In this document: piece by piece, positions 1 through 64,000 of the stretch
Numbering within the stretch: position 1 is the stretch's first letter
Layout of the letters: every line of letters starts with the position of its first letter
From: Schizochytrium sp. TIO01
Taxonomy: Eukaryota; Sar; Bigyra; Thraustochytrida; Thraustochytriidae
Direction of reading: 5' to 3'
Assembly: GCA_004764695.1 (NCBI GenBank)
Contig: SMSO01000037.1
Span: 4,648,337 to 4,712,336, forward strand
DNA: 64,000 nucleotides
The notes under the pieces: model-generated
Databases searched by the model: none
What the model was told of the DNA's origin: nothing
Seen by the model: only the letters and a program-made list of their open reading frames with translations
Made by a program: the position numbers and the translations under genes

Positions 1-416
1 GAGAAGCCAAAATCAAAGTTCTCAGCCCAGTCATCAGCCTCGTTCGTCTGCTCCGAGAGAACCCAGCATGCGTATTCACCACTGTCATTCAGAGGATCTT
101 CAGAGCGCGAGACTTGCACACGATCTGTTTTGTATGCTACGGTACCAGCTCCATCAGCGTAGGTGGCATTTTCCACTCGGGCCCAAGCATCCCGAGCCAC
201 CTCAAATTGCGACTCGGTCATCGAGAGGAATCTTCTGGTAAGCACCGGGGTTCTCCATGCGGCTGCGAGTGAGGCCTCGTTGGCCATCGCCATATCGAAG
301 AAGTTATCCTCATACTTTGCATGGACGCCAGCTCGAAGACCGCCTGCGTCTGCGCTGCCTACAAGCACCACCAGCAGCGCTGCAATAAGCGCCGCCGTTG
401 TCTCCACTCTGGCCAT
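1..416 (-). CDS. Secreted/membrane protein of unknown function, 5' end only
   Basis: An open minus-strand frame runs from an ATG at 414-416 to the left edge (about 138 codons) without a stop. The protein begins with a classical signal peptide: a short MARVE n-region, a hydrophobic stretch (residues about 7-20) and a small-residue cleavage site (GSADA, about residue 24). The mature part is acidic and aromatic-rich and contains DSGEYACW near the edge, which resembles an Ig-fold F-strand but is too short to assign. Two in-frame ATGs lie upstream (about 498-503); using them would turn the signal peptide into an anchor behind a basic tail. I chose 416 because it gives a normal secretory start. The C-terminal part lies outside the window and the family is not recognised. 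Confidence 0.65.
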   Translation of the reverse strand, partial: MARVETTAALIAALLVVLVGSADAGGLRAGVHAKYEDNFFDMAMANEASLAAAWRTPVLTRRFLSMTESQFEVARDAWARVENATYADGAGTVAYKTDRVQVSRSEDPLNDSGEYACWVLSEQTNEADDWAENFDFGF

Positions 417-1250
417 GATATGCGTGTTCGCCCGAGGCCGTTTCCGCGCTCCGTTCACCGTCTGGAAGCGTTTTCCTGGGTTCGTCACTCGCGTCTGCAT
501 CATCCAAGCCCTCTTCAAGAGCTTTGCTTTGATCCACAGCGAACTAATGAACGATCGACTCGCAGTGAGAGAGAGGTTCACGAGCTCAGTCTCCGGTGAC
601 CACTTCGTCTTCTTCTTCGTTTCTCCAGGCCCTGTCAGCTGCCGTCGAGATAATCTAGCTTGTCTGCCGCTCGCCAATACGCCGTCGACCGCTTCTTCTC
701 CAATTCGTCTCTGCTGCTGCCTCTCGCCGGCGTTTCCTGCCTTCTGCAACAGCACCTGTGAGACTCCTGTGACTCTTTGCCTCAGGATTTCTTTCTTCTT
801 CTTCTGTTTCTGTTTCTGTTTCTTTCTTTCTTCCTTTTTTTATTTTTATTTATTTATATTTATTTTTATTTATTTTTAATTTTTATTAAAAACTTTTTTT
901 CGATCTTGCAATCTCAATCTTCTTCTTCAGGTCTGCCACCCAGCTCGATATCCTCCAGTTCTCGTGCTCCCTGTCTCCCCCCGCGCCGACCAGTGCTGGC
1001 GGCCGGTCTCGCAGCTCGGCCCTGATCTCTCTCTTCCGTCTTCTTCTCTGCGGCGCCGGCGTCGATCGATCGATCGATCGTTCGATCAGTCGATCTCCTC
1101 TCAGGTCTTCGGGTTCTGGCAAAGGCCGTTTGCGGACTAACCTGGGCTTCTTCTCTCTCCTCCTCCTCCAGCGGAGGTTTCCTTCCTCCTTCCTCGTCTC
1201 CTCCTCAGTCAGTTTCTGCCGTTGCTCATTCTTCAGCTCTTCAGCTCTTC

Positions 1251-1313
1251 AGTTCGTTCGTTGATTCGTTCGTTGATTCGTTCGTTCGTTCGTTCGTTCG
1301 TTCGTTCGTTCGA
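1251..1313. repeat. (TTCG)n microsatellite
   Basis: Near-perfect TTCG tetranucleotide tract with two TTGA interruptions. A separate (GATC)n tract lies just upstream at about 1062-1080 and degenerate ATTG/ATCG tracts follow at 1500-1560. Confidence 0.85.
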
Positions 1314-2504
1314 TGGTTCTTCGAGTTCTGTTCAATGTAATACTATCATGACTGACATATCTATCGATCGATGGATCGAGGGCCCAAATTAATGTAAGAA
1401 CCGCCGCCACGACTCCGCCGGGAGCCTCCAAGCCTCGCATCGTTGACGCCGCCCATCGCAGTTCTCTCTCCCTGCGCCAAGCCTCTCTGCACATCCATCC
1501 ATCGATCCATCGATTGATTGACTGACTGACTGATCGATTGATCGATTGATTGATTCATGTTTTCATGTATTCATGTATTCATGTATTGATTCATGCATGG
1601 ACATGGATGGATGGGCCAAAAACCCGTCAACCCAAGTCCTTCGCGTTCTCTGAGCACTCCACCTTCGAGGCTTGCCTGCCTGCCTGCAGATCTTCCTTCT
1701 CGTCCGCCTGCCTGGACTTGTCGAGGTCCTCCTCCTCCTCCTCGTCGTCGTCATCGAGGTCCTGGGCGGCGAGGATCTCGACCGCCAAAGCTCTGGCGTT
1801 TCTCGAGCGCCCCGAAGCAGCGGCAGCAGAGGTCGAAGAGGAGCTGGCGGCGGGGGAGCAGGCGACTAGCTAGCTAGCCATCCAGCCGTCCAGCCGTCCA
1901 GCTAGCACGGCCGGCGGGCAGCGAGACGTCCTCCGGGTCGGCGGAGACGGCGACGAGAGAGTCAGAGAGCCGAGTTCAGGAACCTGCTCATCTTGCAGGA
2001 GGAAACGAACCGCCGCCGCTTGCTTACGAAGTACGCTTGCTTGCTTGCTTCCAGCGACACCCACTGCCCGAGGGAGCCTTCTTCGAGGCTCCGCTCCTCG
2101 CCGGTTGTTTGTCTGCTTGCTTGCTTGCTCGCTTGCTTGCTCGCGATGGATCGATGGGTCGACCTTGAGCTTTGACAGAGCATCTGCGAAAGTTTTAAAG
2201 TTGATCGTTTGTGATAGTTTATTGTTTATAAAGGGAAACTAAACATGTTTTCAATTTTTTTAGAGAATCTACTTAGTCGATGGAAATAGTATCGATTTGG
2301 TTGTTTGTTTATTATGATGTCATCGTAATAATTCATTTTGAGCTGTACAGAAAAAGGGAATGGAAATGTAAATTGCAAAATAAAATGTAAAATGGCGGCA
2401 GAACTCCGAATTCGAGCACTGGTGGAGACCAAGTTGTGGTCCCGAACGTCGCTCGCAAAGCCGTTGCTGCTGTTGGCGACGCCGCTGCTCGGCAGGGGGC
2501 GTGT

Positions 2505-2533
2505 GGCAGGCAGGCAGGCAGGCAGGCAGGCAG
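2505..2533. repeat. (GGCA)n microsatellite
   Basis: Seven tandem GGCA units, followed at about 2592-2615 by a separate TGCAA pentanucleotide tract. (TTGC)n tracts occur at about 2036-2052 and 2115-2145. Confidence 0.8.
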
Positions 2534-2859
2534 ATGAGAGCGGCAGAGTATTCATGTTTGTGATTTTCGAGAGAGTCTACGATGCATGGGTGCAATGCAA
2601 TGCAATGCAATGCAAGCAATGTGGGTGATGAACGCAGTGCATGCAGTGCCTATGCATGAGTGAGTGGTGATCCTATGCAGCGGGCATCTACGTGCTTACT
2701 ACCTGCGTGTCCACGGAGGCCGACGTGGCGTCCATCGTCGGAGCTTCCTCTGCGCCAAAATCAGCGTGTCGTTTCTTATGCGGCGTAGACAGACGCCCCA
2801 ACAATCAGAAGGAGATCAGCAAATGCATGAATGCAACGAAGCATGCATGCATGCATACA

Positions 2860-2924
2860 TGCATACATAGATACATACATACATACATACATACATACAT
2901 ACATACATACATACATACATACAT
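2860..2924. repeat. (ACAT)n microsatellite
   Basis: About 15 tandem ACAT units preceded by ATGC-rich degenerate units. It is the longest perfect tetranucleotide tract in the left part of the window. Confidence 0.9.
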
Positions 2925-3472
2925 CTTGCATGCACTTCGTCCAACTCGCAAGCTCCCGCTGGTCGACCGCGAGGGTGGCGGAGTTCGGCAGCCTCGCGCA
3001 GACCGTCGGAAGCGCCGTCTGCTGCTGCTGTCTCTAGCTAGAGATAGATTGGTTGGTATCTATAGATATCCACGGCTGCGCTGAGCATGTGGTGGTTGTT
3101 CCGTAGGACGGGGTCCAAGGACCGCGTGATGTCGTAATTTACAGCAGCGCGGCCATCAAAGTCCACGGGGTCCAGGCCGTCAACCATGGCCATTTAACCC
3201 ACGGCCATTCGCCATGGAGCACGCACGTGGCCCCGATCGTTGCAACGGCGACCGCAAGATCTGCGAGGGATCTCAGCTCGTGGCAGGACCTGGGCTCCTC
3301 CAGCTTCGTATCCAGGGTTCGGAAATCCATGCTCACGCTCAAGATCCCTGACGGTCGGTCCTGTGTCTGTCTGAGACACCACTGCTTGAGTGCAGCCGCA
3401 ACAACGAGGCCGTCGAGTCTATCGAATCTATCGAATCTATCGTGGCGAGGAAGCCTTCTGCCTCGCTCTCGG

Positions 3473-3503
3473 CGGCGGCAGCAGCAGCAGCAGCAGCAGC
3501 AGC
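3473..3503. repeat. (GCA)n trinucleotide repeat
   Basis: About ten GCA units. They are open in some frames (poly-Q, poly-S or poly-A) but no credible protein surrounds them. Confidence 0.85.
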
Positions 3504-6500
3504 GCTTCGCTCAGCTTTCTTTCGTTCGTTGCTTCAGCCTCATGGCCAGCGCTGAGATGCAGCAACCGCTGCAGATGCGGCGAAGGTTTCTGGAGGCGTC
3601 GGTTCAGAGCTGGGGCGCCGACATCCGCTGGAGGCGAGGCTGCGACCGCTCGCTCGGGGCAGAACGACCGCAGGCAGAGGCAGCAATCGAGAGCTCTGGA
3701 TGATCATGCATTTACCTTGTCGTCAGGAACCCAATCTCGAAAATCCTTCGGTTCTGTTTTCATTTTCAAGTTCGCCTTTTGACGTTGAGGTTCTCTTTAA
3801 ACTTAAACTGTTTTTGTTTGTTTTTTTCAGTTGAAAAAAAGGGGAAAAGACGAAATAAATAAATAAATAAATACATGATAAATAAATAAATAATATAGGC
3901 CTACATCGAAATGTTGTTCGCGTTCGAAAGACAATGAAAACAAGAAACCAAAACCTAGAGGCAAGCGGCAAGCGGCACAAGAAGCCGCCTGGAAATAAGA
4001 CCTAGGCACCGTGCTGGGCAAACTTCGCCGGGCCGAGCGAGGTGGAGATCCTCAGGAGTCCGAGTCCGCGCAAGGCTCTTCTGTCTGCGGAGACGCTGCT
4101 GGAGGAGAATGTTTTGTTATTTATTTATTTATATTTTTTTTGTTAAAAAAAAAAAACAAAAACTGATTTTTGAGGTTAAGTTACAAGAGGAAGAAGTTCT
4201 GTGGGATGTTTTGGAAGGAGAAAAAGCGAGCCAGTCGCGCTATATCAACGAACTTCACACTTCGGTGAGTAACGCAGGTTTTGAATTAGTTTTGGTAATT
4301 CGAATGTGGAATTCATACTTATCACCGCTTGTAATGCAGTGCATACCTACTTAGTATGTATGAGCCAATGCATAGATCGAAGGGGCCTTTGCTTGTTGTT
4401 AAGGTTCGTTTCGCAATTGTTCAAGTTCTTGCAGCTTTCCCGTGGAGCTTAACTTTTGATGAGACTGCTGCGGATTGCGGTCCTGTTCATTGAGATGGGC
4501 AGGCAGGCCTACCCTCTGCACTGCATGCGGTGGCGACGGTGGTGGTTCTGCGATTGCCAACTGAAAGGAAAGCGGAAAGATCGCAATCTCCGTGACTCAC
4601 TTCATGCGGTTTAACGATGGCGGAAACCTGTGGACGAAAGAAGCGGTAGCATCAGTAACAAAGTTTGACTGGTTTCCCGCGTGTCGTAAGATTATGCCCG
4701 GACTAAAGTATGACTGCGCAGGGATTGATAGAGGAAGTCTGCTCAGCAGCAGATGCTTGAGTTCCGGCAAGAGCAAGATCGACGCGAGGTACACAATCTG
4801 CACTAAATCGTGATTTCAGAATTATTACTTCGTCGTGCTCTCTCGAGCTCTTCAACGATTGCGGCTAGCTAGCCATTTATACCTACCAACACAGCAACTT
4901 TCATAGAAAGCTTAAGCTCTTGCTTAAACTTTTAGAGCAATATCTTCTTTCTTTTTTAAAAACAAGCCATTGTGGCACCTTCGGACATGAGTTGCTCCCC
5001 CCTTAAAAGTTAAGCAATGTACTTTTAGAATACGTATTGTGAGCCCTCAAGGTTGTCGGGAGGCCTCGGGTGAAATTATCCCAAATGGATGCATTATAGT
5101 TTCCCCCAGAACCTCATACCCGAGTTATGCGTACCGACACTTTATGCTCGAAGATAGCAGCCGCCAGACTTGGTTTCTCAATATCAGGAATTTGTTGATT
5201 TTACTCCGCACCTTGCAGCTTCGGAAGCCTAAGCTCACGTGCAGTAACTTTAGTATAATTTACATTAGCACGAACACACAATGGAGAACAGTACCACTCA
5301 TAGTTCATAGATTTAACAGGCTCCGTCGGAAGAGGGTGTTGCGGTGAGTTTTCAATCGTTGCATATCACATGACGCTCATCTCTTGGTGAAATGCAGATT
5401 CAATACTCCGCAAAAACGTACAACCGAGTTGAACTTTGTCGCAATTTTTCGTAAGTCTAGATAGCAATTCAACTGGACAAGATCCAGGGTTAGCAGCAGT
5501 CTCGAAATAATTCAAGCAAGTTGATATGTACCTCGTTTTAGGTCCTGTTGATGTAATATACAGCTGCTGCCTAACCTCACCTAACCTAACCTAGTCCTCC
5601 TGCCCGACACCTTTTGTCTATTGGACTGACATAATACATTCATCCTGTCTGTATCCAGACCCAAAACTCCAATAGCTCTATTATCACCCTCTTTCACTTT
5701 CTCTTGAGTCCGTCGTCCTTGTTAGACTACCTCTACACGCTTCACAGCACAAGCTAGTCTGCAATAGGTCCTAATTTCACTCTAGGTACCTTTTAAAATG
5801 AGGGAATATGTTCCCTGGTGATCAAAAATTGCAAACTAATGTACAATCGCAACGTTTCAAATGCTGTTCGTAGAGACAAATGCACCATACCGCTGACCCG
5901 TAAGGTGGAACAGTAGGAAATGTTCATGAAGGACCAACCAGGACGCACCACGGAGAAACTGAGTTAGAATCTCTCCTCCCAAAACTTTCACATCCATAGC
6001 GAAATCCATGACCATAACCCCAGGAGATAAGAATAAATTAACTTGAGACTGCATGAGTGCGCACCGTTGAAGAATCTCCCATATAAGAAGACGCTATTAC
6101 ATATTCATCTGTTAAAACTCTTTAGCTCTCACGAGGGTGGCCAAAAACTCCCTGTTGGGTTTAGCGCCATAAAGGCTTCATCAAAGTGAACTATCCTAAT
6201 CCTTCAATCTTGCTGTCCAGTACCTGTTGTACTTGCAGATTTGTCCTCGTTAAGCACTCGCACATTGTCCATGTTGAGCCCCTTCGTAACTTAAGGTCTT
6301 GTGTTCACGGTTAAGTAGCAACAGGTCATAAGGGAATAACCGCTTGGCTATGGAGACTTCTTTCTAGGTACCTACATACCAAGTTCTACCTAGCCTACTG
6401 GTACCTTTGTTTTGTTAGAAGCAAATGCTATCACAGAGAAACCAGCAAAGCGAGCAATTCTAATCCTGAAGTGGCTGCATCAAACAGGTCGCTCTTGCTC

Positions 6501-6516
6501 GAAGCTTCAAGGAAAG

Positions 6517-6738
6517 ATGGAGGACCCGTTTGCAGCACAGCAAGAAGCTCTTTTGCGTCGAATCACCAACTCTGCGGAGCGTCTTGCAGAGGTCATGGAG
6601 GAGGTCAATGGCGAGCTTGCCCACGCAGAGAAGAGCTACGCACGCATTGAACAAGCACATGCTGTGTGGAAGCTGTACGAAAGCAAGATGGACACGGTCG
6701 TGCGCGAAGAGGGTAAAGCGAGAAACTCTCAACGTTGA
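6517..6738 (+). CDS. DAD4: Dad4-like DASH/Dam1 complex subunit
   Basis: A 73-residue protein starting at MEDPF. An in-frame TTG-led extension upstream (from 6412) looks non-coding, so I start at the ATG at 6517. In fungi, Dad4 is a subunit of about 72 residues of the DASH/Dam1 ring, which couples kinetochores to microtubule plus ends. Family features visible here are the N-terminal M-E-x-P-x-x-x-Q-Q, then A-L-L-x-R-I (residues 10-15), R-L-x-E (21-24), N-x-E-L (31-34), a coiled-coil helix throughout, and W-x-x-Y (residues 51-54) near the end, with almost the same total length as yeast Dad4. The protein ends in a basic RNSQR. It stands alone, about 0.75 kb from the convergent TBC gene. Short helical proteins can mimic each other, so a profile search should confirm the assignment. 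Confidence 0.72.
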   Translation: MEDPFAAQQEALLRRITNSAERLAEVMEEVNGELAHAEKSYARIEQAHAVWKLYESKMDTVVREEGKARNSQR

Positions 6739-7484
6739 AGGCTATCTCTGGTTGCTGCAAAGTGACTCGGGGAATTCCGTAGAGTAGGTACCTTCTCTCA
6801 TAAAAGTGATTCAACGTTCGTTACACATTTTTTGCAACTAACGATGATGAATACCTAGCCATATGATACCCTGTTTCCTCCCGGATGTGTGGCGCAAAGC
6901 TTTTCTTGTGTGAGTCTTAAAAGAGTTGGGCTGTATTTGGTCGCTTGACCACCGAACATGTTGATAAATGTTTCTCACGTGGAAATATTGCCTGTATAAT
7001 ATGATATTGGAAACATGCCTACTCGAAGACAACTTTTCTTTGAAAGAGGTCAGGAGTGATCACAGTTCTGATTAAGAACTGTGCAGATCGTTGTTAGCTC
7101 CGTTGCTCAAGTCTGTGTAATTGTTCAAGGCACGTCATAGACAAACAAACCTTTCAAATATGGTCTCTAAATATTGGCCTATAACAAAGAAATAATGTTT
7201 ATAGAGGAACCTAGCTAGAGTGCAAATAAGATTTATCGCAATTGGGTTGAGACAGCAAATGATTTTGAAAATAATTGTGCACACGATACTCTTGAAAGAT
7301 GACTGTCTACCTGCAGAGTGTCATTCTTTGTAGTTTTTATGCAATTTATGCCACAAGTATCACACAAGTGAAGGTTTTCTCAACCATCAGGAGCTCTCAG
7401 ATAACATAGCTGGTTGTTGACTGTTTTATAAAGAATATTTTACTTCTTCTTCAATGAAAGATATATCATACATGTTATTTTAGA
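6739..7484. other. Intergenic, convergent 3' regions
   Basis: AT-rich DNA between the Dad4-like gene (plus) and the TBC gene (minus), whose stop codons face each other. No gene or repeat of note is seen. Confidence 0.6.
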
Positions 7485-9797
7485 TTACACACATTCCATA
7501 TAGACGATTTCGCGGATAGCCTGCTGATCCTTCAAGGTCAGGTGGATACGGCGGGCTTGGCGTAAAAGATCCTCCGGCGGAAAAGTTGGTGCAGCACGAA
7601 GAACAAGAGTAGCAGTCTCGAAATCGGCATGCAAAAGTTCCTCTTCAACAGACATGAGAAGAACTAGACTGACCCGGAAAATAGCATCCCAGCCGGACTC
7701 AAAGAAATACTCCCAGACATCCGCAAGGGTTTCAAACGGCATTGTATAGGAGAATAGAGTAATAAACCAGTTGAAGGTGAAGTGTAGCGAATCAAGGTCG
7801 AGGTCCTCGAGCCGTGCAAAGAGAGCTGGGCGTTGACGCTCGAGGAATGAGGCCAACAAATTAACAAAAGAGCGAAGCATCAAAAGGCCAGATGCATAAA
7901 GACCGCGAAGGTTAAATACCGGTGTTTCAAGCAGAAGCTTGAACATGTCTTGGGCAGCATCCCTGGGCTCCGGGAAATGAAGCATGAGCTGAGCCATAAC
8001 GTAGTTCATGCCTTGTACGTAGCCGACGTCAGGATGGTCAATGGCGATTTTCTTCAAGGAGTTGACTAGTTGGCGTTGGACATCAGCTTCCTGGAAAAAA
8101 GAAAGTGTTGGGTATGTGCGGGGTACATCGCGTTCAATCTCACCTTCAATGAGAGAGAGGGAGTTCGAGGCTTGTCGCGCACACGCAGTCTGGACATCAG
8201 TATCTTGCTCTTGATCTGTCTTTGAAACATTTTCTGTGCCAGATGTTGCAGAAGCCCCATCGGCAGAACAAGCAAAATCACATTCAGCTGACGCCGATGA
8301 GGAACCGCTGAAGCTGCCTGATCTCTCGTTTCTCCTTGCACTTAATGCACATCCCCAATCACCATTTGTTGACGAGGAGTCAAGCTCCTTCTGTTCCACA
8401 ACGTACAATGGTCCATCAGATGTTGATTTGCACTTGCGACCATTTTTCGCGTCATCTGCACTGAAAGCAGAGCTAGGACTCTGCAGCGCAGGGTCCGCAG
8501 ATGAAGCATGGTCTCTTCCTTCCCGAACATCATTATTGCCATGGGGTGCGTCTACATCACTATTGATTCCATTCAGATCAACACCATGTGCTATAGTCCA
8601 GGCATCCCAGGACTCATCTTGGTCACATGGTGAGGGTGAACGAGAATTAGGGACATCAGGACTATTGCCTTCAGCACCCTTATTTTCCTCCTCTTGTTGA
8701 TCCTTGTGATTTATCGTGCTCGGATCACGACCTTCATGATGTCTGCTTTGAATAAGCTTGCCCCAGCGAGCACCACGGGGCTGCATCTCTTCAAACCAAT
8801 CTAAAGAGATCCGGTTGCACTCACTGCGTGTCTTTGGTACACGGCGACGCAAAATACTATTTTCAGAGTTTTGGTTTAGTTGCTCCGCTGACTTGGATGC
8901 AGAAGGAGCCACTGGATTAGCAACAGAAGAAGCAATAGAGTTTGTGGAGGACCCAAAGCTGGAAAAGAAGCGAGTTGTGGGTGATTTGCTTTTCGGTGCA
9001 GAACTTGCGGACCCTGGAGAGGGTCTAGTGAACGCACGGAAGAAGGATGATGCAGAGTTTGAAGTTTTGACTGAGTCAGAGCGAGGTTTACGGCTAGAGT
9101 CACTCTCGGCGTCCTTGCTACTGCGGCTACTGCTCAGAAATAAAGTGCCCGGCGAGCGTGCTCCACTACGGGGAGAATCACCACTTCCACTAGACTGTGA
9201 ATCCTCTTCGTCGTTGTCGAGAGGGATTTCCTCAAAGTCGGCGCTTTGATCGCATCCATCAGCGTACTCAACGCCATCCTGTATTTCACCATCCAGCGTT
9301 AAATTATGAAGTGAATAGTCAGAGGTAACATCAGGGATCGCAGAGGTGGCTGCAGAGGCAGACGCTGGTCGCGTTGACGATAATGAATCGCTTCGGCCTG
9401 TCGAACTTGGAAGGCGGTCGCCTGATAATGATGACGATGAAGTTGATGGATTGCGGGACCACATATCCCTCATGTAGTTCATAATTCCATTTCGTTTTAC
9501 CTTGTTTGTGGAGGTCTTTGTGCTATTACCCTTGTTGGTACTTGAGAAGGCTGATGAGGAGGACATAGAAGGAAATGTGAAGCTCCCCAAAGTCGAAGGC
9601 AGTGGTGTTGCTTGTTTAATGTTGGCTGATTGAGAAGCAGAACTGTTGGACTTTGCTTCATATTCTCCACGATCATTTTCAACAACCTCAACGAAGACCA
9701 AGCCTTTGGATGTGGAGCCCTTTCCACCACCAAGCAAGCTTCGTGTGACCTCGCCATTTAGTAGTGAGTCTAGCCCCTGTGATGAAGTGGAGCTCAT
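7485..9797 (-). CDS. TBC-domain Rab GTPase-activating protein
   Basis: A 770-residue protein. The C-terminal part (about 550-740) is a TBC domain, which stimulates GTP hydrolysis on Rab proteins. The arginine finger lies in IERDVPRTYP (near residue 557, the IxxDxxR motif) and the glutamine finger in GYVQGMNYV (near residue 593, the YxQG motif). FNWFITLF and the W-x-Y-F-F-E-S-G-W segment are typical of TBC helices. The first 320 residues are Ser-rich and look disordered. The N-terminal helices usually found just before the arginine finger are not adjacent. A possible remnant (about 325-350, with LDWFEEMQP and RGARWGKLI) is separated from the core by about 200 acidic, Ser-rich residues, which suggests a large insertion in the domain. 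The ATG lies in AACAATGAG context. It is convergent with the upstream Dad4-like gene. The target Rab cannot be told from sequence; a Rab gene lies 11 kb away. Confidence 0.9.
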   Translation of the reverse strand: MSSTSSQGLDSLLNGEVTRSLLGGGKGSTSKGLVFVEVVENDRGEYEAKSNSSASQSANIKQATPLPSTLGSFTFPSMSSSSAFSSTNKGNSTKTSTNKVKRNGIMNYMRDMWSRNPSTSSSSLSGDRLPSSTGRSDSLSSTRPASASAATSAIPDVTSDYSLHNLTLDGEIQDGVEYADGCDQSADFEEIPLDNDEEDSQSSGSGDSPRSGARSPGTLFLSSSRSSKDAESDSSRKPRSDSVKTSNSASSFFRAFTRPSPGSASSAPKSKSPTTRFFSSFGSSTNSIASSVANPVAPSASKSAEQLNQNSENSILRRRVPKTRSECNRISLDWFEEMQPRGARWGKLIQSRHHEGRDPSTINHKDQQEEENKGAEGNSPDVPNSRSPSPCDQDESWDAWTIAHGVDLNGINSDVDAPHGNNDVREGRDHASSADPALQSPSSAFSADDAKNGRKCKSTSDGPLYVVEQKELDSSSTNGDWGCALSARRNERSGSFSGSSSASAECDFACSADGASATSGTENVSKTDQEQDTDVQTACARQASNSLSLIEGEIERDVPRTYPTLSFFQEADVQRQLVNSLKKIAIDHPDVGYVQGMNYVMAQLMLHFPEPRDAAQDMFKLLLETPVFNLRGLYASGLLMLRSFVNLLASFLERQRPALFARLEDLDLDSLHFTFNWFITLFSYTMPFETLADVWEYFFESGWDAIFRVSLVLLMSVEEELLHADFETATLVLRAAPTFPPEDLLRQARRIHLTLKDQQAIREIVYMECV

Positions 9798-12039
9798 TGT
9801 TTTTGTGTTTGCTCCTCTCCAATGAGATATGAGCTCTGGGCAGAAATTCTCCTAGGTAGGAACGCAGTGGTTTTTTGTTTGACTTGTCCAGTCGAAGAGA
9901 GCGACACGACCGTCCAGCTTTCAGAGGCAATGACGCGACGCCGGCAGTCTCCCTAGCTTCTTGTCCTGCTGCTGTTGCTGCTCCTGCAACACAACAACAC
10001 CGAGACAAGAGAATTTCCCCGGTCAAAGGAGAATGGGATTTACGTCTCCTCTTGCGCAGTCAAGTAGTCCTGGGCCCGTCTGAGCGCTAACAAGCAAGCA
10101 CCCAAAGGCGACTAACTAGGTACCCTAACTAGCCAGCTCTGCTACTCTTAGTATGTAGTTCACGCAGCAAAACCTTCTGCTTCCTGCGGCGTGTGTAAGG
10201 GAATTAACTAACCAATACACTGCGTGCTCACGTGTGTGCAATAAATTGACTATGAATATAATCCAGTAATACACTTAATCTCGCTCGCCAAAATATGCTC
10301 TCAAGCTGCCGCTAGCGTAGGCCTTGGCCTCCGCAAGCTCGACTCAAGATAGCTCTCGCAGACGCTCCGCAGGTCTTGCACGCGAGGTCACGCGCCGACC
10401 TTCCTGTTATGCCGCTTTCGGCAGCTCTCTACCTAGCCAAAAACACTGCTTTATCTCGAGTAGCAGCACTCGACTAGAGGTATTGCTAAGAGTGAATAGT
10501 ATATGTGGTTGGCCCTACAGAATGATAACTTCAGACAGAGGAAAGAAAGCAAGCGAAGAAGGAAAGAAGGAGTACTTTTCCCTTGTCTGCCCTTGCTAAA
10601 GTTGCTGGCTGTAGCTTCCCTTGCCCAGCTTTTCCGTGGTCAGGCCCTTTCGATCTTGAATTTGAGCAGGCGGCCTGTAGAGCAGCTCGCGGTCACCAGG
10701 TTTCCTGCTACCCAGCGTGAGAGATTTATATGAATCGGCGTGACCGCAGACGAAGAAAGAGCAGCAGGCGACAAGAGTTTGACTGCGTCCTCAGTTCCCA
10801 GTTTGTTTTTCTTCTATCCTGAAGTTGGAAAAGGTATCTGTCTCCTTGTCTCTCTCTTTCTTCGTTTGTCTCTGTCTTTCTATAGTTCTACTTAGCTATA
10901 TCCTCAATGTATGTAAAGTATTACTTCTGCGGCCTCAATATCAACCAATTGCAACGAGTTCTTGGGTGCCTGCCTGCGTTTAAGAATCCGCCGCAAGGAC
11001 AATGAGAGAGAAACGATGTCTGAGCAGCACGCCCTCTCCTCTTCAGTTTCTTTTCGTTGAAGACGAGGTCGCTGCCGCTCTTGCCAGCGCTCGCTTCGTT
11101 GCTCGGACGGAACGCAAATCAGTTCAAAGAGATTGGAGTTTGTTTGATACTCTAGAGTACCAGAGGCGTAAGCTTTCCTGCTACCGAGTTAGTACCCAGG
11201 AAGGAGCAAGATGCAGAAGACTTCAAAGAAGACGAAGACGACAACGAAGTCAAGGAAAGGTTTAATTCTACGCTGTAGACAGTGAGAAGAGCTTGTCTTC
11301 TAGTCAGCACAGCCTGGCGACCACGACCTCGAGTAGGTATAGATCCCGTCGGAATGTTTTACAACTACGTCCGACAAACGCAGTGAGATGATGAGGATTC
11401 TCAGCCAACAACAATGCTCCCAAGACAGCCTTTAGACCAGACGATCAAGGAGTGCCAAGGCTAGAGCCCGAAACCGCCAGTAGGATGCCGCCCCACGTAT
11501 GTTCCTCGTTCTACTACCTACGCGGTAATCGGAGTGCAGATCCCCAGTGGATCCCAAGATCGACAGTGAATTGTAGTTTGTATTTTGTAGCTTATGTGAT
11601 ATAGCCTTTAAAATAAAAAAGAGAAGTGAAGTGGTGTCTTCAAAGAACTAGGGATGGACCAAGTCACTTCGATGATGCCGATCGCGGGACCTCCACGCTG
11701 ACCCGCGTCCAAGCGGACAGGCTTCCTCTTCGGCGCAAAGACCAGAGTCGCTGGGATTGGCGAGGATCGGGCTGTGAGGTGGCGGGAGCCCACACGAGAG
11801 CGTCCTGAGAGACTTGTGCCTCGGAATGGAGGAATTGTCTAGTGCTACTGGATCGAAGACGGAGGTTTTAAGGCCTCTGGGGAGCGTTTCGCGCCTCACG
11901 AGTCTCGCTGCGGTGGCCTCGAGCCGATAGCGTACTCCCGCGGCCGACGTGGAGAAAGCGCGCACGCGGGAGAGAGGTGCTGTCAATGGCAAAGCTTTCA
12001 GGATGTGTAACCAGGCATCCAAATAATTGTTTCTGAATC

Positions 12040-12127
12040 TCGAATTCGATTTTTTCAAAATTTGAATTTCCTCGAATTTGAATTTCTTCGAATTTGAATT
12101 TCCTCGAATTTTGAATTTTGCTCGAAT
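12040..12127. repeat. Degenerate tandem repeat, GAATTTGAATTTCCTC unit
   Basis: About five imperfect copies of a 16-18 bp unit built from GAATTTGAATTT followed by CCTC or CTTC. The unit contains EcoRI-like GAATTC half-palindromes, so both strands look similar. Confidence 0.75.
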
Positions 12128-14019
12128 CCTGCCTTTGCAAATCCCGAAAGCTCTCCTCAAATCCACGCCAAGGACTGCCGCCGCGGCGCTCCGTTCGCTC
12201 TCGCGAGGATACACAGGTCAGCAGGCCCTGCCAAGCGCTCCTCGCGGTGTTCAGGCGGCGGACGGGGCCTGCGCAGCCGAGGTCTTCTGAGCGCTGTGCT
12301 GGTTGGATCCCTGTGCGGTTCGAATTCCGAACCATTTCGAGAGGAAGGAGTCCGTCGAGAAAGGGAAGGGCATACTTCTTTCAAAATCACTCCACGAGCT
12401 CAGGCCGGGTGGGTTCAAGCCCAAACTCTGCGAGCCTGCTCCCGCCGCCGCTCCACTCGCACATCTGCACTACCACACGCGCCTTCGCCAGGCCCTGTGC
12501 GGCGCAGAGACGGGCTCTCTTCAAGTTCCGGCAGTCTGCTGACCGCGGTTTCATCTTGAAACCTCCTTCTTCTTCTCCCCTCCAAAGAAAGGCAGCGGAA
12601 CGGAACAAGAACGAAGCGAGGCGGCGGAGCGGAAAGAACACCTGCACTATGGAACAGAACGTCGCACAGAGCAGGAGAGGCCAGAAGAACGGGAGAACAC
12701 TGAAGTAGTAAGGCCGAAGAGAGCGGGCCAAAGCGTCACTGAGCCTTCCGACTTAGCGCTTAGATGCTTAGCGCTAGCAAACCTAGATATCAAGGAGTTC
12801 GGCAAAAGTACTTGTAGACAGAAGGGGAGTCATAACAACGGGTGCACACCCGATGGACTTGATCTTAGGAGAAAGCGTGGTAGCATGCACCTACCAGTGC
12901 TGGAGCAGGCCCTTTTCAGCAGTATTAGGCTAGTGCTGTTTGAAGTACGCTTGCTTGGTTTAGCTTCAGTTGGCTTGGTTTGTCTGCTTCACGCGGGTTT
13001 GCTTGAGCTGACGGGCGTTGGATGGAATGGAGGATAAGGCAGCTAAGAAAGGATGCTTGAATGGATACACTCGGAAGGCCTACCAACGCCTGCGAATGGG
13101 GCTGAATGTTTCGCGAAAAGAGTAACTTGGAGGAAACAACTGAAAATGTGCTGAGTCAGAGATGACTGGTATTGTAACAAAGATGAAGAATGTGGCTAAG
13201 AAGCACTATGGGAAAGACCTGGAGTGTATGTAATACGAAGGACGCGAATAAATTGGCCTGCGCGTCAGCAAGGGCGTTGGAGCTTGTACAGTAAAAGCTC
13301 AGTGCTCGTCGCTACAGTGCTACAGCTTGAAAGACCTGTCTGTTGGCGTTCAAGTTAAGCAACTCAGCTGGTCAATTCTGCAATATTACTTCCTCACTCT
13401 GTTCCCCTAAAAAAACTTTATGGTGAGCCAATGGAAGCTTGTGCCAGATTGTGATGCGAAACGAACAAATTATGTAATCTTCAGGTTGTATAGTTTACAC
13501 AGGGCTGCATCGAAGGCCGCGTCTCTCCGCATACCAGCAGGTGGAATCAATACAATGAATGAGTTGTATGCTGTAGAGTAAAACAAGTGTTAATATCGAT
13601 GCGCAATGTACCACGGGACAGCAAATCGAAGCGAATCCTCAACAGGTGCTCGAGCAAACCAGGTACTTGTCGAAGAATATAATCAGTGGAATGAGATGTC
13701 TCTACTTCATCGTTTCACTTTTGATTCAACGCATGCTGATTCCTCAACTCTACTCTTGCAACTCGGAATATTTTGCGCGAGTGGAGGTCCCCATCAAAAG
13801 TTACGCTTAAACATCAACTTCCTTTTATCCGTACTTTGGGTGTTACAAGAGCGCTCTCCAATAGTAAATGATTTTGTGATGACTCTCAACGACCCAAATA
13901 AATCACAGTGTTGAAAACCATTATGTGGGCTGCCTTTCAAGAGGGCAATTCACTCTACAAGTTTGTGTCGCGACGCATGAAAACATATACACAAATTAAT
14001 TAAAATATTTAGAATCTTA

Positions 14020-14044
14020 ACTCTCTCTCTCTCTCTCTCTCTCT
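14020..14044. repeat. (CT)n microsatellite
   Basis: Twelve tandem CT units in otherwise AT-rich intergenic DNA. Confidence 0.9.
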
Positions 14045-17000
14045 TTGAACAAAACTAATAAAGATTTGTAAAATCTTCTCATCGTAGGGAATATCCTGTG
14101 GAATATCTTGAGTTACACGCCACCATTCTATAGAGAGAGTTTAGCTTTAGCCAACGATTCAAATGGCATATAGCCAACAGGGGCCTATGTAGTTGCTATC
14201 AGCATTTCAAATAATTTGAATAGGGCAATGCACATGTGATAGAGGATATATTCGAAAGCCAGTCGTGTCTGAGTAGAAGGGGGGAAAACATGAATCGAGG
14301 GATCTTATGCAACATGGTTTATACCAGGAAAACTCATGCTCTACTGGTCAGTTATATTATTCTTCAGTCCTTGTTTTGATATCCAAGCGAGATTAACGGG
14401 GCGCAATAAATTTGTTATGTCAACAAACTTCTACCGAATAAACGAGCCTTTTCTCAAGCAGACGGTTGTACTGAAGTCTAAGTTCTATCAATCGTCAGGC
14501 TTCTCTCGGCATTCTCTGCGATGCCAAATTGTTGTATGCTGGATATTGTTGCTGCATAGAGCTCTGGCCCTAGATATGGGGAATTCAAATGATTTGCAAT
14601 ATCAATAAATCGGAGATCCTATGGTAATACATGTCTTTTGGAAAAATGAAGACTCTACTCGTTTCTTCGAGGCAATTTTTCGATGTTGAAAACTAAAAGA
14701 AAGGTTGTGCATCAAAACGAATAGATAGATGCATTGGTGTACAGTTAAATATAGGGTCTCGCTAATTACTAAGTGTTGTTTATCTCTGGGAACATTACGC
14801 AAAATTGTAGTTATGAACGTGCAGACTATCACAAACTGTTTTAAGACAACCCAGTGTAAAGTCAAAATGAATCTTCGCTTGACTACTAACGAGATTTAAA
14901 TAGTCTTCGACGCTTGCGTAGCATGATGGCCGATGCGTGAGGTTATCTGCCAGTGCCATGGTACTTCAACAGGTAATTGAACCCGAAAAAAATTAAACGA
15001 CATTCTTCATTTTAGAACAGAGCATCAAACTTTTGATAATCAGTATACAGTCAGCTTACGCCAATGCCAACTCTATTCCTCATTTGGGCGATTAGAAATC
15101 TCATGCGAAATAAAAGTATTAACTCGTTTAACATATAGTGCTTGAAAGTATTGCTTAGCTGCACAGCCTTTGATATGCAAATCAAAGGGATTTAGGTACT
15201 TAAAGATAAGCTATGCGAGCCACGAATCATTTTTGGTAATATGGAGGACAGTGCAATGGGTGCCAGGACTGTTCAACTTGTTGAGAAAATTAGACAAACA
15301 TAAAATTTGTTAAATTAATAAGCACTGTTTTAGGATATGCCTGTCCTCTCTGGTATTCATGTTATATTTCGAGAGCAAAATTCATTTTCTCCTATTCTGT
15401 ACAAGTTGGACCTTCCAAAAGTGATAGGTGGATTCTGTTGTGGGGTACCTCTGAGGTTTGCAGCTACCTAGTATACTGTAGTAGCCTTTAAATCTTTCCT
15501 CCACAGCAACAACTGCTCGACATGAAATGTAATTAATGCTTCATATATTTCTTTTCTTTCCGTTAACACAAATGTCTCGTTATCTTCCATGTAATGAGTT
15601 AGGCTTGCACCCTTTACTGAGCTATGCTATGCCGCTCAGAAAAGCTTTTCAACAGCTTTTCACGCGTCATTTATTTCTCGCTTGGAAGGAGAAAAGTGGA
15701 TTGTGTACTGCTTTGCTTTGCTGTTGTTATTATTCCTATTGCTATGTAGCAGCTAAGAAGGCAATGATAGCCTTTTAGGAGCATTAATGGCCTGATTTGA
15801 TCCAAGCTGGTCCAGAATTCTTAACTTATGATTGCATAGTAACACAAATGAAGTGAGCATTCGCCGGGGCACTTCGTTTAGTTATTACTACAAGCCTGAT
15901 TGCTTTACTTTGGTAAAATGATATGGTTGGGGACCCCGACCTTTGATTTTGGCCGTAGCCTGCGCTAAGCAATAGATAAGGGCACTTACCATCGCAGCTG
16001 CTTCGTGCGCTTAAAACCTATACACACAATAGTAGAAGGCCGCGTGAGACCCCCCCCCACCAATCTCCAGACAATTCATCCGCCAGGCTGACCAGGTTTA
16101 GCACTATTTCATACTGCATAAATGTTAAACTTAGATGACACAGGTAGGGTAAGAAGAACAGGCTGTGCTTTCTTATCCAAGCAAGGCACAAGGATGCGCT
16201 ATTCGGAGCTTCACTTAGGATTTCAAATGCTGTGCAAACTATTCTAAAGGCGCCGCCCCCAACGCTTTCTTTTGTGCACTTTGTCTCTACCTCCGAGACT
16301 CACGAGGTCCCTTTGCACCTGCTTAGCTTTGATTCAAACTTATGATGAGGCAAGGAGTTCTTACAGCTCTGCCCTGCGTAAAGCTGCTTCCCAACTGATC
16401 AGTGAACTCAAGTACCTACTAATCCAAGGTACGCCGTCAATTAGCCTACAGCAAATTTTAACCCGACCATGGCTTTCTCCCCTGGAAAAGTTTGATATGA
16501 TATCGTCTTTCGCGTACTCAACGGTCAACCTCGAATTTGCAGACAATGGCTAGCGAAGACATCCGACACAACAAATTATCGTCCAGGTACTAGCTTGATG
16601 TTATGCTGCCAACAGCTCTGGCGAGGCTTCTTCGCTTTGTAAGGAGGAGTAAACTGCAAAACCTGGTGTTGGAAACCGACCGCCTTGCTTTCGAGCAAAC
16701 AAATTACTGCCTTGTAATCACATGCGATGCAGATTAGCTGGTAACGGATGACAGTTGACTATATAGGCAGAGGTGTGCCTAGCAAGGACAATTCTCCTTT
16801 GCCGGTTCATAGCCAGGGAGGTATCTATCTGACTGAGATCATGAGAGACTGTGGCTCGCGAAGAGAGGCCTGGGCTTGAGCTCGTCGGCCAGCCAGCCCT
16901 CAGGCCACGACGTCTGCGCTGCGAATGCTTCTGCGAGTGTGCCAGAACGTGCAAACCTGTGCAAACTCGTGCGCCAGTGCAGTGAATTAGCGAATCACTT

Positions 17001-18168
17001 TAACGCATTACCATAGCCGCTCTATCTATATAGTACATAGCGCCTCTTGGAACAAAAGAATTATTCTTATTATTATTCTTATGATCTATTCTTTAAAAAA
17101 AATAATTAAAAAATACCATTAGGACCTAACATAAAACACTTTATTAAGAATATATATACGGAATCAAAGAACTTCGCTCCGCTCAACAACCTGAAGAGCC
17201 AAAGGCAATTTATTGGCCTTGTTTGCTTCAACTTCAGCCATTTATCCAAAGACTCCTGCCAGCTTCGCTCTTCTTAATCCTGTACCTTCAGGGTACTTTC
17301 CTTCTTCTTGTTCAACTTCTTCACTGCATCGAAACCTTTTATCCTATTCTGCATCGTCATCTTTTCACGGTAGGCAGTGTCAAGTGTGCTTTTAATTGCA
17401 AAAACTAAAACTAAAAACTCTTCTCGTAACGTCGATCAATGCATGATAAATAATAAAAAGTCTATAACTTTTATTTTTCAAAATTAAAATATAAAAGAAT
17501 AAAACAAAATAGAATGTGATACCAAAACAAAACAGTAGCCAGAGCCAAGAAATTTCGCCGCCTTGGCTTACGCTCGACCCCGTAAAGCAAGCCAAACTTT
17601 GGGTGCGCTTCGCCGAGATTCACGAGGGGTGCATAACACCTAACAAAGGCCCCTTTCCTGTTCATGAACCTGGTTTTCCACACGATGAAACGGGCAAAGC
17701 CGTTCGTGGCAGAGAAGCGCAGCCCGTGAGCGCCTCCGCGGTTGGTACCAAACCCGGTACCATCTTCAGTACCTCTTTGTCGCTCACTCACTCATTACAC
17801 TCTCCAATTTCAATAAAGCCTTGGCAGAGGGGACAAGCTGGCGTCTCTTCCTCATATGACTGTGGGGTAGCTATGAGAGGAGGATTAGGCAGCAGAAGCA
17901 ACTGCGAGTTTCTCCCTGCAAGATACATCGCAAAGCAGCCGAAAGTTGCGGGAAAGCCGGATATTAATGCACAATAAGCAAAGCCTAGCAACCTCAATGT
18001 TTTGCTGCATAATCCGCAGCAATTTACAGGCAAAGCCCAAAAGAGATCTCTCAGTCTCCCACAGCCCGACGCAGAAACTTCAAGATGAACTTTTTCATGT
18101 TGCGTCACTACTATAGTTGCAAATAAGTAGTATCTTACCCAAAGTTTATATCTATGAAATATATATAA

Positions 18169-18192
18169 TTTTTTTTAATTAAAAAAAAAAAA
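18169..18192. repeat. Poly-T/poly-A palindrome
   Basis: Eight T, AATT, then twelve A: a near-perfect self-complementary block. Similar T-run then A-run blocks recur in the window at about 4131-4156, 17094-17116, 49930-49957, 52959-52976 and 57161-57176, always between genes. Confidence 0.8.
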
Positions 18193-18639
18193 GAATATCA
18201 TAAAGGCAATGACTCTTATTTCAGGTTATAAAGTTTCAAAAAGTAAAATAAAAAGTACACCTGGCAATGAGGAGATAAAGAAAAGAAAAGGAGACTTCCA
18301 AATTCTCAGAAGCGTGGTAATTTCCCATCTTTCTGATGAACTTGACCATCTTCACAATTAATTCTTGGCGCCACAATCTCTGCAAATGGTCGATGTACCT
18401 ACGTCATCGCAAGGTCTTCGATGCCAATCGCTTCATGCCGATGCAGCTCGTCTGCAGAAGTCAGGCAGGAGCAGCTAGCTAGCTAGTTCCATGGAGAGAA
18501 TGTCCGTGCAAGAACTTGAAGCAAGCAAAAGGACCCGACGCCGAGAATTCTGTCTCTTGGCACGCAAGAGTTTCGCCGCCCACCTCCGCCTTTCAAGCTC
18601 TTCCCATTGACCTTGAAATCAGCAACAGACCTACAAATC

Positions 18640-18667
18640 TATTCATTCATTCATTCATTCATTCATT
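18640..18667. repeat. (ATTC)n microsatellite
   Basis: Six to seven ATTC units followed by degenerate ACTC units up to about 18690. Confidence 0.85.
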
Positions 18668-19582
18668 GACTCACTCACTCGCTCATTCAAGGAAGGCACG
18701 CATTTCTTTGATCAAACTGCATTCATGACCTTCGTGAAGACCAAGAAAACGTAGGCTATAGCTTGATTTTATTCATCTTGACGCAGCTCATCAAATCGCA
18801 TCGACGCCTTCGAAGTGATTTTAGAGGATTTTCTTCGAGTCGCTTGTTTTCCATAAACTTCTCTTGCAAAAGAGGAAATTAAAATAGTTTGAAACTATAT
18901 GACATGCATGAAAGTATGTTGTCCAAAGTTATTTGAGATATATATATGTACATTTTTATTTTTATTTTATTTTTAAGTGAGGGAAGAAATGGAAGATCAT
19001 TACGCAACTAATGGATACCATAGGAGTGGTAGGCAGAGACTCGAAGAAATAGAGAGGAAAAGAGAAATAGTTTTCTTCTTTTGCGTTTCTTGGCGAGCAA
19101 AGCAAGCACTGGTAGAGATAACGGTAGAAGAGACATTAGCACTCGTGAAGGCAGGCATTAGCAACACCAATAAGCCGCCGGAAGGCGACCAACCTACCTG
19201 CGGCAGACCGCAATTGAGGACGCCGGGACAGCTCGCCCGCTGCTCGCTCCCTCGCACTCTCTTTCTCACGCACTCTCCACGGCGGCGATCGATTTCACAA
19301 CATCGCTTTCAAGGCTTACGGCAGGAAGTGGCTTGTTGAGCTGCTGAGGTGGAGGTGCGTGAAAACTTGTTAACAGACGCGACTGCAGTCTTTCAAAGAG
19401 CAGCTTACAGGGAAAGCAAAAGCCCTGTTACCTCTGGCGGCGACAAGATCTCCGTGAAGAGCGGGGTGCTTTTGTGGAGTTTCGAGATCTCTTCTGGGTT
19501 CTTGAGGCGTAAGACTTTCCTTCTCGAAGAGAAATTGGCTCTTTTGCGAGGTGAAGATTTGTCGGCGCAGTAAATCGAAAAC

Positions 19583-20407
19583 ATGGCGAACATGGCTGCG
19601 AGATCCATGAGCCGCGGCACAAGCGGTCTCTCGGAATGGGACGTTGTCTCTGAAGGCGCCCTTTCACAAGAGAGGTACAGCACGGGGTCACTGACGAGCG
19701 ACGAGTCGGATGCCGTGGTTATTTTTGGTGGAAGACATGCGCCCTCGCCAAGAGCTCCTCTGCGGGAATCAGCATCCACGCTTGCGGAGACTAGCAACCA
19801 TTCGAATGCTCTCCACCAGTACTTTTACGAGACAGAAGATGACGATTCTAAGCTGGCTCGTGTCGGGAGCCGTAATCTCCAACGTCAGCATAGTGTGGAA
19901 GGCGACAGACCCTGGCAGCAAAAGCATCAGCGTCTCCTCTCTGCGGTCTCAGACCTTGCGTCTGACCCCGGTCTCAATCGCGTCAATGCTGGTCTCTTTG
20001 GTGGCATCGAACAATCCATGCCTATTGAACAACGTCTTCTTGACCAGATTGCGAAGCTCGCTGAGGATCTTGATGATTCTCAGGAACAAACGAAGCTACT
20101 CATGCTGCAAAACGATCGACTTATGTCAGAAAATGACAGCCTCAAGCATCAGCTTCGTATCGCCTTGGAACGTGCTTCGTCTTCTATGGCTCAGCTCGGT
20201 GACAGAAAGCATGGCGATGAAGATGAGGAAAGTCCAGACCGCATGCGCGTGACTCTGGCGGTAGCTGCGGGTTTTTTCATCATTGGACTCGCCAAGAAAC
20301 GTCTTCTTATGAACAGCTTCGGTCTCCTGGGAGCAGCGATTGGCTGCATGGGCCTACTGCATTTTGTTCATACCGGCGAAACGCGCAAGCGTGATCGCGA
20401 CTTGTAA
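19583..20407 (+). CDS. Tail-anchored coiled-coil membrane protein, unknown function
   Basis: A 274-residue protein. The N-terminal half is Ser/acidic-rich and probably disordered. Residues about 150-200 (from the IEQRLLDQIAKLAEDL region onward) form a heptad-rich coiled coil. The C-terminus has two closely spaced hydrophobic segments (about 224-239 and 246-265) split by a basic KKR turn, then a charged tail. This is the topology of a tail-anchored or hairpin protein facing the cytosol, on the ER, mitochondria or peroxisomes. Residues 18-22 (EWDVV, followed by SE) match the W-x-x-[LIV] LC3/Atg8-interacting motif with an acidic neighbour, so an autophagy adaptor role is possible but unproven. 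The first ATG (AAACATGGCG) is used; another Met follows at residue 4. It is convergent with the Rab gene. The family is not recognised. Confidence 0.75.
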   Translation: MANMAARSMSRGTSGLSEWDVVSEGALSQERYSTGSLTSDESDAVVIFGGRHAPSPRAPLRESASTLAETSNHSNALHQYFYETEDDDSKLARVGSRNLQRQHSVEGDRPWQQKHQRLLSAVSDLASDPGLNRVNAGLFGGIEQSMPIEQRLLDQIAKLAEDLDDSQEQTKLLMLQNDRLMSENDSLKHQLRIALERASSSMAQLGDRKHGDEDEESPDRMRVTLAVAAGFFIIGLAKKRLLMNSFGLLGAAIGCMGLLHFVHTGETRKRDRDL

Positions 20408-21109
20408 ACAAAACTCTATTCTATTTACATAATGTAGACCATGCATGAAAGTATGCACTATAGCGGTAATGTGGACTCACAATTCCTCTGCTATAATTCT
20501 GCGAGACTTTTCATGTTTACTTACTCAGTATTAATAGCTCTTATGACGGGGATTCGATGCCTTTATTTTTTCCACCCTATTATGCCAATAAACTAATCCC
20601 TCAAAATAAAAACCGCCTCTGACTTTTCTTTTACGCAAAGTTCACATAATCTCCGTTCTAACAGCCTTAGGGCTTTTTGTTGAATTTCTTGAAAGTTATT
20701 CGCAGAATCTGATTAACAATTAATTCGATGCTACGGCAATCCAAAGTTGAGGTCAGCACCTTCCCAGTCGGCATTTGCAGTGCAATTGCCAGAAGCTGAT
20801 CAACCTTAGAGCCTAACTATTTACACCAGTAAACCAGTAAGCGTACAAATATATATATATATATATATAGAAAATCGGTAGTGTTCTAATGATAACCAGA
20901 TTGTATGTATCCTTTGCTTTCTCTCTTCTCCACAGCTACGAAGAGATATTCAAAGGTAGCGAAGTGTTATATGCTGACTATCTGAGCCCCATGCACGGAG
21001 CAATCAGAGGTACGCCAAGCCATGATAGAATAGAAAATAGATCAAACAACAAGGAAAATAGATTTGAACATAAATGAATGCAGGTATTTGATGACTTGAT
21101 TCCAACTGC
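20408..21109. other. Intergenic, convergent 3' regions with (AT)n tract
   Basis: Lies between the stop codons of the tail-anchored protein gene and the Rab gene. It holds an (AT)n dinucleotide tract at about 20849-20869. A short open frame at 20889-21077 has no features. Confidence 0.65.
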
Positions 21110-22264
21110 TTAACAGTAGCAACCAGTATCAGGCTCTGCACCAAGACGGTTGCCGTTGTTCACATTTAACTGATAGGGCCCAGACGTAGAGGGCCCTTGT
21201 TTGTCTCCGGAAGCCGCACCCGCGCCAGCGACTGGAGCAAAATCACCACGCCGCACTCCCTGCGCGGGGTCAGCAAGATCAATCAAACCCGAATCTATTT
21301 TCCGCATCACAGCATCGGCAGTTCGGGTAAATGCATCGTAAACATTCTCACCAGAAAGAGCAGAGGTCTCGAGAAACAGAAGGCCATTTTCACGTGCGAA
21401 TGTCTCACCCTCTTCTGTGGAAACGCGACGTTCAACATCGGAGCGGTCACACTTATTTCCTACAAGAGTGATAACAAGGGAGCGATTAGTAGCAGAGCTA
21501 CGCACGTTTTCAAGCCAAACTTTCACATCGTCAAAGCTCTCGCGATTATTCACATCATACACAATAAGCGCCGCTGCTGCTTCACGGAAGTAGGCTCGCG
21601 TGATAGCTTTGAAGTACTCCTGGCCTGCGGTATCCCAGATTTGTACCTTTACACGCTTGTTCCTGACACGAATGGTATTCGTACCAAAATCAACGCCAAT
21701 GGTAGATTCGTGTGAAGGTCGGAAGCGTTGGTCTGTGAACTGCAGTAGCAAACAGCTCTTACCAACAGCGACACTGCCGACTAGAATGAATTTGAAGAGA
21801 TAGTTGTATTCAAAAGAGTTTCCCCGAATCAATTCTCGCGGTGATGCTGTGCCTGAACCCTTCGGAGCTTGTCTGCGGCGTGACCTTGACCGTGTGCTAC
21901 CAACAGAACTTGTGGATCCAAATGAGGTTCGGGTGCTACTCTTCACGGATGCCACCTTGGAGCGATCAACGGCCTGGAATGGCCTTCCCCGTGGCTCAAA
22001 AAATAAAATTTCGCCTTCAATAATCTCCTCAACGGAGTCCACTTCGATCCCTTGCTTTGTAAAGACTTTTGGGTCTGGGCATTGGTGGTCCAACTTTAGT
22101 TTGTGTGCAATTCGAGTAATATTTTCTGCAAGAGACTCCGCTCGGTCTAGCACAACACGACGACCTGCTGCATTGGGACCTGCACCATTTAGGTAGACGC
22201 TCACACGAATAGGGTTTCCTGTCATTGAAGACGCATATGAACCAAAGCTCGTTGGCGTCGCCAT
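21110..22264 (-). CDS. Rab2/Rab14-like small GTPase with N-terminal DCX/KHA-like domain
   Basis: A 384-residue protein, nearly twice the usual Rab length. Residues 155-330 are a Rab GTPase: P-loop GSVAVGKS (163-170), switch I Thr188 in ESTIGVDFG, WDTAGQE (210-216, with the catalytic Gln), NKCD (270-273) and ETSAL (299-303). The LLLQFTDQRF and REEGL-like segments point to the Rab2/Rab14 group. The C-terminus is GCYC, a CxC double-geranylgeranylation signal. Residues about 18-95 form a separate domain with a VSVYLNG start, a central hydrophobic helix and an IEGEILFFEPRG end, the pattern of ubiquitin-fold DCX or KHA domains. A Ser/Arg-rich linker (100-150) joins the two. In the P-loop, Ser164-Val165 replace the usual Asp-[ST/G], and SAL replaces SAK at G5, so nucleotide handling may be altered. 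It should act in vesicle transport, possibly linked to microtubules if the DCX assignment holds. Confidence 0.9.
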   Translation of the reverse strand: MATPTSFGSYASSMTGNPIRVSVYLNGAGPNAAGRRVVLDRAESLAENITRIAHKLKLDHQCPDPKVFTKQGIEVDSVEEIIEGEILFFEPRGRPFQAVDRSKVASVKSSTRTSFGSTSSVGSTRSRSRRRQAPKGSGTASPRELIRGNSFEYNYLFKFILVGSVAVGKSCLLLQFTDQRFRPSHESTIGVDFGTNTIRVRNKRVKVQIWDTAGQEYFKAITRAYFREAAAALIVYDVNNRESFDDVKVWLENVRSSATNRSLVITLVGNKCDRSDVERRVSTEEGETFARENGLLFLETSALSGENVYDAFTRTADAVMRKIDSGLIDLADPAQGVRRGDFAPVAGAGAASGDKQGPSTSGPYQLNVNNGNRLGAEPDTGCYC

Positions 22265-24118
22265 TGTGGATTTGCTTTTTGATTCGAGAGTTAATTTGCA
22301 GACCTCACCTAGCCTGCAAGATAATTTCCTGTCTCTTTAATAAAATCGCACGGACCGCAGATTGAACAGCTCAGCCTCTGTTAACTCTGCTTATTCCCTT
22401 TTTCTTCGCCCTAACCTGAGATTGGATAGAAGAACAGCTTGGGCAGGCGTCGGCAGTGTTGCCAAAACAACAGATGGACGAAGAGAGGACCACTTGATGA
22501 ACGAAGAAGGAAAGGTCGTGCTTGGCGACTAATAATACAGGATCGAAAGGGATCAGAAGCTAGAGAAAGGCAAGATAGATACGGTGCGTTCTCCTTGGAC
22601 TACTCGCCTTGGTCTTGTTCGCTTCAAGCCCCAATAAACTTTGCTTCTTCTATGGGGCCGTGGTGGTTCAAGTTGTTGTTGTTGTTGTTGCTAATCTTGC
22701 TTCTCTTTAGGGTCATTTAATAGACTGGTAGAAGTACCTACTCCTACTATTCGTTTGAACTTTCTGAAAGGCAATATTTCCATTCGAAGCGCAGCGCCGT
22801 TCTTTCTGCTCTTGTTTCAACTGCTTTTTTGGAACAGCCGTCGTATGTATGTGGGTAGGCATGGGCATTTCAAGATGGGCATTTGTTTGTAAGCGGAAAC
22901 CAAAGAGGCCAGGAGTGGGTCGAATACAGGAGATGGTGGTGATGGCAGGTGCTGGGGAATATGGCGATCGTAGCTGAGACAGTGTTTTGCTCCTTCCTAA
23001 GAGTGAAAAACAGTGCTCTAGTGATCGTTGAGCCGTCTTTGCAGAATTACTGCTCGGAAGGCGAAGAACGATTTGATGTCTTCGAATAAAAGCTCAGGTT
23101 TACTATGGCAATAGTTCTTCTATGTGTTGGGAGAAATACTTTGGAAATACCTATTTCTGAGGGGCCAAACATATTCTTATGTTTTTGATTAAAGGGGAGT
23201 TTCGTTCACTTACTTAAATCAAAAGGAAATTGCCTCTTCCTCAAATTTTGCACAATTTGGTTGTGTTCATTGAGTACAACCTCCAAACGCAGAAGGTAAG
23301 AGAATAATTTTGATGTTGTTTCCTCAGAGCAACGAGACGATTAGTCAGTATCAAATGATTAAACATATATCTAAAGGATTATTTTACAAACACAATATAC
23401 TCTCACTCGTCAGAGGCACCTTCCTTAAAAAAAAATCTAGCTTGGATAGAATTCTAAGCCAAAATAATCACTCTTTGCAACATTGTATATGCCTGAACTC
23501 TTCAAGAAACTTATTAGAGTCTGATCCCAAGATCCCGTCCTCCTGTAAGCGTAGATTCCCCCTAACCCCCTCCCTGAGTGTAGGCGCAATCCTCCATCAC
23601 CATATTACAGGCAGTTACAATAAATCAAAGATACAGCGTCGGTCAGCGCCTTACTCACCTGGTAAGTTGCGTTGATGGTGCTCGCGCATCGCAACTATGA
23701 AGACACTAATTTCCGTAGCGATGGCTGTTTCTCGCCGCCGTTATTGGGTGCTTTGTCCTGCGAATCAATCGAATCTTACTTCTCTTAATTTCTTCACTCG
23801 TGTGCTTAGCCCTAGATAGCTAACTACTACTTCTGTGTAACAAAGTCCTCCTCCTCCTCATTTAACAGTGGTGGGTACTATATGCCTCTAATAGTTGTAG
23901 TAGCCCTTTTAACATCATTTATTAACTTTTTGTTATTCATTCCCATTCACTCATTCTCATCCGCCTAACGATCCCAATCCGAATTCCAAGCAATCCGAAG
24001 GCCAGGCCCAGCCCAGCCTCCTCTACTTGCAAGTCCACACATCCTCTTCTGCACAATTACAATCCCTGCGTGTCTCTTTTCTTGTTGCTTTCCCAAAGCA
24101 CCTTCAACTCGAGACGCC
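22265..24118. other. Divergent intergenic region
   Basis: Lies between the starts of the Rab gene (minus) and the hypothetical gene at 24119 (plus), so it should contain both promoters. A TTG-rich trinucleotide stretch occurs at about 22675-22690. No gene is seen. Confidence 0.55.
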
Positions 24119-24565
24119 ATGGGTGTTCACGGCAAGCCTCCCGCGGGTCTCTCCTGCAAGGCAACCTGGGAAGACATCACCGAGGAAGACGGTAACTACT
24201 GCGAGTACTTGAGCATGCCTAGCGGCCAGTGGCTTCCCTCTCAGTTCAGTGCGGACACTGTGCGCCACCTATTGCGCACTCAATACGGTCGGTACTTGGA
24301 GGACGTTGAGAAGGCAGCCAAAGACTGTGCCGCAGCTGTGCGCAGGCTAGTGGCTCGTGGTCCTCCGGTATACCTTTCGGACTCGGAGGCACTCCCGCTT
24401 GCTGAAGGTGACTCATACATTGAGAAGGTCTGGTTTGCTGACGAAGACTGTGAGGTTTCTGCTAAGCTCGAGGGAGCGTTGGAGGGCGAGGAACGCGAGG
24501 AGCTCTGGAACTCTCAGCGCGAGACTTTGCGCATGATGGAGGCTGCAGAGGCTAGCAGCGAGTAA
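24119..24565 (+). CDS. Small acidic hypothetical protein
   Basis: A 148-residue soluble protein, strongly acidic in its second half, without signal peptide or membrane segment. The start lies in ACGCCATGGG, a good eukaryotic initiation context. Residues 15-40 contain W-x-D-I and W-L-P-S-Q-F. Residues 45-75 are helical, with an Asp/Glu-Lys pattern around ADTVRHLL and YLEDVEKAAKDC. The last 30 residues are Glu-rich and probably a charged helix. GC-rich third positions and codon use similar to neighbouring genes support true coding. I do not recognise a family. Confidence 0.65.
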   Translation: MGVHGKPPAGLSCKATWEDITEEDGNYCEYLSMPSGQWLPSQFSADTVRHLLRTQYGRYLEDVEKAAKDCAAAVRRLVARGPPVYLSDSEALPLAEGDSYIEKVWFADEDCEVSAKLEGALEGEEREELWNSQRETLRMMEAAEASSE

Positions 24566-25501
24566 GCCTTCGATGCGGTTTGCTTTGAAACTTTGCATGC
24601 GTACGTATATATGCTTATAGGTATGTATGTAAATATGCTCGTATTTTGAGAGGGTGTGGCAGGTGTGCCCCAAATTCGGAGCATCTATGACGCTTCGACC
24701 AAGTAGAGCAAGGCGAAGGACGGGATGCCGGCGCTACTTTAGAACTTCTTTATGTTTGACTACCCTAGGATTTCGTGCTGGTAGGGCCGCCTTAGGCGAG
24801 CCCTGCTGATGATTTTGATTCTATTTCGTGCTTTGACCTTTTGCCTTGATTTTTGCCTTGACTCAATTTCATTTTGGTATAAAAATTCGACTTACTGTGA
24901 GCCTACTGCAACCTTTGCCATGGTCTTAGTCGGCACTTGGGGCTTTGCCTTGGCTGACAAATTACTACGTGGGAAATCGTCTTTTGACCTTGAATATATA
25001 AAGCCTTGCACATTTCTGAAAATTACAGCTGATGTAATAACAAGGTTATTCAATAGTATCCCTGTTTCTTTCACTAAAATTAAACATTTGACAAATGGAA
25101 ACATTGGATTAAAACTCGAGACGAATACTATCTATAAGTGGGAGCTATGGCTTCTTTTTGCTTATTGCATTCAAAAGCAACAGCTTGTGTTGAATTTGCT
25201 GATTCAAAACCAGAATCATCAAATCAAGCGAAGAGTTTATCTTATACTAACTAGAAGGCGACCAAAAGGCACCGAGGGGTTTTCTACGAACATTTTCTTT
25301 CCTTTAGTTTTTTTAAACAATAAATCTGCACCTCGGGTGTCATAGAGCAAACTAAAACTGTCCTGCCTGCCTAAGCGATAGAGGGGAGAGGGGGGGGGAG
25401 TGAGATAGGTTGAAGGTAAGCAAAGTGAGCAAAGGACGCACCCACACACGGAGAGGCATAAAGAGACCTAACAATATCATACCTGCAATACGTGTTTTGC
25501 A
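24566..25501. other. Intergenic, convergent 3' regions
   Basis: AT-rich, with a (GTAT)-like stretch near 24600-24630 and a poly-G run at about 25391-25400. The open frame at 24809-25345 is AT-biased and has no domain. Nothing else is seen. Confidence 0.6.
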
Positions 25502-26356
25502 TTATTTTTTTCCAATGTTGATGCCGAGCATTTTGAGCATGCTCTTAGGGTCTTTCAGCATCTGCTCAATGTACTTATTGTGCAGCAAGTAGCGGTTAAT
25601 CATGGGGCTGTTGAGAGCAGTAAGGCATTTGGAGAGCCACGGGGTAGCAATGATGGTGAAGCCCAGTCGCACAGGACCAGTGGCAAGGGTGAGTACATAA
25701 GCAATGGCAAACTTGCCGTACATGGAGTGTGCTGCAGAGAGCAGGGCCTCCTTCTTTTCGTCATTTACAACTGAGTCAGGAGCATAGTCTAGCAGGAAAT
25801 CCACATCAGCAAGGTCCAACTGAAACGCCAGGAAGAGGCCAAGCAAGACCATGCTCCACACAGTTGTGTGGAAAACCACCACGAGCGGGCCGTACTTTTG
25901 TACAAGCACCTGGTAGCGGCCAGTCTTTTTGTTTTGCTCCTTCTTTTTATCGTGCTCCTTGGTGGTGGTGTGAATAACGGTCTCCTTGCTTTGGGAGGCC
26001 AGAGTCCTAGTCGCCATAATCCGGAAGTGGGAAGGTCTTGAGGCCATCAACATGGCATGTGACCTCCATGGGAGTGCCATTGTTGTTGCCTTAATCATAG
26101 ACCTGGTCGAAGAAGCTTCACTAGCCAGCTTACCTGTCAAAGTGCTGCTGCAGAACATCCTTTTGCACGCCACAGACCCAAGAGAATGTGTCATGATTGA
26201 CGACGAATGACCAGGCAAGATTGCAGATCTCCTTGACAAGCCAGCCACAGTTGTCAAAGTTGGCGAGGATTTAACAGCGGTAGAAAATGCCATTTTCCCA
26301 GCAAGCGTTTCCCGCTTGGCAAAAAGAGAAGGCGCAAACCCGAGAGCGCGAATCAT
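25502..26356 (-). CDS. DUF1279 / FAM210-like mitochondrial membrane protein
   Basis: A 284-residue protein. The first 120 residues are rich in Ser, Thr, Arg, Ala and Met with almost no acidic residues, as in a long mitochondrial presequence. A Lys-rich coiled stretch (133-146) precedes a DUF1279-type domain (about 148-245): Y-x-x-L-V-x-K-Y-G (148-156), a first membrane segment (about 157-181) and a second helix with the ATGPVRLG element (225-232) leading into a hydrophobic span. Human FAM210A and FAM210B carry the same K-Y-G start and small-residue second helix; they act in the mitochondrial inner membrane in translation and iron/erythroid metabolism. The C-terminus is basic (GKK). The domain assignment is by motif reading only. 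It is divergent from the distant Pex19 gene. Confidence 0.75.
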   Translation of the reverse strand: MIRALGFAPSLFAKRETLAGKMAFSTAVKSSPTLTTVAGLSRRSAILPGHSSSIMTHSLGSVACKRMFCSSTLTGKLASEASSTRSMIKATTMALPWRSHAMLMASRPSHFRIMATRTLASQSKETVIHTTTKEHDKKKEQNKKTGRYQVLVQKYGPLVVVFHTTVWSMVLLGLFLAFQLDLADVDFLLDYAPDSVVNDEKKEALLSAAHSMYGKFAIAYVLTLATGPVRLGFTIIATPWLSKCLTALNSPMINRYLLHNKYIEQMLKDPKSMLKMLGINIGKK

Positions 26357-29300
26357 GATCTTGGACGAGGGAAATCTCGAATCTAAGTCAAATAGGTGAA
26401 GCGACCTTTCGCTCGATCGACAAAATCAAACGAAGCTATTTTGCGTGTGATCTACGAAAGTAATGTTCCTGCTAAACAAGCTAGTTCGAGCTGAGCTGAG
26501 CTGATCTAAGCTGGTTTGAGTCGAGCCTAGTTGACTGAAGTGGAGGCTCAGAACAACGCGCTCGACAAGATTAGATCAAATCGGATCTAGTCAATGGCGG
26601 CGGTGAGGCTGCAAGCAGCTCGCACGAGGCAGCGGCCTCAAGAGTCTCTGACAGTTCTCAACGATTAAAGGCGAGCACCGGTCGTCTATGTTGCTGTCCA
26701 AGGTCTCCGCCGCGCGCAGTAAGCGGCAGAATCAGGTTTGCCAGCTCCTGCGAAACAATCTCTTTCACTCTAAAAACAACAGAGTAAATCGAAATCGACT
26801 AAGCTAATAAACAGAGGAACAAACAAGCACACAACAGGAACAAACAACGTGGAAGAGCAGCAGTGCAGCCGCACCTTCGACAGTAGACCCGACGCTGCAC
26901 TTGTCGGTGGCCTGGCGCAGTGCTCTCGCTTCTCCAGAGCCTGCAATAACCTTCCTTGCAGCGGTGGCCTCTGCTGCAACAGACCAAAGTAAGCCGGAGT
27001 TGCTCAGCAAAGTGAAGCAATGCAAAACAACACAAAACAAGCAAAGCAAAGCAAAGCAAAGCAAAACAAAGCAAAGCAAAACAAAGCAAAGCAAAGCAAA
27101 GCAAATAGAACAAAACAAAAGTGAAGCACCTCTAAAGCAGTGAACGATGTAGAAGAACAAAGTGAAGCAAAGCCTGGCGAAACAGAACAGATCGAACTCG
27201 CAAGCAAAGCTTTTGTAAACACAACTAATCGTGGAAAGCGATGGTTTCATCGAAATCTTTCCATATCCGTAGTAGTAGTAGCACATTCATGACAACAAGC
27301 CGTAACTCACTCTCTTGAAGACATCGCCAATTTTTTATTTGACAAATCAACTAGTCAGCGACGACGATGAATCAAAACGACGCGAGCAACGGGTGAACGA
27401 GTTGGTTCTCAAATGGAGCAGCAGTCTGGGTTTGCTCCAAGGTAAGGTTTCAAGCGCTAAAGCTCAAAACACCTAAACGAATCGCGGCGATTCACCAATT
27501 TATCTCGATCTCTTTTGCTGCCAAAAGTGCAGTAAACTAACTGCCCGAGGTGCTCTCTGTCACCAAGATATCTTAGCGCTCTTTGGACAAGCCAGCTTCG
27601 ACTCCACCAAGGCACGTTAGCAATAATGACGCTGCGTGAACAAGCTCGAGCCTAGAGGCATCATAACACTCGTACATCAGAGCTTCGCGCTTTGATTCCA
27701 AGGCTTATTCTTTCAAGGTTTTCGGCGTTCGTGAGCATCAGACAGAAAGGCTGCTAGCTAGCTAGCTAGTAAAAGCTTCAATACCGAAAGGGTAACTAAA
27801 TGGGAGAGGGCAAAAGGGGGTTACCATACTGGTATCACAATTAGGTTGTCTGAGAACGGCCTCAGGGCGGTCACTTCGAAGCTGAGGCGCAGCACCATCG
27901 TTTCTGAGAAGACGTCGCGGCTCTGGAGCTACGCAGCGGAAGCCGAGATCTTCGTTAAGAAAAGTGACGGCTTCGCTGCTATTTATTGTTTTATTCATTC
28001 ATCGACGTGCTAGCGAGTTAGGATGAGAATGACTATTTATCTTGAGATTAGCAAGGGCGCAAATGCGGTATGTATGCCCCGTTGTTTTTTTCAGAAAGTA
28101 GAAACCGAGTTCTACTTTGTGAGTCACAATTTGAGTTGTCTTGAAAAGAGCCTTCCAGCAATCCGATAGTCTGCTTCGTGTTTGCGGAGGTTGTCTGGTC
28201 TGGCCCAAAATGTCAGCAAGGAAAGTTACGAGTCCTTTTAACAGTTCATGTTCGTTTTGGCTTGGCTAGTCTTTTGATTTTTTAGCCCTTTCTTTCTTTC
28301 TTTGTTCTCTGGCTAATGTTATTATTATATTTTTTCTTTCTACTGTGTTCTTCTTTATTATTGTTATTGGCCATTCATATTAAACTTGCTAAGTCTTTAA
28401 GTTTATTTTTTAACAAGAGCTTTTTAATTTTACAAATGCAACTTGAAGAAAGCCCAGACTCAACGCGCACTCTTCGCAAACTACGGTTGCCGTCATTGCA
28501 CCTGCAAGGAAACAGACATTGCACCGCTGATTTGAGATTGTGTAGCACGGAAATTAAGAAGGCCAACATGATAGATTGTCTTATCTGGATTATCCATCAA
28601 CTAGGAAATTGTTTATTTTCTAAACATGTTCATTCGAAGGTTCGCTAAAAATAAGCTAAAAGATCCACCAAAAGATTCGGACGGTCCTTGAATGGCAAGA
28701 ATAGCGCATGTGCTACTTCCTTAACTTCGTGGTACATGCCGGTTTGTTGCCGGGGTGGCCCAAGACCCTACAAATCGACTCACGCTGTCTCATTAGTTTA
28801 TTGCGAATCCATAATGGGTTTGGCTTTCTCCTCGTGTGAACCATGGGGCAGGAGTTTAGTGAACTCCAGAGTATGCCATATAAAAATGCAGAATGTGAAA
28901 ACCTACGTCTAGCAGCCCCAAGCTTCGTAGAACACTTTTTCTAAGGCCGAAGAGAAAGGATAGAATTCCTGAGTAAAAGAGTATGCACAAATTGAGAAAG
29001 ACACCGCTCGTGATAAGTCTTTATGAATACTCACGAGCCTCAGCGCGAGAGTGGGGTCCACAACCTCGTCCTCAGAAGTTGTGAGCATTTATGTTAGTGA
29101 TGCAATACTTCTCAACCATTCCAGGCATTGCGTCAGAAAGCGCCTACAACGTTTCTTGAATCGGTCAATGCTGATCCAAGGTCTACAATTTACTTCAAAA
29201 GCACCGAAGAGCCAAACTTGGCAATGTGGCATTGTATTTATTTGTAGAGCCTGAGACAACAAAGTTCAAGTTTATGCTTATAAACTGCTTAGACACTCTC

Positions 29301-30527
29301 GATTTTATAATCATGAGTCACTGGTTCAGATACAAGAAAATAGTATGCACTCTCACGGTGAGTTGAACTTTTCAATTAAAGACATAGTTTCCGTATAAAA
29401 CCGAAGGTTGGGAAACGAAAGGTCCCTTCGCTCCCATTATCAGCGATGTGCTGAGGTATGGAGTGAAACGTAAATTCTACTATTATCGTGAACCTTCTCA
29501 TGCCAAGAGCAGGGCTTAATAAGAGACCCAAATATTATTATTAAATCATATTGCCATGGAAACAGTGCTCAAGGAGCATCTAGTACAATATACGCACATA
29601 GTGTTTATGAACTTCACTTGCTTTTGTACTTGGCTTCTAGCAGCAAAGATAGTCCATTTGGATTCAATGAATAATTTACGCACGCATGTGTGCAAAGAAT
29701 TTGATGTAAATATTAATTTCCGAGCTTAGATTCCTCGCACTGATATTAAAAAGCCTACGCAGCGCCTTGCCTCTTGAAAATTCATATACCATTATTGCTT
29801 AGAGCTTAGTAAACCTCGAATGTATTCATTTATAACTGCTTGATTAAGCCACGTCCAACACGTTATGGGTACAAGTCAAGCTGCCGTTGCACAGTTTGAT
29901 GGGTCAAATTTATTTTCTGTTTGCGCATGGGAAGAGTACCGGCGCAGCCATTTACACCGACTCTGCTACTATGATGCCAGCTTAGAAACCCCAATAATCC
30001 GAGCATTGTTGCTAGTGTACCAGATTGAAACGTGAATTTACGAAAGCGTGCAATTCGACCTCTAATTAAGGTACCTAAGCTCCCGAAGTCCGCAATTCCC
30101 CTACACATTAAGCAACATGTGTGCGCACGGAGGAGGCACTACTAATAAATAAGAAGGTATAAATTAAGGTGGATTGGAGGAAGCAGAGAATGACTTGGAA
30201 AACCATGAATGAAACAGTAGCGCGCGATCGAAATCAGACTAGCGCGGCAGATACAAATCTGCGCAATACTGAGATCAAGGTGCTTCACGAAGCAAGCATC
30301 AGGTTTGAGTCGGCCCTGCCAAGTTTGAAGGCTTTAGGCAACTTGTGTTAGCTGGTCTGCGAGGGGGATTGCGACGGATACTGCGTGTGGTACGTCAAGA
30401 TCACCAAGACGACTTTGAAGAGTCAGCACGTGGCTAGCAAGCGGGATCACTTATTTTACCTTGGGTTTGTGCTGAGTAGATTTGGAATTTAGACCACCAA
30501 AGATACGGAGTACTCAAGTCTGCAACA
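26357..30527. other. Gene-free stretch of about 4 kb
   Basis: Lies between the start of the DUF1279 gene (minus) and Pex19 (plus). No supportable gene. A degenerate (AAAGC)n array at about 27000-27110 makes long Leu/Cys/Phe-rich false frames on the minus strand. Short GCTA and TTTC tracts occur at about 27752-27768 and 28290-28302. Confidence 0.6.
27000..27110. repeat. (AAAGC)n / (AAAAC) pentanucleotide array
   Basis: About twenty degenerate units of AAAGC with AAAAC variants. The reverse complement reads GCTTT and gives a repetitive open frame that is not a real gene. Confidence 0.85.
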
Positions 30528-31445
30528 ATGTCGAACGCACAGAATAAATCCAACTTGGTTGACGATGATCTGGACGATCTTCTTTCGAGCGCCCTTGATG
30601 AGGTAGAGCTTGACGATCATGATGATGATTCTGGCCAGACTGAAGTTGGCAATAAAGGATCAAACCTCTCATCCGCTGCGCGTGCAGCTGCTCAGGAATC
30701 TGCAGAAACTGCTAAAAAATCCGGCGAACAGGCTAAGAAAGACGCAGCAGCTAGCGCGTCCTCAGGAGGTTTCGGAGGCTTTGAAAACTTTGAAGCAAGC
30801 GCTGCAGAACTTCTCAAGGAGCTCAACGATCCTGAGTTTAGTAAAACCTTGGAGGAGACCCTCAAGGCCATGGGCCAGGCCGAGGCAGGAGGCAGTGGTG
30901 GCGATGCATCCGATGAGGATATCGCAAAATTACTCCAGGGCTTGACAAAATCTGCCGGCGACCTCGAGGGCCTCGACGCTGCTTCAGCTGAAAACATGGG
31001 CGACGAGATCATGAAGGAGATGATGGCACAGTTTGAGAAGATGGGCAACAAAGAAGACTTTGAGAGTGTTATTTCAAACATGATGAGTCAACTTCTTGGC
31101 AAAGATGTCATGTACCCTCCCATGAAGATGGTATGTGAAAAATTCCCCGAATGGTTAGCTGACCATGAAGACAAGCTCGAGCCTGCCGAATATGAGCGCT
31201 ATGGCAAGCAGTATGAAGTTTATCAACGTATTGTGGCAGTTTATGAGACTGAACCTGATAACTTATCTAAGCTCAGCGAGCTCTTTGAACAGGTCCAAGA
31301 GTTTGGTCAACCCCCTGTTGAAATTGTCAAAGAGCTTTCGCCTGGGCTTGAAATCGACGAAAACGGTGTGCCAAAGCTTCCTGCTCTTGGCGGAGGTGCT
31401 GGCATGCCACCGGGCATGGACCCCAATGCCTGCGCTCAGCAGTAA
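30528..31445 (+). CDS. PEX19: Pex19, peroxisomal membrane protein receptor
   Basis: A 305-residue protein matching Pex19, the cytosolic chaperone that binds peroxisomal membrane proteins and docks on Pex3. The acidic N-terminus has the Pex3-binding helix (residues 13-25, DLDDLLSSALDEV), as in human Pex19. An alanine-rich linker follows, then amphipathic helices with LLKELNDPEF and AKLLQGL. The C-terminal cargo-binding domain (about 165-270) carries LLGKDVMYPPMKMVCEKFPE and W-L-x-x-H, followed by the Y-x-x-Q-Y-x-x-Y-x-R-I-V element. The protein ends in CAQQ, a CaaX box with Gln as last residue, which predicts farnesylation; yeast Pex19 ends in the very similar CKQQ. Length is close to the animal protein (299). 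The ATG lies in CAACAATGTC context. Its presence implies functional peroxisomes. Confidence 0.95.
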   Translation: MSNAQNKSNLVDDDLDDLLSSALDEVELDDHDDDSGQTEVGNKGSNLSSAARAAAQESAETAKKSGEQAKKDAAASASSGGFGGFENFEASAAELLKELNDPEFSKTLEETLKAMGQAEAGGSGGDASDEDIAKLLQGLTKSAGDLEGLDAASAENMGDEIMKEMMAQFEKMGNKEDFESVISNMMSQLLGKDVMYPPMKMVCEKFPEWLADHEDKLEPAEYERYGKQYEVYQRIVAVYETEPDNLSKLSELFEQVQEFGQPPVEIVKELSPGLEIDENGVPKLPALGGGAGMPPGMDPNACAQQ

Positions 31446-31881
31446 AATACAAAGAAAAAAGAGATGCGACCTTCTAATATATAAGATTATTCACTTTCCA
31501 TGCTGTTCTGTTCATGCATCTCAATTGGTTAGGGCGTTTTTTTGAGCGACAGGTCGATAATACGAGTTTCGCCTGAGCAGGTTAGGAATTTCTCGCCAAC
31601 GTAGATGCTACCCCCAGTACTACTTCTGGAGTATCATTGAAACGAGCACCTTGCCGATATAATATGTTTGAATCAATCTCACTAGTCAAAAGCAGCAAAA
31701 AAATATCCTGGATAAAAAGCAAAAACAATCATTCATTTAGGTTTGACTTCAATTCTTGTTACCCACGTGGAAAAATTCGTATATCACCGTCATCAATCCA
31801 AAAACAGAAATGCACAGGGTGTATCCTTGGTATATATTCTACTAACTGAGGGACATCACTCAACCAATGAAATGGGCTTCT
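31446..31881. other. Intergenic between PEX19 and tRNA
   Basis: AT-rich 3' region of PEX19 and 5' flank of the tRNA gene. No gene is seen. Confidence 0.6.
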
Positions 31882-31954
31882 GCTCGGATAGCTCAGTTGG
31901 TAGAGTGACAGTTTAGTAAGCTGTTGGTCCCGAGTTCAACTCTCGGTTCGAGCA
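31882..31954 (+). tRNA. tRNA-Thr (anticodon AGT)
   Basis: A complete 73-nt cloverleaf without intron. The acceptor stem GCTCGGA pairs with TTCGAGC plus discriminator A. The D arm is GCTC-AGTTGGTA-GAGT, giving one G-T pair. The anticodon stem is ACAGT/GCTGT with loop TTAGTAA, so the anticodon is AGT, read as IGT for Thr ACN codons. The variable loop is TGGTC, and the T arm CCGAG-TTCAACT-CTCGG is perfect and holds the B box. CCA is not encoded. A run of six T starts five bases downstream and serves as the RNA polymerase III terminator. Confidence 0.95.
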
Positions 31955-31958
31955 AATA

Positions 31959-31964
31959 TTTTTT
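31959..31964 (+). terminator. RNA polymerase III terminator
   Basis: Six consecutive T, five bases after the discriminator base of the tRNA-Thr gene, inside a wider T/A-rich tract that continues to about 32030. Confidence 0.8.
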
Positions 31965-32595
31965 AATATTATTTTTTTTTCTATTTTTTTATAAATTAAA
32001 TAGAAAATATTTTAAATTTTTTAACTTACGGAATAAACACATTCTTTGAGCTAGGCTAATAACTTCATTTTTTATCTTCAAATCTGAGTCACGGTTATAA
32101 TGATAGACCTTGCACATGAGCTAATCTAAGCATATGAGGTTTTTAAAGCCTGAGGCCTTGACTTTCAAGGTTTTGTTGTTGCTGGTTTACGAATGTTTGT
32201 TTTTGTTTGTTTTTTTCAATTTATTGAAAAGCTGAAAAGAACGCAGAATTGTGATAGTACTATGGAATGTTCTGCATCTCGAAGTTCATCACAGATCTCG
32301 ATGGTTGTTTCTTTGCAAGACATTCGAGTGTTGTGTTTTTGTTAGTTTGATTATTCCGGATTTAGAACTGAGGTCTATTTTATCAACTAAGAGTATTGGG
32401 CCATACTTTCATGCCAAGAAATGACAGACATAGAGATTTTGGAATCAGTCGTCTCTGTTCTCAAAGTTCTGATTGTTGGACATGATAACTACCTATAAGA
32501 TGAATGTTTTGCATGAGTGTGATCTGCAGCAGAACAAAATAATCAACCTTCACCAACCATCATCCAACGTGACAATCGTCAATTTGTGATTAGCA
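31965..32595. other. Intergenic, promoter side of HD-domain gene
   Basis: A strongly T/A-rich stretch (31959-32030), then ordinary intergenic DNA up to the HD-domain gene. No gene is seen. Confidence 0.6.
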
Positions 32596-33546
32596 ATGGA
32601 GACCTTTCAAGCCCAGCAGGGACGTGATCCCAGCTCTGAAGATGTAGACTTCACTGCGAACGAGACGGTTTTGCCTCTCTCTGATCCGGCAGCCACCAGC
32701 TTCATCTTGATGGAGATCGTCCGCATGAACAAGAACCTGCCGCCTCTGCAGACTTTGCAAAGCGGAGACCTCCTACGATCATTTTTTGTTGCAGAAATCT
32801 TACCCTTGCTTGCCGATTCTGTGGAGTGCAAAGGTGAAGGAACCTCGGTTAGACTGCAAGTTAAGTGTGAGGCTCTTTCTCAAGTGAAAAGCGCGCTTGT
32901 GAGTAAACCTCAGGACACCACATCTGCCAAGATCAGCGTCAGCGATGAAGTGGATCCTGAAAGCGCCAAGCGTGAGGTTAATTTTCAACGTAGTGTGGCA
33001 AACCTGAAACGCGAGAAACGCACCGGCTGGGTTTTGCGCAATGTGCCGGATCCTGAGAGTGTCTCAGATCATAGCTTTGGTGTCGCTCTTGGGGCCTTTC
33101 TTGTGCAAGATGACTCCATTGATCGGTCCAAAGCTGTAATGATGGGCCTGCTTCACGATGTGGCAGAGTCGATTGTGGGAGACATTGCCCCAGGTCAAGG
33201 TATCTCGGATACCGAAAAGCATTCCCGTGAGCATGCCGCTATGGAAGAGCTTCTGCACAACCAACTCGGAGGCGGGGCCCATGCCAACTATATTGAAGCG
33301 CTTTGGAAAGAATACGAAGCCCGTGAGTCTCCAGAGTCTCTCTTGGTAAAAGATCTAGACCGTTGGGAGATGATTCTCACTGCTGACGGATATGAACGCG
33401 ATGCGGCCCCGGAGCGGCAAGATTTTCTGCAAGAATTCTACGAAGGTGTGCGCGGTAAAATTAAGCACCCGCGCGTTCAAGCTTGGCAAAAATCTCTTGA
33501 AGCATCACGCAACGAGCGTCTTGCACAGAGAAATGAATCCCATTAG
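32596..33546 (+). CDS. HD-domain phosphohydrolase, HDDC2 / 5'-deoxynucleotidase type
   Basis: A 316-residue protein. Residues about 128-305 match the HDDC2/YGK1/YfbR group, metal-dependent nucleotidases that dephosphorylate deoxynucleoside 5'-monophosphates. Visible elements: L-K-R-E-K-R-T-G-W-V (137-146), PESVSDHS with metal ligand His159, the HD pair His187-Asp188 in LLHDVAES, Glu191, VGDIAPG with Asp196, and the distal KDLDRWEMI (252-260) that supplies the last metal ligand. Human HDDC2 shares R-N-V-x-x-P-E-S-V-S-D-H and V-G-D-I-A-P almost exactly. The first 125 residues are an extension absent from HDDC2, partly hydrophobic (FFVAEILPLL) and of unknown role. It probably acts in the cytosol in nucleotide salvage. 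The ATG context AGCAATGGAG is good. Confidence 0.93.
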   Translation: METFQAQQGRDPSSEDVDFTANETVLPLSDPAATSFILMEIVRMNKNLPPLQTLQSGDLLRSFFVAEILPLLADSVECKGEGTSVRLQVKCEALSQVKSALVSKPQDTTSAKISVSDEVDPESAKREVNFQRSVANLKREKRTGWVLRNVPDPESVSDHSFGVALGAFLVQDDSIDRSKAVMMGLLHDVAESIVGDIAPGQGISDTEKHSREHAAMEELLHNQLGGGAHANYIEALWKEYEARESPESLLVKDLDRWEMILTADGYERDAAPERQDFLQEFYEGVRGKIKHPRVQAWQKSLEASRNERLAQRNESH

Positions 33547-36500
33547 AGTGTGAGTTCATTTAAAGAAGCACGATAGAGAATAAAATCAAGGACCTTTCTA
33601 TCTGGTGAGTTTTTGGTAATGTACCAAGTCTCGTTGAGGAGTCCTGGGCAATCAGAAAAGGGCCTAAATACAAATGCGGGTTGTAAGGACCTGTTCATAT
33701 GGCGAGGGCTGTAGTATTGAGTGTGACTGATATTTCGCACATTGTATCCTTGTGAGATCATGAAAATAGGACGAATATTCTCATTGCGGATATCCGCAAA
33801 ATATAGATGATCGTACTGTACGACCAGTCAATCACCCCTTTCTTCCGTTGCGCAGTTGTAAATCTATTATGTGCTTGAACATTGGAATCGAATAAATTCC
33901 CCGACCGTGCGATGGGGCAGGTATGTGTGGCTCTCTATGTCTGACGCATGCAGCAAATCTTTTCATCGAAATTTCATTGAAATTCATGGTAATTTTTACA
34001 TTTTCCCCTACAGCTCTGATTTGCGAAAGTACGAAACACAGTCATCGATTTGAGGGTAACATTTACCAGAAAGTCTTAGTCATGACGCTTGGGGACGGCA
34101 GAAATGGCTTGGTTCAAAATCCATTATTTGCGCATACGAAGACACGTGATAGCTACAGATGTACCTCGCTGGCGCAGATGCATACATATTACCGTGCTAC
34201 CTCCCTTGCTCCCGGACTGGTTCGCCCCCCGCGGTGCCTATGCTTAAGTTTCTCGTGCTTGCTTAATTGGTGGAGCTTCTTAGTGTCCCGAACTTGATAT
34301 GATCTGGCCGTATGCTATGGTTGGTGAGCCCCCAGGCTCCAATTTTCAAATATCGTCATTTGTGTCATTGATGCACAACAAGCGAGCATTATTGGGGCCT
34401 TCCTTGGATTACCAAGGGGCACGAATACAAGAAAGGCTCCCTTTCAAGAGCTCCATTTTGCAGCAAGCTTGTTCCAAAGGCGGCCAAAATGGTGTGCCCG
34501 CCAGGGTCTACGTCTCACGCTTGTATAGTTTGGCCATTTCGCTACTAGGTTGCCTTTAGTTCTTAACCGATCAACGCATTTTTATCAAGTTCATAAAAAG
34601 AATTAAAGAATAGGGAGCAATTTTACCGAGACTGGTGAAACACTAGCGTGATAAAGCCATTTGGCAGAAATCTTCTATGACTTTCTTACCAGCAAATGCA
34701 ACACCCTTAAAGACGGTTAATGTTAATCAAGATTGAAAACATACCGAATGTAAGTTCTGCAGTTTGGGTGTTGTGTAAGAAACTTGAAGAGTTGATGAGG
34801 AAGGGAGTAGTTTATTTTGAACCTTTGCGCCGGATAGCCGCGCAGGGGACATTCTTGGGCGAGACAAAAGTGCTGAAGAAAGGTGCCATTTCCTTCTGTT
34901 TTTTCTAATGTCACATCCTGTTGTGACAACTAGCCTTCAGACCATTCTTTAATTCAATTGCATGCGAACTTGCATTGATGTTCTCGAATATATAGTTGAG
35001 GTGAGGTAAAAATGCTTGCAGGGATTTTGTTGAAGACATCCATCAGATCTGCCCTGCTGTAGTAGAGCAGAGCTTTCTGGACATCAAACATGGCATCTCA
35101 GTTCATTTTCATTGAAAATAATAGTAATGATAATAAGGAGAAGAGGAAAGAAAGAGAGAAAAACCAATACCAGCCACCCGCCGGCGGGGCGACCGCTATA
35201 GCGAGCACACTGATTGAAGAAGGCAACTAAAATGGAGTTCACTACTTCTTTTTATGTTCTTTTGCTTCATGGGTCGTAATCCTTCTTATATGGTTCTTCC
35301 TATTCCATCGCTGCCTCTGTACTAAGGTGCATTGTAGATCCGAGCGACTAAACTTCGTTGGACTGTTGCTTAGCGCTTCGGAATGCTTACAGAGATCCTG
35401 GATGGACGCAAGATGAAAATGTCTTGGTCCAGTCGCAAATACAGTGAGAAATGCCAAGGTAGACAAGAGATCGAGACACGCTAGTGTGCTTTCAGACAAA
35501 TCAAACCAGCTGAAGAGTTTCATGTTTCCATCAAAAAAAAACATCCAATAGCTAGTTGTATGTGTCATTCAGCGAGAGCAACTACTCTAAAAGATGAAGA
35601 AGGAGAGCTGGGCGGGAATGGCACGTGTACGCCGCCCGCAGGTGCGAGAATTCAGGTGGCGAGCGAATGTTATCTTAGGTCGCGGAGACTTATAAGGAGT
35701 CCCACTGTCCCTCGACAAAAGCGCACGGCGATCGGACAATCGCACATAAGTGGCCACCCCTAAGCACAGTTAGCCTAAACCTTAGAAGTGCCGTGTAATG
35801 GAGGGTAGGCAAATTGGCTCGCCTAGGAGGCTGATTGAATGACTCCATGGTGAGCAGGCTCGCCACTTCGGCGCTCCAAGCCTTCCTGATAGTCTTCCCA
35901 AGAGCCCGGCTCCTCTCCCGTGCGTTGAGGTCGAATGCAATTGGGTCAATGCTCAAATACCCTTGTCACCGACTGGGACTAGACTGGGAAAAAGGAAAAA
36001 TAGCGACGGGCCTCCATCTTCCCTTTTTAATTCATAAAAAAGGTTTTAGCCGGAGTTCCTGAGATCCCCTTCAGACAATCAACGCCAAGAACGGCGACAA
36101 CGAGCCCACGCCCGACATCATTGCGGATTCCAAACGAAGGAAAGGTCTAATTGTTCGAGGGTCTAACCTCGTCGCCGAGTGAGCGAGCAAACTGGCTTGC
36201 TAGACACAAAACCTGGCGAGCCAACGCGGAATCGCCAAGATTGCCAAGGAAACCTTCGCATCGTAGTAGTTCTGGTCCTTGGAGGCAGCTTGAGACTGGC
36301 CCGTCAAAGCTTGGCAGCTCGCCCTATACTAGAGCACTGCGAAGACCAGCTGACTTGGTTACGACCAGCACGCTCACTGTCACTAACGCTACGGTGAGTA
36401 TTCTTCATCGATTGAGGTATTTTTTGCTCACAGTGACAGCTTTTGCCGGACTAGCTCTTGTCAGCACATCCAAACAAAAGCAACGCGAAAGTACCTCGCT

Positions 36501-36653
36501 TTGTAGCTAACTTGTGCATACTTAAGGGTGGCGCTAGGAGGAGCTGTTGCACAGAACGGCAAGACGGGCCAAAGCAGAAGCAAACGAGAAACTCCTGGCA
36601 GAGGTCCGGTCTTGAAGTCTTACGAGAGAGCGGGATCCTGCAGCAGACACGCG
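33547..36653. other. Gene-free stretch of about 3.1 kb
   Basis: Holds the 3' end of the HD gene and the promoter and 5' UTR of the kinase gene. A minus-strand open frame at about 35690-35960 reads somewhat protein-like but lacks an ATG and a family, so it is not annotated as a gene. Confidence 0.55.
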
Positions 36654-38324
36654 ATGGGCTGCGCGCAATCGTCTCGCGCGGCAACGCACGCTGCTGTAGA
36701 CGAAGGCACAACCGAGTTTCCTTTAGAGAGCATTGGAAATCAGGAGCAGGAGCAGCACGGAGTCGCCAACAAACACCGTCGCTCCCGCTCGTCACAATCA
36801 CAGCAGCACGAACAAGACGGGGAGTCCAATGCCGCTCAGGGCAGAGGTCGCCGCAAATCTACCACCAGTAAGAATGCTGGTGTACCCATAGTGACCGAGA
36901 CCGATGTCACAGTGGCAGATTCTAGTGGGGATGGGGCAGGGACCAAAAATGGCTCTGGGGAACACTTAGTGGGGCGACGGTCCGCCTCACTGGAACCTGA
37001 GAACAGCACTGGTCACCATAACAATACTAACAGCAACAATAACAATAGCCAAAATAGTAGCCACAACAGCAACAACCACAACAACACTGGAAGCAATTCC
37101 ATCGAGGCGGGAACCGTGCACAGCCACGGTAGCAGCAATAACAACAACAACAATAGTAGTAATAACAACAACAATAGCATTGACGAAAACAGTGTGGCAA
37201 AGGTTGGGTCCGCAGACTCGGAGTCAAAGATGCGCCGCAGGTCAGCAGATGGAAAGGGGGCAAACATTTCAAGACGGGGAACCGCGGAGACGAACTCTGG
37301 CAACCTTCGCACTCATCCATCTTCAGCTTCATCAAGTGCCAACAACAATGATAATGAAGACTTCTATGGGTTGGATATCAATTATAATGACATCGAACTC
37401 CGTGAAAGCATCGGCAGTGGCACATATGGTCAAGTGTTTAAGTGCAGATACAAGGGCAAACAGTTGGCTTTGAAAAAGATTTTTGTACCCGAAGGTGCGA
37501 TGGAACGCGCGGAGATGCTCGAGGACTTTGCCAAGGAACTTGGTATTCTCTCTGTTCTCCGCCATGAGCGTATTGTACAGTTCAAAGGTGCCGTGCGTAA
37601 GCATCCAACGTATGCTCTTATGTTCGAACTCTGCGAAGGTTGTGTCGGTACCCTTCTACGGATGGTGCGTCGTCGCAAAGTGAGTGTTACTTGGAGTATT
37701 TGTATTACCATTGCTAAGGATTGTGCTGAAGCTGTGTCGTACCTTCACTCCCTACGCCCACGCATTCTCCATCGCGATCTCAAGTCGGAGAACTTGCTCC
37801 TCACCTCCAGGTTTAGGTGCAAGCTTACTGACTTTGGTCTTTCTCGTGTTTATGAGGGTCGCCGTCGTACAATGACTGTATGCGGTACCCCGTGCTGGGT
37901 TGCGCCTGAGATATTCCGTGGTGAAGCCTACAATGAAAAGATTGACGTTTACTCTTTTGGTGTTGTGCTTTGGGAACTGTTCACAGGCCGCAAGCCATAC
38001 ACGGAGTATGAGAGCGTTGAGCTACCCTACCGTGTAGGCAAGAAGGGTTTGCGTCCGCCTCTCTTAAAACACGTGCCTCCTTCCATCAACCGGTTGATGC
38101 GTGACTGCTGGCATGAGTCTCCGGGCATGCGTCCGACTTTCCCCGAGATTGAGAAGCGTCTCGCAATGATTGAGGGCGAGCTTAATGATGCCAGCTGCCT
38201 CAATACCCCAGCACACCAAACCAAGATTTCATGGAACCAACAGGTTGCTCATGCACGCCAGCCAAGCGAAGGATCTCTTGTACCGGCTGGATCGCGTCGT
38301 TCGAACACCTCTGCTGTGGCGTAA
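36654..38324 (+). CDS. TKL-family protein kinase with N-myristoylation signal
   Basis: A 556-residue kinase. An in-frame ATG lies upstream at 36528, but starting at 36654 gives MGCAQSSR, a clear N-myristoylation signal (Gly2, Ser6) with Cys3 for palmitoylation, so membrane attachment is likely. Residues 4-240 are disordered, with an Asn-rich block at about 120-176 encoded by AAC/AAT repeats. The kinase domain spans about 245-503: glycine loop GSGTYG (near 253), VAIK-type Lys near 273 (LALKK), catalytic HRDLKSEN (near 373), DFG (near 392), GTPCWVAPE (activation loop end, near 417), DVYSFGVVLWEL, and the RPTF motif (subdomain XI). The HRDLKSEN and W-x-A-P-E forms are typical of Raf/DLK/LIMK-like TKL kinases with Ser/Thr specificity. 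All catalytic residues are present, so it should be active. The substrate and pathway are unknown. Confidence 0.92.
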   Translation: MGCAQSSRAATHAAVDEGTTEFPLESIGNQEQEQHGVANKHRRSRSSQSQQHEQDGESNAAQGRGRRKSTTSKNAGVPIVTETDVTVADSSGDGAGTKNGSGEHLVGRRSASLEPENSTGHHNNTNSNNNNSQNSSHNSNNHNNTGSNSIEAGTVHSHGSSNNNNNNSSNNNNNSIDENSVAKVGSADSESKMRRRSADGKGANISRRGTAETNSGNLRTHPSSASSSANNNDNEDFYGLDINYNDIELRESIGSGTYGQVFKCRYKGKQLALKKIFVPEGAMERAEMLEDFAKELGILSVLRHERIVQFKGAVRKHPTYALMFELCEGCVGTLLRMVRRRKVSVTWSICITIAKDCAEAVSYLHSLRPRILHRDLKSENLLLTSRFRCKLTDFGLSRVYEGRRRTMTVCGTPCWVAPEIFRGEAYNEKIDVYSFGVVLWELFTGRKPYTEYESVELPYRVGKKGLRPPLLKHVPPSINRLMRDCWHESPGMRPTFPEIEKRLAMIEGELNDASCLNTPAHQTKISWNQQVAHARQPSEGSLVPAGSRRSNTSAVA

Positions 38325-41207
38325 AACGTGCTTTCATTAAGCACATCTGTCTTTTGCTCATTGTGATCACAACTCCTGAGCATACGCAACTTCGAGCAAG
38401 ACATTTTATTTTCTCTACACAGAGTGAAGTGATGCTTGTTCTTGCGCAAATGAGTATACATACATAGTACTTTCTTTTTTAAGATGACATAGACAATTTT
38501 TTGCCTTCTTTTGTTTTTGTTTCGAAATAAGAGTATTGGATACTCAATAGGTTCAATTAGCCAAGTACCTGCTCTTTTTTTGTAAGTCTAGTCTGTGGAA
38601 TGATTTTCGTAGTTCGTATCTTAAAGGAAATGGGAAGCTCTAGCATATCTACCTGTCTTCGAGATTATCCACAGTCAAGATTACTCAATGTGATTCTCAG
38701 ATTTAACTTTCGCATGTTTAGATTAATTTTGTTCATTTATAGTCATGCAGCTAAATTGCTTTAGGTCGCGATGGTTTCTGACAAAGTTATCTCTGAAGGG
38801 TTTTTTACCTATTTCAGTGTATGAACAACAGCTTCGGACCTCGATAAAATATCTTTTGCTTTTCATCTTTACTTTTGGCAAAATTGGTTGGCAGAGTGTT
38901 AGGAGCCATCGGGAGAACTCTGAATCACACGTTATTCTGAGTTTCGCCAAGACTCTTTAATTCGCGAGAAGTTGTGGACCTGGCGTGGGATATTTCTTCC
39001 GATCATTTGCCGGGATCGAATAAATGCTTACATATCCAGCTAAACATAGTTTTCACTTTGCTCACTACAGTCTTGTTTTCAGAACCCTTTTTTTTTTAAA
39101 ACATTGCTCAGAGCGACACTGCGAGCGAAAGCACGTGCCTTGATACTTGTCGGTAGAACTTTAGATATATAGTTATATGTTTTAATTTGAAAAATGAAAA
39201 AGCGTAGACTGCTCAATAACAGCTCCTGCGAACCACTTAGCTCAATATGATTAAAAGATGTCTCTATCGAAATTAGCAAAGATTTCAGTAATACGTCTCA
39301 AGTAATTTGATTTTCTTGTTCTCCATATGCAGTTTTTAATTTTTTTGTTGCGGGACCATGTTTCCACATAACTGTTGCTCTCCCGGATCTGCTCTCTGGT
39401 ATTAGATATGCAAGCAGCCAGCCAAGTCTCTGCCCGAAACCACCGGCACCAAACTTTGTTCCTCGAGGGCCCATCGTATTACTCCAGCGTCTCCTCAGCG
39501 AAAGCACAGCACCGATAACCAAAGTCGGTACCAAGCCGTACAGTGGTTGTCGTACCAAAAGGGTTCGAGGCCAGGACTTCGTTAGTTTACAGCCCATCGC
39601 CACTTTCGTCCAGACACGTCGCATGTTCCGTACTATCCCCACCCGCCCTGAAACCTCGCTCTCTGCACTCCCTCCTCCCCAAACACCCACCCGCATCATC
39701 ATCGTCATCATCATCATCATCATCATCATGGTCTCCTTCAATTTATCAAACTCATCGTCGTCATCGTCAATGGTCCCGCCCTGCAGCACCAGTACCAATT
39801 CAGTCCCGCATTCCTGGACCGAAAGACCCCGAGGGCCTACGCGCCCTTAGCCGACTCCTACCGCCGCCCACGCTTTGAAAGACCCGCGTCTTTCAATCGC
39901 TGCGAATTCACAAACGTTCGGGTTTTTCCCTTCCTCTGGAAGGGTAGCAGTCAGCTACGGCACGACTAGGACCCTCCAACTGGCATCGATGTTTGGCGCT
40001 CTGTCCTGCTCGAGCGACCGACCAACCAACTGCCGCTGCCGCGGCTGCAGGCTGGCAGCGGAGCGCGGGAAGACGCACGAAGGCGGCTCAGCGATGCCCG
40101 CCCCGGCTGCAGGCCGCGAGGCGGACGAGCAGAGAGGCAGAGATGGGCAAGAAGGGCTCGAACGTACTTGCAGAGGAAAAGAAAGACCTGAAAGACAACC
40201 ACGGCACGTACACTTCCACCTTAAAGGCCGTGAGTTTAAGGTGGCAGAAGGACCGTTAAGCTTCCCTCTGCCCCAGTGGGGCGTGTGAGGCGAAATCACT
40301 GTACTCGTAACTTTCGGCTGATTCTGCATGTATTTAGATAGGTAGTGGAAAGGGAGAGAGGTGTGGGTGAGTAAAGAGGTCTTCAGAGGCGAATACACTG
40401 GGAACTATTTACCTCACAGTAGGAGGGGCCAGTGGAGACTTAGAGGGCACAGAACCGACTGTTGAGCAACTGAACATGAAAGATGGATATCCGTGAGAGA
40501 GCGTGGGCCTAGTGGAAATCCGACCCAAACGAGGTCACCTTGTCTATCCCGATTCCTAAAAAAGGCGGCCATTGGCACATCGCTGCGCGACTTGCCTCGT
40601 CGCGTACCCAACGTACCCCCTTTGAGCCCTTCCTCGCTGCGTCTCTAAGCGGTTATTTTGTCTGAGGCTCCCAATATCTCGTTTTCTGGTTTCTTTCCTT
40701 CTTTTTTCTTCTTTTCAATCAGTATCCCATTCCATCCATACCAGCGGCATCGCGCATCCAGACCAGTCCGAGCGGCGCAGAGAACGACTTAGCAACAAAA
40801 CGTAGCTACCAGGCCGCGATCTTCGGCAGCTCTGAGACCTAGTCAGTCTTTGCTTCTTCTCTTGTAGCGTTCTGGTCGCGGCGGCTTTGGGTATCGCTTC
40901 GTCCTCATCGGCATCTAACGCCATTCGATTGATTCTTACTGCGCGGAAGTCTCGCGAAGACCTCTACAAGCGCAGAGAGGTCACCTCCACGGGTCACAAG
41001 TTCTCAAAAGCTGCTGCTGGAGGGCCCTCCCGCGAGACAGGCGGTGTGCAGAGGCCCTCTGCGATAGTGAATCCCAGATTGGGCTTAGCCCTGAAAGTAA
41101 CATTCGAAATTTCCAGGTGAAACGTCGCTTCTAAGACGTCTTTCAAGCTTGTTTGAGAACGCGGAACTGCAGTTTAAGACTAGGTCTCTGCCGAACAGAT
41201 CACAATA
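38325..41207. other. Gene-free stretch of about 2.9 kb
   Basis: Contains an (ATC)n tract at about 39694-39730 that yields false Met/Ile/Ser runs. A possible coding exon at 40143-40229 (see findings) is followed by a perfect GTGAGT donor. The 300 bases before 41208 are probably the 5' UTR of the Ig-domain gene. Confidence 0.5.
39694..39730. repeat. (ATC)n trinucleotide repeat
   Basis: About eleven CAT/ATC units. A shorter degenerate (TCG/TCA) tract follows at 39752-39772. Confidence 0.85.
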
Positions 41208-43001
41208 ATGTCACGCAACCAGGCTCCGCTTGGGGAGATTGGCCAGAGCAGTATTGCTCAGCACGTGAGTAAGGCAAATGGCAGTGCCAAGCAGCAGCAG
41301 CAATTTTGCTGGGACGAGAATGATAATAATTCTGAAAATGTGCGTCATGAGAATGCAGAGAACAACAGCAATGGAGGCAATAATGTGCTCCGCAAGCAGA
41401 CCGCTCGCAAGGCTGTGCGAGGCGGAAAGATCTCTAACGGCGTTGGCCGGAGAGCGTCTGTTTCATCTGCATCTTCTGTATCAGTTGCATCTTCGGTGGC
41501 ATCACCTAAAGCGATGGCCGCAGCCTCGGCGGCGGCACACAGTCTAAACGGGGTCAGCGGGGAATCTAAAGCAAAGTCACAACGCGCCACGAGGGAGGCA
41601 ATAGAGAGTCCCTTGGAGGAGCTGAACACTCTTAGATCCACCAACAAGGAGGACGAGGCGGGAGTGGCTGAGGGCCTTGATCACCCTCACCTCCGCGATA
41701 TTGAGAGAAAGCACGATGATGACACGGTGGAGGAGAACGAACCCCTGGCATTCCAGCGTGCAAAGCGCGATATGGGTATTGCGACTGCACGTGTCAAACC
41801 GGAACCTGAACAGGAATTACAAACACTCGTCGCGGAGCCGCGTAAGAGAACGAGCACAGCAACAAAGGCAAGTCCACGTCTTGAAGAACTCAAAACCACA
41901 GCAGAAGCCCTGGGTACTGATGCACACGGCGCACCAAAGATAGTCTCTGCAGCAAGTACTAGTGAGTCTGATGCCACCAAGACAGGATCCACATGGCGTA
42001 TTATAGGTCTTTTGACACTAGCTGCCCTGTTCGGCGCGCTTATCAGTATGATTGTGACTCCACGAGTCGTCGAACAGATGAAACCATCACCCACAATTCC
42101 TTTTGTGTCAAGCAAATCCTTCTTTCACTCCGTTTCGATTGGTGAACCTTTCGAGTTTGAGCTTGACGTCAGTAATGGCTCCCCCCCACTCAAGTTTCAG
42201 TGGCGCTTGAATGGCGTCAATGTTGCAGGTGCTACAGACTCTATTTTACGCGTACCTAGCGTCACCTTGAGAGACAGCGGCACGTACTCTTGTGTCGTAG
42301 AAAATGAAGCTGGCCGAGTTCTTTGGGAGGAAGGTTATCTGAATGTGATTGAAGGTCAGGAGTCCCGATTCAGTTCTGATGCTTCCAGCCAAGATGCCCA
42401 TTCTGAAGAAGACAGCTCAGCTTTTCCCTCTTCCATTCCTATGTTAGCTAGCTCGGCAGAACCGCCTCTCATGCTTGTACCATCATTGCTAGAGCTGGAG
42501 GCCCAAGCCAAGCGAGGCGACTCGACTCATGTTCGTCAAGTTCGCACGTGTTTACTCCGCCAAGCTCCAGATGAAATCATGCGAGCAGCTTCTATTGATG
42601 GTGGCGCTGCGGTCATTGCAGCGGGATATCGAACGGATTTTCTCCAGTGTTTCCCGTCACTTGCGCAAACCCTGCAGCAGGGGCGCTCTGATAAGGAGCT
42701 GGCTAGGCAGCAAGATCAGGCGATCGACATGCTCCGGTCCCTTCATGGAACCTCTAAGAAACGCTCGCTCCTGGTCAATGTTGTCGCTGCAGTTGATGAT
42801 CTTGCCAAAGCCAAAATTGCTGCGCAACAGGATAGCACATTGCTTCGCTACTTTGATGACCTCATCTCCCGGGTCGCCTTTCAAGCTGGGTTATATTGCG
42901 CTAGTACGCCAAGGTGCGCATCTACTGCATCTGATCGTACAGGTCTTGACGCACGAACTAGATTTATTAATCTAGTTCTTAGTGCCCTGACTCATGCATA
43001 A
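41208..43001 (+). CDS. Single-pass membrane protein with one Ig-like domain
   Basis: A 597-residue protein. Residues 1-258 are low-complexity, Ser/Ala/Glu-rich and probably cytosolic. One membrane span lies at about 261-284 (IIGLLTLAALFGALISMIV). Right after it, residues about 295-377 form an Ig-like domain: IGEPFEFELDV (B strand), PPLKFQWRLNGVNVAGAT (C strand with the core Trp) and RDSGTYSCVVENEAG (the D-x-G-x-Y-x-C F strand). The B-strand Cys is missing, so the classical disulphide cannot form; the C-x-W-x-x-N-G-x-x-x-x-G-A-T layout is the style of bacterial Ig repeats. The last 215 residues are helical with scattered Cys and no family I know. With no signal peptide, a type II orientation with the Ig domain outside is likely. 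The function is unknown; adhesion or sensing is inference. Confidence 0.82.
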   Translation: MSRNQAPLGEIGQSSIAQHVSKANGSAKQQQQFCWDENDNNSENVRHENAENNSNGGNNVLRKQTARKAVRGGKISNGVGRRASVSSASSVSVASSVASPKAMAAASAAAHSLNGVSGESKAKSQRATREAIESPLEELNTLRSTNKEDEAGVAEGLDHPHLRDIERKHDDDTVEENEPLAFQRAKRDMGIATARVKPEPEQELQTLVAEPRKRTSTATKASPRLEELKTTAEALGTDAHGAPKIVSAASTSESDATKTGSTWRIIGLLTLAALFGALISMIVTPRVVEQMKPSPTIPFVSSKSFFHSVSIGEPFEFELDVSNGSPPLKFQWRLNGVNVAGATDSILRVPSVTLRDSGTYSCVVENEAGRVLWEEGYLNVIEGQESRFSSDASSQDAHSEEDSSAFPSSIPMLASSAEPPLMLVPSLLELEAQAKRGDSTHVRQVRTCLLRQAPDEIMRAASIDGGAAVIAAGYRTDFLQCFPSLAQTLQQGRSDKELARQQDQAIDMLRSLHGTSKKRSLLVNVVAAVDDLAKAKIAAQQDSTLLRYFDDLISRVAFQAGLYCASTPRCASTASDRTGLDARTRFINLVLSALTHA

Positions 43002-44252
43002 TCGCCATTTCAAACTTTATTGAATCCCAATTCATACTCGCTGTGTACTGTTTTCCGATTTTCTTCTTTGTAACAGGTCTTTGGACTTTTTTCTTTCTCA
43101 TATCAGTCATTATCAGCCTCTTCGCACATTTGCTACCTACATTCTTTCTCAGCCAAATCCCAAAACTTAAAAAGTCGTTCTTACGCGTACGACCCAATAT
43201 TGGTAATCCGCCTGACATTTTATTACCAATAAAAACTTTCGCATGAAGCCCTCATTTTTCTCAAGTGCATCTAAATCTTTTTACTGCTTATACCCGTTGA
43301 TGGCTCTAGGTTTATTCAAGGTTACTTACTCCTAGTAACCATCACAACAACGTTTTGGTGTGCTCGAGGCATTTCTTTGCAACATGTTTCTCAAAGTCAC
43401 TCTAGCTAGAGCCATAATCTTACAAGCGAAATACACCTTTCGTCTGTAGCATATACAGATTTTATATTCTAACAAAGCAAGCTTATTTACTTGTCCATCC
43501 GGGAGCGGCCTTCTAAAACAGAGGTGTAATACTCTCTGTGTACCTGAAGCTGAGATTTTAATCAATGAATACATTCAAGTCAGTGATAGCGGAAGCGAGA
43601 AATCAGTTTAGCTCTTATTTAAACAGGATATACACAGAAGCAGGCGTATTTTAAGAAGTCCAAGCGAACATTTTTCATTTTAATTTGGAGGCCGTAAACT
43701 CTATTGTGTCTATTTGCAAGGGTGTTAGATTGGTTCAACAGCAAGGAAATAAAAAACAAACAAACAGAAGACGAATGGTTTATTTAAAGAACTGTTGCGT
43801 AAGAGTAGTAAATCAAACGCGAGATATGTGGATTCTTGATTCTATGGTGCCGATGCAACTACCATCAAAACGGAAGATTCGTTGTGCACACTTAATGTGT
43901 GGCAAATGTGTATAAGGGAAGAAAGACTTACTCGCACAAGGGGGTATAAAAGCGTCATATGCCTCGATGAGAGAATGATAGTTTTCTTCCTGTCGATCCT
44001 CCAAAACCAGATTTAACATACGTGTTCTTCTTCACCTCCACACTCAGAGGACTCTTGCTTGTATGTATCAAGTCAAGCTACAGAGCACTGGTGAAAAGGA
44101 AACAGGAGTGAATACAAAGTATTCATTGCTTCCTATCATCTGCAAACCTAGGTTTTGGAAATGTATGTTCAAAAGCTGGCATGCTGCAGCACTTCAACTT
44201 ACAATTAGTTACCTCTATGGGACGGGCTAAACCATATGCAGACTGCAGAAAC
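43002..44252. other. Intergenic, convergent 3' regions
   Basis: Lies between the Ig-domain gene and the CYB5R4-like gene. AT-rich; no gene or array is seen. Confidence 0.6.
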
Positions 44253-45720
44253 TTAGCTAAGGACAATCAAACAGCTCGATGGGAAGCCGGCCTTGATCAC
44301 AGAGGACTGGACAGTTTCAGCAAATTTGCAAGATCCACAAACCACCACCCGAAGGCCCGGCTCTAGTGAAGACTCGTCACTAGGGGAGCGCGAGTAAGTT
44401 TCTCCAAGATGCAAGGCTAACAGATCTTCATTAACACGACTTCCCTCACTACTGAGGACTACGCGGAAGTTTTCAAGCTGTTTGTTAGCCGCAAGTTCCT
44501 CACGGAACGGGACCTCGTCCTCAGTGCGACTAGCAATGACCATGGAGAAAGTAGGAAAGCTAGCAGTCTCATTATGGAGGGCCGCATAGTCTAGAATTTG
44601 AAGCATAGGCATCACGCCAGTACCTTGGGCTACCATACAGATGTGATCAATGTGTACCTGGGGTTTGGCCCGGCGGAAAGAGGCTGCGCCATAGGCAGCC
44701 ATGGCAAATCTACCGTCTACGACTGCAGGCGCGCATGGGCGCCCGTCGAAATTGGACTTTAAGGGACTGATTCTGTTCTTTGATTGATGCCTCGTCATCG
44801 ACACATCGTACAAGACTCGCAGTCATAAGACTATCTGCATAGAGCTTCAGGAAAAGATCAAACTCGCCAGGCCCTGCAGGGGCCCTGCCCAAGATTTCTG
44901 ACATGGTTCCTGTCGCAGACCCCGCTGCCAGCATCGGCGTAAAAGGTCTCTCGATCAGCTTTCCGTTAATCTCCTTCATCAACTTTACATAATGTCCTGG
45001 CTCACACATGAGTTGTAGCGTGGCTTCAGAAATATCCTCTACAACCCGAATCCTAATCCAGAAGCAGTGCTCCACCTCGCTAACTTCCGCAGCGACAACT
45101 TCACATTTCACCCAATCATTAGACTCCATGAATATTTTCTGCTCGGACTCTACAGGACTCGCAGGAGCTTGTGAAGGAGCTTCAGAAATCATTGAAGCCG
45201 GCATAGTTCCTTGAGAGTCTTTTGCAGAAGACCTTCCTGCGACTCGACTCGTAACCCTCGCAAGAAGACCAGCTTTCGACGTTACAGGAGGCCGCACCTG
45301 GTCGAGATTTCGGGTTTGAGTTTGAGGGTTCTGGCCCTGGTTCTCGTCTACGAGCCACCCAACCTCGCAGCCGCTGAGAAGACCCATGCTGACCCAAGGG
45401 TGGACTTCTTCAAAGAGTTTTGTGGCGTCGTCGGCAAGTGCTCTTTCCAGCTCGTCTGCGCCGCCAGGGTGGTAGGGCACGTACCGGGTGACGTTATAAA
45501 CTTTGCCGTGAAGTGCCATCCAGAAGTCTTGGCGAAGGCTGTTGTGGGCTCGCACCTCCGCCATTGTGAGAGCGCGAGGACGCTGGCCACGAAGCCCTGC
45601 AAGATCATCGGCCTGGACCATTAGTCGCATCCAGTCCATCTGGCTGAAGCCAGCCCCCAAGGAGACCTTCTTGCCAAGCCCGCGGGCCGGAGCGGGAGTG
45701 ACGCTACCTCCCGAAGACAT
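44253..45720 (-). CDS. CYB5R4/NCB5OR-like cytochrome b5 reductase, with one apparent frameshift
   Basis: Two overlapping frames together encode a fusion flavohaemoprotein of about 485 residues. Residues 24-45 (SQMDWMRLM, DLAGLRG) match the conserved lead of animal CYB5R4. A cytochrome b5 domain follows (about 50-125) with haem ligands in HPGG (84-87) and His107 in VHPWV. After a linker, the FAD domain carries RPFTPM. The NAD-binding domain is in the second frame: AQGTGVMPMLQILDYA, then VVVCGSCKF near the C-terminus. The CS domain that separates the two halves in animals is absent. Near 44750 (residue about 322) the frame must move by one base. One extra T in a TTT before CGA would explain it, and no GT-AG intron of the right length is evident, so an assembly error or a recent mutation is likely. 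The enzyme should pass electrons from NAD(P)H via FAD to haem at the ER. Confidence 0.85.
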
Positions 45721-48700
45721 CGAGCAAGTCCCGGAGACCTTCGGACGCTCTAGTGGAAGGCGGTTAATTCAGGGTTCGAGAACTGATCGGCAATTACAGC
45801 TTTGCTAACACTACGTTTTTGATGGTCTCTTTTGCTCCTGCGAGTTCACTAGTGATGTATGACATATAATAATAAGGGAGTATATTCTATGATTTCTGTG
45901 GAATGAATTCACTTCCGAGTGACAGCTTCGATATGCAGATTCGCTTTTTACGGATAGATACTAGTCATTGGTTTGACATCCAGAAACCAAAAGTGGATGT
46001 GGTCAAACGATGGTCAGGAGGGCCAAAACTAAGCTCTAAGCAATGATTCGGCTCGTATAAAATTGCTCGCAGTTTTCATGATTCCGGGAAACTTATATAT
46101 ATAACCTTGCACTTTATAGGCAGATGCAGGAGAAACATAAAACTTACGAGCACTTTACTTCCTTGTACTTTTTCCGGGTTCTACTTGTCATCGAATAAAA
46201 TGCATGGTTTAATCAACACCCACTACATAGTTGTTTTTTGTTTTTATTTTTGTTTCAAAGGCGGAGAAGCTATTCTTCTGTTACAAGACTCTAGAAATGC
46301 AGTCATTATTTTTATTATATTTATCTGTTCTTGTGACAATCGTGCTTTGGTGAGACAATGAATTTCGAGATTCGCTCGACTTGAACTTCGTTTGCGTGCG
46401 AATGTCGCAGGGAAGCTTCAATCGAAGTTCTAATAACTAAGATGTTGCCAACACCAGACTAAGGAAAGCAGACCCGGCTACGGGCCCGCTTCTGAAAGAA
46501 GTAGAAGCTTTAATGCCATGTCAAGTAGGACTTTTAGGGTACACACAATTAGGTTTCTTAAGTTGGGAAATGCCGGACACCGCTCTTATTCTGCAGTGAG
46601 TTGTCCTGACGTCACTCGACAGCACCACCTCGACTGCGATGTCGGTGCTTCGACACCAAGTACAGAGTGTAGCACAAACTTTTAAGTCGGCAGGGAACCT
46701 GAGAACACAAGCTGCACACTCCTCAACACAGTGTTGCGTCGACTTCTCCTTCATTATTGCCTCGATCATACAATCGATGACATTCTGGTGTAAAGTACCA
46801 TTTCGCTAGAGCAGGTGTATCCAACTGGGGGAATGGCACGCTTCAGAACATGCATGTGCTTTACGCCTCCTCTGTAAATGCAGATCGTTGCGCTCAATTA
46901 GTGTCCTTGCACGCTTCTACTTCCTGTGGTGCACACCCTGCCTGCATAACCGTGAAGTTGACCAAATTCTGGTAATTGTATTATCCATCGATACTCCCTC
47001 GTTCAGACAGCCACCGCGTTTGTTAGGTACACAATGCAGTCCTTCTGCATTCGTGATGTAGAGTCTTCACATCCTTTGCAATAATTTACACGTTTGTGCT
47101 GAAGAAAATGGGGACTTATCAAAGAGACTCCACCATAATCTTAAAAGCTGGGCTCGTCCACCCGGGATGCGTTTGGGACCAGGTTTCGGAGCTAGCTACA
47201 GCCCCGGGACCGAGATTTTTCTACCTAATTGAGTTGTGTACTGCGGACGGAATCAACTTCAGCTCAGTTCACAAGACGATGTAGCTCATCATAATGCTGC
47301 CGGCGGACTATTCCGCAATCCGCTCCGGCAGAGCCTGGAACCATGGACATATTTGACCCACAGACAGCTTAGAAACTAGGTCGCACGTAGTTTTACTAAT
47401 ATCTACGAAGCGAGTATCTGGGAGACCGAGAAGTCACGCTGGAAACAAAACGACATCCCAACGTAATCAATCTATTCCGAAAAGGGTGGCAGAGTTGGAT
47501 GAATGCACGTCTTAAGTGAGCGATTGACTTGATTCATTAATCGTCTTGTTCTGATCGTCTTTTGTTAGGCATTCTCTCAACGTTTTGCCCAGAATAAGCC
47601 AGACGATACACAGATATCTTCTGATAAACGAAGATAGCATGAATATGCCTAACATGCTCATGAAACTCATCTTGCAAGCGAGCCTGGGTGCTTCCTCCCT
47701 AAAATGTGGCATTTGCAAGCGCACATAATAAATCAATCATTTCTTTGCGAACCTTCTCATGCCATTTCAGAGGTTTCCCCAAAACAGCAATCAACATCCC
47801 TCCGGTAATGAATGGCGCAATTCATCGGCACGTTTAAACATCGTCTTGAGCTACCCAGCCAGGACCTCCTCATCTTAACTGAAGAGCTTAAGTCTCAGTC
47901 TAGGGCGGCCCCGTACACCTTTCATTGCAAAACAGATCTTGCCTGCGGAGCAGAGATGTAATCCTACTTTCCAAGCATATTGTGATGTCCCTACACCAAA
48001 CTTATCTCAAAGTCATGGCATGAAGTATCAGCACCGCTGGCATTTGTATTTAATGTCACACTCTCTATGTTGGCAACGAACTTAATGGTAGAGCGCTGCG
48101 CTCTGTTGCTATTGGTGCTTGGCGTGGTTGGTTTTTCGTTTTACATATCTCTCAAGCATTGTACAGAACCATTCACACTGCGAGAGGACTACGCATAGGA
48201 CCCAACGATCTGTTAGCAAGATGTGTGTAAACACAGTATTTGCTTCCCCTTCCTTTTTGATGTCGCGATTACCTGCTGATTTAATCCATGCGTAGATGTA
48301 CTCCTTGCCGTTGACTATTTCGGCATGCGCCTTCACCGCTTTAAGCACATGGTCAAAAACGCCTTCCCTGGGTACATGATTGGGCCAAAGTTCGATAATT
48401 TTGGCCTTGAGAAGGGTATCTCCACGTACTTGCTAGGCACCATGGATCGGTTTTGGGTTCGGTGTGTTGTGTAGCTTTTCTTTCTTGGCCATGATAGCTT
48501 CCGCTTGCTTGATGTCATGGGCCTCTATGGCCATTTTTTCTTTCTTTATGGCGTGGGTGTCCTTCTTGATAGCGGCGACGGGGCTGGCAGCAGCAACGGT
48601 TTTCCGCTTGCTCCACTACACATAAGGCAAGCTTCAAAACACCAGCATACTTCAACCTCATTCCTGTTTACATTAATGTCAGAATCAAACCCTTTGAATT

Positions 48701-50645
48701 AAAGCGACTCGTGATTCTACTAAAAGGCTCCAGTTTCACTTTAAGTTCTGTTTTGGGATGGGATATTTCATTTTGAAAAAGTCAAGGTCTTAAAGACGGG
48801 TAGTCTCTGTTGACACGGTCCCATGGAGCCAGGACTGCATCATCACAGTTCTTGAAATAACTGAAATGCTGCATTTCACAATGCTGGTCAACGCTTTACA
48901 GACATGCCATCTTCTTACGCGTTCTTCTTTCGTCCCACTTCATCGAGGAGAAACCGTCGCCCGAAATCCCCTCATCTGTCTGTTCGGGGTTCCTCGCCTT
49001 CAAGTCTATCTATAGTCAAACATACTAATTCAAATAGACTTAACATCAGGTCAACGTGAATCAAAGAGTAATTAAAGGATGGCATTGCTGAAAGAGTTTG
49101 CTAGCTCATTAGATGCAACAGAACGCGCAAGCAAGAAGCCTTTGAAGAAGCGTTCATGATTACATTCTAGTAGGGATTATGTTTGGATACAGTGCCGCTC
49201 TGAGCCTTGTATCATACCTCTGCTTGGTAAGCCAAATGTCGATAGAAGACCAAAAGCTCTTGAATTGGTCCTTCTATGATGACTTAATGTGGGTACTTTA
49301 TCCCAAACGATGCTCTTCAATACTCGCCAACGTAGGTTTCCCGACTTGAATCATGGAGGCAGCAAAAGACCAAAGTCGAGTCATACAGATAGAAACATTC
49401 AAAGCAGCTATGAGCAGACACGGGTGTCTAGGTCCATCAAGAAAACCTTAGGAATCTATCTTCGATTCAAAGTTTTGCTCGAGGACTTCTGAAAAGAGAG
49501 ACTGTTCTTCAAATTAGCTGGAGCAGTCTCCATTATTTTATGATGCTGCAGCGTCACGTAGCAAAAATAATATTTTTAACTTTACTTTTTTATAAAATTA
49601 TAAACATGACATGATGATTACCAGCAATACTACCTAGGCCAAGTCTAGGGTAAAAGGAAGTAGCATGTTGAGGCTCGTTCGCGTGGCATCGTGATTGCCG
49701 GTACCTTCGTCGTCGAGGATAGCAAATACATCATGGTCCGCTCCCGCTCTTTGCGCAATGAGTCGACGCTTGAAGACTACGAAGAAATATGAAGGCTCAA
49801 GTGCTCGAGGAGAGGCTTCATTTCACTGATCCCGCGCGTTTGTGCTAAACCTGCTGGAGTGAGGTGCATGATTTAATGACCACTACCTAGTGCCTGTCTA
49901 GCGTTTAAATTAAGTGTCTTAGTTATATTTATTTAAAAAAAGTTTTAAAAAAAAAAGTACAACTCAAGTTCTATGAACACAGAATACTTATACAGTCCGG
50001 GATGCTTAATTTAAAGCGATGATGTTCTATCAGCTCTTTAAAAGCAGCGACATCCATTGACAAGCCGAGTCTAGCCCAGCTAGTACTACCCGAAAGCTGA
50101 CCTGGAGTCTTTTGGCCCATAGGTTTAGACGAAAAGTCCTCGATTTTCGTTCGATCTTTCTTTATCTCGATCTGGGTTTGGTTTTTGTTACTTCCAGTAG
50201 GGTGGCCTTTCTACTTTAACCGTATATTGGACTAACTAGACTATAAATAGGCCTCGATGCTACCTATCTCCCTTGAGCTAAAAACATACAAATGTATATG
50301 TTTAGAATAGAACTATTGGTAGGCCTACAATGATAAATGTTTTAAAACCCTAAAAACACATTTAAAAACAAACTTCTAATAGAAAACACTACATCAGGAA
50401 TACTTTTTTAAAATATACAGTTTCTTTTTTATATGTGATAAGAAGAGATGAAGAACTCGAGTTCAAAACTTGAAGTTCTGTGCAGCAAATCCCAATCAGC
50501 GCGGCCTGTATTCTTGAACTTCTGCAGGCATCACAGCATCAGCACCGGTTAAAGTAGGATATGCGACACGAGCGAAGGTGGAGATCCGCCCTGGCACCGC
50601 AAGACTAAGAAGATCGAGGTTTGTTTCGTGGGTTGAGAAGGGAAG
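45721..50645. other. Gene-poor stretch with coding relics
   Basis: No intact gene. Apart from the relic listed at 48109-48680, a short protein-like plus-strand frame without ATG lies at about 49663-49791, ending in EDYEEI before a stop. The first TAGGGTGGC motif of the array (50198-50206) lies here, and a T/A palindrome at about 49930-49957. Confidence 0.5.
48109..48680 (-). pseudogene. Decayed coding relic, family unknown
   Basis: A minus-strand frame from 48615 down to a TAA-type end at 48109 reads like a real protein over about 169 codons but is broken by an in-frame TAG at 48433-48435. Upstream of the stop it is Lys/Ala/Glu-rich and helical (AIKKDTHAIKKEKMAIEAHD region). Downstream it continues with KAKIIELWPNHVPREG and a NGKEYIYAWIKSAGN segment. 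Above 48615 the protein-like reading passes to another frame (about 48588-48680, GFDSDINVNRNEVEV), which suggests a second lesion. There is no ATG start and no recognised domain. It could be a dead host gene, a transposon-derived protein, or exons of a spliced gene. Confidence 0.4.
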
Positions 50646-50906
50646 ATGCTGGGAGGCAAAACTCTTCTCCGGCGCCTTAGCGGAGGCAAGCGTAGCAAGA
50701 AGAACTCTGCGGAGCAGCCTTTGAAGAGCACACCAGAGGTCGAAGCAAGACTTGCTAAAATGCAGCCAGTCGCCTCCAACCTGGCGTACGTACCGGTATC
50801 AGCGCGTATCACACCTGAAGGCCAACAGCCTGCTCGTCGTTCGCAGCCCTTGTGGATGGGAGCACTCGCCCCAGGAAGCTGCTTCGCTGGAGGGCCGGCT
50901 CTGTAA
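50646..50906 (+). CDS. Array protein 1: small basic protein with C-terminal GGPAL tail
   Basis: An 86-residue protein, the first of four related genes on this strand. The N-terminus is basic and amphipathic (MLGGKTLLRRLSGGK), matching the starts of the other three, which supports this ATG. The middle is basic and Ser/Pro-rich with no membrane segment. The C-terminus PLWMGALAPGSCFAGGPAL ends exactly at the stop and is nearly the same as in array protein 2 (Trp, Met, Ala, APG, Cys-Phe-Ala-Gly-Gly-Pro-Ala). A second shared patch is N-L-A-Y-V-P (45-50), against N-V-Q-Y-L-P in protein 2. The family is not recognised. The exact terminal position of the motif suggests a sorting or docking signal, which is inference. 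Confidence 0.75.
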   Translation: MLGGKTLLRRLSGGKRSKKNSAEQPLKSTPEVEARLAKMQPVASNLAYVPVSARITPEGQQPARRSQPLWMGALAPGSCFAGGPAL

Positions 50907-52311
50907 ATATAAGTTACCTATAATCACATGCCCTAAGGCAATTGGCTCAGCACGAGAAGCAAGCGATACAAGCTCGTACAATATGCTTTAGTGGCAGGCA
51001 TTCTTCATGCGAAATGGCTCAAGTTTAATCTACTTTGTTGTTGTTTATCTACTTCGCACTGTTTCCATTAGACCAGTTGTGCTAAATTTCGCAGAATAGA
51101 AACCTTGTGTTTCTACTTCATTCCTGTACATCTCCTTTAAATCACTATATCTATTTTCCATCTGAATTACTTCCAAAGCCTATTAATTTTACAACTACAG
51201 TAAGGTTTTCCACCTCCCTTTGTTAAATAGTGAAATCTTGCATGGATGCGCAGCTGATAAGAATTGTCCAAATGCAAAGTTATGGGCCTTGCTCATTTCT
51301 GCGTGAATGTTCATTATCTTCAGTACAATTATAAATCGTCTGAAGAGCGTTGGGCTCGTAAACTCGAAAATCGCATAATCGGTAACTTATAAAATCTTAA
51401 GTTACATAATGCACAAACCTTCCACAGATGAGTAACCTGCTACTACTGGTTCGGCTGGTCCTGCTCGGCGCCAATTTCAACGGCAGCCATGGGCACGCGA
51501 TGTCCCACCAGCTCGAGCTGTCTCCTATACCGAAAGGAACTAAACCAAAATGCTGCATATGTTATTTTTCACAACAGTATATAATTTGGCACACAAGGTC
51601 ATTTCATTGTGAAGACCCTGCGCCTTCGAAACTCTCCAAATTTGTCGCAGCAACGGCATCAGAACTTCAACAAGCCCCGAGGAGTAGTAGATAATCCTGT
51701 GGACACCTCATAAGAAACTACCTACGAGAAGCCAACTAACAACTTCTCAACTCCTCAACTCGATAAACTAAACAACAAATACACATATCTACAGTACAGT
51801 AGTCACTATTCTACTTCTATCAGAGACTTGAAGAAGGTAGAAGGTAGTTTAGCTGCCTTTTTACATCGTTGCATCCTCTCTACCAAAAGCTGACTAAGAG
51901 TTCACTAAACCCTATTACGCCGCGTGGCCACCCTAGAAAATAAAAAACATTTAAACTATTTATTATCACATTAACGAGACAAACAAAAGAGAAGTTCAGG
52001 CCCGCTCGGAGCGGCTCCAGGCAAGCTCGCGCTCGTGATGATGGAGGCCTTCTTCACATCACAAGCTGTAGAAGGTAAGCAAGTACCTGGCGACCGCCGT
52101 GGTCGTATGCCCCCCTCTCCACAGCTGATGACCTTTCCATCAAAACTGATCAAAGCGAGCGAGAACTTTGAAGGCTGCTGCTTTGGTGAGTCATTCTTCT
52201 TCTTATTATTATTATCTCGAGCAGAGCAGAGCAAGCGCGCCCGCTATAGTAAACGATAGCCGGGGCTAGCGGCGGCCACCCTACGGAGACGGAAGAAGAG
52301 TTCGGAGCGTG

Positions 52312-52380
52312 GGTCTGTCTGTCTGTGTGTCTGTCTGTTTGACTGTCTGTCTGTCTGTTTGACTGTCTATCTTTCTTTCT
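52312..52380. repeat. (GTCT)n degenerate microsatellite
   Basis: GTCT units with GTTTGACT interruptions. A separate perfect (TTTG)n run follows at about 52590-52625. Confidence 0.85.
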
Positions 52381-52995
52381 ATTGCAAGATTGCTGTCACT
52401 CACTCAGCCCATCGCCTCCGCTATCGTGCATCGCTGATGCTTGCTTGCTTGCGTGCGTGCGTGTGTGAAAATCTCCTCGAGGCCGCCGAGATCTCCGTCT
52501 GCCGCTGTCCGCCTGGCGGCGCCTGTTCGCATTCGAGCAGCCGAGCAGCTGATTAACGCAACCTGTGTAAATGTCTCTATCCCTTTCTATCAGTGTGTTT
52601 GTTTGTTTGTTTGTTTGTTTGTTTGTCTCTCTATAGCTAGATTTAATTGTGAAAAGCGATCGATCTTGAAGCCACCGACTGAGGAGACAAGCGTCTGTCT
52701 GTTGCAGGGTGAAGGCTGAGCCTGCTTGGAGAGCGGCGATGATGCATGACCAGCTCTTCACCGAGGACGGTCTTGGAGTTCAAGTCGATCCTGAAGAGCT
52801 CAAGAGCGAGCGATCTCTCTCGTGCGCAAGAATTCGAATTCCCAGCAGCTGTCTAACCGACCTTCCTTTCAAGTTGAAGGCCTTACTTCTAACAGACTCT
52901 TCAAACGAACTGCCTACCTACTATTATCCGAAAGCAAAAACCTTTTTTTGAGATTATCTTTTTTAATTTAAAAAACAACAACATTAAGTACCTCT

Positions 52996-53022
52996 TAATA
53001 ATAATAATAATAATAATAATAA
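52996..53022. repeat. (AAT)n trinucleotide repeat
   Basis: About nine AAT units, followed by a duplicated AAATTATA element. Confidence 0.85.
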
Positions 53023-54582
53023 ATTATAAATTATAACTTGGCTGCTAGAATTTGGAAGCCCCTCGTAGGGTGGCGCCCTCGACTTACGAAAGGGTGGCTC
53101 GGAGTTCAGCTCGTTTTCATAGGGTGGCGCCTTCTGAGGCGCAAAAACTTTTTGATGCAGCAGAAAGTACTATGGTTTGCTATGGAAACGCTAAGGGGGA
53201 AAAATGGTCTGCTGCCAAGTTTGCGCTGAATTGTCAAAGGTGACTGAATCAGTGAGCGTGAGAAGAACTGTTTATGATTTTCTTTTTAAAGTACTTGCTT
53301 TTTTCTTTTTAAAATTAACTAAGAAGAGCATCCTCGCTTGTTGTGTGCATGACAGCTAGCTGGCCTCGAAAAGAAGACCACAAGAAGAAGAAGGGGTGCA
53401 GATCACGCGCTCGGACACCGCTTTGGTGCAGCTGCCGGAGGGCGTCCTGAAAATCCTACAGCAGCCTACGGCTTTGCGGCTTCTTTAGTGCATCAACCGC
53501 TAAAGTACCACGGGAATTTGTGAGCGAGTTCGGAACTCGTGAGTTGAGTGCGTTATCATGTTTTTTTTTTTTTTTTTTCTAAACCTAAATGTGCTTCCTT
53601 TTCCTCTAAACAACTAAAAACAGATCATACAATCATCAAATAGAGTTTCCTTCGCTTTTGGAGGAAAGAGCTTTGGTTTTGGTAGCTTAGCGTAGGGTGA
53701 TCGCCTTTTCGAAGTGAAGGCGCGACGAACTCAGGTTATGGAAAGTCTGTTGAGGGCGTGGGAAGCGCAGAGGAACGCGAGCGAGACAGCGTACTTACTA
53801 CGGCGCAGTAGTCGGCTGTCCGCTCGAAGCCGCAGCCTCAATCTGCTGATCTGCTGATCTGCTGATCTGCTGTACCAGCTGTGCCGCCGCTTTCAAGCCC
53901 CAAAGCTGTCTTCTCGTGTAGTGAACGAATGGGCGCCATCTTCAAAGAATGAAAAAGTGGACTCTGTGGTTGTGAGCTGGAGCTTATCAGCTCATTAGCG
54001 TAGCTTCGCATAGCTTGGGATTAGGGGGATTTTGGTTTGATTGATTTATGGCAGTTGCGTGCATGAAAATCAATCGATCAATCAATCAATCATTCAATCA
54101 AAGAACAGCCTGCTCACTGCGACTTCGCGAGCACGGGTAGACGAGAGAGAGAGTTCCGAGTTGGTTTTTGGACATTGGCATTCGTCACCAAATTATTAGT
54201 TTTCTGATTTACTGCTGAGATAGTTATCTAGCCTAGGTAATAACTATATGTACCTATGAGGATTGTTACTTTTGTAAAAAGCGTTGAGGTGTAGACCGCG
54301 ATCGCTGAGCCTGTAGCATAGGTTTGCTTATGCTAAATACTAGGAATGAAGGTCGCTAGCTAGGACTCTTTGACTTGAAGTGGGCATGATTTGGAGGACT
54401 TTTGAGGAGGCAGCAAACCAGAAACTAATCAACAGCAAATCCCAAACGACCATCAAGTGTGCCCAGTCACTGCACAGACGACGAGCAGGCTTTCCGTGAG
54501 CACAACGGCTGACACGTATCAGGACAAGAGAGCAGCAGCAGCAGCAGCAACCAGCAACACATACAGACACCTGTATCCAAAG

Positions 54583-54888
54583 ATGATGATGGGCAAGTCG
54601 ATCCGCCTTGGAGGCAAGAAGAAGTCTGCCAACAAGGACGAATGCAAGAAGGACGAGATCCGCACTGCCTCGAGCTTCAACTTTGAGCGGCCGGCATCCC
54701 GCCGTGCCTCCACCACAACTCTCCCTCGTGTTGAGATGGCTTCTGCGAACGTTCAGTATCTCCCCATGGCCGCCAAGTCCCAAGTCTCCCCGGTTGGTGT
54801 CAAGGCCCCTGTTCGCCGCAGCAGCCAATCCATCTGGATGACTGCGTTTGCTCCTGGCAACTGCTTTGCCGGAGGCCCCGCGATCTAA
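54583..54888 (+). CDS. Array protein 2: small basic protein with C-terminal GGPAI tail
   Basis: A 101-residue protein if the first of three consecutive ATGs (54583, 54586, 54589) is used. A frame open further upstream (from 54457) encodes a poly-Ala run from a CAG/GCA repeat and is probably 5' UTR. The start MMMGKSIRLGGKKK mirrors the basic start of the other array proteins. The middle is Lys-, Ser- and Arg-rich. The C-terminus SIWMTAFAPGNCFAGGPAI closely matches array protein 1, including RRSSQS/RRSQ just before the Trp. No signal peptide or membrane segment is seen. Proteins 1 and 2 form one sister pair. Confidence 0.8.
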   Translation: MMMGKSIRLGGKKKSANKDECKKDEIRTASSFNFERPASRRASTTTLPRVEMASANVQYLPMAAKSQVSPVGVKAPVRRSSQSIWMTAFAPGNCFAGGPAI

Positions 54889-57505
54889 TCTTCTCCTGTC
54901 TTTAAAGAAGAAGAAGAAGATGGTCAACCTTCTTTACACTGTATCGGCAGAAAACTTCAATCCCAAAGCTGGCTAGCGAGGTAGCTTGCTGAGCAATGGC
55001 AAGAGCAACGTTTTCAAATTGGCAATCGCACCCGGGTCGTCGTTGCCTATTCGCTCTGCTCTCAGCTGGTAAAGCTTACCCGCATAGGGCTTGAACTTTT
55101 ACTTGCCACACTGTCACTCCTTTCATTTATTCTTATTGTCTTTGCGCACGAGCGTGGCACCCGTCTAAGTCGCTTTGCGCAACGCCTCGCTCTCCTGCGC
55201 CCTTTGTTTATAAAAAGAACCAACCATTCGTAGATTTTCGTAGATTACTCCAGTAGATATTATTTCTCTTCTCACCATAATTGTTTCCTCCTCCCCTGTT
55301 TTGTTCTCTGGAAAACACTCACGTTGTGTTTCTAGTTGGCTCGAAAGCGCAGCCGAAGAGCCCAGCTTTTGATTGATTGAGACCCTCTTCCACGCACACC
55401 CATCCTGCCACCCTGACACCCTGACATGAGATTAATCTGAAGACCCACCCACCACAATCAGTCGCACTTGCTTCCTAACCGAGCGAACGGAGCCAAGGAA
55501 ACCCACGCTCTAATGCCGTCTCTGCTGTGCTCAGTACTCATGCCGCAACACGTCCATGGGCGCCTTCAAGTCCACGTTGAAGCCGTCAAGCCCATCAACT
55601 TGAACAAAAGCCCATGCAATTCGTTGACGAAGGCGGCGCTCCTGTAAAACGGCTGCTTCTCAGGCCAACCATCAGCGGCGGTAGCAAGCAAGCAAGCAAG
55701 CAAGCAAGCAATATCATAGATGTCCAAACACGAATGAATGACTCGCGGCCTCTTACGATACACGTCGATGGCAGCATTATTCCCCCGCTCACCGCTGTAG
55801 AGCTTCTGGTACATGGCCAGCAGCGTCTGCGTAGGGTGGCGGCGAAGCACTTACAAAAGGACCCCAAACTCGTCGAAAACTCGGCTTCCTTCCGCTCGAT
55901 GCTTCCCCGTAGCCTCTCAAAGAAAATCGAAAGCGAATTCAGCCGCGCCCCGCGACTCCAGCTCTCTCGCGCTCGAGAGCTTGCTTTAGAGCTCGAGAGC
56001 TTGAGCGCTTGAGCGCTTGAGGGATTGGGAGCTTGAGATATTGCCGTAGAGATTGAGCTTATAGACTGATAGAGCTCTGGCGCCAGAACGATGCGACTCC
56101 AGGGTGGCCTGGGAGCGACCTTTTGATTGGTGAGTTTACACACGTGATTTCTTTTTAGACTAATGTGGAGGCCGTGCTGGCGAAGACGAGAGCCACCCTA
56201 TCGAGAGGCTCGGATCGGTACTGCCCTCCTAGCCTTATCGTTAGCAGTATTCAGGTTCACTTTTGAATTGTGGTAGTTATTTCTCACTTTCGAACTATTC
56301 CTTTAAATTGAAAAAATAATTGAAAAAATAATTGAAGAAATAATTTAAAAAATAATTTAAAAAAAAACAATTTTAAAACTTTATGAATAGAAGATAAAAG
56401 TATAAAGGAGCAATAAGGGTGCTTTTGGAAAATGAGATCGGTAGTGGGAAATGTTGGGTTTGAAGTTATGAGCAGATCCTTGTGCAGGCAGGCTGTCGGA
56501 GGGTGGTGGGCACGAATGAATACTCATTGAAGGAGGGCGCACGGCCAGAAAAGTGGACTTAGCCCTCTAGACATAATTAAATTTTAAGCTGCCCTCAAGG
56601 GAGCTTTGAGAGCGCAACACTCGAATTCTCTTCGATCTCCAAACGTTCTCCTTATTCTGAAGTGGTGTAAGAAAGGCTATGATGCCGTAACTAACTCTTA
56701 GCCAAGCTAAAAGAGCGAAAAAGCGCGGCTCTGGAAGAAAAGGTTTGATGTTCCTTCGCGAACTGACTGACTGAGTTCCATAGTTTTGGATAGGTAGGTT
56801 CTACCATGGATTGGAAATACCTGAAATGAGATTAGTATGATGATTCCTGAAAACAGTTTTTACCAATCAAAACAAACTGAAGGCTGTTTGTTGTAAGCGG
56901 GTAGAAAGTTTTGGCGTCTGAACGCGGCGCGAGTTCCGAGCGGGAGTCGGCTTGACGCTCGAGAGTCGTGACTCGACCAGCGAGAACGACGCTGTGTGCG
57001 TTGCAGGACATAGAAAGCAGCGCCGAGAAGAGCTCTCGTTTTGCCTTTTACTCTTTCTCTTTCTTTCTGTTGTAGGACGACAAACGATGAAACATGTGAT
57101 ATTTTCTTCTTCTCCTCTTTCTTTTTCTGAAGGCTGGAAAAAACAAAAAACAAAAACTTCTTTTTAATTTAAAAAAGAAAAAGAGGGTGGTAAGAGTAGG
57201 TCGGTCTCTTAAGGCGCGACGCTAGTAGTGGAGAGTTGAGAATAGTTTTTAAAGTTGAAAAGAGATTGAAACGACTGAGGGGCAGAAAGCCGAGAGACTC
57301 GGGCAGCAAACCCGAAACGAAAGAGTGCTCTGAGAAATAAGGAAAGGAGCGCGCAACGTATGTGAGTGGGCAGCGAGTAGCACCACAGGTGGATTGGAGA
57401 AGAAGATATCAGCAGCGAGCGGTTGATCGAGCAAGAGACCCGCAGTCGTTGACAACCACAGCAAAAGCCGCAGTGACCAGTTGTTGTTGTAGAAAAGCAA
57501 GCACA
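54889..57505. other. Intergenic within the array
   Basis: Contains two exact TAGGGTGGC copies (55832 plus, 56192 minus), an (AAGC)n tract at about 55683-55710, a GAGCTTGA-type degenerate repeat at about 55970-56040 and an A/T-rich ATAATTGAAAAA array at about 56310-56370. A possible minus-strand exon at 55531-55641 is described in the findings. The last 100 bases before 57506 are probably the 5' UTR of array protein 3. Confidence 0.5.
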
Positions 57506-57850
57506 ATGGCACTCAAGAAGATGTTCCGTGGCCTGCGTGGCAGCAAGGAAGTCAAGCAGGTTGTACAGAAACGCCACGGACCGTGCCTGCCGACGATCCA
57601 GGAGGACGAGCCAGAGGTCATGACCATGAACAGTATTAACTTGAGCATTGCTCGCCTCTCGTCTACTGCGGCTCGCAGGGCGGCTCGAAGTGCCAAACAT
57701 GCAGCCAGGACGGCACACATCCAGAAGGAACCCGTCTTCTTCTCCATCCCTACCAAGAAGCTCGCGCAGCAAATCCAGCAAGAGCAAAGAAAGAAGGAGT
57801 CGTTTTGGGCATCTGCCTTTAACGGCGGCTTCGCTGGCCCTGCTATCTGA
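57506..57850 (+). CDS. Array protein 3: small basic protein with C-terminal FAGPAI tail
   Basis: A 114-residue protein. The ATG at 57506 has a strong context (GCACAATGGC) and gives MALKKMFRGLRG, aligning with MTLREMLRNL of array protein 4; the open frame upstream to 57362 is probably 5' UTR. Features in order: basic start; LPTIQEDEPE acidic patch (29-38); INLSIARLSSTAARRAARS helix (44-62), nearly repeated in protein 4; PVFFSIP (76-82); a Gln/Lys-rich helix; and the terminal SFWASAFNGGFAGPAI. It is predicted soluble and strongly basic. With protein 4 it makes the second sister pair. The W-x-x-A-F...F-x-G-P-A-I tail links it to proteins 1 and 2. Confidence 0.82.
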   Translation: MALKKMFRGLRGSKEVKQVVQKRHGPCLPTIQEDEPEVMTMNSINLSIARLSSTAARRAARSAKHAARTAHIQKEPVFFSIPTKKLAQQIQQEQRKKESFWASAFNGGFAGPAI

Positions 57851-59142
57851 GTCTCCCTCGCAGACTCCTGACTCGTTATAATTTTGTACATATTCATAAA
57901 CAACCCCTTTATTGCAACTCGTTGCGGATGTGCAGGCAATCTTTCGTTTTCACGCCTTTCGCATCCAAGACGAGTTTGCCTCTGCGGAGTGGTCCCTCTC
58001 GCCTGTTGCATTGCTGCACCAAGGTTGAACGATGGCCTGCTCTTGCTCAAATAGATATATACATATCCCTCAAGATTATGTCTCCAAGTAGTTTTCAAGA
58101 GCGCCGGCTTCTGATCAATGCTCAGGTTTGCTTTGCATGCGATCGATGCCATGTTCTCTTTGATACGCTTTATCTTGTGGCTTCCGTAGAAGGCCTCCGC
58201 TCGTTTGTGAGGCCCTGTAGCGTTTTTTTGTCTTTCAATCTCTTTTTCATACATAATATTTATAATCATGACGTTTACTCTCTCACATCTGTTTCTCCTA
58301 GACCCTTTACGCCTGTACTGCACATCCCATCTCCAATACACTGTCAAGACACCATGGATAGGGTGGCTGGCTTGCCATGAGATGGTATCCTCTTCCCCGG
58401 TTTTCTTCTTTTCATCGAGTTGCCCCCCACAGTGATACAGGCGACACCTAGGTGTAGCTCACCTGAAGATGGTCCGCAATCACCGTTAGTGCCACTCCGC
58501 GTCATCATTTCCTCCACTGGCTTCTCAGCCACCCTATTCGTTTAGGCCACCACATTTGTTCTTCAAGCGCACAGCTCGTCAATGCGTTCAATTCCCCCAG
58601 ACGCTGTCTCTAGAGTAGCTCTGAGTTACTCGGTATATTACATAGTACTTGAGTCAGTACCTACTACCTACTTACTGCCTACCCTAGCGACCATACTAGT
58701 AGTAGAAGCTTTCTTCTCTTGGTAATTTTATCAATTATGATGCAAAATGAAAAAGGTTTCTTTCTTTCCTCTCGCACAGTGCCAGAACAGACCTCCGTAG
58801 GGTGGCGCACTGCGCAGCTGGAGAGGAGCTCGCGCATGGCTGAACCCTCGATACGGGTGGTGGGCATCCCTCAGACTACTTCGATAAAACCCGCACCATC
58901 ACGCGCCCATCCAGTCTGGCGGCAGGCCTGGTGACTGACGATGGTGCGGATTGCATCCATCACCAAAGCTGGTTCGTTCTCATGACCTCTGGCGTCATAA
59001 CCCTGAGACACTCACTGCAGGAGCCAACGAAAGGAAGCCAACGCCGCCAGCTCGCAGAGAGAGAGAGAGCAGTGGGTAGGCACTAGTGGCGGGTGCAGAG
59101 GAGAGACACGCAGCGGTGGCAGGGGCAAGAGCAGGTACCATT
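57851..59142. other. Intergenic within the array
   Basis: Contains three exact TAGGGTGGC copies. The copies at 58359 (plus) and 58528 (minus) face each other 178 bp apart and each is followed inward by a hairpin-prone stretch. The copy at 58798 lies 345 bases before the start of array gene 4. No gene is seen. Confidence 0.55.
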
Positions 59143-59778
59143 ATGACACTCAGAGAGATGCTGCGCAATCTTCACGTGAGGAAGCACGAGGGCTCTGGAG
59201 AAAAGAAACCAGGCGGCCTTGCAGCCAATACAGCAGACGCACAAGCTGACCCTACTGCTGGGAAGGATGAAACTCAGGATAAGAAAACTTCTGATGGAAA
59301 GAGAGACCAAAAGCTAGAAAATAAATTGCAAGCTCTGTCCACCGGGGAACAAAAGCTGCGACAACATACACAAGCCACCCTGGAGGCATCTGCGCAACAG
59401 AAGAAACCAGTAGTAGTACAACAGAAGAAGCATGCTCACAAAAAAGCAGAGCGGCAATCAGGCACGAAAACAGCTAAGAAGGAAACGGCAAATCCTACAC
59501 AACAAGAACACCTCCCCGCAATCAGCGAGAAGAAAGCACAAATTATGAAAGTAAAAAGTGCCCAACTTGCCATCGCGCGACTCGACTCAACAGCAGCAAA
59601 GCAGGAGGTGCGCAAGAAGCGACGGCCAGTTGAGAAACCAGCGGATCCAGTAGTGTTTTCACTTCCAAAGTTCGATCCGAACGATCTGTCGCGGGTCCAC
59701 GAACCTCCTCGTCGCAAACGCTCACGATGGGCAGCTGCTTTCTCTGGAGAAGGAGGCGGATTTGGCCCTGCCATCTAA
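59143..59778 (+). CDS. Array protein 4: larger basic protein with C-terminal GFGPAI tail
   Basis: A 211-residue protein; the start at 59143 (MTLREMLRNL) aligns with array protein 3, while the frame upstream to 59086 is probably leader. Residues 17-125 are a Lys/Gln/Ala/Thr-rich, disordered insert absent from the other three. The conserved part resumes with LPAISEKKAQIM (124-135), SAQLAIARLDSTAA (139-152), PVVFSLP (169-175) and a basic RRKRSRW, ending in WAAAFSGEGGGFGPAI. Compared with protein 3, LP-x-I, I-A-R-L-x-S-T-A-A, PV-x-F-S-x-P and the W-A-x-A-F tail are shared. It is very Lys-rich, with no signal peptide or membrane span. The function is unknown. Confidence 0.8.
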   Translation: MTLREMLRNLHVRKHEGSGEKKPGGLAANTADAQADPTAGKDETQDKKTSDGKRDQKLENKLQALSTGEQKLRQHTQATLEASAQQKKPVVVQQKKHAHKKAERQSGTKTAKKETANPTQQEHLPAISEKKAQIMKVKSAQLAIARLDSTAAKQEVRKKRRPVEKPADPVVFSLPKFDPNDLSRVHEPPRRKRSRWAAAFSGEGGGFGPAI

Positions 59779-60239
59779 GTAAAATCTTTACTTTCCCTCT
59801 GAGGGCCTTGAAATGCTATGCCCTCCTTGCTGGATTGCCCCTTGTACATATATCCTTGTCTCTTTTTTTCGTAGCTCGTTTATAATGTAGTTTTGTTTTA
59901 TTATTATGGATCCTTCACCTCTTCTCTGATGTTCTTGTTCAAGTCTTTGTTACGGCAGCTTAGACAACTAGATGATAAATTATATTATAACTTCGCTCGA
60001 ATTGTCGCCAGCACTCATTCGCTTCCCAAGACCACTTGGCGTTTGGTTTTTCGCATTCTACTTGTAGTGGCACGAATCAATCATACTCAGATATAGAAAT
60101 GAGATGTTTGCGTATAATCAAGGTCACTCAAACTGCCCCTGATTCAGGCTTACTTTTGCCAGAACAACTGATTTGTAAGAAACCTAATGTGAAAGTAGCA
60201 AACCATACATCAACAGCGGTGATTCTCAATTTAGTTCTA
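59779..60239. other. Intergenic, convergent 3' regions
   Basis: Lies between array gene 4 (plus) and the DIX gene (minus). AT-rich, no gene is seen. Confidence 0.6.
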
Positions 60240-61055
60240 TTATAGTTTAAAGTCCTTGGCGGCACTTGACAGATCATTAGGTATGGACAAACTCGCCTTA
60301 GGCGGCGGGGCTGGGCCTCCATTCAACGTAGACGATAGTGGCCTTCGCATCGGCGATGTAGACTGGGGAGCTGTACTCATCATCGGCGTGGAAGAAGTGG
60401 GGATCATCGGTGGAGATGGCGACGGGGAAGGTGCTGTTGACGACGACCAATCTAGGTCCATACTGTGCAAGGCGTCTGCTGCTGAAGTTGAACTCACAGG
60501 AGAAGCCTTAGCGCCAGCTGCAGGTGGCTTTACAGGTACTGGAGCGGATATGTTGCTGGCTGCTGTGGAGGAGTTGAGTCCAAGGAGATCGCCGCTGTGG
60601 TGTTTGCTGCTCGCTGCCTGTCCAGGACTTACAACCCGAGTTGGAGGAGGCGTCGAGCTTGAAGAGTTCCCACCACCGCTGGGGGCACGACCACGGCGCG
60701 CATGCTGCTGCTGTTGTTGATGATGCTCCACAGGCCTGAATGATGAAGATGAAGGTCTTTGGGAATGGGCTGTCGCTACCCCGTGCAGCGATAACCGTGC
60801 AACCTTAGCGACGATTTGGTTGTCAAAACGTGGCACAAGAGCAGCGTCGTCGAGGAGGTCGAGCCAGACATAAGTGTTCTTGAAAGCTTTTTTAAAACGG
60901 AAATGGTAACCACCAGGCAGAGGGAAGGTAGTTTTGACATCGCCAAGACGAACCTTGTTCGCAGGCCGCCCAAGCGTGTAGAAGTTCGGGTGTGCTTCGT
61001 CATCTCCGTCCTCCGGCACAAAGTAATAAACGCTGGTCCGTGTGGAGGCGCTCAT
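60240..61055 (-). CDS. DIX-domain protein
   Basis: A 271-residue protein starting at the ATG at 61055 (MSASTRTSVYYF); the frame extends upstream only to a TTG. Residues about 5-85 form a DIX domain, a ubiquitin-like fold that polymerises head to tail in Dishevelled, Axin and plant SOSEKI proteins. Seen here are T-S-V-Y-Y-F-V-P (beta 1), the ANKVRLGDVKTTF stretch that aligns with the I-T-L-G-D-F-K core of Dishevelled, GGYHFRFKKAF, an acidic loop (DLLDDAALVPRFD) and a terminal beta strand VAKVARL. The remainder is a disordered tail rich in Ser, Pro, Gln and His, with GDLLGLN (a clathrin-box-like element) and SMDLDWS. No DEP, PDZ or RGS domain follows. It probably forms polymers that cluster partners at the membrane or cortex. 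Confidence 0.8.
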   Translation of the reverse strand: MSASTRTSVYYFVPEDGDDEAHPNFYTLGRPANKVRLGDVKTTFPLPGGYHFRFKKAFKNTYVWLDLLDDAALVPRFDNQIVAKVARLSLHGVATAHSQRPSSSSFRPVEHHQQQQQHARRGRAPSGGGNSSSSTPPPTRVVSPGQAASSKHHSGDLLGLNSSTAASNISAPVPVKPPAAGAKASPVSSTSAADALHSMDLDWSSSTAPSPSPSPPMIPTSSTPMMSTAPQSTSPMRRPLSSTLNGGPAPPPKASLSIPNDLSSAAKDFKL

Positions 61056-62013
61056 AATCCTAGGCAAAAGAAGAGCTCCAAAGAGCTCTAAGCCCCTTGA
61101 GTCCCGTTACAGTGGGAATTTCGGCGGAGAGGCAAGGATATCGATCGATGCGAAGCAGATCAGGCGCCTTCCAAAGTTCAAGTGTGGCAAGTCCACAACA
61201 GCGTGGCATGCACCGCAACTGCCTGCTGCCGCGACGAAGCAGCGAAGCGACCGAGCCCAATCGGTACGCCCAAACCTGCTCTATATTTTCTACGCTAGCG
61301 GGTTAGATTCTGTCTCCATGAAAACCCTAGAGACGACGGATATATATATATTCAAATCCTTCTCCACCTTCGTCTTCGCCATCATGCTCTCCAAGAGCAT
61401 CGACTTTTCACTAGGCAATGACTACCCCGTTCAACTAGGAACTACTAGTGTTCCTATTGTTTCAAACATTCCCAAAGTTACCAGAGTTCCGAAAATGCCC
61501 TTGTGTTCCAGGGGTTCAAAACCCCGGCGTTCCAGGAGTTCTTTACCAAAGGGGCAGACTGGGGGCGCAGCGCGCACGGAGGAGGAGGCAATGCATCGGA
61601 ATGGGGAAAGAAAACATTGTTTCTTTGTTGTTGCTGTTTCTAAGTGAGGAAAGATCATGAAGAAGAAATGATAATGCGATGTCATCGAAGGCGCACATCA
61701 GAACATAAAGACTCTCCAGCAGATCCTTTTCAAAGAGCGGACTTGAGGCGAAGACACAACGGAAGCAGGCCGTGGGCACAGAGGCTTGTGCGGGCAGATC
61801 CTGTTGCGAAGGAGGAGGCTCTGAAAAGAAGGCCTTGTCAAGTCAGGGTTCCGGGCTGGAGAAGGCTTTTGGAGTCTGGGAGGCTTTCGCGTGGAAGTGA
61901 TCTATCTCTAGCCGAGTGACGAACTAGGTAAGTACTTACGTACTGTCTACATAAGAAAGAAGAAGATCTTAGGTCGCAAAGCGAGCTCGTGGCTTGTTGG
62001 GTTTACGTGGAAA
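61056..62013. other. Divergent intergenic region
   Basis: Should contain the promoters of the DIX gene and the Nudix gene. A degenerate GTTCC-rich stretch at about 61446-61545 makes long open frames on both strands that I regard as noise. The first ATG of the Nudix gene follows an AAG-rich leader. Confidence 0.5.
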
Positions 62014-63090
62014 ATGGCAGAAGCAAACCCGTTTGAGGTGCGCGGTGAGCTCTCGGTGAGGTCGGCATCGACAGTGATTTGTGTAAGAAGAAGCTCAAGT
62101 GATGATGAGAAGGCCGCGCGTTCTCTACCGAGAGAGCCACGAGGATTTGCGCAAAGATTTAGAGCCAAGTATGGCGAAGCGATGTCGAACAATCCCTTTT
62201 TAACAGGATATCTGGGAAGCGATGAAGAAATTGAATTCGAGGGCGGATGGGAAGTTCTTCTTGGCCAGAACGAGGTTATCAATTGGCTGCGCAGCAAGAA
62301 TGATAAAATCACAACCATGCGGTATCCTGGTGAATACAAATTGGCTGGTGGCAATGTCGATGAGGGCGAATCCCTGCTCGAAGCGGCTAAGCGTGAACTG
62401 AGCGAGGAGTTTCTCCGCCCTGCAGAGACACAAGTGCCTCCTGAAGACATGATATTGCATCCTTTCAGTGTGAAACAAACAAGACCAATTCGTAGCCGTT
62501 CTAATCTAATGTACAATTTCGTGGCCATTGCTGATGAAAACCCATGGCTTGCGAACCTTGATATTGATGAGGTCAACGAGTCTCTTCACGCTCGACGAAA
62601 GGCATTTTACGAACTTATAAATCACACAGAATCTCCTTACTGGAGCCTTCCTGATAGCGAGAAGGAAGAGATTTCCCCGGAGGTTCATGAAGTGCGCTGG
62701 GTGCCTCTCGAAGAGGCTGTGGAGCACTGTCTTACATCAGTCATGGATGCTGGCTCAGTCTACGTCAATGAATGGCAGAAAACTCAGTTCGATATCCTTC
62801 GACGGACGCGTCGGGATCCAATGATCATCACTGGAGCAGCTCTTATCGAGCTCGAAATGTTTCCTACTGTCGAGTCCTTGCAAGAGTTTTGCGCTTCAAC
62901 CAAGCTTGAAGACCTCCGCAAGGGTGAGCAGTGGCTTTTTGATGGGATGACCAACGATGATGTTGAGTTAGCATTTAAGCAAAGGCTTGGCGAGCACAAC
63001 AAGGTTAATCCAAGCTTTAAGGCCTTGCCTTTTATTGCCAAGCAACGTCAAAGAAACCTGAAAAAGTTTGAGGCCAAAAGTTCTTTATGA
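62014..63090 (+). CDS. Nudix hydrolase
   Basis: A 358-residue protein. The Nudix box, which binds Mg2+ and cleaves nucleoside diphosphate linkages, lies at about 112-134: G-x5-E-x7-R-E-L-x-E-E, read from GGNVDEGE through RELSEEF. The usual Gly-hydrophobic end of the box is replaced by Phe-Leu, while all catalytic Glu and Arg residues are kept. The N-terminal 60 residues are Ser/Arg-rich. The domain continues with MYNFVAIAD and a second conserved stretch EVRWVPLEEAVEHC (about 228-241), typical of the Nudix C-terminal strand-helix. The last 90 residues are an extra helical part ending in a basic KKFEAK. The preferred substrate cannot be predicted. The ATG context is AAAATGGC. It is divergent from the DIX gene. 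Confidence 0.88.
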   Translation: MAEANPFEVRGELSVRSASTVICVRRSSSDDEKAARSLPREPRGFAQRFRAKYGEAMSNNPFLTGYLGSDEEIEFEGGWEVLLGQNEVINWLRSKNDKITTMRYPGEYKLAGGNVDEGESLLEAAKRELSEEFLRPAETQVPPEDMILHPFSVKQTRPIRSRSNLMYNFVAIADENPWLANLDIDEVNESLHARRKAFYELINHTESPYWSLPDSEKEEISPEVHEVRWVPLEEAVEHCLTSVMDAGSVYVNEWQKTQFDILRRTRRDPMIITGAALIELEMFPTVESLQEFCASTKLEDLRKGEQWLFDGMTNDDVELAFKQRLGEHNKVNPSFKALPFIAKQRQRNLKKFEAKSSL

Positions 63091-63754
63091 GGTTCAACTG
63101 CAACTCCCTCATCAGTCCGTCAAATTTTGACCTCAGATCTCCAAGAGACGTGACGTTTTTCAAAATACAGAGCTTGTTTATTCCTCTCATTAACTATTTC
63201 TGTTCCTGAAGCTCGATCCCCCAAACGATCGAGCGGGGGGGAGAGCTAATTCCCTGCCAGCAAAACAGATAATAGCTTTCTTTGTGGAAACGTATTCGTC
63301 TGTTTTGCGCTTTACATTTATCTATCTATGCTCGTTCACTCAGTCTTTAATCTATCTATAATCTTCTTTTAATGATTAAAGCCGCTGCGGTTAAATATCA
63401 ACGCATACAACTATTTCTATCACCATCTTGCAAATAAATTTACCTCTGCTTTAGCAATCTACACTTTCGTTCTTTTAATTGCCTCGAAAGAAGAAAGAAT
63501 TGAATATATATTGGTGTACACTTTATTTCTCAATTGATTCGAGACATACTGACATTTGTTAACATAAAGTAACACTATAGATTAAAAATAATAGCAACAA
63601 CAGAGAAGCGAATGGCTTTCATTTCCTTTCCCAGGATATGCGTCGCAAATTTTTTCAACATTTGTCATCCCGGTCACTCTACCAGGATTTCTTGTGTTCT
63701 AGAATACGATGAAAGCGGAAATCCACGACGATGATAAGTAGCACAATAATGCAA
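63091..63754. other. Intergenic, convergent 3' regions
   Basis: Lies between the stop of the Nudix gene and the stop of the partial minus-strand gene at the right edge. It holds a short inverted, G/C-rich element near 63210-63245 (CGATCCCCC ... GATCGAGCGGGGG). No gene is seen. Confidence 0.55.
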
Positions 63755-64000
63755 TTAAATAAGCACATGAACATGCAACATGGAGGATTGCGTGCTGCTA
63801 CTCAACATAAGAATGCCACTATCGTAACCATTTTCGGGGCTAACGGATGTAGGAGCAGAAGAACTTGCCACACCGTCAGTCTCAATAGCACTGGCAACTT
63901 GTTTCACACGGATCGACGCCTTTTGTTTGGCATGGCGGTCAAATGGAGGCAAGATTTTAAGAGGAATGCGCCATGGAGATGTCTGAGTGCGTGAATTAGT
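63755..64000 (-). CDS. C-terminal end of a protein of unknown function (partial)
   Basis: An open minus-strand frame enters from the right edge and ends at TAA (63755-63757), giving about 81 codons. The visible peptide has SPWRIPLKILPPFDRH, a basic HAKQKASIRVKQ stretch, a Ser-rich acidic segment and a hydrophobic end MLHVHVLI. Codon use resembles neighbouring genes and the frame has no internal stop, but no start is inside the window. No domain is recognised. It is convergent with the Nudix gene. Confidence 0.55.
   Translation of the reverse strand, partial: TNSRTQTSPWRIPLKILPPFDRHAKQKASIRVKQVASAIETDGVASSSAPTSVSPENGYDSGILMLSSSTQSSMLHVHVLI

Follow-up and report, generated by a model that had tools for sequence, protein, structure and literature searches.

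Four small proteins with different bodies and one common ending raise the question of whether that ending is a signal recognized by a shared partner and whether anything else unites their genes. In the 64,000-nucleotide stretch of the Schizochytrium sp. TIO01 genome analyzed here (the window), the sequence-only reading had proposed four plus-strand genes for proteins of 86, 101, 114, and 211 amino acids (aa). The open reading frames (ORFs), their lengths, and their tails were all found as described:

50646 to 50906, plus strand: g1, 86-aa ORF with the tail LWMGALAPGSCFAGGPAL; sister of g2
54583 to 54888, plus strand: g2, 101-aa ORF with the tail IWMTAFAPGNCFAGGPAI; sister of g1
57506 to 57850, plus strand: g3, 114-aa ORF with the tail FWASAFNGGFAGPAI; sister of g4
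59143 to 59778, plus strand: g4, 211-aa ORF with the tail RWAAAFSGEGGGFGPAI; sister of g3

The shared ending is W..A[FL]...GPA[IL], and in all four ORFs it runs exactly to the stop codon, as had been claimed. The g4 product also carries a long Lys/Gln-rich insert located C-terminal to its N-terminus.

The four ORFs are coding-like. By codon usage, the true frame came out on top of the six in every case, and total codon scores rank them 7th (g4), 14th (g2), 17th (g3), and 25th (g1) among the 237 ORFs of 80 to 250 aa in the DNA examined; the synonymous-codon score of g4 is neutral (0.002). Near-identical variants of g1 and g4 are found in other public data, each with the frame kept and a single amino acid change that falls outside the tail. 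An explanation through noncoding RNA was rejected: at the gathering threshold, Rfam produced one tRNA in the window (31882 to 31954) and nothing at the other loci scanned.

The proposed sister pairs were both recovered by searches of the genome itself, in which g1 and g2 match each other with E values of 2.9e-8 and 3.9e-8 and g3 and g4 with 5.5e-10 and 5.0e-9. Sequence identity within the pairs is 41 to 43%. Between the pairs, only the tail can be aligned (hhalign E value of 0.0064, probability of 5.9%), which agrees with the earlier claim that the tail was kept while the rest diverged. When the last 22 aa were removed, the alignment score of the bodies was equaled by 408 (g1-g3), 91 (g1-g4), 40 (g2-g3), and 251 (g2-g4) of 1,000 shuffles; for the last 22 aa, the respective numbers were 28, 111, 1, and 8, so that the g1-g4 comparison is unsupported even in the tail. 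Kinship between the pairs rests on some 20 residues.

The tail itself is well beyond chance. The pattern GGNCCNGCNNTNTRR (Gly-Pro-Ala-hydrophobic-stop) has four matches in the window, all of them the ends of g1 to g4, compared to an expected 0.27, and none of 100 shuffles reached four. The conserved part extends back about 14 to 17 residues, to a Trp. Among 27 tail codons compared between g1 and g2, 5 are identical, 13 are synonymous, and 9 are nonsynonymous, and the codons for the invariant Ala, Pro, Gly, and Arg residues vary at silent positions among all four genes. The differences between g1 and g2 are thus mostly silent, so selection acts on the peptide; in the other comparisons, silent differences (5 to 7) are fewer than residue-changing ones (11 to 17). 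The C-terminal peptide is under protein-level constraint, most clearly in g1 and g2.

Searches for relatives bore out the statement that no described family has this tail. No Pfam-A family was found for g1 to g3, and the best hit of g4, DUF6479, scored 10.1 bits against a cutoff of 25.4. A profile of the four sequences had no match among PDB sequences at E values of up to 10, and there were no homologues beyond the near-identical variants. IMG/VR, searched with g2 and g3, returned 3 and 19 pattern stretches, respectively; none was confirmed, and a viral or phage origin of these two genes was dismissed. In the organism's own genome, searches with the four whole proteins and three tails found the sister genes as the sole significant matches, although these searches were not very sensitive and distant members could be missed, since the 30-aa tail of g3 failed to retrieve g4. 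A weak match (E value of 0.09) shares SxNFxFERPASRRAST with g2; it lies in a tail-less 524-aa ORF and was set aside as a chance or motif-level similarity.

Two partial patterns for GPA[IL]-stop gave nine matches elsewhere in the 64-Mb genome, all without W..A[FL]. The strict one had 10 matches versus 5 for its reversed control; the six outside the array end frames of 10 to 45 aa and were rejected as tail genes. The second had 6 matches versus 12 for the control: two array genes, another that had been seen already, and three new ones (120 bases inspected for each). Since both patterns are gapless and miss some of the codon combinations that encode GPA[IL]-stop, they do not fully establish that further tail genes are absent. 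In the searches made, the family turned up in its own array and nowhere else in the genome, so a general sorting signal used across the genome is an unlikely reading; g1 to g4 appear to be a small tandem array of intronless-looking paralogs that, within the reach of these searches, is restricted to a single thraustochytrid-like lineage.

What such proteins might do can be narrowed somewhat. No transmembrane stretch was found in any of the four (the highest Kyte-Doolittle mean over 19 aa is 0.93, and none reaches 1.6), which argues against a tail-anchored or other membrane protein. The charge-hydropathy test classes only g3 and g4 as disordered; g1 and g2 come out as folded by a small margin. 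For the "short basic amphipathic N-terminus" attributed to all four, support is weak: in the first 11 aa, the hydrophobic moment is equaled by 279 and 320 of 5,000 shuffles for g3 and g4, respectively, but by 1,332 and 1,875 for g1 and g2.

PDZ ligands end in a hydrophobic residue and have Ser or Thr (class I) or a hydrophobic residue (class II) at position -2, whereas the peroxisomal signal PTS1 is a C-terminal tripeptide of the SKL type. Like both of these, the motif of g1 to g4 always sits at the free C-terminus and has been retained as the remaining sequence changed. Compared by sequence alone, its last residue (Ile or Leu) fits a PDZ ligand, but position -2 is Pro in all four proteins, with no class I Ser or Thr, and conservation reaches much further back, to the Trp. 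The tails end in PAI or PAL and not in an SKL-type tripeptide, and PTS1 was accordingly discarded. The ASAF-like letters in g3 and TAFAP in g2 recall the heterokont plastid ASAFAP motif; however, that motif sits at the N-terminal signal peptide cleavage site and these letters are C-terminal, and thraustochytrids are not known to have a plastid. Candidate proteins of the labyrinthulomycete ectoplasmic net and bothrosome are likewise lineage restricted, without deep homologues, and in some cases predicted to be disordered, all of which they have in common with g1 to g4 (PMC12221091). However, three enigmatic candidates described there have predicted transmembrane and extracellular parts, whereas g1 to g4 have no transmembrane stretch (PMC12221091). 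A docking, sorting, or anchoring role of the tail is compatible with these data and is our best guess for the protein part.

The strongest anomaly of the locus, we think, is one that the sequence-only reading did not mention, a cluster of the 9-mer TAGGGTGGC between the genes:

50198..50206, plus strand: TAGGGTGGC site, 448 bases upstream of the g1 ATG
51927..51935, minus strand: site in the g1-g2 spacer, the sole array site preceded by C and not by R
52275..52283, minus strand: site in the g1-g2 spacer
53066..53074, plus strand: site in the g1-g2 spacer
53120..53128, plus strand: site in the g1-g2 spacer, 1,463 bases upstream of the g2 ATG
55832..55840, plus strand: site in the g2-g3 spacer
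56192..56200, minus strand: site in the g2-g3 spacer, 1,314 bases upstream of the g3 ATG
58359..58367, plus strand: site in the g3-g4 spacer
58528..58536, minus strand: site in the g3-g4 spacer
58798..58806, plus strand: site in the g3-g4 spacer, 345 bases upstream of the g4 ATG

All 10 copies in the window lie within these 8.6 kb (50198 to 58806), with none in the other 55 kb; 0.17 were expected, and 0 of 100 shuffles reached 10. In 42 half-overlapping 9-kb segments of the DNA examined, other complex 9-mers have at most five spaced copies, whereas TAGGGTGGC reaches eight. The 9-mer by itself, with 167 copies in the genome versus 152 for the control, barely departs from the control level; an isolated site is therefore unlikely to be of much significance. 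The extended form RTAGGGTGGC occurs 99 times in 64.06 Mb versus 60 times for the reversed control, and its chains with gaps of up to 5 kb comprise nine sites (the g1-g4 array), five, and five, plus two chains of two. The longest chain in 5,000 uniform random placements, a test that takes no account of base composition or contig ends, was three. The site density of the array is thus matched at only two other loci found in the genome. These two (C13:3576932-3579065 and C13:3692016-3695537) adjoin a predicted gene for a membrane RING-finger protein and one for a membrane protein; their DNA was chosen for examination because of its sites, and its content is no independent support. A DIX-domain neighbor of the array, which lacks the tail and whose nearest site is in the g3-g4 spacer, was considered a bystander.

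The 20 clustered sites occupy both strands and have R at -1 in 19 cases, C at -2 in 12, T at -4 in 15, and never A at +9; beyond this, their flanks cannot be aligned. A short flank preference of this kind, present on both strands, is what binding sites, and not copied repeats, would be expected to show. Homotypic clusters of transcription factor binding sites are an enhancer-type concept, and what characterizes them, a single short site crowded into one region more often than chance would allow, is found here, as many exact copies with unalignable flanks in a few mostly noncoding stretches. The difference is that the 167 genome-wide copies are near the control level. Among the titles listed in searches for thraustochytrid cis-regulation and binding sites, none describes such an element, and a search with the letters of the 9-mer gave nothing on thraustochytrids among the matches listed.

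Could repeated DNA account for either feature? That the ORFs are not genes and the tails a DNA-level repeat might be suspected from their shortness and the lack of a database family, but it is highly improbable given the frame preference of all four ORFs, the frame retained in the public variants of g1 and g4, and the mainly silent g1/g2 tail differences; moreover, no common repeat covers the tails among the 20 of 38 direct-repeat families and 25 of 53 inverted pairs listed. The 9-mer could instead derive from a hAT-like DNA transposon or a MITE, as its terminal inverted repeats or what is left of them, since hAT elements have TAGGG-type ends and the sites occur in both orientations, facing pairs included. 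This origin is largely refuted and has the least chance of all: the 20 sites have no longer shared ends (the sequence in common stops within some 4 bases of the 9-mer in each direction), the conserved bases continue outside the point where the element would end (R at -1, C at -2), and the 13 facing pairs within 6 kb show no matching flanking duplications (one 3-bp match, none of 4 bp or more).

A more serious rival, possible though in our view doubtful, is ordinary duplication, with two tandem pairs of fast-evolving orphans whose tail persists for structural reasons, as the core of the protein, or because it stabilizes the protein as an anti-degron terminus, and not for docking, and a 9-mer that controls chromatin, replication, or the like. 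The tandem same-strand arrangement and the identity within pairs suit it, as do the lack of a known receptor for the tail and the placement of the other two clusters in large gaps without any of the 30 best-scoring of the 237 short ORFs. The nearest exact sites to g2 and g3 are 1.3 to 1.5 kb upstream, and the link between sites and genes is therefore positional only. Against this rival, the tail outlasts everything else between the pairs, which is unusual for a core, and the site is present in every array spacer as well as upstream of g1.

We favor, with moderate confidence, a lineage-restricted paralog array coregulated through a homotypic site cluster, in which the products are soluble, basic, low-complexity, adaptor-like proteins and the free C-terminus is the ligand. 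W..A[FL]...GPA[IL]-COOH would dock into one common receptor, the divergent bodies would set what each protein brings, and a putative sequence-specific DNA-binding factor reading (C)RTAGGGTGGC would switch on the four genes together. A bolder version, which we regard as rather unlikely, is a dedicated mini-regulon of a labyrinthulomycete-specific structure, in which the RTAGGGTGGC factor would control three loci, those of the four tail proteins, of a RING-H2 ubiquitin ligase in the membrane, and of the membrane protein, and the tail would have a lineage-specific receptor; if true, this would add a previously undescribed code for C-terminal docking, marked by a cis-regulatory signature of its own. 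Should the favored reading be right, the undescribed C-terminal peptide could be used as bait for the receptor. The array would then offer a test case in an apparently biotechnologically used protist, with a sharply defined cis-element that forms three strong clusters in 64 Mb.

The four plus-strand ORFs of the array and their common tail, W..A[FL]...GPA[IL] ending at the stop, were found again on re-reading the window sequence, just as the sequence-only reading had described them:

50646-50906, plus: g1, 86 aa
54583-54888, plus: g2, 101 aa
57506-57850, plus: g3, 114 aa
59143-59778, plus: g4, 211 aa

The four-gene array with a common tail is a real observation. The window contains four instances of Gly-Pro-Ala-hydrophobic-stop (0.27 expected), each at the end of one of these genes. 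In codon usage the genes resemble 38 long ORFs, a training set selected on length only and therefore possibly including some that are not genes; each array gene scores best in its own frame, and they rank 7, 14, 17, and 25 by total coding score among 237 short ORFs. The synonymous-only codon score of g4 is neutral. The array ORFs are coding-like. No membrane stretch was found in g1 to g4, and basic residues directly precede the tail, with Ser nearby.

The proposed division into two sister pairs holds, with 43% identity between g1 and g2 and 41% between g3 and g4. Between the pairs, profile comparison aligns 27 C-terminal columns and nothing else (E = 0.0064, probability 5.9%), in agreement with cross-pair shuffling tests, which were unconvincing for the bodies in all four cases and supported the tails in three of four. 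Over the 27 aligned tail codons of g1 and g2, there are 13 silent differences, 9 residue-changing ones, and 5 identical codons, so that here the peptide, not the DNA, is conserved; in the other five pairings, silent differences (5 to 7) are fewer than residue-changing ones (11 to 17). The tail is under peptide-level constraint, most clearly in g1/g2. Searches of the public protein collection with g2, g3, and the four-protein alignment returned the array genes themselves and near-identical variants, and nothing further. Relative to g1, entry P0004 has a change at residue 28; relative to an upstream-extended g4 frame, P0003 has one changed residue. The tail is unchanged in both. There was no Pfam family above the cut-off and no PDB match for g1 to g4, and no viral relative was found for g2 or g3, the two genes searched. 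The array represents a new orphan family.

The source assembly is eukaryotic and comprises 64.06 Mb in 37 contigs, with the window at C36:4648337-4712336; GC content is 46.9% in the window and 46% in a larger DNA set from the same genome, somewhat below the 49.99% published for S. limacinum SR21 (PMC7179369). On another contig, a single 2172-aa open frame carries ten ACP domains (PF00550) in a row (C4:611495-614707), which is typical of thraustochytrid PUFA synthases; the frame resembles a subunit of such an enzyme and fits a probable thraustochytrid source of the Aurantiochytrium/Schizochytrium limacinum type.

Own-genome searches with the four whole proteins and, for g1, g2, and g3, with their 30-aa tails gave the sister genes as the sole significant matches, plus three insignificant places (E = 0.09, 1.29, and 2.06). 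Since the g3 tail alone failed to retrieve g4, divergent tail members may have been missed. A 524-aa ORF that matches no Pfam family has SxNFxFERPASRRAST in common with g2 (C30:5279575-5279649, positions 1501-1575 of stretch L003; E = 0.09), possibly a shared phosphorylation or docking motif. The strict GPA[IL]-stop DNA pattern matched 10 places genome-wide (5 for the reversed control), four of them the array genes and six in frames of 10 to 45 aa lacking W..A[FL]. A second, partial pattern gave 6 matches (12 for its control): two array genes, one of those six frames, and three new places, again without W..A[FL]. Judged against their controls, both counts indicate that GPA[IL]-stop alone is not enriched beyond the array. 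As far as these searches reach, the tail does not appear to be a general sorting signal.

The spacers of the array hold a second shared feature, the 9-mer GCCACCCTA/TAGGGTGGC, which k-mer comparison found in 10 copies in window 50001-60000 and in none in the rest of the window (0.17 expected in the whole window). Sites of this kind group as follows:

Window 50198, 51927, 52275, 53066, 53120, 55832, 56192, 58359, 58528, 58798 (6 plus, 4 minus): 9-mer sites of the array
C13:3576932-3579065: second site cluster, in a gap of 3.9 kb flanked by long open frames
C13:3692016-3695537: third site cluster, in a gap of 6.2 kb flanked by a minus-strand ORF pair and an ORF judged by eye to be ribosomal-protein-like
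C34:1049712-1051222 (L038 6712-8222): facing GTAGGGTGGC site pair, at 1049712 and 1051213, 1.5 kb apart
C36 4518908 and 4523138: two-site chain

None of the array sites lies inside g1 to g4. One or more sites lie upstream of each gene: for g2, g3, and g4 in the spacer that separates the gene from the preceding array gene, and for g1 at 448 bases from the start. A 132-aa ORF in the g2-g3 spacer (55614-56012, plus), mildly coding-like (score 6.9) and with neither Pfam match nor tail, overlaps one TAGGGTGGC site. In a control scan of 42 half-overlapping 9-kb segments of the DNA retrieved from this genome, covering the best three complex 9-mers of each, the highest other count was 5, versus 8 for the array 9-mer. 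No description of such a cis-element cluster was found in the literature searched at title level; that of the array is unusually clear.

Genome-wide, the bare 9-mer is hardly over-represented (167 places versus 152 for the reversed control; positions are from the first 100 of the 167), and RTAGGGTGGC is moderately so (99 versus 60, all located). With gaps of up to 5 kb, the latter forms chains of 9 (array), 5 (C13:3576932-3579065), 5 (C13:3692016-3695537), and two of 2, and 5000 uniform random placements never gave a chain longer than 3. What is exceptional about these sites is their clustering, not their genome-wide abundance. Exact TAGGGTGGC is common to all 20 clustered sites, which were picked by having it, 10 of them from two loci chosen because of their sites. 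Their flanks show R at -1 in 19/20, C at -2 in 12/20, T at -4 in 15/20, and A at +9 in 0/20, and are unalignable beyond those positions. Copies of a repeat would be the alternative origin; the short flank preference together with unalignable flanks speaks for a candidate protein-binding site kept individually. Target-site duplications of at least 4 bases were found in none of 13 facing site pairs within 6 kb (one 3-bp match).

The two TAGGGTGGC clusters on C13 (L030 to L033) lie about 115 kb apart. The second is located upstream of an ORF on the plus strand that encodes a RING-H2 finger (zf-RING_2, E = 5e-14) and six candidate transmembrane stretches; a long (CTCAA)n tandem repeat also occurs within this cluster (L031 224-348, C13:3578224-3578348). 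The minus-strand pair beside the third has candidate transmembrane stretches and no Pfam family above the cut-off. Of the 237 short ORFs scored (at least 80 aa), the best 30 include none that falls wholly within either gap, and among the frames listed for both 20-kb C13 stretches none ends in the loose tail form G-[PAS]-[AGS]-hydrophobic. The spacer that holds the C34 pair is upstream of an ORF with ankyrin repeats (Ank_2, E = 6.6e-54) and weak SAM matches below the cut-off. Adjoining the array, a minus-strand ORF (60243-61067) encodes a DIX domain (PF00778, E = 4.6e-12); in a 2025 study of SAR-supergroup DIX proteins (PMC12077222), none of five thraustochytrid words looked for occurs in the main text.

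In the working that we propose, one factor would bind the clustered sites and co-activate the array, whose basic proteins, soluble in keeping with their lack of a membrane stretch, would dock through the free C-terminus on one receptor. Docking is a plausible reading of the tail; that the preceding basic residues and nearby Ser form a phosphorylation or basic-patch module is a guess. In view of its lineage restriction (PMC12221091), the array may be linked to the ectoplasmic net or the zoospore, which is only a lead.
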